Shown: piece by piece, positions 1 through 41,755 of the stretch
How the letters are laid out: each line of letters begins with the position of its first letter
Position numbering within the stretch: the first letter of the stretch is position 1
Source: Methanospirillum stamsii
GTDB lineage: Archaea; Halobacteriota; Methanomicrobia; Methanomicrobiales; Methanospirillaceae
Reading direction: 5' to 3'
Assembly (NCBI RefSeq): GCF_003173335.1
Contig: NZ_QGMZ01000013.1
Coordinates: forward strand, 1-41,755
Length of the DNA stretch: 41,755 bases
Notes under the pieces: generated by a model
Database searches by the model: none
Seen by the model: only the letters and a program-made list of their open reading frames with translations
Told to the model about the DNA's origin: nothing
Translations under genes and position numbers: made by a program

Positions 1-17
1 TCATACACAAAAGTCTA

Positions 18-401
18 ATGGATCACAAACGATTTTTTTTTACCATCTATGCAACAGCCTCTATTACTGCCGTAATACTTTATGCATCCGTGATAAGTGA
101 CCCCCTTTCCCCGAAAATCACCGGCCAATATCAGACAGATGATAACGGGACAAGATCAATGGAAATAACAGTGTATCAGTCGGGTTTATGTGGGAATCCG
201 GATTCTGTTATCCGCTCAACGACAATTTCTGAAATAGATTCTATGGATGAGTATGAAGCAATGGAATACTGCCAGTTCCGGCGGGAGAGTTTCCGGGATA
301 ATGAGCGAAAAGGAACTATCGGAATGACACTCGGTTTGAGCGTTGCTGCGTTATTACTACTCTTCGGAGTCTTTAACCTCTATTACCTCCGTAAATACTA
401 A
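18..401 (+). CDS. Small membrane protein with two predicted transmembrane segments, function unknown
   Basis: I do not recognise this 127-residue protein. A hydrophobic segment lies near the N-terminus (about residues 7-27) and a second at the C-terminus (about 101-122, ending in LYYLRKY). Between them is a polar domain of about 70 residues with two cysteines (CGNP and YCQF) that may face outside. The layout suggests a protein anchored at both ends. It ends 12 nt before the small XRE regulator, so the two are probably co-transcribed. Small membrane protein plus XRE pairs are common in archaeal and bacterial accessory DNA. The gene starts close to the window edge, so its promoter cannot be judged. 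Confidence 0.7.
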   Translation: MDHKRFFFTIYATASITAVILYASVISDPLSPKITGQYQTDDNGTRSMEITVYQSGLCGNPDSVIRSTTISEIDSMDEYEAMEYCQFRRESFRDNERKGTIGMTLGLSVAALLLLFGVFNLYYLRKY

Positions 402-413
402 AGGGTCCAGTTC

Positions 414-635
414 ATGAAAAACAGGATTAAGGTACTGAGAGCCGAGCGTGACATGACCCAGGAAGAACTCGCAAACCTCATCGGGGTGACCAGAAATACC
501 ATAATTTCTATTGAAAAAGACAAGTACTGCCCGTCGATGAAGGTTGGATTTAGGATTGCGAGAGTATTCGGTGTGGGGCTTGAAGATGTTTTTTTCTATG
601 AAGAAGAAAAAGACGGACCTGGAACCGAAGGATAA
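414..635 (+). CDS. Small XRE/Cro-type helix-turn-helix regulator
   Basis: This 73-residue protein is essentially one Cro/C1-type HTH domain (about residues 3-62). It reads RIKVLRAERDMTQEELANLI, then GVTRNTIISIEKDKYCPS, then a third helix and the FGVGLEDVFFYEEE end. This is the compact YgzD-like or antitoxin-like regulator form, with no effector domain. It probably binds its own promoter and the operon with the upstream membrane protein. The target is not visible. The family call is firm but the physiological role is unknown. Confidence 0.88.
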   Translation: MKNRIKVLRAERDMTQEELANLIGVTRNTIISIEKDKYCPSMKVGFRIARVFGVGLEDVFFYEEEKDGPGTEG

Positions 636-711
636 CTTTGTTTTACCTAAGTCTGCCTACCTGCCGACCGGAATAATCCGGATTAAACAGGAGAATAATC
701 CGGAAAAATTA

Positions 712-2991
712 TCAAAATATACGAAATTCCGGAGAATTCCCAAGAGCTTTCATCGTGCCACCATCGCGGAGATATAATAATCCATACCCAATAGCCAGAC
801 CTGAAATATCATAGGAATCATCTGTTTTTAACATCCATCTGATTCTTGGACCATTTTTGGTATTGAGGGCATAAAGGCGGGAATCATCACTTTTCACATA
901 CACGATACCATTCGAAAAAATGGGAGAAGACCGCACATCTTTTCCCGTCTCACACATCCATCTCCGCTCTCCGGTCAGGGCATCAATGGCATATACCCAG
1001 GTATCACCACTTCCGATATAGACTACTCCATCTGATACCGCCGGACTTGACATCACATAACTCCCGGTCTGAAAACGCCATTTTTCAATACCCAACCTGG
1101 CATCAATGGCATGGACCAGGTTATCATCACTTCCGATATAAACCATGCCATATCCAATCGCCGGAGTAGACTGGATGGGCCCACCGGTTTGATATCTCCA
1201 TACAATTTCTCCGGTATCAGTATCCAGAGCATATACGAATGAATCGATGCTCCCTACATATGCAAGATCGTTATCAATTGCCGGACTGGTTGATCCCGGA
1301 ATTTCCCGACTCCATAGAATATGACCATCATCTACCGAAATGGCATAGACATAGGAATCAGAACTTCCGAAAATGACTGTTCTATTTATTACTGCCGGCG
1401 AGGTATAGATAGCCTCTCCGGTTTTCATTTTCCATTTCATCTGGCCGGATAAAGCATCAAGGGCATAAAGACAGGAATCGGAACTTCCAACATAGAGGGT
1501 ATTGTTATTCACTGCAGGAGTGGAATAGACCTTATCATCTGTCAGGAACTGCCATTCTTTATGACCTGTCAGGGCATCAAGAGCGTACACACCCGGTCCG
1601 CTGCCAAAGTAAACCGTCTTGTTGACGACAACCGGACCAGATCCAGTATCTGTATCAACTTCAAAACTCCAAAATTCATCAATGTCCGGCCGGATGCCAC
1701 CATCATCATAGACACCTGAATTATGCAGATCTGATCGATATTTCCCATCTTTGGGACTATCCATGTTCGGATTCATAGCTTTGAGTTTAATTGTCAGGTG
1801 AAAAGGATCTGATAGTTGAGTAATCCCAAAATCACCATGACCGGTATCTTCATCTACTGTTTGGATGACATCTCCGATGAATTTCGAGAACGGAGCCGAT
1901 ATAGCAGAGAGGGAATCCGAGATAACGTGATCCAGATCGGTGATAACAGGAATAACTATCGGTTTTTTAATGAATAGAGCATCAGGGAGAATAAAACTCT
2001 CATCTCCCTTCCTCATGCCAAGATCCCAGAACCCTGGTGTTATGTCTGACAGAGGAAACTGGCAAGTGAGAGATACGGGAGAGGTGATTGTAACATTCAA
2101 TCCCGCCTGTGAGTACTCTCCCGTTTTCATGAGAAAAACCTCGTCTCCCTGATGAAATCCGGTCCCGGTAATCCGGAACACGGTATTGCTGTCAGGAACG
2201 GATGAACGGGGATCGATTCCGGACACTGAAAGAACCTGATTCAGGACAAATCTCAGAGGTTTATCTGGCAATATATGAGGATCTATAGTCACCTGATGTG
2301 AATCGGATTTCAATGAGAATCCGGAGGGGAGATTTTGCCAGTCGGTGATATTAAATATCAGGTCATCGGTCTCATTGAAGATTTTCAGGTGATATCCGGC
2401 CGGTCCAATGAGGGAGAAAGAGACATTCACCCCAAACTGCCTGCCTGAACTGACCCAGAACTCGGAGACAGGATCGGTCATATTAACCAGATGTTCAGAT
2501 TCTCCGGAGAAAAGCACAGTCCCCTGACGAGATGAAGAACCTGGAGAAGTATTCTCTATGTCCGGATGATTACTGATTGTTATCTGATATAAAAACCCTG
2601 GATCAATCCGGACCTCTGACCTATTCCGGAACAGGTAAGAAATCGAATCGTACGTCGTATTTCCTGAATCAGGGAAGAAGATATCATGAGAATGCCTTTC
2701 CGGGCGAGAATCCAGATCAGACTGATTGTTCAATGTCCGGTTGAAAAAATATAATTCATCGTCTTCATGGACCAGAAAGGAAGAACCGATTCCGTTATTC
2801 GAAAACCCAATGATTCTCCACTTGTTTGCATCGGGTTTTTCTTTTTCTTCCGGCAGGGTTGGAATTGGATATCCATCAAACGTGAAGTAATACACTTCCG
2901 GTATAGGCGGGGGAAGTCTGTCTCCCATTACCGGAATGAAAAAAGAAATAAGAAACAGGAGAATGACCAGATAAGAAAGCAGTTTTTTCAA
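712..2991 (-). CDS. Exported IPT/TIG-domain and PQQ-type beta-propeller repeat protein
   Basis: The protein has 759 residues. It opens with a signal peptide (MKKLLSYLVILLFLISFFIP, cleavage near residue 24), so it acts outside the membrane. The N-terminal half holds a beta-rich region and an IPT/TIG-like immunoglobulin fold around residues 255-345 (VSGIDPRSSVP, ITGTGFHQGDEVFL). The C-terminal half, from about residue 440, is a run of about eight propeller blades of 36-40 residues. They carry the signature SPAV..xxVYIGSxDxxVYALDAxTGxxxW; the last blade is partial and may close the ring. Such PQQ/BamB-like repeats are usually structural in archaeal surface proteins and need not bind PQQ. No C-terminal anchor is seen. 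It converges on the XRE gene and diverges from the next gene. A TATA-like stretch lies near 3041-3060 on this strand. Confidence 0.88.
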   Translation of the reverse strand: MKKLLSYLVILLFLISFFIPVMGDRLPPPIPEVYYFTFDGYPIPTLPEEKEKPDANKWRIIGFSNNGIGSSFLVHEDDELYFFNRTLNNQSDLDSRPERHSHDIFFPDSGNTTYDSISYLFRNRSEVRIDPGFLYQITISNHPDIENTSPGSSSRQGTVLFSGESEHLVNMTDPVSEFWVSSGRQFGVNVSFSLIGPAGYHLKIFNETDDLIFNITDWQNLPSGFSLKSDSHQVTIDPHILPDKPLRFVLNQVLSVSGIDPRSSVPDSNTVFRITGTGFHQGDEVFLMKTGEYSQAGLNVTITSPVSLTCQFPLSDITPGFWDLGMRKGDESFILPDALFIKKPIVIPVITDLDHVISDSLSAISAPFSKFIGDVIQTVDEDTGHGDFGITQLSDPFHLTIKLKAMNPNMDSPKDGKYRSDLHNSGVYDDGGIRPDIDEFWSFEVDTDTGSGPVVVNKTVYFGSGPGVYALDALTGHKEWQFLTDDKVYSTPAVNNNTLYVGSSDSCLYALDALSGQMKWKMKTGEAIYTSPAVINRTVIFGSSDSYVYAISVDDGHILWSREIPGSTSPAIDNDLAYVGSIDSFVYALDTDTGEIVWRYQTGGPIQSTPAIGYGMVYIGSDDNLVHAIDARLGIEKWRFQTGSYVMSSPAVSDGVVYIGSGDTWVYAIDALTGERRWMCETGKDVRSSPIFSNGIVYVKSDDSRLYALNTKNGPRIRWMLKTDDSYDISGLAIGYGLLYLRDGGTMKALGNSPEFRIF

Positions 2992-3303
2992 TCCCTGTGA
3001 TCCTGAATAATTACTCGTTTCTCTTCAACTCCGGGTATTATCGATTATAAAATTTATGCAACTCACATCATCTGTATGCCAGGTGAGGGGATCTTTTATC
3101 AGATATGATCATATTCTTTGACAAAGAAAGCCTTGTTGATTAATACTATCCGGTTTATCCGGATATATTATCCAGGTACCGGCGATTAAACAACAGATAA
3201 ACAGAGCTTATTTATTGAAAATATGGACGACCTAAAGCAGAAATGATAGTCCTTGAAGAGGACAAAAACCAATCCTGAAATCCAGATTTCAGACAGAATT
3301 ATC

Positions 3304-3313
3304 CATATAAAAC
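3304..3313 (+). promoter_or_regulatory. TATA-like promoter for the condensation-fold gene
   Basis: CATATAAAAC lies 41 nt before the start codon. An archaeal TATA box normally sits about 25 nt before the transcript start, so a short leader is expected. The rest of the 363-nt gap from 2992 to 3354 is AT-rich. It must also carry the divergent promoter of the propeller gene, and I see no other gene in it. Confidence 0.45.
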
Positions 3314-3354
3314 GATAGGGTAATCGCACCGGAGAATAAACATAATACGAATTA

Positions 3355-4656
3355 ATGACCCAAATACCGAAAAGATACCCGGCATCTGCTTTTGACGTCT
3401 TCAATGTCTTATACGAATGTATCTATGAACCCTCAATGCATGTTGTCTTTGAAATCTCGGGTGAAATTTCCATCGAACGCCTTAAAACTGCAACCCTCCG
3501 GATGGTAGCGGCAAACCCTTACCTTCATGCGAAATTCACCATCATTAACGATACCCCATTCTGGGAAGAATTATCGGAAAATTTATGGGAACAGGCCTTT
3601 GTCATTGATTCAGAACCAGGACTGACACCTCCGGACTACATGCCCCTCCCTCTGGATGTCTATGCCGGACCACAGATACGGGTCACCCTGTATCAGCGAG
3701 AGGAAACGAACAAAATATGTGTAACCTGCCATCATGGATTTTGTGATGCGAGAGCGATCCTTTTCCTATCCAGAGAACTCTTCGATATTTACCGCCGGTT
3801 AGCAGGAGATCCGGATTACACTCCGGAGCCCTTGGAACCATATGACCGGACATCACAGGCTCTACTGGCTACCTATTCGGAGGAGGAACTAAAAAATGCC
3901 GAGACAGATACGGAGATATTCGAGGATTACTGGCGTTTTCCCCATGAAAACACCAATCAGGGAATTCCAAAACTTGCATACCTGACATTCCCTGAAGACC
4001 GGCTGAAAACTATCAAAGCATTTGGAAGATCTCATGGGGCAAGTGTCCATGATATACTCATTGCGGCATTTTTCATGGCAATGATCCGGATACGAGACAA
4101 TCCACAGGATTATAATTCAACCTTAGGTATTTTGACAACCGCTGATATGAGACGGCTGCTCCCCGTATCTGAAACCAGCAATCCCATGAATTACTCGATT
4201 GCATTTGAAATACAGCTCCGGATTCTTGAAGAAGAGACACTGCCGGATATCATCAGTGATGTAGTAAAAAAACTAAAAGCCCGAATAAATGGAGGTCTTG
4301 GACCATCCTGTTTTACCATGTTTGAAGATCTGCATAAGAAAGGAATGCCGGAGGTCAGATCGTTTTTCGAGGGTATGAAGACCAAATATGCATCAACCGG
4401 TCAGAAAAATCCGGTCCTCTCAAACATCGGAGTCATTGATCTGGAATGGGTCAATCCAGCAGGAAATTCGGATAATAATACTCTCAATCTGAAGGATGCA
4501 TGGTTAATCCCCTGTGTATGCTGGCCATATTGTTTCCTTACCGTTGTATCAACATGCAATAACCGGCTGACTCTGATGATTGCGTATGAAGAAGGGCCAT
4601 ATTCAAAAGATACGATAGAGGAATTTCTCAAACTCATGGATAGCCATCTTCCCTGA
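3355..4656 (+). CDS. Condensation-domain-fold acyltransferase-like protein
   Basis: The 433-residue protein resembles the chloramphenicol acetyltransferase / NRPS condensation / alcohol acetyltransferase fold. The HHxxxDA signature is present as HHGFCDA at residues 126-132; the second His is the family's general base. The N-terminal ISGEISIERLKTATLRMVAA resembles the first helix of condensation domains. A later SNIGVIDLEW resembles the conserved latch-strand region. No carrier-protein or adenylation gene is nearby, so it is a stand-alone enzyme that may acylate an alcohol, amine or lipid; the substrate is unknown. It has its own TATA-like promoter and stands as a single gene. Confidence 0.75.
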   Translation: MTQIPKRYPASAFDVFNVLYECIYEPSMHVVFEISGEISIERLKTATLRMVAANPYLHAKFTIINDTPFWEELSENLWEQAFVIDSEPGLTPPDYMPLPLDVYAGPQIRVTLYQREETNKICVTCHHGFCDARAILFLSRELFDIYRRLAGDPDYTPEPLEPYDRTSQALLATYSEEELKNAETDTEIFEDYWRFPHENTNQGIPKLAYLTFPEDRLKTIKAFGRSHGASVHDILIAAFFMAMIRIRDNPQDYNSTLGILTTADMRRLLPVSETSNPMNYSIAFEIQLRILEEETLPDIISDVVKKLKARINGGLGPSCFTMFEDLHKKGMPEVRSFFEGMKTKYASTGQKNPVLSNIGVIDLEWVNPAGNSDNNTLNLKDAWLIPCVCWPYCFLTVVSTCNNRLTLMIAYEEGPYSKDTIEEFLKLMDSHLP

Positions 4657-4802
4657 TTTCGGTTTTTTGTTTGAAATCTGCCATTCGGAAGGATGTGATT
4701 GCTCTCCGGGTATAACTTAAGATTATAAAGACTTGAACCGGTTTTATACTATTCCGATGTCAGAGAACCATCACTTGTTTTTGATCCTGATAATCTCATA
4801 AA

Positions 4803-4812
4803 CATATAAAAA
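4803..4812 (+). promoter_or_regulatory. TATA-like promoter for the serine hydrolase gene
   Basis: CATATAAAAA lies 40 nt before the start codon. This is the same spacing as the CATATAAAAC box before the preceding gene, which supports short 5' leaders for both. Confidence 0.45.
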
Positions 4813-4842
4813 TGAGATTGAGCCAATAGATGACTTATTAGA

Positions 4843-6063
4843 ATGACTGGTTTTCATTCCATATCCGCTCTCATCATAATCCTGGCTTTCTGTCTTCACG
4901 GAGCTGCAGTACCTACACCGGACGATTGGAGAGAATCCACACGTGACCACTTCTCTGCCATGACAAAAGAAGAAATTGATCCGTATATTACTCCCCTTAT
5001 TGAGTATAACCTGAGTAATGGTCTCATGGTGGTCATGGTAGACCATAACGGATATGCCATCCACCCATATGGCAATATAAAACCAAAATCACCGGACACA
5101 CCGTCAAACGAGACACTTTTTGATATTGGATCACTCTCAAAGGTCATGACCGGAATCCTCATGGCAGACGGCGAGATTAGGGGAGTGTATAATCTCTCAT
5201 CCCCGACAAACACCTGGCTTTCCGGAGGATACAGACTTCCGGATTATGAAGGACTGGAGATCACCGGTTTTGACCTGGCAACCCACCGGTCAGGACTACC
5301 AGCTTCTCCGGACAAGTTTTCTGAATATGATTCATTGTTATCTTATGCTGACCAGATTGAACATTCAATGCAGCATTTTCAGACCATGACTGCCGATGAT
5401 ACTTACACCTCGGTAAGCAATAGTTCACTGCTTGCTCCCCCCGGATACCAGTTTTTGTACTCAAACCTCGGGGCAGCAATCGCCGGAGATACGATTGCCC
5501 TTTCTCAGGGCGTTTCGTATCCGGAGTTGTTATCGAAGCAAATCCTGACGCCCCTTGGAATGACCAGCACCGGGGCTATCTGGACCCTTGACGACCTTGA
5601 CCGGAGAGCCCAAGGGTACCGGGGATATGAATACCCGACAGATGAGGCTCACCTTATCAGATTTAATGATTTTTGGACCGCTACCGGAGGTATCCATTCA
5701 AATGCGGAGGATATGGCTGTATTCCTCGCTGCACAAATGGGCCTTTTGGATACATCACTATCCGGTGCCATAGAAAAATCCCATATTCCGGTTGCAGAGA
5801 TGTATGAAGGCCCACCAAGAAGTGAAATAGGCCTCTTCTGGGAAATCATCTACAATAGTGATGGGACGACCATTATTAAAAAAGCCGGAGAAACAAATGC
5901 ACACCAGGCAGCAATCGCCTGGAATCCTGATCTTCAGGTAGGAGTGGTAATACTTTCAGATACCGCAACCATCACCGGCACCCATGTCATCGACAATGCG
6001 ATTGCCCTTCTCGAACGAATGCAAGTGAAAAATCTTAATAACCAGAGGGGATTGCCAGGATGA
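4843..6063 (+). CDS. Exported serine beta-lactamase-family hydrolase (class C / penicillin-binding-protein fold)
   Basis: The 406-residue protein begins with a signal peptide (MTGFHSISALIIILAFCLHG). The catalytic SxxK motif is SLSK at residues 97-100, within FDIGSLSKVMTG. The second motif YxN is YSN at 206-208. The third motif is not a clear KTG or HxG; the region AGETNAHQAAIAW near the C-terminus probably fills that place. The family (Pfam beta-lactamase, PF00144) includes esterases, D-aminopeptidases and carboxypeptidases. In an archaeon without murein, peptidase or esterase activity on other substrates is likelier than a cell-wall or antibiotic role. The gene converges on the next one with a 66-nt gap. 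Confidence 0.87.
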   Translation: MTGFHSISALIIILAFCLHGAAVPTPDDWRESTRDHFSAMTKEEIDPYITPLIEYNLSNGLMVVMVDHNGYAIHPYGNIKPKSPDTPSNETLFDIGSLSKVMTGILMADGEIRGVYNLSSPTNTWLSGGYRLPDYEGLEITGFDLATHRSGLPASPDKFSEYDSLLSYADQIEHSMQHFQTMTADDTYTSVSNSSLLAPPGYQFLYSNLGAAIAGDTIALSQGVSYPELLSKQILTPLGMTSTGAIWTLDDLDRRAQGYRGYEYPTDEAHLIRFNDFWTATGGIHSNAEDMAVFLAAQMGLLDTSLSGAIEKSHIPVAEMYEGPPRSEIGLFWEIIYNSDGTTIIKKAGETNAHQAAIAWNPDLQVGVVILSDTATITGTHVIDNAIALLERMQVKNLNNQRGLPG

Positions 6064-6129
6064 TACAAAAGAATACATGGTTTGTGCTGAGTAGCTTCGA
6101 GTAAAAATTAATTGGGGATTATTTCTCCA

Positions 6130-6915
6130 TTACCACTCCATGAATGCCCCAGCATTCACTAAATCATAACCTGCCCAGCCAATTGTTGTTTCGGGGCATT
6201 TTACATGAATAATTACTTCCATCCCCTGATCAAATGTCCTGTATTCCCCTAAATCAAAATAATAAGTACGAAGTGTTTCAACAGGTTCTGGACGGATAAC
6301 ATTATCCGATTCGTAAATATTCATAAGACCGCTTTTCACAAGGATTTTTTCAATAGTACAGGAAGAACCATGATCGGTAAGTCGTACGTACCTGATATGT
6401 GCATCCGGATTTATCGGAACCGAGATATAAAACTTGACGGTTGCTCCAGGCAATAATGCTCCGCCAAGTCCGAGATCATGGTGATGCTGGTGTCCAGGGG
6501 ATAAAAATTCCTTCTGATCAAACTCATCAATACTTGCAGCCGTTCCTCCTATTACTACCCATTGTGAATATTCATACGGACCAGATTTAATTTCATCCTC
6601 TGTGAGTTGCATCATATCCAGAAGTGATTGTGCTGCAACTCCCTGTTTCTGACTGATTTCGTCTATACTTTCTTCCTTTGCCAGGGTATTAATCGCACTT
6701 TTTCCAACAAGACCACTTGTCTTTGTTTCATTCACCTTAATCGGTGCAGATTGAGTACTTTTTTGATCGGTTGCTTTTAATTGTCCTGAATCTGTAGATA
6801 CATTTATGTCTGAAATTGTGGTACTAACCGGGATTTTTGCGGCGAATACTGATACATGGAGTATGAGGAAAAAAAGTCCCAAAATGAGGATATAAGGTAC
6901 ATATTTAGAATTCAT
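6130..6915 (-). CDS. Exported protein with a His-rich loop, function unknown
   Basis: I do not recognise this 261-residue protein. It has a signal peptide (PYILILGLFFLILHVSVFAA, cleavage near residue 26) and then a Ser/Thr/Lys-rich linker to about residue 75. The C-terminal domain of about 160 residues is predominantly beta. It contains PGHQHHHDLGLGG (about residues 140-152), which could bind a metal, and two cysteines (SSCTIEK, VKCPETT). The later segment VETLRTYYFDLGEYRTFDQG looks like part of a beta-sandwich. It is transcribed divergently from the next gene. Confidence 0.7.
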   Translation of the reverse strand: MNSKYVPYILILGLFFLILHVSVFAAKIPVSTTISDINVSTDSGQLKATDQKSTQSAPIKVNETKTSGLVGKSAINTLAKEESIDEISQKQGVAAQSLLDMMQLTEDEIKSGPYEYSQWVVIGGTAASIDEFDQKEFLSPGHQHHHDLGLGGALLPGATVKFYISVPINPDAHIRYVRLTDHGSSCTIEKILVKSGLMNIYESDNVIRPEPVETLRTYYFDLGEYRTFDQGMEVIIHVKCPETTIGWAGYDLVNAGAFMEW

Positions 6916-7003
6916 GAACTAGGAAAGGATGTGGGAAACGATAAAATTTGCCATGAAGAAGTAACAGTGCTTTCAACATTTCTGCAAAGGATTGGAAATA
7001 TCC

Positions 7004-7019
7004 AAATTTTATAAAATTT
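7004..7019. promoter_or_regulatory. Perfectly palindromic AT-rich TATA element between divergent genes
   Basis: AAATTTTATAAAATTT is a perfect 16-bp palindrome. It lies 39 nt before the rightward gene and 88 nt before the leftward gene. It contains a TATA-like core readable on both strands, so it may serve as the rightward promoter and possibly both. This is inference from position and sequence only. Confidence 0.4.
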
Positions 7020-7058
7020 AGGTCTGTTATTGCATGGCATATCTTAATTATAGTGTAA

Positions 7059-7784
7059 ATGAATGCAAGTTACATGGCAAGAAAAATAAGATACTCAAAC
7101 CCGGTTATCCTTGTTATAATTGCTGTATTCCTATGTTGTATAATATCTGCTTCTGCGGCAATAACAGAAAAAAGCGTAAAAAATCTCAATAAAGATGAAA
7201 ATGACTATCTGATAGAAAATAAGTTGGTAAATAAAGGTAATGTGGGTTTAACATTATTTGATGGAAAAGCAATCATCCAGAATAAATCGGTAATGAATCA
7301 AGCTCAACAAAATATCACCATTATGGAGACTTTATCATCTGATTTATCTGCACGAAGGGATAACTATAATTGGACTATACGACAATACGCTGATTATGTA
7401 GCAGATCCTTCGCATTCAATTCAGTATTGGATATCTTCTACCGAGGGTCGCTTTATGACGGCATCATCCGGGACGCTAGGCTATAGCGCAACAACGGATC
7501 AAATTATTGGAGAGAAAAACAACAAATATGGATTTTATTTGAATAATATTCTCTTAGGTGATGACGAATTTATTAATTATCCTTCCCAATGGCGCCTGAC
7601 AATTTATCCAAATGAGAACAAGATGTTAATCCAGGAGTATGGTTACGAAAACACGGGTATAACTCCTGATGAGGAACACATGGTGACACTTACTAAAATG
7701 TCATTTGGAAGGTTTGGTGGAAAAATCGGAGACCGATCCTACTTTGCCATAGGTTTTCATCCATATCCTGAACCCGGATATTAA
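7059..7784 (+). CDS. Exported protein, function unknown
   Basis: I do not recognise this 241-residue protein. A signal peptide or N-terminal anchor is present (NPVILVIIAVFLCCIISASA). The mature part is polar, with many N-x-T/S sites that could be N-glycosylated in an archaeon (for example NIT, NWT). Its C-terminal half is rich in aromatic residues and strands (YGFYLNNILLGDDEFINY, SQWRLTIYPNE). The ATG at 7074 is an alternative start that would shorten the n-region. The coding sequence is visibly more AT-rich than that of neighbouring metabolic genes, which may reflect later acquisition. A poly-T terminator follows. Confidence 0.65.
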   Translation: MNASYMARKIRYSNPVILVIIAVFLCCIISASAAITEKSVKNLNKDENDYLIENKLVNKGNVGLTLFDGKAIIQNKSVMNQAQQNITIMETLSSDLSARRDNYNWTIRQYADYVADPSHSIQYWISSTEGRFMTASSGTLGYSATTDQIIGEKNNKYGFYLNNILLGDDEFINYPSQWRLTIYPNENKMLIQEYGYENTGITPDEEHMVTLTKMSFGRFGGKIGDRSYFAIGFHPYPEPGY

Positions 7785-7796
7785 GAAATAAAATAA

Positions 7797-7807
7797 TTTT
7801 CTTTTTT
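7797..7807 (+). terminator. Poly-T archaeal-type terminator
   Basis: TTTTCTTTTTT lies 13 nt after the stop codon of the unknown exported protein. Oligo-T runs on the non-template strand terminate archaeal RNA polymerase without a hairpin, and none is seen here. Confidence 0.45.
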
Positions 7808-7852
7808 CCCCTGAAAAATACCATCAAAAACAATGAGCGACTATATGATACT

Positions 7853-8593
7853 ATGTACACATCTTCAATAAAGCTGCATTTTCTGTTTTTTGTAATGATC
7901 ATAGCCATTCTGATAATCCCGGCTTATTCTGATATTATTTCTGATTCACCAGTCATGTACCAGGCATCCACCTACGCCATGGTAGAATCCGGAAATTATT
8001 CAGAGGTTATCACCGTTGATGAGATGAAATCCTTTGGAAATTTCGGAGTTGGCGGATTTAAAGACCTTGATGGAGAACTGACCCAGATAAACGGAGATAT
8101 CTATCAGATAAAACATGACGGATCAGTCCTAAAGCCTGAGGGAGATACCGGAATATGTTTTGCAAATACCATCACATTTGACCCGGAATATCTCATCAAT
8201 CTAAATGAAACCATGAATGAAGATACCCTGCTTGCAAATATCCATGATTCATTTCCGGATGAAAATGTCATATACGCCTTCAGAATTGACGGAGAATTTC
8301 CGGAAATCACGGTTCGGAGCGTTCCACCCCAGGAAGAACCATACCCTTCGCTCAGTGAAGTTATCGAAGACCAGTCAGTATTTCACCTTCAGAATATCTC
8401 CGGAACAGTGAGCGGGTTCTGGTTCCCGGAGTGGATGCAGGGAGTCAACTATGCAGGATTCCATACCCATTTCATCACTGATGCTCGGGATGCAGGTGGT
8501 CATGTCCTGGATATGACCACAGAAAATGCAAGCGTCTCTATTCAGCCGATATACACATTCACTATGATACTTCCGGATAAAAAAGAGGATTAA
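7853..8593 (+). CDS. Alpha-acetolactate decarboxylase with a signal peptide
   Basis: The family's enzyme converts 2-acetolactate to acetoin and CO2. The zinc ligands are visible as H204, H206 and H217 (FHTHFITDARDAGGH). E75 (DGELTQ) and R155 (TVRSVPP) sit at the family's active-site positions. All five keep the same spacing as in the characterised Brevibacillus enzyme as I recall it (offset of ten). The conserved C-terminal glutamate is not clearly present. The 246-residue length is normal for the family. The N-terminus is hydrophobic (SIKLHFLFFVMIIAILIIPA), indicating export or anchoring. Its stop codon overlaps that of the convergent hsp20 gene. No acetolactate synthase is adjacent, although a TPP enzyme of that superfamily lies about 6 kb downstream. 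Confidence 0.88.
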   Translation: MYTSSIKLHFLFFVMIIAILIIPAYSDIISDSPVMYQASTYAMVESGNYSEVITVDEMKSFGNFGVGGFKDLDGELTQINGDIYQIKHDGSVLKPEGDTGICFANTITFDPEYLINLNETMNEDTLLANIHDSFPDENVIYAFRIDGEFPEITVRSVPPQEEPYPSLSEVIEDQSVFHLQNISGTVSGFWFPEWMQGVNYAGFHTHFITDARDAGGHVLDMTTENASVSIQPIYTFTMILPDKKED

Positions 8594-9060
8594 CTGATAG
8601 GAATATCCCCTCCGGATTCCTTTTCTGATTTTTTAAATTTTACCTCCAGCACACCATTTTCAAAGGTTGCACTGGCACCTTCATCAGTCACATCTGAAGG
8701 CAGGGGGACACTCCGGCTGACCGAACCAAAGAACCGTTCCCGAATAAAAAAGTCCTTTTCTTCCTGCTCCATCTCATCAGATCGTTCACAGGAGATCTGA
8801 AGAAGGTTGGGTCTGACAAGCCGGATTTTGACATTGTCTTTGTTACAACCCGGAAGGTCGGCTTTCGCAATAACCTGATCATCCTGCTGCTTCACATCAA
8901 TCGTAAAACCGCCGGAGAAGACCGGAGCCAGTTCACGTCCTCCCTGGGAATATGCAGGAAATGTAGGAAAAAATGACTGAAAACGGTTTTCCATCTCTGC
9001 AAACATATTATCCAGTTCACCTCTGAACACATTGAATGGATCACGTTTGATGATTGCCAT
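8590..9060 (-). CDS. hsp20: Small heat shock protein, Hsp20 / alpha-crystallin family
   Basis: The 156-residue ATP-independent chaperone holds unfolding proteins in the cytoplasm. The N-terminal arm carries NVFRGELDNMFAEMENRF. The alpha-crystallin domain spans about residues 48-145, with DLPGCNKDNVKI and the C-terminal A-x-x-x-n-GVLEV signature (FENGVLEVKFKK). An I-x-I tail motif (IPI, third residue from the end onward) is present and normally drives oligomer assembly. Its stop overlaps the convergent acetolactate decarboxylase gene. Upstream are a purine-rich ribosome site and a perfect inverted repeat (separate entry) that probably regulate it. Confidence 0.95.
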   Translation of the reverse strand: MAIIKRDPFNVFRGELDNMFAEMENRFQSFFPTFPAYSQGGRELAPVFSGGFTIDVKQQDDQVIAKADLPGCNKDNVKIRLVRPNLLQISCERSDEMEQEEKDFFIRERFFGSVSRSVPLPSDVTDEGASATFENGVLEVKFKKSEKESGGDIPIS

Positions 9061-9063
9061 GTC

Positions 9064-9090
9064 TATCTCCTCTTGTCTGACTATCAGACA
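9064..9090 (-). promoter_or_regulatory. Ribosome-binding site and perfect inverted repeat in the hsp20 leader
   Basis: Read on the coding strand, TGTCTGATAGTCAGACA is a perfect 7-bp inverted repeat with a 3-nt spacer (9074-9090). It is followed at once by a purine-rich Shine-Dalgarno stretch (AGAGGAGATA, 9064-9073) and then ATG at 9060. A TATA-like stretch lies near 9110-9125. The repeat would therefore fall at or just after the transcript start. This is a typical place for a repressor operator or a leader hairpin. Confidence 0.5.
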
Positions 9091-9233
9091 AATGTTCTAT
9101 CGATGTTCCATACCATAAAATTATTGAACAAAAAGCTAAAAATTATTGGTTGTTTTTTATAAAATATGCAAAATTTCGCATTTAAAATATCCTGACAAAG
9201 AGATTAATTCACTTCCGGACCAGACTATTATCC

Positions 9234-9548
9234 ATGTCCGGATTAATTCCAACCGTATGTGGTTTGTATTGTGATGAATGCGACCATTACGAAAAAGACT
9301 GCCAGGGATGCGATGAATCAGAGGGGGCAATATTCTGGGCAGAATATGTTGATATTGAAACCTGTCCGGTTTATGATTGCTGTGTTAACATGAAACATCT
9401 GGACCATTGTGGTCAGTGTGATGAAATGCCCTGTGAACGGTATTTCAGATTCCGCGATCCCGGTGTAACTGAGGAAGAGGCTAAACAAGTGCTGGAGAAG
9501 ATGAAAGCCTGTTTAACAAGGAGAGCCAAAGAGGAAGGGCAATTGTAA
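9234..9548 (+). CDS. Cysteine-rich DUF3795-family protein
   Basis: The 104-residue protein carries a dense set of cysteines typical of DUF3795: CGLYCDECDHYEKDCQGC near the N-terminus, then CPVYDCC, and then HCGQCDEMPCERYFRFRDP. These probably bind a metal such as zinc or an iron-sulfur cluster. The family is widespread in methanogens and anaerobic bacteria and has no settled function. A TATA-like promoter precedes it. It stands alone between hsp20 (divergent) and the mevalonate operon. Confidence 0.82.
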   Translation: MSGLIPTVCGLYCDECDHYEKDCQGCDESEGAIFWAEYVDIETCPVYDCCVNMKHLDHCGQCDEMPCERYFRFRDPGVTEEEAKQVLEKMKACLTRRAKEEGQL

Positions 9549-9570
9549 CCGGATCGTATTACGCTCTTTG

Positions 9571-9614
9571 TCGATTGAACCTTCGTTAATTATATAACTC
9601 CCCTGCATCCTAGT
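9571..9614 (+). promoter_or_regulatory. Promoter/operator element copy 1, ahead of the mevalonate operon
   Basis: This stretch contains GTCGAT, then CGTTAATTATATAAC (BRE/TATA-like core), then CCCTG and TAGT. The TATA core at 9591-9598 lies about 25-30 nt before the ATG at 9623, so the transcript is nearly leaderless. A second copy at 13011-13054 matches at 36 of 44 positions without gaps, which marks it as more than a chance TATA box. Confidence 0.65.
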
Positions 9615-9622
9615 GTACTAAC

Positions 9623-10333
9623 ATGGAATCGGGACTTCGTCATCGGCTCGCGGAGAAGATGGCGGGGGAGATAACTCTTTCTGATTCTCCGGGAAAAACC
9701 CTGAAGAAATGGCGACTGAGTTTTGACATTTCCCAGGGTCAGCTCTCCGAATATCTTGGCGTATCGCCGTCTGTCATAAGTGACTACGAGAGCGGAAGGA
9801 GGAAAAGTCCGGGCACTGCAATTATCGGCCGGATTGTTGACAGTATTCTTGCCATTGATGAAGGAAAGGGTGGGAGGTACATTCACAAGTATGCATCTCT
9901 CCTCTTTGCTGAAATTGGAGACGGGGTAATCTACGACCTTCACGATTACAAAAATCCCATCGACCTGTCAACATTCGCAAACGTAATTGGTGCCGAGGTT
10001 ATTTCCGGCCAGGTAAATCTGAGCATTTACGGGTATACGGTAATTGACAGCCTCAAGGCAATTATGAACCTTACCGCAAGCGAATTTAACCGGATATACG
10101 GATGGAGCACTGAGCGGGCGCTCATTTTTACCGGAGTTTCAAACGGAAAGTCACCGATGGTGGCAATCCGGGTTACTCCCTTCAAGCCCCGGTGCGTAGT
10201 TCTCCATGGTATTGATTCAGAGAAAGTTCATCCAATTGTGCCAAAAATGGCAGAAAAGGATAACATTACCCTGATGTGCACAACACACGAAATCGAAGAC
10301 ATCGTGGAAAGACTGAGGGAAGAAAAATGGTAG
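9623..10333 (+). CDS. Archaeal HTH-type transcriptional regulator heading the mevalonate operon
   Basis: This 236-residue protein has a Cro/C1-type HTH at about residues 28-75 ([20 protein letters not shown], then [18 protein letters not shown]). The conserved C-terminal domain of about 150 residues ([36 protein letters not shown]) is characteristic of an archaeal regulator family. In many euryarchaea this family sits directly before HMG-CoA synthase, as here. The reading frame overlaps the synthase start by 7 nt, implying translational coupling. It probably controls its own operon, perhaps through the promoter element before it. The ligand is unknown. Confidence 0.85.
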
Positions 10334-11379
10334 GAATCATCTCGTACGGTGCATACATTCCACGCTACCGTATAAAAGTAGAAGAGATTGCCCGGGTGTG
10401 GGGTGCAAACGGCACTGAGATCTCCCGTGGCCTTGGCGTTTATGAAAAGGCACTGCCTGACATGGATGAAGACACGATAACCATCTCCGTTGAAGCTGCT
10501 CGGGCTGCGATGGCAAGACGGAAGATAGATCCGGTAGAGATTGGTGCTATTTATGTCGGGTCCGAGTCACACCCTTATGCGGTGAAACCTTCAGCAGTAA
10601 CGGTTGGTGAAGCAATCGGTGCAACTCCTGTTATGACAGCAGCAGACTATGAGTTTGCATGTAAAGCAGGAACTGCAGCAATCCAGACCTCAATGGGCCT
10701 TGTAAAATCTGATATGGTCACCTATTCGGTTGCAATAGGTGCAGATGTTGCCCAGGGAGAACCTGGCGATGCACTCGAATATACCGCAGCAGCAGGTGGA
10801 GCGGCCATGATTATCGGGAACAAAGACCCGATTGCAGAAATCAACCATACCTGTTCATTCACCACTGATACCCCGGACTTCTGGAGACGTGAAAACAAGC
10901 CATATCCAAGACATGGCGGAAGGTTCACCGGAGAACCGGCATATTTCAAGCATGTTATCGGAGCATCAAAGATGATGCTTGAGAAGATGGGAACAAAACC
11001 ATCCGACTATAACTATGCAGTCTTCCACCAGCCAAACGGCAAATTCCCGGTGCAGGCAGCCTCCATGCTCGGATTCACCAAGGACCAGTTAAAAGCTGGC
11101 CTTGCAGTCACTTATCTCGGAAACACCTACTCCGGTGCCTCGATGGTTGGTCTTTCTGCCGTCCTTGACGTTGCAAAACCGGGCGAGAGGATTTTTATGA
11201 CCAGTTACGGATCTGGTTCCGGAAGCGATTCATTTGACCTTACCGTCACTGACGTAATTGATTCTGATGTTTTTGACCGGAATGCGGCACCAACTGTGTC
11301 TGCTCTCCTTGCAGACAAGAAGTTAGTGGACTATGCAGTCTATGCAAAACACAAAGGTAAAGTGGTGATGATGGAATGA
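10327..11379 (+). CDS. Hydroxymethylglutaryl-CoA synthase, archaeal type
   Basis: The 350-residue enzyme condenses acetyl-CoA with acetoacetyl-CoA to HMG-CoA, a step of the mevalonate route to isoprenoid lipids. The catalytic residues are E80 (YVGSE), C112 ([10 protein letters not shown]) and H234 (AVFHQPNGK). The start is set at the internal ATG because [17 protein letters not shown] is the typical archaeal N-terminus; an upstream in-frame ATG would add 17 unrelated residues inside the regulator gene. The start overlaps the regulator by 7 nt and the end overlaps the thiolase by 4 nt (ATGA). In methanogens this enzyme forms a channelling complex with thiolase bridged by a DUF35 protein, and all three genes are adjacent here. 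Confidence 0.96.
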
Positions 11380-12539
11380 GAGAAGTTGCAGTAATCGGTG
11401 TAGGCTGTACAAAATTCGGAGAGAAATGGGAGAGTTCATTCAGGAACCTCTTTGTTGAAGCAGGAGCCCTTGCTCTCGAGGATGCAAACATCTCCGGTGA
11501 ACAGATAGACGAGATTTTTGTCGGGAACATGAGTGCAGGGCGGTTTGTCGAGCAGGAACACATTGGTGCTCTTATTGCCGACTACGCCGGACTTGCAACA
11601 AATAATATTCCGGCAACCCGTGTGGAAGCAGCCTGTGCATCCGGAGGTCTCTCATTCAAACAGGCATATACCGCTGTTGCATCGGGGATGTCTGATATCG
11701 TGGTTGCAGCAGGTGTCGAAAAGATGACCGATGTAGGAACCGAGGTCACCACCGATGTTCTTGCAGCCGCAGCAGATAGAGAGTGGGAGGGTATTGCAGG
11801 AGTTACCTTCCCCGGTCTGTATGCAATGATTGCAACCGACTACATGAACCGGTACGGTTTGACCCGTGAACAACTTGCACAGGTTGCGGTAAAGAACCAC
11901 GAAAACGGTGCAAAAAACCCGAATGCACAGTTCAGAAAACCGATAACCCTGGATACCGTTCTCAATTCAACTCTCGTTGCAGATCCTCTCCGCCTGTTTG
12001 ACTGTTCTCCGGTTACCGACGGAGCAGCAGCAGTTATCCTTGCACCGCTTGAGCGGGCACGTGAATTTACCGACACTCCGGTTAAAGTGCTTGGTTGTGG
12101 ACAGGCTTCTAGCAGTATTGCTCTTCATGACAGGAAAGATATCTGCACTCTTGATGCAACCGTTGCAGCAGGAAACCGGGCATTTCAGATGGCAGGTGTT
12201 GAGCGGAAGGATATCGGGTTTGTCGAGGTCCATGACTGTTTCACTATTGCCGAGATCTGTGCAATCGAGGATCTCGGGTTCTGTAAGAAGGGTGAGGCAG
12301 GTAAGCTGACCGAAGATGGACAGACCGCAATCGGCGGAAAGATCCCAATCAATCCAAGTGGAGGCCTTAAGGCCTGTGGTCATCCGGTTGGTGCAACCGG
12401 TGTCAAACAGGTCTATGAAACCGTCAAACAACTCCGGGGCGATGCAAAAGGCCGGCAGATTGATACCGAGATTGGAATGACCCATAATGTTGGGGGTACC
12501 GGAGCCACGGTTGTCTGCCACATATTCGGGAGGGTATAA
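11376..12539 (+). CDS. Acetyl-CoA C-acetyltransferase (thiolase), archaeal mevalonate type
   Basis: The 387-residue thiolase makes acetoacetyl-CoA from two acetyl-CoA and hands it to HMG-CoA synthase. The nucleophile is C87 in [12 protein letters not shown]. The C-terminal active-site motif reads [16 protein letters not shown], and the VHDCFTIAE histidine motif is present. The archaeal subfamily (COG0183, sterol-carrier-like) lacks the long lid loop of bacterial thiolases, and the length here fits. The start overlaps the upstream stop as ATGA, and the stop is directly followed by the DUF35 start, so the three proteins are likely made together in fixed ratio. Confidence 0.95.
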
Positions 12540-12540
12540 G

Positions 12541-12930
12541 ATGTCAGTTGCACGTTTCTGGAGAAAACAGCAGAACCGGTACAACCTTATCGGAACACAC
12601 TGCACAACCTGCGGGAAATATTTCTACCCGCCCCGTGCATTCTGTCCGGACTGCAGAAGAGACGGTAAGATTGTTGATCACCAGTTCAAGGGAACCGGAA
12701 AGGTTGTTACGTACTCCATCATCCGGAGTTCATCAGGCGACTTCAAACTCCTGACTCCATATGTCCTCGCAATCATCGAACTTGACGAGGGGTCACGGCT
12801 TACCACTCACCTGATATGCGACATTGATAAGGTAAAAATCGGCATGCCGGTAAAGAGGGTCTTCAGGAAACTCGGAGAAGAAGGATCCAGCGGCGCAATC
12901 CATTATGGGACAAAATTTGTCCCGGCCTAA
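12541..12930 (+). CDS. DUF35 OB-fold zinc-ribbon protein of the thiolase/HMG-CoA synthase complex
   Basis: The 129-residue protein has a zinc ribbon with C21, C24, C35 and C38 (HCTTCGKYFYPPRAFCPDC). An OB-fold follows (GTGKVVTYSIIRSSSGDF, PYVLAIIELDEGSRLTTHL). In the methanogen complex solved by crystallography, DUF35 bridges thiolase and HMG-CoA synthase, and its CoA-binding site is shared between them. The start is the ATG one base after the thiolase stop; a longer in-frame start would lie inside the thiolase gene. The 129-residue length is normal for the family. A long T-rich terminator follows. Confidence 0.95.
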   Translation: MSVARFWRKQQNRYNLIGTHCTTCGKYFYPPRAFCPDCRRDGKIVDHQFKGTGKVVTYSIIRSSSGDFKLLTPYVLAIIELDEGSRLTTHLICDIDKVKIGMPVKRVFRKLGEEGSSGAIHYGTKFVPA

Positions 12931-12931
12931 C

Positions 12932-12965
12932 TTTTTTATCTGTTTTTCTTCGTTTTTCAGTTTTT
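12932..12965 (+). terminator. T-rich terminator of the mevalonate operon
   Basis: Four or five runs of T (TTTTTT, TTTTT, TTTTT, TTTTT) follow within 35 nt of the DUF35 stop. This is a strong archaeal oligo-T terminator. Confidence 0.6.
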
Positions 12966-13010
12966 CCCACGTTGTCCATAGCATCGGATTTATAGGCACG
13001 CTTTGTATCT

Positions 13011-13054
13011 GTCGATGGACACTACGTTAATTATATAACCCCCTGGATGGTAGT
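13011..13054 (+). promoter_or_regulatory. Promoter/operator element copy 2, ahead of the malic enzyme
   Basis: It contains GTCGAT, CGTTAATTATATAAC, CCCTG and TAGT in the same order and spacing as the element at 9571-9614 (36 of 44 positions identical, no gaps). The TATA core is at 13031-13038. The predicted transcript start near 13060 leaves a leader of roughly 290 nt before the malic enzyme ATG. Confidence 0.6.
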
Positions 13055-13347
13055 ATTACTTATCACACCGCCACCCCCCGGGATGGCAGGAGAATTTCCG
13101 GATTGTTTCCGGATAACTACCTCCGAACTTATAGCGTTCATAACATCCTCCTCTTTCCGGGGAATTCCCCGGTTTTCATGCAACGCTCTCTTCTTTCAGT
13201 CATTTAATTACGTAGCACCAGATTGCTGTTTTTCATCGACAATTATCATGAGCAAACCATTCAAGGTAAATCCGTACCAGAACCCCGGATTTTCCCCTTT
13301 TTTTCCATTCCCAAAGATTCATATCCGGCCGGTGAGACTTTCTTGCT
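13055..13347 (+). other. Long untranslated leader or gap before the malic enzyme, with a perfect palindrome
   Basis: No convincing gene lies in these 293 nt. An open frame crosses it from 13047, but its composition (proline runs, no recognisable domain) does not look like a protein. The stretch contains the perfect 16-bp palindrome CCGGGGAATTCCCCGG (13157-13172), which could fold as an RNA hairpin or be a protein site. If the element at 13011-13054 is the promoter, all of this is 5' leader. Otherwise a nearer promoter may exist around 13201-13215 (CATTTAATTACG). Confidence 0.4.
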
Positions 13348-14556
13348 ATGGATATTGACCGCGAGGAAATTGCGCAAAAATCACTCGCTCTCCACCTGGA
13401 TAATCATGGGAAACTGGCAATCTCTTCAAAGGTGCCGGTAAAGACCAGGGAGGATCTGTCAACAGCATACACCCCGGGAGTTGCTCATGTATGCAGGTAT
13501 ATTGCGGAAGATGAAAGAAGGGCTTTTTCCTGCACGTTAAAGCATAACAGTATCGCAATCGTCACCGATGGTACCGCGGTTCTGGGTCTTGGAAATATCG
13601 GCCCGTACGCTGCAATTCCGGTCATGGAAGGAAAGGCAATTCTTTTCAAGGAATTTGCCGGAATAGATGCATTTCCCATCTGTATCAAAGGAGACCATGA
13701 TGATCTTATCAGCCATATCAGAAGCATTGCTCCGGTATTCGGAGGGATTAACCTGGAAGATATCGCGGCTCCCCATTGTTTTGAGATAGAAGAGGAACTT
13801 CAGGACCTTGGTATTCCGGTCATGCATGATGACCAGCACGGTGCAGCTATCGCAGTTATGGCTGCTCTTCTTAATTCCTGCAGAGTGACCGATAAAAAAT
13901 ACAAAGAACTCTCCGTTGTTGTGTCCGGGGCAGGAGCTGCCGGATATGCCGTTTGCAGGCTGCTCAAGTGTATCGGGTACGAGGGAGAAGAATGCCATGC
14001 AGTAAAAGAACTCACGGTCTGTGACCGGACCGGTATTATTTACCGGGGAAGACCGGGTTTGTACCATAACATCTACAAATACCTCCTCGGAGATGAAACA
14101 AACCAGGATCTCCGGAAAGGAACTCTGGCTGATGCATTAATAGGTGCTGATGTCTTTATCGGTGTTTCGAGCGGGAACCTGGTGACAAGAGAGATGGTCC
14201 GGACCATGAACAAGGATCCAATTGTGTTGGCCCTTGCAAACCCGACTCCGGAGATAATGCCGGACGAAGCAAAAGCAGGTGGTGCAGCCATCATCGGAAC
14301 CGGGCGGTCAGATTATCCGAACCAGGTCAATAATGTTCTTGTATTTCCGGGAGTGTTCAGGGGGGCTCTGGATGCCGGGGCAACAAGGATAACTGAAGAG
14401 ATGAAAGTTGCTGCAGCGTATGCAATTGCCGAGTACATTAATGATCCGACTCCGGACAGGATTCTTCCGGACCCACTTGACCGGGGGGTTGCACAGGCAG
14501 TTGCGACAAAGGTTGCTGAAATGGCGAGGAAATGTGGGTGTGTAAGGAAGATTTAA
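13348..14556 (+). CDS. Malic enzyme (malate dehydrogenase, oxaloacetate-decarboxylating)
   Basis: The 402-residue enzyme oxidatively decarboxylates malate to pyruvate with NAD(P). The catalytic Tyr is Y41 (STAYTPGVAHV) and the catalytic Lys is K96 (MEGKAILFKEFAGIDAFP). Metal-binding acidic residues lie in NLEDIAAPHCFEIE and in MHDDQHGAAIA (D161, D162). The Rossmann loop is GAGAAG at 194-199. The length matches the short prokaryotic form without a phosphotransacetylase tail. The N-terminus MDIDREEIAQKSLALH is typical. The gene ends 68 nt before the rubredoxin-TPP enzyme on the same strand, so the product pyruvate could be the next enzyme's substrate. Most methanogens lack this enzyme or use it anaplerotically. 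Confidence 0.93.
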   Translation: MDIDREEIAQKSLALHLDNHGKLAISSKVPVKTREDLSTAYTPGVAHVCRYIAEDERRAFSCTLKHNSIAIVTDGTAVLGLGNIGPYAAIPVMEGKAILFKEFAGIDAFPICIKGDHDDLISHIRSIAPVFGGINLEDIAAPHCFEIEEELQDLGIPVMHDDQHGAAIAVMAALLNSCRVTDKKYKELSVVVSGAGAAGYAVCRLLKCIGYEGEECHAVKELTVCDRTGIIYRGRPGLYHNIYKYLLGDETNQDLRKGTLADALIGADVFIGVSSGNLVTREMVRTMNKDPIVLALANPTPEIMPDEAKAGGAAIIGTGRSDYPNQVNNVLVFPGVFRGALDAGATRITEEMKVAAAYAIAEYINDPTPDRILPDPLDRGVAQAVATKVAEMARKCGCVRKI

Positions 14557-14624
14557 TTACCCGGTAGAGACGGAGTTTTCCTGGATCACAACATTGAAAC
14601 AACTGTATTGATAATGAGGAGATC

Positions 14625-16397
14625 ATGGCCATATGGAAATGCAAAATCTGCGGATATCTCTATCAGGAAAAATACGGGGATCCTCAGACAAATGTCCCCC
14701 CGGAGACACCATTCACCAAACTTCCAGAAACATGGCTTTGTCCGGTATGCCATGCAGAAAAACGTGCATTTGAACTAATGCAGCCTATCGAACAGGAAAC
14801 ATCCTCTCTTCCCACCGTATCAGAAGTATTAATTCAAAATCTTGTCCATTTTGGCATCACTGATTATTTTGGAGTTCCTGGAACCAGTAGTCTTGGAATT
14901 ATTGATGCCATTCGTAAAAACAATAATACCCGGTTTTTTCTGTTCCGTCATGAAGAGAATGCTGCAATGGCAGCTTCTGCGTACAATAAACTAACGGGAA
15001 AAATCGCAGCATGTGTGACGATTGCAGGACCCGGGGCTACCAATCTGGCAACCGGCCTGTATGATGCTAAAGAAGACAGGGCATCTGTTCTTTCATTAAA
15101 CGGGCAGGTTGAGATGCAATATGCAGGTCCTGGGGGTTTTCAGGAGATAGATCAGGATGGCTTTTTCAGACCTATCACAGTTTTCAACAATACAATATAT
15201 GATAAAAAAATGGCAGCCAGGATATTAACAATGGCAGTACAACATGCTGTTGTCAGAAAAGGAGTAGCCCAGATATCTGTTCCAAATGATATTCAGAAAG
15301 AAACGGTTGACCCTGAGTATACTGATATCAGGGGAACAATCCCGTCTTTGATAATCCGGCCGGATAAAAATACCATGGATATAGTAATTAAGGAGATTCA
15401 TTCAGCAAAATTACCAGTAATTCTTGCCGGATGGGGAGCATTTCAATACCAGGAATTGCTGGTGTCATTTGCCGCAAGAATTGATGCACCAATTCTTTCT
15501 ACATTCCGTGCAAAAGGAATACTACCTGAGAATCATCCATTGTATGCAGGCATTTTAGGAACAGTCGGATCAGCACAAGCTCGTGAAATGGTGGAACACA
15601 CCGACCTTCTTATAACACTTGGTGTTGGTTTCTCTAAAATGACCAGGGTTCCTGAAAATCTCAGAATTATTCAGGTTGATAATGATCCTATACGTCTGGG
15701 AAAAGGAAAAAATTCTCTCCCGGTTTTTGGAGATGTTGGACAGGTCCTATCAGATCTGCTTTCAAAAATACCACAATCATCCCACTCTACTGCCATGGAA
15801 CGGACCAGCATAACAAAAACACCGTGGGAAACAGCCCGTAGATCTGAAGCCAGTGACACATCAGTCCCTCTCCGCCCTCCCTATATCATGGAAGTCCTTT
15901 CTCAGGAGATCCCGGCAGGAGCGATAATATCCCTTGATGTTGGTGAAAATGGATGGTGGTTTGGCAGAAATTTCAGAATGAACGGCCAGAAATTTATCAT
16001 GTCCGGATACCTTGCAACAATGGGGTTTGGATTTCCTGGAGCCATCGCAGGAAAAATCGCATGCCCAGATAAACCAGTGTTTTGTATCACAGGCGACGGC
16101 GGATTTGCTATGGCAATGGGGGATTTTGTTACTGCTGTAAAATACCACCTTCCTATGGTCGTGATCATTTTAAATAATCATGAACTTGGAATGATCCGGG
16201 TTGAACAACAGATTGAGCAATATCCGAACTATGCAACAACTCTTCATAATCCTGATTTTGCCATGTATGCCAAATCCTGTGGAGGTGAAGGAATTTTGGT
16301 GAAAAATCCGCATGAACTTGCACCAGCGATAAAATGGGCACTAAGTCAGGATTGTCCGGTTATTATTGATGTTATGACAGATCCGAACAGGTTTTAG
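14625..16397 (+). CDS. Rubredoxin domain fused to a TPP-dependent enzyme (acetolactate synthase / pyruvate oxidase superfamily)
   Basis: The 590-residue protein has an N-terminal rubredoxin (residues 1-52). Its iron ligands are C6, C9, C39 and C42 (WKCKICGYLYQ, WLCPVCHAEKRAFE). After a short linker it carries a complete TPP-enzyme fold: a Pyr domain from about 62 with the catalytic Glu in FRHEENAA (E110) and AGPGATNLATGLYDA; a central domain with IIQVDNDPIRLGKGK, as in pyruvate oxidase and acetolactate synthase; and a PP domain with GDGGFAMAMGDF (from G490) and NN (517-518), the TPP/Mg motif. A ribosome site (GAGGAG) lies 3 nt before the ATG. The fusion suggests electrons move from the thiamine intermediate, perhaps through flavin, to the Fe(Cys)4 site, which plain acetolactate synthase does not need. 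The substrate is not determined; pyruvate or another 2-oxo acid is likely. Confidence 0.88.
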   Translation: MAIWKCKICGYLYQEKYGDPQTNVPPETPFTKLPETWLCPVCHAEKRAFELMQPIEQETSSLPTVSEVLIQNLVHFGITDYFGVPGTSSLGIIDAIRKNNNTRFFLFRHEENAAMAASAYNKLTGKIAACVTIAGPGATNLATGLYDAKEDRASVLSLNGQVEMQYAGPGGFQEIDQDGFFRPITVFNNTIYDKKMAARILTMAVQHAVVRKGVAQISVPNDIQKETVDPEYTDIRGTIPSLIIRPDKNTMDIVIKEIHSAKLPVILAGWGAFQYQELLVSFAARIDAPILSTFRAKGILPENHPLYAGILGTVGSAQAREMVEHTDLLITLGVGFSKMTRVPENLRIIQVDNDPIRLGKGKNSLPVFGDVGQVLSDLLSKIPQSSHSTAMERTSITKTPWETARRSEASDTSVPLRPPYIMEVLSQEIPAGAIISLDVGENGWWFGRNFRMNGQKFIMSGYLATMGFGFPGAIAGKIACPDKPVFCITGDGGFAMAMGDFVTAVKYHLPMVVIILNNHELGMIRVEQQIEQYPNYATTLHNPDFAMYAKSCGGEGILVKNPHELAPAIKWALSQDCPVIIDVMTDPNRF

Positions 16398-16522
16398 AAA
16401 ATCCCAGATTTTTCCCTATTCATTGAAGAGTAATGCAAACGGTTCAAAACCCACCCTAAATAAAAGCCAACTGGACAATCTGGTGATTTGTCGTAAGGCA
16501 ATTCCACCATACTTTTATTACT

Positions 16523-16550
16523 AATAAACAAAAAAAGATTTTTGTTTATT
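16523..16550. repeat. Perfect 12-bp inverted repeat with 4-nt loop
   Basis: The arms are AATAAACAAAAA and TTTTTGTTTATT with loop AAGA. The repeat ends 8 nt before the ATG of the broken ATPase gene. It could be an operator, a leader hairpin or, given the T-run, a terminator for transcripts arriving from the rubredoxin-TPP gene 125 nt upstream. Confidence 0.7.
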
Positions 16551-16558
16551 GATAATAT

Positions 16559-17803
16559 ATGATAGCTTATCATATCCTTAAAGAAGTAATTGGAGATCAA
16601 CATTAACGGTTTCTTAATCAGGATCCCGGCATACCCCGGAGAATTGACCCTGAACAGTTCCGGAGCAGAAACAGAATTGTAATCATCTCAGGAGTTCGCA
16701 GATCCGGGAAATCCACCTTCATAAAACAATTATCACTTGGATTCCCTTCGTTTTTATATCTGAATGCTGATGATGACCGGCTAATCGGAGCCACCAATGA
16801 TGACTTAGGATCTCTGCTCCTTATCTGGGAGGAATTATTTCCCGGAGTAAGAACGGTATTTTTAGATGAAATCCAGAATATTCCCGGATGGGAACGGGTT
16901 GTTCGAAGGATGCATGATGAAGGATACCGGATTTTTCTGACCGGATCAAATGCACAGATGCTGAGTAAAGAACTGGGAACCCATCTGACCGGGAGATATG
17001 TAAGAATTGAATTATACCCTTTCGGATTTGATGAATATTGTACCTTTCATCAATTTACCTGGAATAAAACCGGCATCCATACCACCATTGAATCTGCTGC
17101 AGCTCTCCGTCTTTTTTATCAGTTCATTGAAGACGGGGGATTTCCGGAATTTCTAAAAGATCCTGATCCCGAAATATTACGAAGAACCTTTGACGACATT
17201 CTGTTTCGTGATATCATCGCCAGATATGCCATTCGTGAAATCAAGGCATTTCGTTTGTTATGCAGATACTTGTATACGAACATGACAAGAGAAGCAAGTC
17301 TTACGTCGCTGGCTTCAATTGTTCAGATGAAAAGCCCGGTTTCCCTAAAAAACTGGATTGGATATCTTGAAGATAGTTATCTTATCGGAAGTCTTTCTCC
17401 TTTTGAATACTCAATGAAGAAACAACTCTCACGGAACCAAAAATATTATGGGATTGATACAGCACTTCGTAATGCCGTAGCATTCAGATTTTCAGACGAC
17501 TATGGCCTTCTCCTTGAAAACATCGTGTGGCTGGAACTATGCAGAAGAGGGTATGAATTATACTGGCTTAAAGGACAATACGAATGTGATTTTATCGTCG
17601 TCGAGCAAGGGAGAGTATGTATGGCAATCCAGGTATGCTGGCACCTCTCTGATGAAAATAAAAAAAGGGAGTACGATGGAGTTATTGAGGCATATAATAT
17701 GTTTCCAGGTTCAAATGGCTATATATTGACACTCCATCAGGAAGAACAACCAGCTGAAAATATCAGGGTAATGCCGGTCTGGAAATGGATACTTGAACAG
17801 TGA
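16559..17803 (+). pseudogene. AAA-family ATPase with DUF4143 domain, interrupted by an in-frame stop at codon 16
   Basis: Translation from ATG 16559 gives MIAYHILKEVIGDQH and then TAA (16604-16606). The frame continues without another break as RFLNQDPGIPRRIDPEQF, Walker A GVRRSGKST (from 16691), Walker B TVFLDEIQN and LTGSNAQML. The DUF4143 part follows (GRYVRIELYPFGFDEY, DDILFRDIIARY) and a nuclease-like end (YECDFIVVEQGRVCMAIQV). The residues on either side of the stop fit the family's usual N-terminus, so one substitution at a Gln or Glu codon would explain it. No ATG, GTG or TTG follows the stop in frame before the Walker A motif. The first later ATG, at 16910, would give a 297-residue product lacking nucleotide binding. 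Such ATPases are accessory genes of unknown function. Confidence 0.8.
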
Positions 17804-17824
17804 GTTTGAGAGAGAAATGTTGTA

Positions 17825-18157
17825 TCATCCATAAACCCATATCACCTCACGCTCTACATAGGGTCTCATGTGTAGAGAGAGTCCCTTTACAGTTACAAGA
17901 TCTACAAAGCGACCGAAAATCTCCTCCAATTCATCTGCAAGGTTAATATATCTCCGATATATCCCTTTTTCAGGAGTTAAATCCACGAGGATATCTATGT
18001 CACTATCAGATGTATCTTCTCTCCGGCTGACAGAACCAAAGATGCCGAGCCTTGTCACTCCATAATTTCTCTTCATCTCTTCTATGTGAGAATTTAGTTT
18101 TGAAAGAACAAATGGAAGAGAAGAATGAGAACTCTCGTTCATTATGATATTCATCAT
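17825..18157 (-). CDS. MNT-type nucleotidyltransferase (minimal Pol-beta fold, MntA-like)
   Basis: The 110-residue protein shows the GSx10DxD signature in FGSVSRREDTSDSDIDILVDL. A helical end follows with RFVDLVTVKGL, whose aspartate would be the third acidic residue. Related MntA proteins act as antitoxins by adding AMP to a HEPN-family HepT toxin. No HepT gene adjoins it on either side: the next gene on this strand is a thioredoxin-fold protein, and the broken ATPase converges with a 21-nt gap. It is therefore an orphan of a two-gene module, or it works with a distant partner. The start could also be a few codons further in. Confidence 0.85.
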   Translation of the reverse strand: MMNIIMNESSHSSLPFVLSKLNSHIEEMKRNYGVTRLGIFGSVSRREDTSDSDIDILVDLTPEKGIYRRYINLADELEEIFGRFVDLVTVKGLSLHMRPYVEREVIWVYG

Positions 18158-18204
18158 TCTCCATCCATATTACAGTATCGAAAACCTAATCGTTTGAACC
18201 TACA

Positions 18205-18636
18205 TTACTCATTATATAACAGGGTAAACGGCTCAAACAGTAGTTTTATACTCTCAACCCCTTCAAGCCCTGCCGGACCAATAAAAGCGGTCGGGGCCAT
18301 CAGGTTTTTCTGCTTATATTCTTTCATATAATCCTCGAACATCAGTTTATTTGTTGTATTAAGATGGAGATCATAGTACTCAATATCAATCTCCGGATAT
18401 TTTTTTTCAAAATCACCAAGATATTTCATCGCATCCTCGCAGGTTTCACAGATAGTGTCATGAAATACGATTACCGATCCGGTTTTGGGATATTCTTCAA
18501 ACCGTTCCAGGATTTCATCTTTTGAGAGAGAGGAACTATAGAGGGTACCATCTGAAAAGAATACCCGCTCTGCGGTTATCGGGGTTGTAATGATGATGAA
18601 AAATAAAAGGATCGTACCGATCCTGAGGGAAACCAT
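18205..18636 (-). CDS. Exported thioredoxin-fold protein with a CxxC motif
   Basis: The 143-residue protein has a signal peptide (MVSLRIGTILLFFIIITTPI, cleavage near 22). The mature part is a thioredoxin-like fold with VIVFHDTICETCEDAMKYL (C63, C66), a middle strand IDIEYYDLH and a cis-proline-like APTAFIGPAGLEG. It probably acts outside the membrane as a disulfide oxidoreductase or thiol carrier. The CETC dipeptide differs from the classic CGPC, so its redox potential cannot be guessed. It lies 47 nt upstream of the nucleotidyltransferase start on the same strand. It is divergent from the isochorismatase-family gene. Confidence 0.78.
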   Translation of the reverse strand: MVSLRIGTILLFFIIITTPITAERVFFSDGTLYSSSLSKDEILERFEEYPKTGSVIVFHDTICETCEDAMKYLGDFEKKYPEIDIEYYDLHLNTTNKLMFEDYMKEYKQKNLMAPTAFIGPAGLEGVESIKLLFEPFTLLYNE

Positions 18637-18714
18637 ACTCAGTATTTCTCATCGTAAGTATGTAAGATTGCTGAGAGAATAGCCATTATATGGATGGAAC
18701 CTAACCGATATACC

Positions 18715-19287
18715 ATGAAAAAACCAGCTCTCCTCATCATCGACATGCAAAATGACTTTGCATCCAAAAAAGCAGTCCTCCCGGTTGCCGGAGCAGAAAA
18801 TGTCATTAGCCCATTAACGCAGGTTCTTTCAGAATTCAGAGCCCGAAACCTTCCAATCTTTCACGTTGTCCGGGTCCACCACCCGGATGGATCTGACGTG
18901 GAATGGTTCAGGGCTGAAAAATTCAAATCTACGCCATTTGCAGTAAGAAGGACACCCGGAGCCGATGTCATTGACGAACTAAAGCCAAAGCCCGGAGAAT
19001 ACCTGCTTGAAAAAACCCGGATGAGTGCATTCATCGGAACCGGACTGGACCTGACCCTCCGGACTCTTGGAATAGAGATTGTTGTCATTGCAGGAATCCA
19101 GACCCCGAACTGTATCAGGACCACGGTATTTGATGCCATGGCATATAATTACGAGACGGTCCTTGTAAATGATGCAACAGGGGCACAGACCAGGGAGATC
19201 CATGAGGCAAATGTCCTTGACATGAAAAATATTGGCGTTACAGTCATCAACGCACCGGACCTGGCTAACTGGCTCGATTCTATATAG
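18715..19287 (+). CDS. Isochorismatase-family cysteine hydrolase
   Basis: This 190-residue enzyme has the family triad D10 (IDMQNDF), K100 (LLEKTRMSAF) and C133 (GIQTPNCIRTT), with the cis-peptide before the cysteine. Family members hydrolyse nicotinamide, N-carbamoyl compounds, isochorismate or ureido groups. The sequence alone does not decide which; the absence of the DxH zinc loop of nicotinamidases argues against nicotinamide. The ATG at 18715 is preferred because MKKPALLIIDMQNDF is the typical family start and a TATA-like CATTATATGG lies just upstream. An in-frame ATG at 18694 would add seven residues. It converges on the CxxCxxCC gene. Confidence 0.88.
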   Translation: MKKPALLIIDMQNDFASKKAVLPVAGAENVISPLTQVLSEFRARNLPIFHVVRVHHPDGSDVEWFRAEKFKSTPFAVRRTPGADVIDELKPKPGEYLLEKTRMSAFIGTGLDLTLRTLGIEIVVIAGIQTPNCIRTTVFDAMAYNYETVLVNDATGAQTREIHEANVLDMKNIGVTVINAPDLANWLDSI

Positions 19288-19292
19288 ACAGG

Positions 19293-19763
19293 TTATTCTG
19301 TCCGGTACCCGTGGGTTTTAAAAAACCCGGAGAGCCATGAATCACGCTCTTCATCACTCGCAGGAAGATCTGATACACATGATTCATACAACGCACGAAG
19401 TCCGGAATCGTTCGAATGAAGAGCTCCCATCCCGGTGATATACCCGACCATGGTATCACCGGAATAAACTCTGACCGCTACACACCGGTAAATCTTACAC
19501 TGGGCAGGACTTGTGTTATGGATGGTGCAGACGATCCGGTCATCTCCTGCCGGACGCAAAAAAGGACAGGCATGGGGATGTAAAGCGGAGAAATCCCGAT
19601 TATTAAATATATTCCGTTTGTCCTCATCCACAACAGCCTGAAACGGAGTATTGGTGGAAACACAGGAACAGGCGTAGGTGTATGGTCCGGTCTGCTCCTC
19701 GATAACGATATAGTCACCTAAGTATATGCAACATTGACCACATTGTGTGCAGGTAAAGACCAT
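19293..19763 (-). CDS. YkgJ-family zinc/iron-chelating CxxCxxCC protein
   Basis: The protein has 156 residues when started at ATG 19763, which places CTQCGQCC right after the N-terminus as in the family. Further cysteines occur in YACSCV, HACPFLRP, CTIHNTSPAQCKIYRC. The set of about ten is typical of PF03692 proteins, which bind zinc or an iron-sulfur cluster; their function is largely unknown. A longer in-frame start at 20024 would run backwards into ilvD and add residues unlike any domain, so I reject it. It is divergent from ilvD with 133 nt between the starts and converges on the isochorismatase-family gene with 5 nt. Confidence 0.85.
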   Translation of the reverse strand: MVFTCTQCGQCCIYLGDYIVIEEQTGPYTYACSCVSTNTPFQAVVDEDKRNIFNNRDFSALHPHACPFLRPAGDDRIVCTIHNTSPAQCKIYRCVAVRVYSGDTMVGYITGMGALHSNDSGLRALYESCVSDLPASDEERDSWLSGFFKTHGYRTE

Positions 19764-19896
19764 GATCAGTATTGGTCGCACCGGTTTATGCACCATGTGG
19801 TTGTACGTATCCGGATAGGTGGTGCAGGTGATGAAATTTTTTGCACCACCATCCTTTCCTTTATCTTCTGGTCGGCCCAATCTGTTCATGAGTATC

Positions 19897-21546
19897 ATGC
19901 GGAGTGATGAGGTCAAAACCGGATACGCCCGGGCACCGAACCGGTCGCTTATCAGATCTCTCGGGATTGATGAGAGTGAGATGAACCAGCCGTTCATCGG
20001 GATTGCAAACTCCTGGAATACCATCGTCCCCGGTCACATGCACCTTCGAAACCTGGGAGAGAGGGTTCGCGAGGGAATTGCTGCCGGAGGCGGGACGGCA
20101 TTTGAATTTAATACCATCGGGATATGCGACGGTATCGCCATGGGACACGAAGGAATGCGGTATTCACTCCCTTCACGGGAAAATATTGCAGATTCTGTGG
20201 AACTCATGATCCAGGCACACAAATTCGACGGTATTGTCTGTGTATGCACCTGTGACAAGATTGTTCCCGGAATGCTCATGGCAGCGGCAAGGTGCAATAT
20301 TCCGGCAATAGTGGTTACCGGTGGAAACATGCTCCCCGGTCATTATCATGGCTGCGAACTATCCCTGACCGATGTATTTGAGGGAGTCGGAAAGGTTGCC
20401 GGTGGAAAAATGACCGAGGAGGAACTACATGAACTGGAAGCTGCAGCAATGCCAGGATGCGGATCATGTCAGGGCCTTTATACCGCAAACACGATGGCCT
20501 GTATGACCGAGGCAGTCGGCATGTCTCTTCCCGGATGTGCAGCAACACCGGCAGTTTATGCAGAAAAACTCCGGCTTGCATACCGATCAGGAAAACGTAT
20601 CTGTGATCTGGTGAAAAAGCAGGTCCTTCCCCGTGATATTATCACTCCGGCAAGTCTTCGCAATGCCATCAGGGTGGACATGGCTCTTGGCGGATCCACA
20701 AACACCGTCCTCCATCTGATGGCCATCGCAACCGAAGCAGGCGTTCCCTTTTCTCTGCAGGAATTTAACGTCATATCCGGCCAGGTGCCCCATATCGCCT
20801 CCATGATGCCCGGAGGCCCGCATTCAATGGAAACCCTGCATCATGCCGGAGGAATCCCGGCGGTTTTCAGACAGATTAAAAAGTATCTGGAGAATTGTGA
20901 GACGGTTTCCGGAATGGACACATATTCTATCGCCAATGCAGTCAGGTATGTGAATAAAGAGGTTATCAGACCACCTGAATCACCGGTTCATGCAAGCGGC
21001 GGCCTTATGATTCTGACCGGAAACCTGGCTCCAGGCGGTGCGGTCATAAAAAGTGGTGCGGTCCAGGACGAGATGTGGAAACACACCGGTCCGGCACGGG
21101 TCTTTGATGGTGAAGCCGATGCCATGAAAGCCATCCTTGAACGGCAGATAACCGAAGGAGACGTAGTGATTATCAGGTACGAAGGACCAAAAGGCGGACC
21201 AGGTATGCCGGAAATGCTCTCTCCAACCTCCGCTCTTGTCGGTCTTGGATACAGCAGAGTTGCCCTCATCACCGACGGGCGGTTTTCAGGTGGTACCAGA
21301 GGGCCCTGTATCGGACACGTATCTCCGGAAGCTGCAGTAGGAGGCCCCATTGCCTTTGTCAAAGAGGGAGACAGCATCTCAATCGATCTCCATACAAAGA
21401 GTATCGAACTCGGGGTCAGTCCGGACGAACTTGAAAAGAGAAAGGCTGGATGGAAACCGACACAAAGACCACTCACCAGTGTCCTTTCACGGTATGCTGC
21501 AGCAGTAGGTCAGGCAGATGTTGGTGCAGTACTACTGCAGAAGTAA
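19897..21546 (+). CDS. ilvD: Dihydroxy-acid dehydratase
   Basis: The 549-residue enzyme dehydrates 2,3-dihydroxy-isovalerate and 2,3-dihydroxy-3-methylvalerate to the 2-oxo acids for valine, isoleucine and leucine. The iron-sulfur cysteines lie in [10 protein letters not shown] and [17 protein letters not shown]. The substrate region [10 protein letters not shown] and the signature [20 protein letters not shown] are complete. The start chosen is ATG 19897 because [18 protein letters not shown] is the standard archaeal N-terminus. In-frame ATGs at 19888 and 19819 would add up to 26 residues unlike the family. No other ilv genes adjoin it, so it is a single-gene unit followed by a T-rich terminator. 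Confidence 0.97.
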
Positions 21547-21560
21547 ATCGGGTATTTACA

Positions 21561-21576
21561 CTTCTTTCTTTTTTTA
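21561..21576 (+). terminator. T-rich terminator after ilvD
   Basis: A pyrimidine stretch ending in a run of seven or more T lies about 15-30 nt after the ilvD stop. This fits archaeal oligo-T termination. Confidence 0.5.
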
Positions 21577-21652
21577 AATAATCCGGAGAAGAACCACTCC
21601 GGTGTCAAAACCCACATCTATAATTTCTTTCACCTCCTAACAGGTGATCATT

Positions 21653-23164
21653 ATGGAAAAGTCCATCGATGAGATCAACCGGCGTATACGTGACGGTTCA
21701 GCCCGGGTGGTCACTGCCGATGAGATGCCGGACATCGTTGCCGAGCTCGGAGAGGAAGGAGCACTGAGAGAGGTGGATGTTGTAACCACCGGAACATTCG
21801 GGGCTATGTGTTCCTCCGGAGCATTTTTAAACTTTGGTCATGCCGAACCACCGATAAAGATGGAACGGCTCTGGCTCAACGATGTTGAAGCATACGGCGG
21901 CATTGCAGCAGTGGATACCTACATCGGTGCGACAAACAAGTCAGTTACCAGGATGGAAAGTTACGGGGGTGCCCATGTTATCGAGGACTTTATTTCAGGA
22001 AAGTCTGTTGAACTTCGTGCCCAGTCTTCAGGATCTGACTGTTATCCCCGGAGAAGTATCACCACCGAAATCAGGCTGGAAGATTTAAACCAGGCCATCA
22101 TGGTCAATCCGCGAAATGCCTACCAGCGATACGATGCAGCAGTGAACACCTCAGAAGATACCCTGTACACGTACATGGGAACCCTGCTGCCTCACAGTGG
22201 AAATGTTTCATTTTCAGGGGCCGGAACATTAAATCCGATATCTAATGATCCAAACCTCCGGCTTATTGGAAGTGGTGTCCCAATCCTTCTCGGTGGTGCA
22301 CAGGGAATGGTTGTGGGTGAAGGAACACAGCACTCGTCAGCAGGGAACTTTGCAACCCTGATGACCACTGCAGATATGACAGAAATGAATACCGACTTCC
22401 TCCGGGCAGGGTTCATGTACAGGTACGGGCCTACCCTGTATCTCGGGATTGGAATTCCTCTGCCGGTTCTTGACATTGAGACCGTCAGGAAGACTGCAGT
22501 AAGGGACGAAGATATCACGGTTAGTATCAGGGACTATGGTGTTCCGTCACGGAGCAGACCGGTTATCAGGCAGGTAAGTTATGCGGAACTGAAATCCGGA
22601 ACCATCGAACTGAATGACGAGGAGGTTAAAACATCCTCTCTCTCTTCATACCGCCGGGCAAAAATGGTCGCAAATACCCTGAAAAACTGGATTGAAGAGG
22701 GTCATATGACCATGTGTCTCCCGACCAGGTATATTGACCCGTCAAAACAGGCAAAACCTATGAGGGAAACCAGGAAAATGGTTCTTGTTCAGGAGATTAT
22801 GCAGCGACGGGTGGTCACTATCAAGGAAGATCAGGATATCACGGATGCAGCAAAAAAACTCCTGAAAGGAGAAACGAACCATCTGCCGGTCCTCAATGAA
22901 GAGGGAAGACTGACCGGTGTTGTTACGACATTTGACATCGCAAAAGCAGTTGCACGTCCGGAACGAAAGGTAAAGGTTCAGGATGTCATGACAAGAAACG
23001 TGATTACCACACTGGTTGATGAACCGATTGATATTGCTGCACAAAAGATGGAACATCACCGGATTAGTGCCCTTCCGGTAGTCGATGCACAAAACCAGTG
23101 TATTGCAATACTCCATGCAAGCGATTTAGGGAAACTGTTCAAACCCGGAGGCAGCCGGCCATGA
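21653..23164 (+). CDS. Homocysteine biosynthesis protein: DUF39 (COG1900) with two CBS domains
   Basis: The 503-residue protein has an N-terminal DUF39 domain (to about 380) with GTFGAMCSSGAFLNFGHAEP and RAQSSGSDCYPRR, holding the conserved cysteines. A CBS pair follows (about 388-500; QEIMQRRVVTIKEDQDITDA, VQDVMTRNVITTLVDEP). Genetic work in Methanosarcina links this family, with the NIL-ferredoxin encoded next to it, to homocysteine synthesis from aspartate semialdehyde and sulfide. The CBS pair may sense S-adenosylmethionine or adenylates; that is inference. The start is ATG 21653 with an AGGTGA ribosome site 5 nt upstream; a GTG at 21644 would overlap that site. The stop overlaps the next start by ATGA. 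Confidence 0.93.
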   Translation: MEKSIDEINRRIRDGSARVVTADEMPDIVAELGEEGALREVDVVTTGTFGAMCSSGAFLNFGHAEPPIKMERLWLNDVEAYGGIAAVDTYIGATNKSVTRMESYGGAHVIEDFISGKSVELRAQSSGSDCYPRRSITTEIRLEDLNQAIMVNPRNAYQRYDAAVNTSEDTLYTYMGTLLPHSGNVSFSGAGTLNPISNDPNLRLIGSGVPILLGGAQGMVVGEGTQHSSAGNFATLMTTADMTEMNTDFLRAGFMYRYGPTLYLGIGIPLPVLDIETVRKTAVRDEDITVSIRDYGVPSRSRPVIRQVSYAELKSGTIELNDEEVKTSSLSSYRRAKMVANTLKNWIEEGHMTMCLPTRYIDPSKQAKPMRETRKMVLVQEIMQRRVVTIKEDQDITDAAKKLLKGETNHLPVLNEEGRLTGVVTTFDIAKAVARPERKVKVQDVMTRNVITTLVDEPIDIAAQKMEHHRISALPVVDAQNQCIAILHASDLGKLFKPGGSRP

Positions 23165-23544
23165 AACTTCTTGTCAGACTGTACCATGAGAGCAGACCGA
23201 TAATTGCCCAGGTAGTAAAGGATACCGGCATTCTTATCAATGTAGACCGGGCACGATCTGATGCTCACGAAGGAGAAGAAGCCCTGGTTGATGTGCCGGA
23301 TGAACATTGCATACTGATAAGTGAACGGATGCGAAGCCTTGGTGCGGAGGTCAGGATCCTTGAAGAAGGAATCAGGCATGATGATGATGAGTGTGTAGAC
23401 TGCGGAGCCTGTATCTCCATCTGCCCCAAAGGGGTCTTTTATTTTGATGATGAATGGAAACTGCAGGTCAATACGAAAAAATGCATTCTCTGTGGCAGAT
23501 GTATTATCAGTTGTCCGCACTCGGCCCTCTCCCTCAGTTATTAA
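23161..23544 (+). CDS. NIL-domain ferredoxin of the homocysteine biosynthesis system
   Basis: The 127-residue protein has an N-terminal NIL domain (about residues 1-72, VRLYHESRPIIAQVVKDTGI), found also in methionine transporters. Two [4Fe-4S] ferredoxin motifs follow: CVDCGACISICPKG and CILCGRCIISCPHS. In methanogens it partners with the DUF39 protein and is thought to supply electrons or handle sulfur. The start is the ATG that overlaps the upstream stop codon; an in-frame start 63 nt earlier would lie inside the DUF39 gene. It ends 3 nt before the next start, so the three genes form one tight operon. Confidence 0.95.
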   Translation: MKLLVRLYHESRPIIAQVVKDTGILINVDRARSDAHEGEEALVDVPDEHCILISERMRSLGAEVRILEEGIRHDDDECVDCGACISICPKGVFYFDDEWKLQVNTKKCILCGRCIISCPHSALSLSY

Positions 23545-23547
23545 GGG

Positions 23548-24279
23548 ATGACCATCCGTTACCATTTTGAACTCAGGGAAACAATCGCAACAATTCTCGC
23601 CGATAACGAAGAGGTTATTCAGGCAGCATCCATGGGGATGAGAACTGCAAGGTCTGAACTCGAACGTTATCTTGTCCGGGATCCCTTTTTTGGTACCAGT
23701 TATGAACCGGTACAGGTTCCGGACCATCCCATTATTGCACGAAGAATGGCACAAGCAGCAGAAAAGGCAGGAGTGGGGCCGATGGCAGCGGTTGCCGGAG
23801 CTGTTGCAGAACATGGTGTTGCAGCAGCACAAAAAAGCGGTGCCTCATTTTGTGTTATTGACAACGGAGGAGATATTGCCCTGATAACCGACCGTCCAGT
23901 CCGGATAGGAATATATGCAGGAGAATCTCCGTTATCCGGAAAATATGCCTTTGTTATCAGACCAACTGATGAGATTTATGGGATCTGCACATCATCTGCC
24001 ACGGTCGGTCATTCTTTTTCTTTTGGCACAGCAGACAGCGTCACGGTTTTTTCTTCTGATCCCATCCTTGCAGACGCTGTGGCAACAGCGGTATGTAATG
24101 TCCTGACCATTTCAGATAAATCCTGCCTGGATGAACTTGATACTGAAATTGACGGAGTTTATGCGATATTTAATGATACCAGTATAATCTGGGGTGAGGT
24201 CCCGCCCCTGGTCCGGGCAGAAAAAAGGGATGATCTCATCACCACCGGAGGCTTAGGTTTTTTTACCAGGGAATCATAA
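23548..24279 (+). CDS. UPF0280 / COG2122 protein, ApbE-related, of the homocysteine operon
   Basis: The 243-residue protein matches the UPF0280 family. Recognisable segments are AAVAGAVAEHGVAAAQKSGA, CVIDNGGDIAL and GICTSSATVGHSFSFGTADS. These resemble the active-site strands of ApbE flavin transferases, from which the family has diverged. It is commonly encoded with the DUF39 and NIL-ferredoxin genes and has been implicated with them in sulfide-dependent homocysteine formation. Its exact reaction is unknown to me. It follows the ferredoxin by 3 nt and precedes the PEBP gene by 13 nt, so the PEBP gene may belong to the same transcript. Confidence 0.92.
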   Translation: MTIRYHFELRETIATILADNEEVIQAASMGMRTARSELERYLVRDPFFGTSYEPVQVPDHPIIARRMAQAAEKAGVGPMAAVAGAVAEHGVAAAQKSGASFCVIDNGGDIALITDRPVRIGIYAGESPLSGKYAFVIRPTDEIYGICTSSATVGHSFSFGTADSVTVFSSDPILADAVATAVCNVLTISDKSCLDELDTEIDGVYAIFNDTSIIWGEVPPLVRAEKRDDLITTGGLGFFTRES

Positions 24280-24292
24280 TGAGACATCTGGT

Positions 24293-24751
24293 ATGCCAGT
24301 AATAACCCCTATTGTCGTCACCCTGGACTTTCTTGAATTCCCCCCGGGATATACCTGCAGGGGAGAAGACAGGACACCGGCACTAAATATTTCAAACCTC
24401 ACTGCAAAGTCCCTTGCAATCATGGTTTTCAATCCGTTTATTAAATCCTGCTGTTCTTTTTCGACCTGGCTTATATGGAATATCCCTGCAATGGCAAGAA
24501 TTCCGGAGGGTTTTCCAAAAGAGCCTGTCGTTACCAGACCGGTTTCAGCAGTACAGGGAAAAAATGATTATGGAACCATCGGGTATCACGGACCATGCCC
24601 GTTGGATGGAGAGATGCATCGGTACCAGTTCAGAGTCTATGGACTGGATACATTTCTGGACCTTCCTCCAGGATCGAGAAAGGATGACCTTATTCATGCA
24701 ATGCAGGGTCACGTCGTCCAGTATGGGGAGACGGTTGCCCTGGCACGATGA
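24293..24751 (+). CDS. PEBP / YbhB-YbcL family (Raf-kinase-inhibitor-like) protein
   Basis: The 152-residue protein has the phosphatidylethanolamine-binding-protein fold. It shows FPPGYTCRGEDRTPALNIS near the start (family: YTCDGxDxSPxLxW), WLIWNIPAMARIPEGFP (family: W.HW...IP), and then DYGTIGYHGPCPLDGEMHRYQFRVYGLD split over two conserved motifs (GxxGYxGPCPP, HRYxFxxYALD). The IVCxD-type ligand loop has changed to SLAIMVFNP with extra cysteines CC, so the usual acidic residue of the ligand pocket is missing. Archaeal members have no defined role. It lies 13 nt after the UPF0280 gene and is probably co-transcribed. Confidence 0.88.
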   Translation: MPVITPIVVTLDFLEFPPGYTCRGEDRTPALNISNLTAKSLAIMVFNPFIKSCCSFSTWLIWNIPAMARIPEGFPKEPVVTRPVSAVQGKNDYGTIGYHGPCPLDGEMHRYQFRVYGLDTFLDLPPGSRKDDLIHAMQGHVVQYGETVALAR

Positions 24752-25054
24752 GAGTTGGTTAAATTTTTACTGAAATTTTCGGAACTTTTACTGAAGATGC
24801 AGAAACATTCCCATTAATTCCAGTATTCTGGAGATCTCTTACCGGACATTTCCAGAACGGATACGGGCATTCACGATTACTTTTCTCTTCTGAACATACC
24901 GGCATTCCATGTATGTACCAGAGGTACAGGCAGTGTGGCCTGTTAGAGTGCTTCCCAGTGGTTCCTGTCACAATACACCGACTTCCTACAGTTATCAGTA
25001 GTATATTTTTTTCAGGGCTTTTAGAAGTTACGAATAATTCAATCGAAAAATTTT
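24752..25054. other. Gap between convergent genes, no confident gene
   Basis: These 303 nt separate the PEBP gene from the PEGA gene, which converge. A leftward open frame of up to 116 codons (24759-25109) crosses it and overlaps the PEGA stop. Its last 48 codons (from ATG 24905) encode a Cys-containing peptide with ECPYPFWKCPVRD. No ribosome site or promoter is evident and I do not recognise it, so I leave it unannotated. Confidence 0.35.
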
Positions 25055-26308
25055 TTAATTGGGACGAGATTTCAGTACTAGTATCCCTCCGATAAGAAGA
25101 GCAATACAAAGAATCCCACCTGAAAGCCCGGCTCTGGTCGGTTCAGGCTGAGGTGGCTGAGTAGGATTGGGCGTTATGACCTGAGTCAGGGGAGGAGCAG
25201 GAGAAAGCACGGCTGAGATACTTACCGCCTGCTTTTGAGAGATATCAACCTTGCAGACATAATCTGTATACCCCTCCTTTCTTACCAGAAGAGAATGGGT
25301 TCCGGCTGAAACGGTGCTCAGCACAACCGGTGATACCCCCCGGTATTCATTATCAAGGTAAACCCCGGCTCCTGAAGGTTCAGACTGGACTGATATTGAT
25401 CCGGATTTCGAGTAGGTTTCTCCAATCCTGACCATATCTGCATCAATATAGACCGTCCTGCCTCTCGATACATAGACATCTTCATAATAGTCGTAATATC
25501 CGGAGTATTTGAGACGAATCGTATAGGTTCCGGGCCTGATGTTTTCGAGAGTCCGGTACCCGGAGTAGGGGGTGTAGCCCCTGAAGGAATTATCCACGTA
25601 GATTTCTGCCTGATGGGGAGTACTTGCAATCTTCAGTACTCCATCAACGTAATAATATGAAGAATACCGGCAGTCATAATCATCAGGGTCATAATATGAC
25701 GGACGATAATACTTTTTATCGTAGTAATACCGGTCGTCATAATCACGGTCACGGTGATCATAATAATGGTAGACCACAGATGGTTCCTGGTACCGGGGCT
25801 CGGGATAATAAACCCGGGGCTGTTGAGTTGGAGTTGGTTCAGGAGCAGGAGTATAGATAGGATAATACGGCTCTGCAGTCCCAGGATCCTGCGGACTGAC
25901 CGGTGTTATCACCACCGGGTTTCCGGTCGGATAGGGAGCAGGGGAAGGAGGATTGGACGGATAATATGGCTCTGCAGTTCCCGGATCCTGATAACTCCCG
26001 ACAATCTCGTTATTTCCAATTGATATGGGTGGATTGTTCGAAGGAGAGACAGAAATTTCCTGGTTGTCAGGTGAGACCGGAATCTGCACCGGTCCGGACC
26101 CGGGGCCTATCTGAATCATTTCTCTCCCTGTCTCCGAATTTTCCTCCACCAGCGGGATATTTGTCGGGTAAAAAGGCTCTGCTGCCCCATAGTCCTGCAT
26201 ACCCATCATGTTCATCTGACCTCCGTCGCCGGGATTTTGTGCACAGGCTAATCCGGCAAGGATACCGATGCAGATAAAAAACCCGATTATATGAAATATT
26301 TGTTTCAT
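25055..26308 (-). CDS. Exported PEGA-domain protein with Tyr-rich linker and C-terminal membrane anchor
   Basis: The 417-residue protein starts with a signal peptide (MKQIFHIIGFFICIGILAGL). The low-complexity N-terminal half contains three copies of a QDPGTAEPYYP-like unit (about residues 38, 107 and 140) and Pro-rich spacers. A strongly Tyr/Asp/Arg-rich segment follows (about 165-222, with YHYYDHRDRDYDDRYYYDKK). Two PEGA domains come next (224-291, 303-369; EPSGAGVYLDNEYRGVSPV, AGTHSLLVRKEGYTDY), then a second Pro/Thr/Gln-rich linker and a C-terminal transmembrane helix (394-411). PEGA domains are typical of archaeal and bacterial surface proteins. The start is ATG 26308, nine bases after a GGAGGT site; a GTG at 26314 would add two residues. 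Confidence 0.87.
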   Translation of the reverse strand: MKQIFHIIGFFICIGILAGLACAQNPGDGGQMNMMGMQDYGAAEPFYPTNIPLVEENSETGREMIQIGPGSGPVQIPVSPDNQEISVSPSNNPPISIGNNEIVGSYQDPGTAEPYYPSNPPSPAPYPTGNPVVITPVSPQDPGTAEPYYPIYTPAPEPTPTQQPRVYYPEPRYQEPSVVYHYYDHRDRDYDDRYYYDKKYYRPSYYDPDDYDCRYSSYYYVDGVLKIASTPHQAEIYVDNSFRGYTPYSGYRTLENIRPGTYTIRLKYSGYYDYYEDVYVSRGRTVYIDADMVRIGETYSKSGSISVQSEPSGAGVYLDNEYRGVSPVVLSTVSAGTHSLLVRKEGYTDYVCKVDISQKQAVSISAVLSPAPPLTQVITPNPTQPPQPEPTRAGLSGGILCIALLIGGILVLKSRPN

Positions 26309-26582
26309 GGTCACCAGACCTCCCCTTAATTAGTCAGGCCATGCCTCCATGACCCGAAGAATGAAATAACAATATGATAGACTTCAATCACTATAATGGT
26401 CTTGATCTCAGGGAAAAAGAGAAAAAAGGTACAGTTCATAATCAGTGAAATACGAAAGAGACACCATATCAGCAATGTCACAGATTGAGGGGTAAAACCG
26501 AGGTTATGTCTATGTCGACAAGATTTTCGTCCATCCTATCTCATAGTAAAATCTGGCGGGTAATTCTCACCGGACCAAAGGA

Positions 26583-28535
26583 ATGATCAGATACCGCGAA
26601 AGTCATCAAAAATCCTGGCACATGATTTCTTTCAAGCAGACGACCTCCATAGTACTTCTTTTTGTGCTGATGATTCCCTTGTGCATTGCATGTTATGGGG
26701 ATGACGTCGATGAAACAGAGAATAAAAGCAACTCTCTACCTTCATATTTCATCCCCTTCACCAGGGAATCAATCGAAGATGATGTAAATGACACCATAGA
26801 CCGGACAAATGGATTGATCCAGGAGATATGCGATGTTCCAGAAGATGACCGGAATGAAACAAACACCATCATCGCATTTGATTCTGCCCTTTCAGAGATG
26901 GACACACATTTGCTTAAATACCAGGCTCTTTTGGGGCTGTACCCGGATGATGACCTCCGGACGGCTGCTGAAACTGCAGCACAAAAACGAAATGACCTTA
27001 TCAGAACCATTGCAGAGGATGAATACCTGTATCAGTGTATCAAAAAGACAAAGCCGGCGACCACATATGGCAGATGGCTGTATGAACAGGAATTAACCTT
27101 CTTCAGACTGGGCGGCGTCGGAAAAACTCCGGAAGAAAAAGAAGAACTGAAACATCTGCATCAGGAGCTTGAATTACTGGACGGACAGTACCTGGAAAAT
27201 ATCAGGGATAATAGGCCGGTCAGTGAAAACCTGCAGATACTAACAAAATCTGCAGTAATCCGCAGTACTATTGCGAACCGTTCAGGCTATGATACCTGGA
27301 CAAACCTGGTCACCGAAAGCCAGGGATCAGGCATGATGAATTTTGAAATTAATAATTTCCTGAACACCACCACCCCCCAGGTTCAGGAGGTGGTAAAACC
27401 CATGATGGCTGAACTCCTGACCCTGAAACAGGAGACATACCCGGATGCCAGCAGAGTCTATGATTTTGAAATCGGGCAGTTGATCAAAAAACACGGAGAA
27501 CCTGCTCTGTCCGGGGAGGACCGGACTCATTCCATACCTGCAGAATTACTCTTCACCCGGACACTTGCCACAATATCCTGTCTGCTTGGAGTAAAAACAG
27601 AAAAGATACAAGAAGCCGTTACCTATGCACCGGATGTCACATTATACCAGGTCTTTTTGCCCGGAACAGACCAGACCATCGGATGGTTTTACCTGGATCT
27701 TTCAGACCGTCCGGGAAAAAGCAGCCAATGGCTTACTGTTCTTATTCACACCGGATGGAAGAGTGAGGCAGCAGCGGATCCGGTCTTCATTCTGAGCGGG
27801 ACACTCAGAAATACCTCTGCCGGACCCGAATTCGGCGATGAAGAACTGACCCTCTTCTTCCACGAGTTAGGTCACCTCTATACCCGTATGCTGGCCGGGA
27901 CCAGTACATCAGATATACCGGCAGTACTTCCGGTTGAACTCACCGAGACCCAGTCACGGTTCTTTGAACTCCTTCCATGGACTCCGGAGTTCCACTCACT
28001 TCTGTTCAATCCGGAAGGGGGTACTTCGGTAAGAAAAATCTCCAGGAATGGCTATTCGCCCCCTTCAGCACATGATCCCAAGTCTTATGAGTATCAATGG
28101 TTTCTTGCCAGGGATACCATCATAGCAGCACTCGACTTTAAAATAGCCGGAGCATCAGATAACGTGCGATTCGGGGAATGGTATACTGATATCTATACCA
28201 ATACTACCGGAATACCCCCCAGTGACCAGGGAGGATACCTGCTCACGCACCCACATTTCTCCGGTAGTACAGCAGGCACGTACTGGATCTATCCGGCGGG
28301 TGATATGTTTGCCAGAGATATATATCAGAGGTTTCAGGAGGAGGGTTTTCTGAACAAAACCACATGGAATGATTTCATATCAAAGGTTATCCGGCCGGAA
28401 AACCAGGACATGACAGCGGAAGAAAGAATCAGGAATTTTTCTAAAGAGAGAGGAGAAATAGAGAATATTCGAGACTCGCAGATTGAGAATTCACCAGTTT
28501 ATAAATGGCGTTACGTTCCCCGGTGTATCTTATAA
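26583..28535 (+). CDS. Exported M3-family (thimet/oligopeptidase F-like) zinc metallopeptidase
   Basis: The 650-residue protein carries the gluzincin motif HELGH (H427, E428, H431). The third ligand is probably E455 in ELTETQSRFFE, which lines up with the E-x-x-S-Q-x-x-E motif downstream of HExGH in M3 peptidases. The N-terminal helical part (LHQELELLDGQYLENI) and the region around the motif fit the M3 clamshell fold. A signal peptide is present (SIVLLFVLMIPLCIACYG), most simply started at ATG 26622; the upstream ATG at 26583 gives a 13-residue extension. Most M3 peptidases are cytoplasmic, so export is unusual. It probably degrades oligopeptides outside the membrane. It is a single-gene unit. 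Confidence 0.85.
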   Translation: MIRYRESHQKSWHMISFKQTTSIVLLFVLMIPLCIACYGDDVDETENKSNSLPSYFIPFTRESIEDDVNDTIDRTNGLIQEICDVPEDDRNETNTIIAFDSALSEMDTHLLKYQALLGLYPDDDLRTAAETAAQKRNDLIRTIAEDEYLYQCIKKTKPATTYGRWLYEQELTFFRLGGVGKTPEEKEELKHLHQELELLDGQYLENIRDNRPVSENLQILTKSAVIRSTIANRSGYDTWTNLVTESQGSGMMNFEINNFLNTTTPQVQEVVKPMMAELLTLKQETYPDASRVYDFEIGQLIKKHGEPALSGEDRTHSIPAELLFTRTLATISCLLGVKTEKIQEAVTYAPDVTLYQVFLPGTDQTIGWFYLDLSDRPGKSSQWLTVLIHTGWKSEAAADPVFILSGTLRNTSAGPEFGDEELTLFFHELGHLYTRMLAGTSTSDIPAVLPVELTETQSRFFELLPWTPEFHSLLFNPEGGTSVRKISRNGYSPPSAHDPKSYEYQWFLARDTIIAALDFKIAGASDNVRFGEWYTDIYTNTTGIPPSDQGGYLLTHPHFSGSTAGTYWIYPAGDMFARDIYQRFQEEGFLNKTTWNDFISKVIRPENQDMTAEERIRNFSKERGEIENIRDSQIENSPVYKWRYVPRCIL

Positions 28536-29048
28536 CCCATAACATCGGTATCAGTTTACCTGCACGTACCTTTTTGAGTGTTCCGATATTGTTCTGAACC
28601 CCTTTATTTCCACTGGAGCGCGAATAATTTCAGAGGATAATTCAAATTTAAACAACTAATTTCGGGATTTACAAAAATCAAATCGAATCATTTATCTATA
28701 GAAAATCCGGAGTATACGGGTGCCACATATCTGCTCACTCTCACCGCAGATTAAAACTATTATGGCTGATTTTCAGAATAAAATTCCTTTGGAAAAAAGA
28801 TAACCGGTTTTTTGGGTTCAATCCTGCGCGTTAAGCGGTACCCGTTTTGATCCGATCCCTGACACAACACTAACCTGAAGTTACTAAAAGGAGCAGAACG
28901 GTAAACCAAATTATTCGGCATAAAATTTATTTTTAACGCCGAATAGAGAATTATTTTAACGGATAAGGTGATAGTTTAATTAGAGGCGGATGTTGCATTT
29001 GGATAAAATATATATAGAACCACATTACAACAATAATGGTGAACCTCT
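28536..29048 (+). promoter_or_regulatory. Long intergenic region with the heat-shock operon promoter and a direct repeat
   Basis: No gene is seen in these 513 nt. The grpE promoter is the TATA-like AAAATATATATA at 29005-29015, about 35-45 nt before the ATG. About 45-80 nt upstream of it lie two near-identical AT-rich words, TTATTTTTAACG (28927-28938) and TTATTTTAACG (28951-28961). Their starts are 24 nt apart, close to two helical turns, so they may be a regulator's paired site. The rest is AT-rich and featureless to my eye. Confidence 0.5.
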
Positions 29049-29600
29049 ATGAACGACTCCGCAGATACTCCGAATGAGCAGAAATCAGAAATGAATCAGG
29101 AAGATGGAGGAAACCTGATTCCGGAAGGATCACCTCCGGAAGAAGAAAAATCCCCATTAGAACTGTTAAAAGCAGAATATGATGAACTCAATGAAAAATA
29201 TCTGCGGCTTGCAGCTGACTTTGAAAACTTTCGAAAACGATCTGTCCGGGATGTTGAGCAACGAATCACACAGTCCCTTGGCCAGTTTGCCAAAGACATG
29301 CTGGAAGTTGCTGACAGCCTTGACCGTGCCATCCAGGCCGAGGGCGGATCTCATGAGGGGCTGACCCAGATTCAGAAACTACTGGTCCAGGTGATGAAAA
29401 GACAGGGAATTGAATCTTACGAATCAGTAGGGGAAAAATTTGACCCGACCCGTCACGAAGCGATTGCAATGATTCCGTCTCCTAAAGAAGAGGGCATCAT
29501 CTGCGATCAGGTCTGCAGAGGATACTGCCTGAAGGACAAGATAATCCGTCCGGCCCAGGTAGTAGTCTCCCAGGGTAGCGTTTCAGAAGAACGACATTAA
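29049..29600 (+). CDS. grpE: Nucleotide exchange factor GrpE
   Basis: The 183-residue co-chaperone releases ADP from DnaK. It has an acidic disordered N-terminus (to about 35), then the long dimerising helix (ELLKAEYDELNEKYLRLAAD, FENFRKR) and the C-terminal beta domain with the family signature (GEKFDPTRHEAIAMIPSPKE, YCLKDKIIRPAQVVVSQG). It is the first gene of grpE-dnaK-dnaJ, with 24 nt to dnaK. This machinery is bacterial in origin and patchily present in archaea by transfer. Expression is expected to rise on heat stress from the upstream TATA promoter. Confidence 0.97.
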   Translation: MNDSADTPNEQKSEMNQEDGGNLIPEGSPPEEEKSPLELLKAEYDELNEKYLRLAADFENFRKRSVRDVEQRITQSLGQFAKDMLEVADSLDRAIQAEGGSHEGLTQIQKLLVQVMKRQGIESYESVGEKFDPTRHEAIAMIPSPKEEGIICDQVCRGYCLKDKIIRPAQVVVSQGSVSEERH

Positions 29601-29624
29601 CATTCATATTAAGGAACTAAAATC

Positions 29625-31460
29625 ATGGCTAGCGAAAAAATTCTTGGTATCGATCTTGGAACAACGAACTCCTGTATGGCAATTATGGAAGGAGGAAAGG
29701 CAGTCGTCATCCCGAATGCTGAGGGTGGCCGGACAACCCCTTCAGTAGTTGCGTTTACTAAAGAAGGAGAGCGGCTTGTCGGAAGCCTTGCAAAACGTCA
29801 GGCAATTACCAATCATCAGAATACCGTCATATCAGTAAAACGTGATATGGGAACTGCAAAAAAGATTGAGATCTCAGGAAAGAACTTTACTCCCCAGGAA
29901 ATCTCTGCAATGATCCTGCAGAAGATGAAGACGGATGCCGAAGCATACCTTGGAGAGGAGATAAAAAAAGCAGTCATCACCGTTCCGGCATACTTTAACG
30001 ATGCACAGCGTCAGGCAACCAAGGATGCAGGAACCATCGCGGGACTTGAAGTTCTTCGTATCATCAATGAACCAACCGCATCCGCCCTTGCATATGGTAT
30101 TGACAAAGAAGAGGATCACACCGTTCTGGTCTATGACCTTGGTGGCGGAACCTTTGATGTTTCCATCCTGACTCTTGGAGACGGAGTCTTTGAAGTAAAA
30201 GCAACCTCCGGTAACAACCATCTTGGTGGAGATGACTTTGACAAGCGTATCATCGATTTCCTGGTCACCGAGTTCAAGAAGAAAGAGGGCATAGATCTCA
30301 CAAAAGATCCGATGGCAATGCAGCGTCTTCGTGATGCAGCGGAAAACGCAAAAATCGAACTTTCACAAAAGCAGAAGACAAATGTCAACCTGCCATACAT
30401 CACCACCGACCAGTCAGGTCCGAAGTTCCTGGACATTGACCTTACCAGGTCACAGTTCGAACAACTGGTATCTGACCTTGTTGAGAACACCATCGGGCCG
30501 GTAAAGCAGGCACTCTCCGATTCCGGAATGAAAGCATCCGAGATTGACCGGGTTCTTCTCGTCGGTGGATCGACAAGAGTCCCCCTCGTCCAGCAGAAAG
30601 TAAAAGATTTGCTTGGAAAGGAACCGGATAAGGGAATTAACCCTGACGAATGCGTCGCAGTCGGTGCAGCTATCCAGGGAGGAGTGCTTGCCGGTGACAC
30701 AAGCGATATTGTGCTCCTTGATGTAGCCCCGCTGACCCTCTCAATTGAGACGCTCGGAGGCATTGCAACCCCCATCATCGACCGGAACACAACCATCCCA
30801 ACCAAGAAGAGCCAGATCTTCTCTACCGCCGCAGACAACCAGACCTCTGTTGAGATCCATGTTGTCCAGGGTGAGAGAAAACTCGCAAATGATAACTTTA
30901 CCCTTGGAAAGTTCATGCTGACTGGTATTCCTCCGGCACCCCGGGGTATTCCGCAGATTGAGGTTACCTTTGATATCGATGCAAACGGTATCATCCATGT
31001 GGCGGCAAAAGACCTTGGAACCGGAAACGAACAGACCATCACCATCAAGGGAAGCAAGAAACTCTCCGATGATGAGATTAACCGGATGGTTGACGACGCC
31101 AAGAAGTTTGAGGAAGAAGACAACAAGAAGAAAGAAGAGATTGAGATCAGAAACAACGCAGATATGGCAGTCTTCTCCGCTGAAAAACTTCTGAAAGAGA
31201 GTGAAGACAAGATAGAAGAAGAAGACAAGACCAACATCCAGGACCAGATTACCAAGATGAAGACTGCTCTTGAAGGAACCGATTCAGAGGCAATCAAGAA
31301 GCAGATGGAAGAACTCACTGAAGCGGTGTTCAAAGTAACTACCAAGATCTATCAGAAGGTCCAGGCAGAACAGGCAGCACAGAAGACTGAAGGTGCAGAT
31401 TCATCCTCTGCACCGGATGACAATGTCGTTGATGCTGACTTTACCGAGAAGAAGGAGTGA
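29625..31460 (+). CDS. dnaK: Chaperone DnaK (Hsp70)
   Basis: The 611-residue Hsp70 has the complete ATPase domain: [16 protein letters not shown] at the N-terminus, [33 protein letters not shown] and [14 protein letters not shown]. The substrate-binding domain begins about residue 360 ([14 protein letters not shown]), and the helical lid ends in a low-complexity tail closing with [11 protein letters not shown], the EEVD-like bacterial end. It lacks the roughly 24-residue insertion of Gram-negative DnaK, as is usual for archaeal and Gram-positive forms. It works with the flanking GrpE and DnaJ. The antisense strand holds a long open frame that is only a shadow of this gene. Confidence 0.98.
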
Positions 31461-31470
31461 GATTTAACGA

Positions 31471-32610
31471 ATGGCTGCGGGAGATTACTACGATATCCTT
31501 GGCGTGTCCCGCAATGCCGATGATACCGAGATAAAGAAAGCATATCGGGGCCTTGCGAGAAAATTTCACCCAGACGTCAATAAGGATCCGGGAGCAGAAG
31601 ACAAGTTCAAAGAGATAAACGAGGCATATAGTGTCCTTTCTGATGCACAGAAGAGGCAGCAGTATGATCATATGGGACATGATGCCTTCACAAATGCTTC
31701 AAAAGGATCCTACGGCGGAGGCGGGTATGGCGGCGGGTTCAACGCTGACTTCTCCGGATTCGGAGACATTTTCGATTTCGCAGGAGATATCTTTGGGGGT
31801 TTTGGGAGACAACGCGGCCCGAGACGCGGCGACGATCTTCTCATGCGGTTTGAGATAACTCTCAAAGATGCCGTGTTTGGTGCAGACCGTGATATCGAAG
31901 TGATGCATGCCGAAGCATGTTCCACCTGTGACGGCACCGGATCAGAGACGAAGAAGACAAAAAACTGCCCGAAATGCGGGGGGTCCGGCCAGGTAAGGCA
32001 GGCAACACAGACCCCCTTTGGAAATTTTGTCAGACAGTCCACCTGTGATATGTGCCATGGCAAGGGAAAAGTTGCCGAGAAGCCCTGTGGAAAATGTAAG
32101 GGAACCGGCCATGAAAAGATAAAACGAAAGGTATCGGTTCACATTCCACCCGGCGTTGACACCGGAATGCGACTTCGTCTTGAGGGATATGGAGAAGCGG
32201 GAGATCATGGTGCTCCGAACGGTGACCTCTACATCGAAATCCATGTCAAACCAGAACCTAGGTTCCGCCGTGACGGGGATACCCTCCTGACAAAGATACA
32301 TGTGACACCAGCCCAGGCAATCCTTGGAACAACCGTGGAAGTCATCACCATAGACACCAGACACCTTGAAATAAAAGTCCCTGCCGGAACACAGGGAGGA
32401 AAGAAACTGCGGGTTGCCGGTGAGGGTGTCAGAAAGCGGGGACGACCAGGAGATCTCCTCGTTGAAGTGGAAGTCGTCATCCCGAAGCATGTATCCGGAG
32501 AGATAAAAGAACTCTATGAAAAAATCCTTGAACTGGAAGGCGGAAAATCCGCATCAGGACAGGGAAATAATGAAAAGAAAGGGTTTTTTGAATCCATCCT
32601 GGGAGGGTGA
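31471..32610 (+). CDS. dnaJ: Chaperone DnaJ (Hsp40)
   Basis: The 379-residue type I Hsp40 has a J domain (residues 4-68) with the HPD tripeptide in [16 protein letters not shown], which stimulates DnaK ATPase. A Gly/Phe-rich linker follows ([17 protein letters not shown]). The four zinc-finger repeats are [24 protein letters not shown] and CGKCKGTG. The C-terminal substrate-binding beta domains follow ([20 protein letters not shown]). It starts 10 nt after dnaK. A run of seven T directly after the stop probably ends the operon. Confidence 0.98.
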
Positions 32611-32617
32611 TTTTTTT
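32611..32617 (+). terminator. Oligo-T terminator of the heat-shock operon
   Basis: Seven consecutive T follow the dnaJ stop codon directly, consistent with archaeal intrinsic termination. Confidence 0.4.
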
Positions 32618-32663
32618 ACCCCCCTCCGTACAGTAACACAACACTTAATTGTTTTTGCAGGAA

Positions 32664-32678
32664 ATGTACAAAGTACAT
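32664..32678. promoter_or_regulatory. Perfect inverted repeat overlapping the receiver gene start codon
   Basis: ATGTACAAAGTACAT is a perfect 6-bp inverted repeat with a 3-nt spacer. Its last two bases are the first two of the start codon of the CheY-like gene. It could be an autoregulatory operator or a leader hairpin hiding the start. Confidence 0.45.
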
Positions 32679-33039
32679 GGCGCGGATCCTCCTTGTTGAT
32701 GATGCAGGTTACATGAGGCGGCTTGTTGGTATCATGGCCACCAAAGGAGGTCACGAAATAGTTGGAGAAGCCGAAACCGGTCAGATTGCAATAGATCTCT
32801 ATAAGACGACCAAACCCGATCTGGTAATTCTTGATATCCTGATGCCTGATATGAACGGGCTTGAAGCATTAAGAAAGATAAGAGAGATGGACCCGGATGC
32901 ACGGGTTCTCATGTGCACCGCTTCAGAACAGTCATCGCATGTACAGGAAGCACTCTCTCTTGGTGCAAAGGGGTATATTGTGAAACCTTTCACAAAAGAA
33001 GCAATCCTGAGTACAATCGAGAAAGCTTTTACTGACTGA
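32677..33039 (+). CDS. Single-domain response regulator (CheY-like receiver)
   Basis: The 120-residue protein is one receiver domain. The acidic pocket is D8 and D9 (ILLVDDAG), the phosphoacceptor is D53 (VILDILMPDMNG), the switch residue is T81 (MCTAS) and the conserved lysine is K103 (YIVKPF). It has no output domain, so it probably signals by binding a partner, as CheY does. No histidine kinase lies in this window. A CheR-type methyltransferase is encoded about 1 kb downstream. The start codon sits within a perfect inverted repeat. Confidence 0.93.
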   Translation: MARILLVDDAGYMRRLVGIMATKGGHEIVGEAETGQIAIDLYKTTKPDLVILDILMPDMNGLEALRKIREMDPDARVLMCTASEQSSHVQEALSLGAKGYIVKPFTKEAILSTIEKAFTD

Positions 33040-33070
33040 TTCTTTTATTTCATTTTTTTAAGGAGACTGC

Positions 33071-34024
33071 TTGAAACTCATTCTGGAATTGTCAGGTGAG
33101 CATCCGGAGATCCCCTATGCTGAAGTAGCAGCAATTCTGCCGGTTTCTCATCACAGCACCCAGGTTTTGATTACTGAAGCTCCGGACACTACAATCATTG
33201 ACAGGTTTTCATACACCCATCTTGCCATGCGGTATATCGGGGAGTGTGATGCAGACAAAGACTCATTTGTCCGGATGCTTGAAGGGCTTGCATTACACAG
33301 TGACAGACCATTCTGCGGCAGGATAAAAAAGATGGTAGATCATGGGATGAATACCCCGTCTGCTGATCTTGAACGACTTATCGGATACCACATCTCCGGG
33401 CAGGTCTCTGTCTCATCGCCGGAACGGGTGTTCAGAGTAATCATAGCAGAAGGGCGCTGTTATCTGGGAGAGGTGCTCTGGGAGATAGACCGGAACCCGT
33501 ACCACATGAGAAAACCCGGAAACCGCCCCTTTTTTCATCCGGGTGTCATGATGCCGAGAATGATCCGGGCCCTTGTCAATATCTCCGGAGCACTGCCCGG
33601 GGAATGGATACTGGATCCCTTCTGCGGGACCGGGGGAACGCTCATCGAAGCCGCGATAATCGGGTGCCATGGGATTGGAACCGATGCAGATCATGAGATG
33701 ATCACCGGGTGCAGAATGAACCTTCCGGCCGCAATGGCAGGAGTGGCAGATGCACGCCATCTCCCGTTCCCTGATGGGAGTATTGATCACGTGGTATCCG
33801 ACCTTCCATACGGGCAATCGGTGGTCATTATCGGGTCCGGACTCACCGACCTGTATCTTGACTCACTGAGGGAGATTAAAAGAATAGTAAAACCAGGTAA
33901 AAAGTCAGTTCTGGTGACTCACCAGGACATCCGGCCCCTGGCTGAACGATTTTTCTCCATTGCCGGATTTTATGAACAACGAGTTCATAAAAGCCTGACC
34001 AGAAGAGTCCTGATCGTCCAATAA
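33071..34024 (+). CDS. tRNA (guanine(10)-N2)-methyltransferase, archaeal Trm-G10 type
   Basis: The 317-residue enzyme has an N-terminal THUMP-like RNA-binding half (to about 150). The C-terminal Rossmann methyltransferase has the SAM motif DPFCGTGGTLIEAAIIG (from D182) and the catalytic DLPYG (D244-G248), the variant of D/N-PPY seen in this family. The archaeal enzyme makes N2-methyl or N2,N2-dimethyl guanosine at tRNA position 10. The start is a TTG codon preceded by AGGAG six bases upstream; no ATG fits as well. It is a housekeeping gene, 31 nt after the receiver gene and probably co-transcribed with it. Confidence 0.92.
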   Translation: MKLILELSGEHPEIPYAEVAAILPVSHHSTQVLITEAPDTTIIDRFSYTHLAMRYIGECDADKDSFVRMLEGLALHSDRPFCGRIKKMVDHGMNTPSADLERLIGYHISGQVSVSSPERVFRVIIAEGRCYLGEVLWEIDRNPYHMRKPGNRPFFHPGVMMPRMIRALVNISGALPGEWILDPFCGTGGTLIEAAIIGCHGIGTDADHEMITGCRMNLPAAMAGVADARHLPFPDGSIDHVVSDLPYGQSVVIIGSGLTDLYLDSLREIKRIVKPGKKSVLVTHQDIRPLAERFFSIAGFYEQRVHKSLTRRVLIVQ

Positions 34025-34078
34025 GTATCAGGTATACTCTTTAAGCAAGAAAAGAAATCTCTACAAAGAGAAGACACC

Positions 34079-34684
34079 ATGGCTTTTACCTTCTTTTTCC
34101 GGGATGCCCAGACATTGGATCTTGCCATCGACCACTTTCTTCCCTTTATCCAAAGCAGGCGGACCATTACCATCTGGAGTGCAGGCTGTGCCATGGGCCA
34201 GGAACCATACACGTTTGCAATTCTCCTCCGGGAACGTATGGGACCAAACCTCTTTCGGAACGTAAAGATTTATGCAACCGATATTGATACCTACAACCAG
34301 TACGTCCAGGTAATCGGAACCGGACGGTACCCGGAGAAAGATCTGCAGCGAATACCCCCGGAGATCTTCAGCCAATACTTCAGAACAGATCCAGCCGATC
34401 CCGGATATGTATATATTTCCGATGAAATAAGAACGTCAGTTGTGTTCAAAAAGCATGATCTACTCACGTTTGAGCCAATCCGGACCGGAGTTCATATGAT
34501 TATTTGTAAAAATGTGCTCCTTCATTTTTCCGCAGAAGAGCGGCTGAAGGTCTGGAAGATGTTCTATGATTCACTTGAGGCCGGCGGTTTTATGCTTCAT
34601 GAGCACACACAAAAACTTCCGGAAGAACTGAATGATTGCTTTACCCGGATAGTGATGAATGCACAGATATTCAGGAAAATTTAA
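34079..34684 (+). CDS. Minimal CheR-type SAM-dependent methyltransferase
   Basis: The 201-residue protein contains only the catalytic half of CheR: FTFFFRDAQTLD, the SAM motif SAGCAMGQEPYTFA (34-47), the acidic strand KIYATDID (63-70) and MIICKNVLLHFS (140-151), which matches the CheR NVLIYF motif. The usual N-terminal helical domain of about 70 residues, which contacts receptors, is absent, as is the C-terminal tail. The protein is therefore shorter than the typical 260-280 residues. No chemoreceptor lies in the window. It may methylate a non-receptor protein or a single dedicated partner. It has a short leader and lies 6 nt before the metallo-beta-lactamase genes. Confidence 0.88.
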   Translation: MAFTFFFRDAQTLDLAIDHFLPFIQSRRTITIWSAGCAMGQEPYTFAILLRERMGPNLFRNVKIYATDIDTYNQYVQVIGTGRYPEKDLQRIPPEIFSQYFRTDPADPGYVYISDEIRTSVVFKKHDLLTFEPIRTGVHMIICKNVLLHFSAEERLKVWKMFYDSLEAGGFMLHEHTQKLPEELNDCFTRIVMNAQIFRKI

Positions 34685-34690
34685 AAATCC

Positions 34691-35290
34691 ATGATCATTC
34701 ATAACCTTACTGAACAAAGTGAGTATTATACCTCAAATGTATGGCACATCTGCGGGCAGTACAATACAATGACTGATTGTAATACTCTCATTGATACCGG
34801 AAGGGACCCGGAGATCCTGAATTTGCTCACTTCAGCAAGGTGCGGTCTTGGAAAACATATCGTTGAACAGATAATCCTGACTCATTCACATTTTGACCAT
34901 GCAGGTATGTTATCTGCACTTGTCAATTCCTATCATCCCAACGTCTATGCCCATCCGGCAAGCAGAATTGAGGGTATTATCCCCCTTTCTGACCGGATGA
35001 AGATACAGGTGGGTGAACAGGAATGCACCATTGTATTCACTCCGGGGCATAGTGAGGATTCGATTTGTGTTCTTTGTGAGGAAGAACACCTGCTTTTCTC
35101 CGGTGATATTCCAATCCGGGTATATTCTGATGATAGCACCTTTACCCGGCTCTTTGTTGATGCATTTGAACTCTTTGCAGCTTCAGAACTCAAGGTAGTG
35201 TATCCGGGACACGGGGATCCAATCACGTATAATGTTCCCCATCTCATCGACGAATCACTTCGGAATATCCACCACAGTCAAATTGTATAA
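34691..35290 (+). CDS. Metallo-beta-lactamase-fold hydrolase, tandem copy 1
   Basis: The 199-residue protein has a complete dinuclear site: HSHFDH (65-70), H120 (TPGHSEDS), D139 (FSGDIP) and H174 (YPGHGDP). This is the glyoxalase II-like / MBL hydrolase pattern, and the substrate is unknown. It follows the CheR-like gene by 6 nt and precedes a paralogue by 3 nt. The paralogue shares its layout and many stretches (LTEESIIYTSN vs LTEQSEYYTSN), so the pair arose by tandem duplication. Confidence 0.9.
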   Translation: MIIHNLTEQSEYYTSNVWHICGQYNTMTDCNTLIDTGRDPEILNLLTSARCGLGKHIVEQIILTHSHFDHAGMLSALVNSYHPNVYAHPASRIEGIIPLSDRMKIQVGEQECTIVFTPGHSEDSICVLCEEEHLLFSGDIPIRVYSDDSTFTRLFVDAFELFAASELKVVYPGHGDPITYNVPHLIDESLRNIHHSQIV

Positions 35291-35293
35291 GAC

Positions 35294-35890
35294 ATGCATA
35301 TCAAAAACCTTACAGAAGAGAGTATCATCTATACATCAAATGCCTGGCTGTGTTCGTGTAATTCACCGGATACACGATGCAAAATCCTCATTGATACCGG
35401 ATGCGATCCAGCAATTCTTGATATCCTCAGGGAAATTAAGATTAGAAGCGGAAGAACGCCGGTGGATCACATCATCCTGACTCATAATCATTATGATCAT
35501 TCACGACTCCTCGGACCGGTAAAGGAGGAGTACGAACCGGTAATCCATGCATCATCCCAATACACTGCCGGAGTAGATCATATCCTTGGTGATGGTGATG
35601 TTATTGAGTGTGGGAACTGTCACTTTGAGATAATCGCAATACCCGGGCATACATCAGATTCGGTCTGCATTTATTGTCCAGAAGAAGAGATTCTTTTTTC
35701 CGGCGATACACCGGTCATTATCTGGGGCACCGAAAATACCTATGAAAAATCATTTGTCAAGGGGTTTGAATACATCGCCGTGAAAAAAATCAAGGCCATA
35801 TATCCGGGCCATGGAGAGGTTATATATAATGAAATCCCTGCCATTATGCGTCAATCTTTGGAAAACCTGAAAAACAGCCGAATCTTTTGA
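35294..35890 (+). CDS. Metallo-beta-lactamase-fold hydrolase, tandem copy 2
   Basis: The 198-residue paralogue of the preceding protein keeps all metal ligands: HNHYDH (64-69), H119 (IPGHTSDS), D138 (FSGDTP) and H173 (YPGHGEV). It has extra cysteines near the N-terminus (CSCNSPDTRC) and at CGNC that copy 1 lacks, so the two may form different sites or bind different partners. The proteins are similar throughout but clearly diverged. They may act as a heterodimer or on different substrates. Confidence 0.9.
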   Translation: MHIKNLTEESIIYTSNAWLCSCNSPDTRCKILIDTGCDPAILDILREIKIRSGRTPVDHIILTHNHYDHSRLLGPVKEEYEPVIHASSQYTAGVDHILGDGDVIECGNCHFEIIAIPGHTSDSVCIYCPEEEILFSGDTPVIIWGTENTYEKSFVKGFEYIAVKKIKAIYPGHGEVIYNEIPAIMRQSLENLKNSRIF

Positions 35891-36025
35891 GAGTAATTTT
35901 CTGATTTTGCCTGCAGACATTTTTGTGTTAGCCGGCCAAACATGTAAACGCAAACCCGGAATTTATACTATGATACTATCCAGAAAGCATAGCAGGTTTA
36001 CCATCATTTCCCTTCCATTCACATT

Positions 36026-37330
36026 ATGAAAACGATTATTCTCGGAGGAGGACTTACCGGAATCACTCTTGCCCGTCTCCTCTCAAAGCGGGGCGAGGAA
36101 ACTGTCGTTCTTGAGCAGGAGAGGATTCCCGGTGGCCTGTGCAGATCACAGGAGATACAGGGATTCACCTTTGATACCGGCGGATCCCACATCATCTTTT
36201 CACGGGACACTGAAGTCTTATCCTTTATTCACGAAGTACTCGGCACGAACCGGGCAGAGCGGGCACGAAATACCAAGATTTTATACAAAGGAAAATATGT
36301 AAAATACCCCTTTGAAAATGCCCTTGCAGAGCTCCCTCCGGAGGACTGTTACCACTGCCTCCACGAATATATAAAAACCCTCATTGCATCAGAGAAAGGG
36401 GAGTTTTCAGACCCAAAAAACTTTCACGACTGGATAGTCCAGACATTCGGCAGAGGGATTGCTGATGCCTACCTGATTCCTTACAATACAAAGATATGGA
36501 ATTATCCTCCGGAACTGATGTCTGCACACTGGATGGAAGGCAGGGTTCCCCGGCCCCCCGTTGAAGACATATTAAAATCTGCGGTGGGCATTCCAACCGA
36601 GGGATACACCCATCAGGCAATATTTTCCTATCCGGTAACCGGCGGAATAGAATCGCTTATCCATGCCATGGCAGAACCAGTCCGGGACCGGATTATCACC
36701 GGATTTACGGTTACTTCCATCACCAGACATGATGAGGAATTTAAGGTCAGTAATGGAAGAGACACATACACAGGAGACCGGATTATCAGTACCATCCCGC
36801 TCCAGAACCTGCTTCCCTGCCTTGAAAGTGTTCCGGAGAATGTTCGAAAGGCGGTAGCAGACCTCAGATACAACTCAGTCGTTTCTGTGGGTGTAGGCAT
36901 AAAAGGAGAGATGCCACCATATTCCTGGGCATATATTCCGGATGCAGATGCAACGTATGCAAACCGGATCTCATTCCCATCCAATTTTTCAGATTCGGTG
37001 TCTCCTGAAGGCTGCTCTTCGGTTCTTGCAGAGATTACCTACAATGACGGTGACAAGGTCTCACAGATGTCAGACGAACAGATTCTTGACCATATCCTTG
37101 CGTCACTCACAAAAATCGGGCTTTTCTCTCCGGACCAGGTACAGGCAACCTGTGTTACCAGGAATACCTTTGCATATGTCGTCTATGATCTTGCATATCT
37201 TGATAACATTGCAATAATCAGGGATTATTTCAAAGATACGAGCATCTCTCTTGTCGGACGGTTTTCGCAGTTTGAATATCTGAATATGGACGGGATTATT
37301 CGCTCGGTCTTTAATTTTCTCAAGGATTGA
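36026..37330 (+). CDS. FAD-dependent amine-oxidase-fold oxidoreductase, UDP-galactopyranose-mutase/protoporphyrinogen-oxidase-like
   Basis: The 434-residue flavoprotein has the N-terminal dinucleotide-binding loop GGGLTG (7-12) followed by VVLEQERIPGGLCRSQ, the GG doublet of this superfamily. The segment GFTFDTGGSHIIFS and KYPFENALAELP resemble the UDP-galactopyranose mutase branch and related sugar-nucleotide oxidoreductases. The C-terminal FAD contact is SLVGRFSQFEYLNMDG. Because two glycosyltransferases follow at 1 nt and by overlap, a role in surface polysaccharide or glycolipid synthesis is likelier than heme synthesis. The exact substrate is unclear. A TATA-like TTTATACTA lies near 35962-35970. 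Confidence 0.85.
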   Translation: MKTIILGGGLTGITLARLLSKRGEETVVLEQERIPGGLCRSQEIQGFTFDTGGSHIIFSRDTEVLSFIHEVLGTNRAERARNTKILYKGKYVKYPFENALAELPPEDCYHCLHEYIKTLIASEKGEFSDPKNFHDWIVQTFGRGIADAYLIPYNTKIWNYPPELMSAHWMEGRVPRPPVEDILKSAVGIPTEGYTHQAIFSYPVTGGIESLIHAMAEPVRDRIITGFTVTSITRHDEEFKVSNGRDTYTGDRIISTIPLQNLLPCLESVPENVRKAVADLRYNSVVSVGVGIKGEMPPYSWAYIPDADATYANRISFPSNFSDSVSPEGCSSVLAEITYNDGDKVSQMSDEQILDHILASLTKIGLFSPDQVQATCVTRNTFAYVVYDLAYLDNIAIIRDYFKDTSISLVGRFSQFEYLNMDGIIRSVFNFLKD

Positions 37331-37331
37331 C

Positions 37332-38309
37332 ATGAAAGTAAACTTTGTCGTTGAAGACATGTTTGTCTTTAAATACATCGGGTGTTCAACGGTTGCTAGA
37401 TCGCTGTACCGTGGGCTGAAGAATAGTAATGGGATCAATATCAGTTGGGAGCGGTACAAATTCGATGCAGATATCTCTCATTATCATACATTCGGGCCGA
37501 TAGCACTGTTAAACCGAAGATTTGCATCAGGTAAGAAACTCCTGACCGCTCATTCCACTCCCCGGGTCAATGTCGGAAACCTTGCTCTGACCAATACCAT
37601 CAATAAGAAGTATCCGGAGATCTACCGGAAATTTGACCATATCGTCACCATTTCAAAGACCTGTGAGGATGAGATAAAAGAGATGGTACCTGACGTTCCG
37701 GTCACGAGAATTCCAAATGGGATTGATCGGGATTATTTTTCCCCGTCGAAGAAAAAACGCGAGGATTTCAGGGATTTGTGGAATATTTCACCTGATGAGA
37801 AGGTTGTCCTGACCGTCGCCCAGATAAGTCCCCGGAAAGGAATTTACACTTTTTTGGACCTTGCACTTAAAAACCCGGACACCCGGTTTATCTGGGTCGG
37901 CGGATTTCCGTATGGTCCGGTTTCAAAGGATTACCTGAAGATAAAGATGAAGAAGCAGAGTCTTCCGGATAATATCCTGTTTACCGGGTTTGTCAGGGAT
38001 ATTGCCGAGGCATACAATGCAGCGGATGTATTTTTAATGCCAACCTATGCTGAAACATTCGGCTTATCCGTCCTTGAAGCACAGTCCTGCGGTCTTCCGG
38101 TTATTGCCCGGAGTATTCCTGAATTCCACGAAGTGTACGAAGATTCCATCAGGTACTTTTCATCTGTTTCTGATGCAGATGCACAGTTACACGATGATCA
38201 GTCACTCCGGACCTGTGCCGCTCAAGCACGGGAGTATTCGTCACGGTATGATATCAGAGATGTGTGCTTCGACCATCTTTCCCTTTACAAGGAGCTTATT
38301 TCATCATGA
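37332..38309 (+). CDS. Glycosyltransferase family 4 (GT-B fold)
   Basis: The 325-residue enzyme has the GT4 architecture: an N-terminal Rossmann part with TRIPNGIDRDYFSPSKK, and a C-terminal part beginning VVLTVAQISPRKGIYTFLDL and LFTGFVRDIAEAYNAADVFL. The ExFGLSVLEAQSCGLPVIA motif (TYAETFGLSVLE) binds the nucleotide sugar. The N-terminal domain is short for the family. It starts 1 nt after the FAD oxidoreductase stop and its stop overlaps the next start (ATGA), so the three genes are one transcript. It probably adds a sugar to a lipid-linked or surface glycan. Confidence 0.93.
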   Translation: MKVNFVVEDMFVFKYIGCSTVARSLYRGLKNSNGINISWERYKFDADISHYHTFGPIALLNRRFASGKKLLTAHSTPRVNVGNLALTNTINKKYPEIYRKFDHIVTISKTCEDEIKEMVPDVPVTRIPNGIDRDYFSPSKKKREDFRDLWNISPDEKVVLTVAQISPRKGIYTFLDLALKNPDTRFIWVGGFPYGPVSKDYLKIKMKKQSLPDNILFTGFVRDIAEAYNAADVFLMPTYAETFGLSVLEAQSCGLPVIARSIPEFHEVYEDSIRYFSSVSDADAQLHDDQSLRTCAAQAREYSSRYDIRDVCFDHLSLYKELISS

Positions 38310-39004
38310 TTTCTGTAGTTATTCCCTCATTTAACGAAGAAGAACGAATTGAACGTTGTCTTATATCACTTACAAAACAGAACCTGCCCAAAGACGAGTA
38401 CGAGATTATCGTGGTGGATGGCGGATCAAAAGATAAAACCCGGGAAATTGCAGAGAAGTATGCAGATCTGGTTTTTATCCAGACCAGCCCGAAGGTCGGA
38501 GGTGCCAGAAATGACGGAGCCCTACGCGCAAAAGGAACAATAATTGCCACCACCGACGCTGATACCATCCTTCCGCCTGACTGGCTGTCAAGAATTAAAA
38601 AAGGATTTGAAAACCCTGATGTCGTACTGCTCTATGGTCCGGTAAAACCGGTTGAAGCAACGATAAAAAACCGGCTTTACCTATTCCTGGCAAACAGTTT
38701 TGCCCATATCGGGTACCTGACCGGAACTGTCCTCTTTACTCTCGGATGCAACAGTGCATTCAGGGCAGATGTTTTCAAAAAAGCCGGTATGTACCGGGTA
38801 TCTGATGCAGGGGACGACCTCGAAGTTGCACACCGGATGAGAACTCTCGGAAAGGTAAGATTTGACCGTAAACTGTTTGTCTGGTTTTCAATGCGAAGGT
38901 ATGACCAGTTTGGAGCACTTAAGTCAATTTATGAATGGTTTTATATTGTTTTTCACGGAGGAGATGCTGATAAGTATCAGTATACGAAACGTGAGTACCG
39001 GTAA
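38306..39004 (+). CDS. Glycosyltransferase family 2 (GT-A fold)
   Basis: The 232-residue GT2 enzyme begins ISVVIPSFNEEERIERCLIS, with IIVVDGGSKDKTREIAEKY and the DxD-type metal motif TTDADT. The acceptor region GDDLEVAHRMRTLG (ED-like) follows. A hydrophobic stretch near residues 130-155 (LYLFLANSFAHIGYLTGTVL) suggests membrane association. The start is the ATG overlapping the upstream stop; an earlier in-frame ATG lies within the GT4 gene. It completes the three-gene glycan cassette. Confidence 0.93.
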   Translation: MISVVIPSFNEEERIERCLISLTKQNLPKDEYEIIVVDGGSKDKTREIAEKYADLVFIQTSPKVGGARNDGALRAKGTIIATTDADTILPPDWLSRIKKGFENPDVVLLYGPVKPVEATIKNRLYLFLANSFAHIGYLTGTVLFTLGCNSAFRADVFKKAGMYRVSDAGDDLEVAHRMRTLGKVRFDRKLFVWFSMRRYDQFGALKSIYEWFYIVFHGGDADKYQYTKREYR

Positions 39005-39019
39005 AATTCAATAACCGGG

Positions 39020-39030
39020 AAATAAATAAA
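39020..39030 (+). promoter_or_regulatory. TATA-like promoter for the receiver-PAS gene
   Basis: AAATAAATAAA lies 61 nt before the start codon, after a purine-rich GGG that could serve as the BRE. It fits an archaeal promoter with a leader of about 35 nt. Confidence 0.4.
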
Positions 39031-39090
39031 CCCAAATACGCATAGAGATAATATCGCGACTGGCAGATATCTCCATCCGGCAGGAAAATA

Positions 39091-39888
39091 ATGTTTGAGT
39101 CACACAAAAATCCTTTGCATGAGATTCTCATTGTTGAAGACGATGAGATCATTGCAACACTGATAGAACGATTTCTCACTCAGCATGATTATGTAGTGTG
39201 TGGCAAGGTTGCATCAGGAGAAGAAGCCATATACAAAGCAGCAGAACACCTGCCTGATATTGTCCTCATGGATATCAATCTTGCAGGAAAGATTGACGGG
39301 ATTACTGCAACCAAATTTATCACGGCAATGTTTCAGATTCCGGTCATATTCCTGTCCGGACAGGATGATGAGACCACCCTTGAAAGGGCTACTCTGGCTG
39401 AACCGGCAAGTTTTATCATCAAACCTTTTAATGCAAAGGATCTCTATTCCAATATCGATATTGCCCTTCACAATGACCGGATTCTGAAAAAATCAAAAGA
39501 TTACCAGCCGAGTAAAATCCGGCGCATTGCACGGGCTGCATTGTCAGAACTTGATGCGTACTTCATCCTTGACAAAAGGGGAAGGATCATGTTCGTCAAT
39601 CCCTACGGAGAGCATCTCCTGAATGTTGACCGGAATGATGCCATCTTAAAACCAATCGGTAAATACCTGACATTTTATGATACCAGACAGAATACGGTTT
39701 TTTCGGATACATTCAACGATGTTATCAGGGAAAGTCTGGTTCTTGGTATCCGGCACCATATCGCGGTGAAGATGAGTGATAATTCCTACCGGCATGTTGT
39801 TCTTCAGTCAACCTCAATCCGGGACTCTGAAAATGAGACTATCGGAATGATGGTCCGGCTTCATATGAAGACGAAAAGTGAGATATGA
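39091..39888 (+). CDS. Response regulator with receiver and PAS domains
   Basis: The 265-residue protein has a receiver domain (1-125) with acidic pocket EDDE (16-19), phosphoacceptor D61 (IVLMDINLAGKIDG), and K111 (FIIKPFNA). A linker follows (KSKDYQPSKIRRIARAALSE), then a PAS domain (about 148-262; DAYFILDKRGRIMFVNPYGE). There is no kinase or DNA-binding part. REC-PAS proteins are common in Methanomicrobiales and usually work with a separate PAS histidine kinase through a phosphorelay. No partner kinase is in this window. It is a single-gene unit before the tRNA gene. Confidence 0.92.
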   Translation: MFESHKNPLHEILIVEDDEIIATLIERFLTQHDYVVCGKVASGEEAIYKAAEHLPDIVLMDINLAGKIDGITATKFITAMFQIPVIFLSGQDDETTLERATLAEPASFIIKPFNAKDLYSNIDIALHNDRILKKSKDYQPSKIRRIARAALSELDAYFILDKRGRIMFVNPYGEHLLNVDRNDAILKPIGKYLTFYDTRQNTVFSDTFNDVIRESLVLGIRHHIAVKMSDNSYRHVVLQSTSIRDSENETIGMMVRLHMKTKSEI

Positions 39889-39932
39889 ATACCTTCATAT
39901 CTGATTAGGGATAACATATGCAGGCACGGTTA

Positions 39933-40004
39933 GTCCCGGTAGGGTAGTGGATATCCTAGAAGCCTGCGGAGCTTTTGACCTGGGTTCAAGTCCCAGCCGG
40001 GACG
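39933..40004 (+). tRNA. tRNA-Arg (anticodon GCG)
   Basis: The cloverleaf reads clearly. The acceptor stem is GTCCCGG with CCGGGAC, the anticodon stem GAAGC with GCTTT around the loop CTGCGGA, and the T stem CTGGG with CCCAG around TTCAAGT. The anticodon is GCG at 39966-39968, reading CGC and CGU arginine codons. The D stem is weak (GGG with CCT and wobble pairs). The final base is the discriminator G; CCA is not encoded. There is no intron. Confidence 0.95.
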
Positions 40005-40013
40005 TTGGAGCGG

Positions 40014-40030
40014 TTTTTTCGCTTTCTTTT
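40014..40030 (+). terminator. Poly-T terminator of the tRNA gene
   Basis: TTTTTT and TCTTTT runs begin 10 nt after the tRNA 3' end, as expected for archaeal tRNA transcription units. Confidence 0.5.
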
Positions 40031-40113
40031 CTAAAATAATATTTTATTACGACGGTTACGTTTTTTCATACCTCCGGGTAGACCAATCTCGGAATTTGTC
40101 TTTCATGGAATAA

Positions 40114-40305
40114 CGCAGGATTATTCTGATTGATAGATCCAGAAACCCGGTTCCGGAGAGATTATTGATACAATTATGGAAAGCTGGGAATGGTCATGTT
40201 TTTTCAGATGAGCAGGCCCTGTGGCTGGAGATTATCCGGGACCATATTGGAACTTCTCTCAGCATTGAGATAGATGATCTGGATAATCTTCAGGTATTCC
40301 TTTGA
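40114..40305 (+). pseudogene. C-terminal remnant of a type I restriction enzyme R subunit (HsdR, EcoEI type)
   Basis: The frame after a stop at 40111 has no start codon in a sensible place. It translates to NPVPERLLIQLWKAG and then VFSDEQALWLEIIRDHIGTS and LSIEIDDLDN before TGA at 40303. The core FxxEQxxWLExIRDHIxxxLSIxxDD is the signature of the EcoEI_R C-terminal domain of HsdR and related helicase-nucleases. Only about 60 residues of an expected 800 or more survive. No HsdM or HsdS is nearby, so the system has decayed. It lies 110 nt after tRNA-Arg, a common integration site for mobile DNA. Confidence 0.7.
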
Positions 40306-40346
40306 GAACAGAAAAACAATGAGTAAATACAGCAGGGAGGAGAACT

Positions 40347-40451
40347 ATGACAGATTACGATGAGATTGGAGACAGGTGGACTAAGCAGGCAGTCCATGAT
40401 CTCCAGATTGCTGTAAAGAATCTTTCAATCGGGCGGGTAGTTTCTGAATGA
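40347..40451 (+). pseudogene. N-terminal stub of a HEPN-domain protein
   Basis: A 34-residue frame with a good ribosome site (GGGAGGAG) reads DEIGDRWTKQAVHDLQIAVK, then NLSIG and a stop. W..QA..DL..A..NL..G is the first helix of HEPN domains, which are normally about 120-130 residues long. The rest, including the catalytic RxxxxH part, is missing, so it is a truncated toxin-type gene. Its stop overlaps the start of the nucleotidyltransferase gene (ATGA), the usual arrangement of HEPN-MNT pairs. Confidence 0.6.
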
Positions 40452-40777
40452 ATGATCCGGTCATTGATGTATTCCGGTCAGAGATACTTCCAAGACTGAT
40501 TGAACTCTTTTAGCCTGAAGAAGTTATCCTGTTTGGTTCACGGATGCAGGGAACTGCTCATGATGAATCAGATCTTGATGGAATAGTAGTATCAGAGTCT
40601 TTCCGGGATGTTCTCCAGCATGAGCGATTTCCCCTGGTCAGAAAAAGAATCAGAACTGAGTACTCAATTGATTATCTCTGTTATACTCCGGAAGAGTACG
40701 AACGGATGAAGACCAGATCGAGTGTTCTGGAGAGTGCATTATCCGGACCGCATCAGGCAGTTTTTGGGACTGTTTGA
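40448..40777 (+). pseudogene. MNT-type nucleotidyltransferase interrupted by an amber codon
   Basis: Translation from ATG 40448 gives NDPVIDVFRSEILPRLIELF, then TAG (40511-40513), then PEEVILFGSRMQGTAHDESD and LDGIVVSESF in the same frame. The family reads LIELFxPExVILFGSR without a gap, so the stop replaces one residue. GSx10DxD is complete after the stop, and the C-terminal half runs to 40777. A restart at ATG 40544 would lose the GS motif and so the active site. It is a broken antitoxin partner of the HEPN stub. Confidence 0.75.
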
Positions 40778-40954
40778 AATGTTTTAAAAAAAGTTCATAT
40801 GTTTTTTATTTTTTAATTTGTTACTATTCACTTTCGCCATATAACATGGATAGTATTACAGTACGTTAATCAGGAAAACCTGACACATATTACTACAGGT
40901 CTCTCTAAGTCAGGAATTCCGGACTTAAAAGAAATTCAAATATGGAGCATATGA

Positions 40955-41698
40955 ATGATTGAAAGCAGAGCAGGCGTAACAGTTCGGCAAAAAGAGGGCT
41001 ACATGGCTTTTATACCAAAACCACTCCCACCAGAACCTCCTCTTGAACTTAGTAGCAAATTACTCTTCCTCCTCTCTCATGCAGATCGAGCTCTTGCTCG
41101 TCTTGATGGTATTACCTATGTTCTTCCTAGTCCGGACCTTTTTCTTCGAATGTACATACGGAAAGAAGCTCTTCTTTCTACTCAGATTGAAGGAACCCAG
41201 GCTACCCTGAAAGGAGTTCTTGCATACGAAGCCGATCTCCCCTCTTCTGATGATCCTAAGGAGATCATCGAAGTAATTAACTATATTTCTGCAATGGAAC
41301 AGGGATTAAACCGAGTTTCTGATATAGACATTTCTCTCATCCTTTTACTTCATAAAATTCTCATCACTGGTACAAGAGGGGCATCAAAAAAACCAGGAAT
41401 ACTCCGGGATATTCAAAATTATATCGGACCGCCAGGTTCTACAATATACGAAGCCGTTTTTGTTCCTCCACCTCCTGAAAAAGTGACTTCATTACTTGGA
41501 GATCTCTTATTATTCTGGAATAGTGAGGATTCCTTACCTCCGCTCATTAAAGCATCTCTCATACATGCACAATTTGAAACAATACATCCTTTTCTGGATG
41601 GAAATGGGAGATTAGGTAGACTTCTAATCATACTCTATCTGTGTGAAAAGGAAGTACTCCATAAACCTCTGCTTTATCTAAGTCTTTACTTGACCTAA
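40955..41698 (+). CDS. Fic-family AMP-transferase, truncated after the core motif
   Basis: The 247-residue protein has the Fic catalytic motif HPFLDGNGRLGR (211-222); its histidine and the downstream phosphate-binding loop are intact. An N-terminal inhibitory helix of class II type is present as STQIEG (75-80), whose glutamate blocks productive ATP binding. Fic proteins of this type usually run to about 360-380 residues, with LYLSLYLKxxRxEYYxxL after the core. Here the frame stops at LYLSLYLT, right after the core. The remaining 57 nt to the window end are AT-rich and show no continuation. It could still be active, or be a decaying gene. It belongs to the accessory cluster after tRNA-Arg. Confidence 0.85.
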   Translation: MIESRAGVTVRQKEGYMAFIPKPLPPEPPLELSSKLLFLLSHADRALARLDGITYVLPSPDLFLRMYIRKEALLSTQIEGTQATLKGVLAYEADLPSSDDPKEIIEVINYISAMEQGLNRVSDIDISLILLLHKILITGTRGASKKPGILRDIQNYIGPPGSTIYEAVFVPPPPEKVTSLLGDLLLFWNSEDSLPPLIKASLIHAQFETIHPFLDGNGRLGRLLIILYLCEKEVLHKPLLYLSLYLT

Positions 41699-41755
41699 GT
41701 TTATGAATTTATAACTTACAAATGACTAATTCGCTTTTCTTCAAACAATTTTTTG

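Follow-up and report, generated by a model that had tools for sequence, protein, structure and literature searches.

The gene considered here encodes, in a single polypeptide chain, a rubredoxin (Rd) and a thiamine diphosphate (ThDP)-dependent enzyme, and thus raises the question of which reaction such a protein catalyses and where its electrons go. It is located in a stretch of 41,755 nucleotides from Methanospirillum stamsii, which is referred to in the following as the window. The original prediction described a complete rubredoxin with the ligands C6, C9, C39 and C42 joined to a complete ThDP enzyme having its catalytic Glu in the motif HEENAA as well as a GDG...NN motif, and both halves of this description are borne out. 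The domain search that had been suggested along with it matched rubredoxin followed by TPP_enzyme_N, M and C (Table 1): the PF00301 match (residues 4–49) scores 66.2 bits against a Pfam cut-off of 23, the three ThDP-enzyme domains all score far above their Pfam cut-offs, and the four cysteines, the catalytic Glu (E110) and the GDG...NN motif (residues 490–518) are all in place. TPP_enzyme_M is the domain that binds FAD in pyruvate oxidase (POX) and acetohydroxyacid synthase (AHAS). In an AlphaFold2 model of the 590-residue protein, calculated with 48 homologues as a monomer without cofactors, both modules are folded (mean pLDDT 91), and values below 50 are confined to residues 54–59 of the linker and to residues 168–170.

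Table 1. Positions in the window of the Rd-POX gene, the parts of its product and the adjoining malic enzyme gene.
Feature	Position	Strand	Basis or remark
Malic enzyme, oxaloacetate-decarboxylating type, 68 bp upstream of Rd-POX	13348..14556	+	PF03949, PF00390
Possible ribosome-binding site GAGGAG, directly 5' of ATG	14616..14621	+	read off sequence
Whole CDS, rubredoxin + pyruvate-oxidase-type ThDP enzyme, 590 aa	14625..16397	+	single uninterrupted ORF
Rubredoxin domain, residues 1-50; predicted Fe(Cys)4 ligands C6, C9, C39, C42	14625..14774	+	PF00301, E 2.7e-18
Linker, residues 51-63; low confidence at 54-59	14775..14813	+	pLDDT < 50 at 54-59
TPP_enzyme_N, residues 64-178; catalytic Glu110 (RHEENAA), F172-Q173	14814..15158	+	PF02776, E 1.8e-33; alignment
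TPP_enzyme_M, residues 254-378; VGFSKMT where AHAS has RFDDR	15384..15758	+	PF00205, E 1.7e-30; alignment
TPP_enzyme_C, residues 438-583; GDGG...NN 490-518; Glu527; DVGExxWWFGRNFRM family motif	15936..16373	+	PF02775, E 2.3e-41

The fusion is real and not an assembly artefact, because full-length matches over residues 1–590 recur within the order, where many genera have them, and in further families of the phylum; this wide conservation also rules out a chance join of rubredoxin and enzyme. After removal of duplicates, 55 distinct fused homologues were obtained, of which 45 have a single rubredoxin and 10 a tandem pair; both CxxC motifs of the domain are kept in every one of them. Among the named relatives in the genome collection, the closest comes from a Methanospirillum hungatei MAG (76% identity), and identities of 37–48% were obtained for the fusions from other families of the phylum and for one from an Altiarchaeota MAG. 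Sequence variation is larger in the rubredoxin domain than in the ThDP body, and those Methanospirillum comparisons that yielded a dN/dS value for the rubredoxin stretch gave less than 1. Our bacterial sampling, confined to two particular sets, contained no Rd fusion at E 1e-100 among 398 Bacillota genomes and no fusion among four genomes from the phylum of L125, the one relative from a bacterial-labelled MAG, which itself lacks the rubredoxin. It had been stated initially that no characterised enzyme of such a design is known, and a search of the open-licence PMC literature likewise found neither a paper on the Rd-POX fusion nor a biochemical description of it; one Geobacter paper in which both names occur is unrelated. 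The family is conserved, apparently uncharacterised, and best named a variant on the pyruvate oxidase theme.

In order to assign the ThDP enzyme, residues were aligned with those of LpPOX, of E. coli PoxB (EcPoxB) and IlvI (both from MG1655), and of the genome's own IlvB. Judged by sequence and fold, the ThDP body is of the pyruvate-oxidase type and not an acetolactate synthase, because of its profile score, its fold, its active-site residues and its place in the tree: (i) among the NCBIfam models, pyruvate oxidase PRK08611 scores highest with 486.8 bits, a value that does not reach the curated equivalog cut-off of 742 bits, and the best acetolactate synthase model scores 335 bits; (ii) the best PDB sequence match is the Lactobacillus POX, and the best Foldseek matches are LpPOX, C. 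glutamicum PQO and EcPoxB (TM about 0.82); (iii) the equivalents of Glu59, Gln122 and Glu483 of LpPOX are kept as E110, Q173 and E527, and F172 aligns with Phe121; and (iv) a tree calculated from the ThDP body places the archaeal clade with POX and the Bacillus relatives and not with the IlvB outgroup. Phe479, located between ThDP and FAD in LpPOX, is replaced by Met523, and Met is likewise found in the Bacillus relatives.

AHAS (IlvB/IlvI) belongs to the same superfamily and shares the three-domain layout and the GDG...NN motif. The window protein lacks, however, the Arg (RFDDR) and the Trp (QWQ) which serve the second substrate in AHAS, reading VGFSKMT and RVEQ instead, and no IlvN-like gene adjoins the Rd-POX gene in the window. 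A second copy in the genome (at C1) is a normal biosynthetic IlvB, with an ACT-type small subunit (L158 2582-3100) and a citramalate/isopropylmalate-synthase-like gene as neighbours. Acetolactate synthase was rejected as the identity of the protein on account of residues, profile scores, tree and this separate IlvB-IlvN pair. The wider proposal of a carboligase, acetolactate synthase or another, whose rubredoxin only senses redox state or oxygen or is a structural appendage, could draw on the facts that AHAS binds FAD without net redox chemistry, that an ilvD-like gene is found 3.4 kb downstream in the window, and that rubredoxin is missing in some close homologues. Yet we regard it as decidedly unlikely, given the lead of 150 bits of the POX models over the ALS models, the absent Arg and Trp, the normal IlvB-IlvN pair, and the result of neighbourhood clustering, in which no ilvD-type gene was common to the window and other loci.

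The comparison with LpPOX, EcPoxB and C. glutamicum PQO reveals, apart from the common N/M/C order, catalytic Glu, Gln122 and Glu483 equivalents, fold and profile scores, several pronounced differences. Sequence identity is only 26–28%, the archaeal protein has an N-terminal rubredoxin and is found in strict anaerobes, and it is devoid of the C-terminal tail or membrane-docking peptide. Past the last shared column, the tail comprises 0–14 residues in the archaeal clade and 25–41 in all Bacillota relatives except one out of 21. That of EcPoxB has 40 residues; it attaches the enzyme to the membrane and controls the access of quinone. The Bacillota pyruvate oxidase-like proteins (PRK08611, YdaP type), which are the nearest relatives outside the archaeal group in a genome-contig scan (36–41% identity to the ThDP body), all lack a rubredoxin. 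Since the POX tail is missing and an N-terminal rubredoxin is present, the sequences suggest that the electron acceptor has changed relative to the POX enzymes.

The rubredoxin is not always part of the same chain. At 18 loci of Methanoculleus and its kin it is encoded by an ORF of its own directly upstream of an Rd-less enzyme, with short or overlapping junctions; a sequencing error behind this split is ruled out, since the separate upstream ORF is common to many species. The loci of Methanofollis, L094/L097, ANME-type relatives and L125 yielded no rubredoxin, and the enzyme can therefore work without one in cis. Free rubredoxin genes exist in the genomes of Methanofollis, and their products could serve the Rd-less enzyme there. 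In the FastTree phylogeny of the ThDP body, a tail-less, mainly archaeal clade is set apart from the POX/Bacillota group with a support of 0.99, and the fusions fall in two parts of this clade, with Rd-less lineages between them. Because a short form of the rubredoxin (CxxC pairs set 25 and not 33 residues apart) occurs in both fusion-bearing parts, one old fusion with subsequent losses is suggested, although there may have been two separate fusion events. A phylogeny with the rubredoxin lost or non-binding in close homologues had been named in advance as speaking against the original interpretation. Loss is indeed seen, in that Methanoculleus has the domain as a gene of its own and the Methanofollis and ANME-type loci lack it, but the domain is never degenerate, all four Cys being present in each fused copy.

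It is conceivable that the N-terminal domain binds zinc, or is just a docking or folding module, and takes no part in electron transfer: Cys4 zinc ribbons look like rubredoxins, the window copy lacks the Gly of the second knuckle (it reads CPVCH), and the domain is, as stated above, more variable than the body. We nevertheless deem this very improbable, since the domain scores as a true rubredoxin, takes the form of a separate rubredoxin gene in Methanoculleus and of tandem pairs elsewhere, and is found in the same kind of fusion on other flavoenzymes at these loci.

The gene neighbourhoods indicate a connection with pyruvate and with redox chemistry that involves rubredoxin, because malic enzyme, fumarate reductase (Frd) and Rd-fused flavoproteins recur beside the enzyme gene. 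A malic enzyme gene adjoins the Rd-POX gene in four lineages, that is, Methanospirillum (the window, where it is the sole telling neighbour), L040/G053, L081/L082 and L114; in the other Methanospirillum genomes examined the two genes were not found side by side. Across 80 enzyme-bearing genomes with 52 malic-enzyme matches, three are immediately adjacent, compared with about 0.04 by random placement, a rough estimate in which two of the three are related. In two methanogen MAGs (L081:4681-11884 and L082:4680-11978) the arrangement is operon-like and reads malic enzyme > Rd-Rd-POX > FrdA > FrdB > aspartase/fumarase, the FrdB being devoid of a CCG domain. At L126, a cluster consisting of FrdA, FrdB, aspartase and a fusion of rubredoxin with FMN_dh is located about 1.5 kb from the Rd-POX gene and convergent with it. 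This latter fusion (L126:4556-5809, minus strand; rubredoxin PF00301 plus FMN-dependent hydroxy-acid dehydrogenase PF01070), which adjoins aspartase and FrdB-FrdA, represents a second kind of Rd-fused flavoenzyme.

An Rd-fused GltS-like flavoprotein adjoins the Rd-POX gene in L058 (15 bp downstream on the same strand), L127, L075/L128 and L093/L100, and in L063/L064 the GltS-like neighbour lacks a rubredoxin. The Rd-fused proteins (L058:2759 onward and L127:4427 onward, plus strand; L075:8040-9524, L093:4084-5547, L100:4089-5543 and L128:8874-10298, minus strand) carry their rubredoxin at the N-terminus and are distinct from canonical archaeal GltS. Elsewhere, an aminotransferase gene follows directly downstream of the enzyme gene in Methanofollis, NAD-kinase-like and PLP enzyme genes stand beside it in L038/L039, the ANME-type loci have an FMN reductase-like gene and others that are functionally uninformative, and neighbourhood content varies at the remaining loci.

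Taken together, we propose, with a probability of roughly 0.6, that the window gene encodes a soluble anaerobic pyruvate:rubredoxin oxidoreductase, which uses a POX scaffold to convert pyruvate to acetate (or acetyl phosphate) and CO2. The original prediction had offered either an oxidative decarboxylation of a 2-oxo acid, with the electrons going to a rubredoxin partner, or a redox-sensing carboligase. The former is now best supported, by the POX-type body without a tail, the often adjacent malic enzyme and the soluble redox neighbours, some of them Rd-fused, and the latter is disfavoured by the missing AHAS residues and by the IlvB-IlvN pair elsewhere in the genome.

In the proposed mechanism, Glu110 would activate ThDP, to which pyruvate would add before losing CO2, and the resulting hydroxyethyl-ThDP carbanion would reduce an FAD presumably bound in the middle domain, yielding acetate as in EcPoxB or acetyl phosphate as in LpPOX along with the CO2. 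FADH2 would then give up its electrons one by one to the putative Fe(Cys)4 site of a rubredoxin, be it fused or separate; tandem rubredoxins would suit such a two-electron donor. The N-terminal rubredoxin would thereby take the place of O2 or quinone and hand electrons to soluble partners which probably depend on the species: a soluble FrdAB fumarate reductase, the Rd-fused GltS-like flavoprotein, or rubredoxin-dependent scavengers of peroxide or O2. In the window organism, the adjacent malic enzyme would supply pyruvate from malate. The pyruvate/acetate couple is strongly reducing, rubredoxin has a potential near 0 mV, and fumarate/succinate is near +30 mV. Electron flow in this direction would thus be downhill, and in organisms with FrdAB, fumarate would be well suited as the terminal acceptor.

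Because of the aminotransferase in Methanofollis and the NAD-kinase-like and PLP enzyme genes in L038/L039, the substrate may vary between species or be something besides pyruvate. A broader 2-oxo-acid:rubredoxin oxidoreductase acting mainly on another 2-oxo acid, derived from amino acid or malate/oxaloacetate metabolism, would be in line with that aminotransferase, with the mixed neighbours in general, and with a pocket altered by the family-specific WW motif and by Met in place of Phe479 of LpPOX. It appears rather unlikely, however, in view of the pyruvate-making malic enzyme in four lineages and the overall similarity to pyruvate oxidases. Rubredoxin is also the usual electron donor to rubrerythrin, flavodiiron and superoxide reductase systems in anaerobes, and the genomes encode several free rubredoxins, so that one might think of an oxidative-stress enzyme which passes pyruvate electrons via rubredoxin mainly to such systems and serves O2 or peroxide removal instead of carbon flow. 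We consider this to be unlikely: none of the neighbours examined could be recognised as a gene for rubrerythrin, a flavodiiron protein or superoxide reductase, and the recurrent ones encode malic enzyme, fumarate reductase, aspartase and GltS-like proteins.

For the pyruvate:rubredoxin oxidoreductase that we favour, the proposed half-reaction, anaerobic oxidation of pyruvate with transfer of electrons to an iron protein, resembles that of pyruvate:ferredoxin oxidoreductase. The latter, however, has an unrelated domain architecture, depends on CoA and employs a low-potential ferredoxin, whereas the window protein contains neither a CoA nor a ferredoxin domain. A rubredoxin as built-in electron relay of a flavoenzyme is likewise seen in the Trichomonas flavodiiron-rubredoxin-rubredoxin reductase fusion, which reduces O2 (PMC9364112); in the archaeal protein, by comparison, the rubredoxin is joined to a decarboxylating enzyme that depends on ThDP, and it would be the acceptor.

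If the proposal is correct, rubredoxin joins O2 and quinone as an acceptor of the POX family, CO2-reducing methanogens gain a CoA-independent oxidative use of pyruvate or malate that bypasses ferredoxin, and the rubredoxin domains on POX-, glutamate-synthase- and hydroxy-acid-dehydrogenase-like flavoenzymes are explained as a shared way around oxygen and quinones. One may then speculate, quite tentatively, that these proteins constitute a new, quinone- and O2-independent acceptor class of the POX family, and that in some methanogens the tandem rubredoxins feed a soluble fumarate reductase, so that the operon of malic enzyme, Rd-Rd-POX, FrdA, FrdB and aspartase would support a soluble dismutation of malate or aspartate to acetate, CO2 and succinate.

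Some further features of the window may be mentioned. The ilvD-like gene (dihydroxy-acid dehydratase-like; 19819-21546, plus strand) is named from its translation. An AAA_14/DUF4143-type ATPase gene (16541-17803, plus strand) has an in-frame stop near its start, the ORF from 16910 starts within the ATPase domain, and the gene is possibly decaying. Finally, genes for HMG-CoA synthase, acetyl-CoA acetyltransferase and a DUF35-like OB-fold protein, named from their translations, stand in a row at 10276-12930 (plus strand), an arrangement that is usual in archaeal mevalonate clusters.
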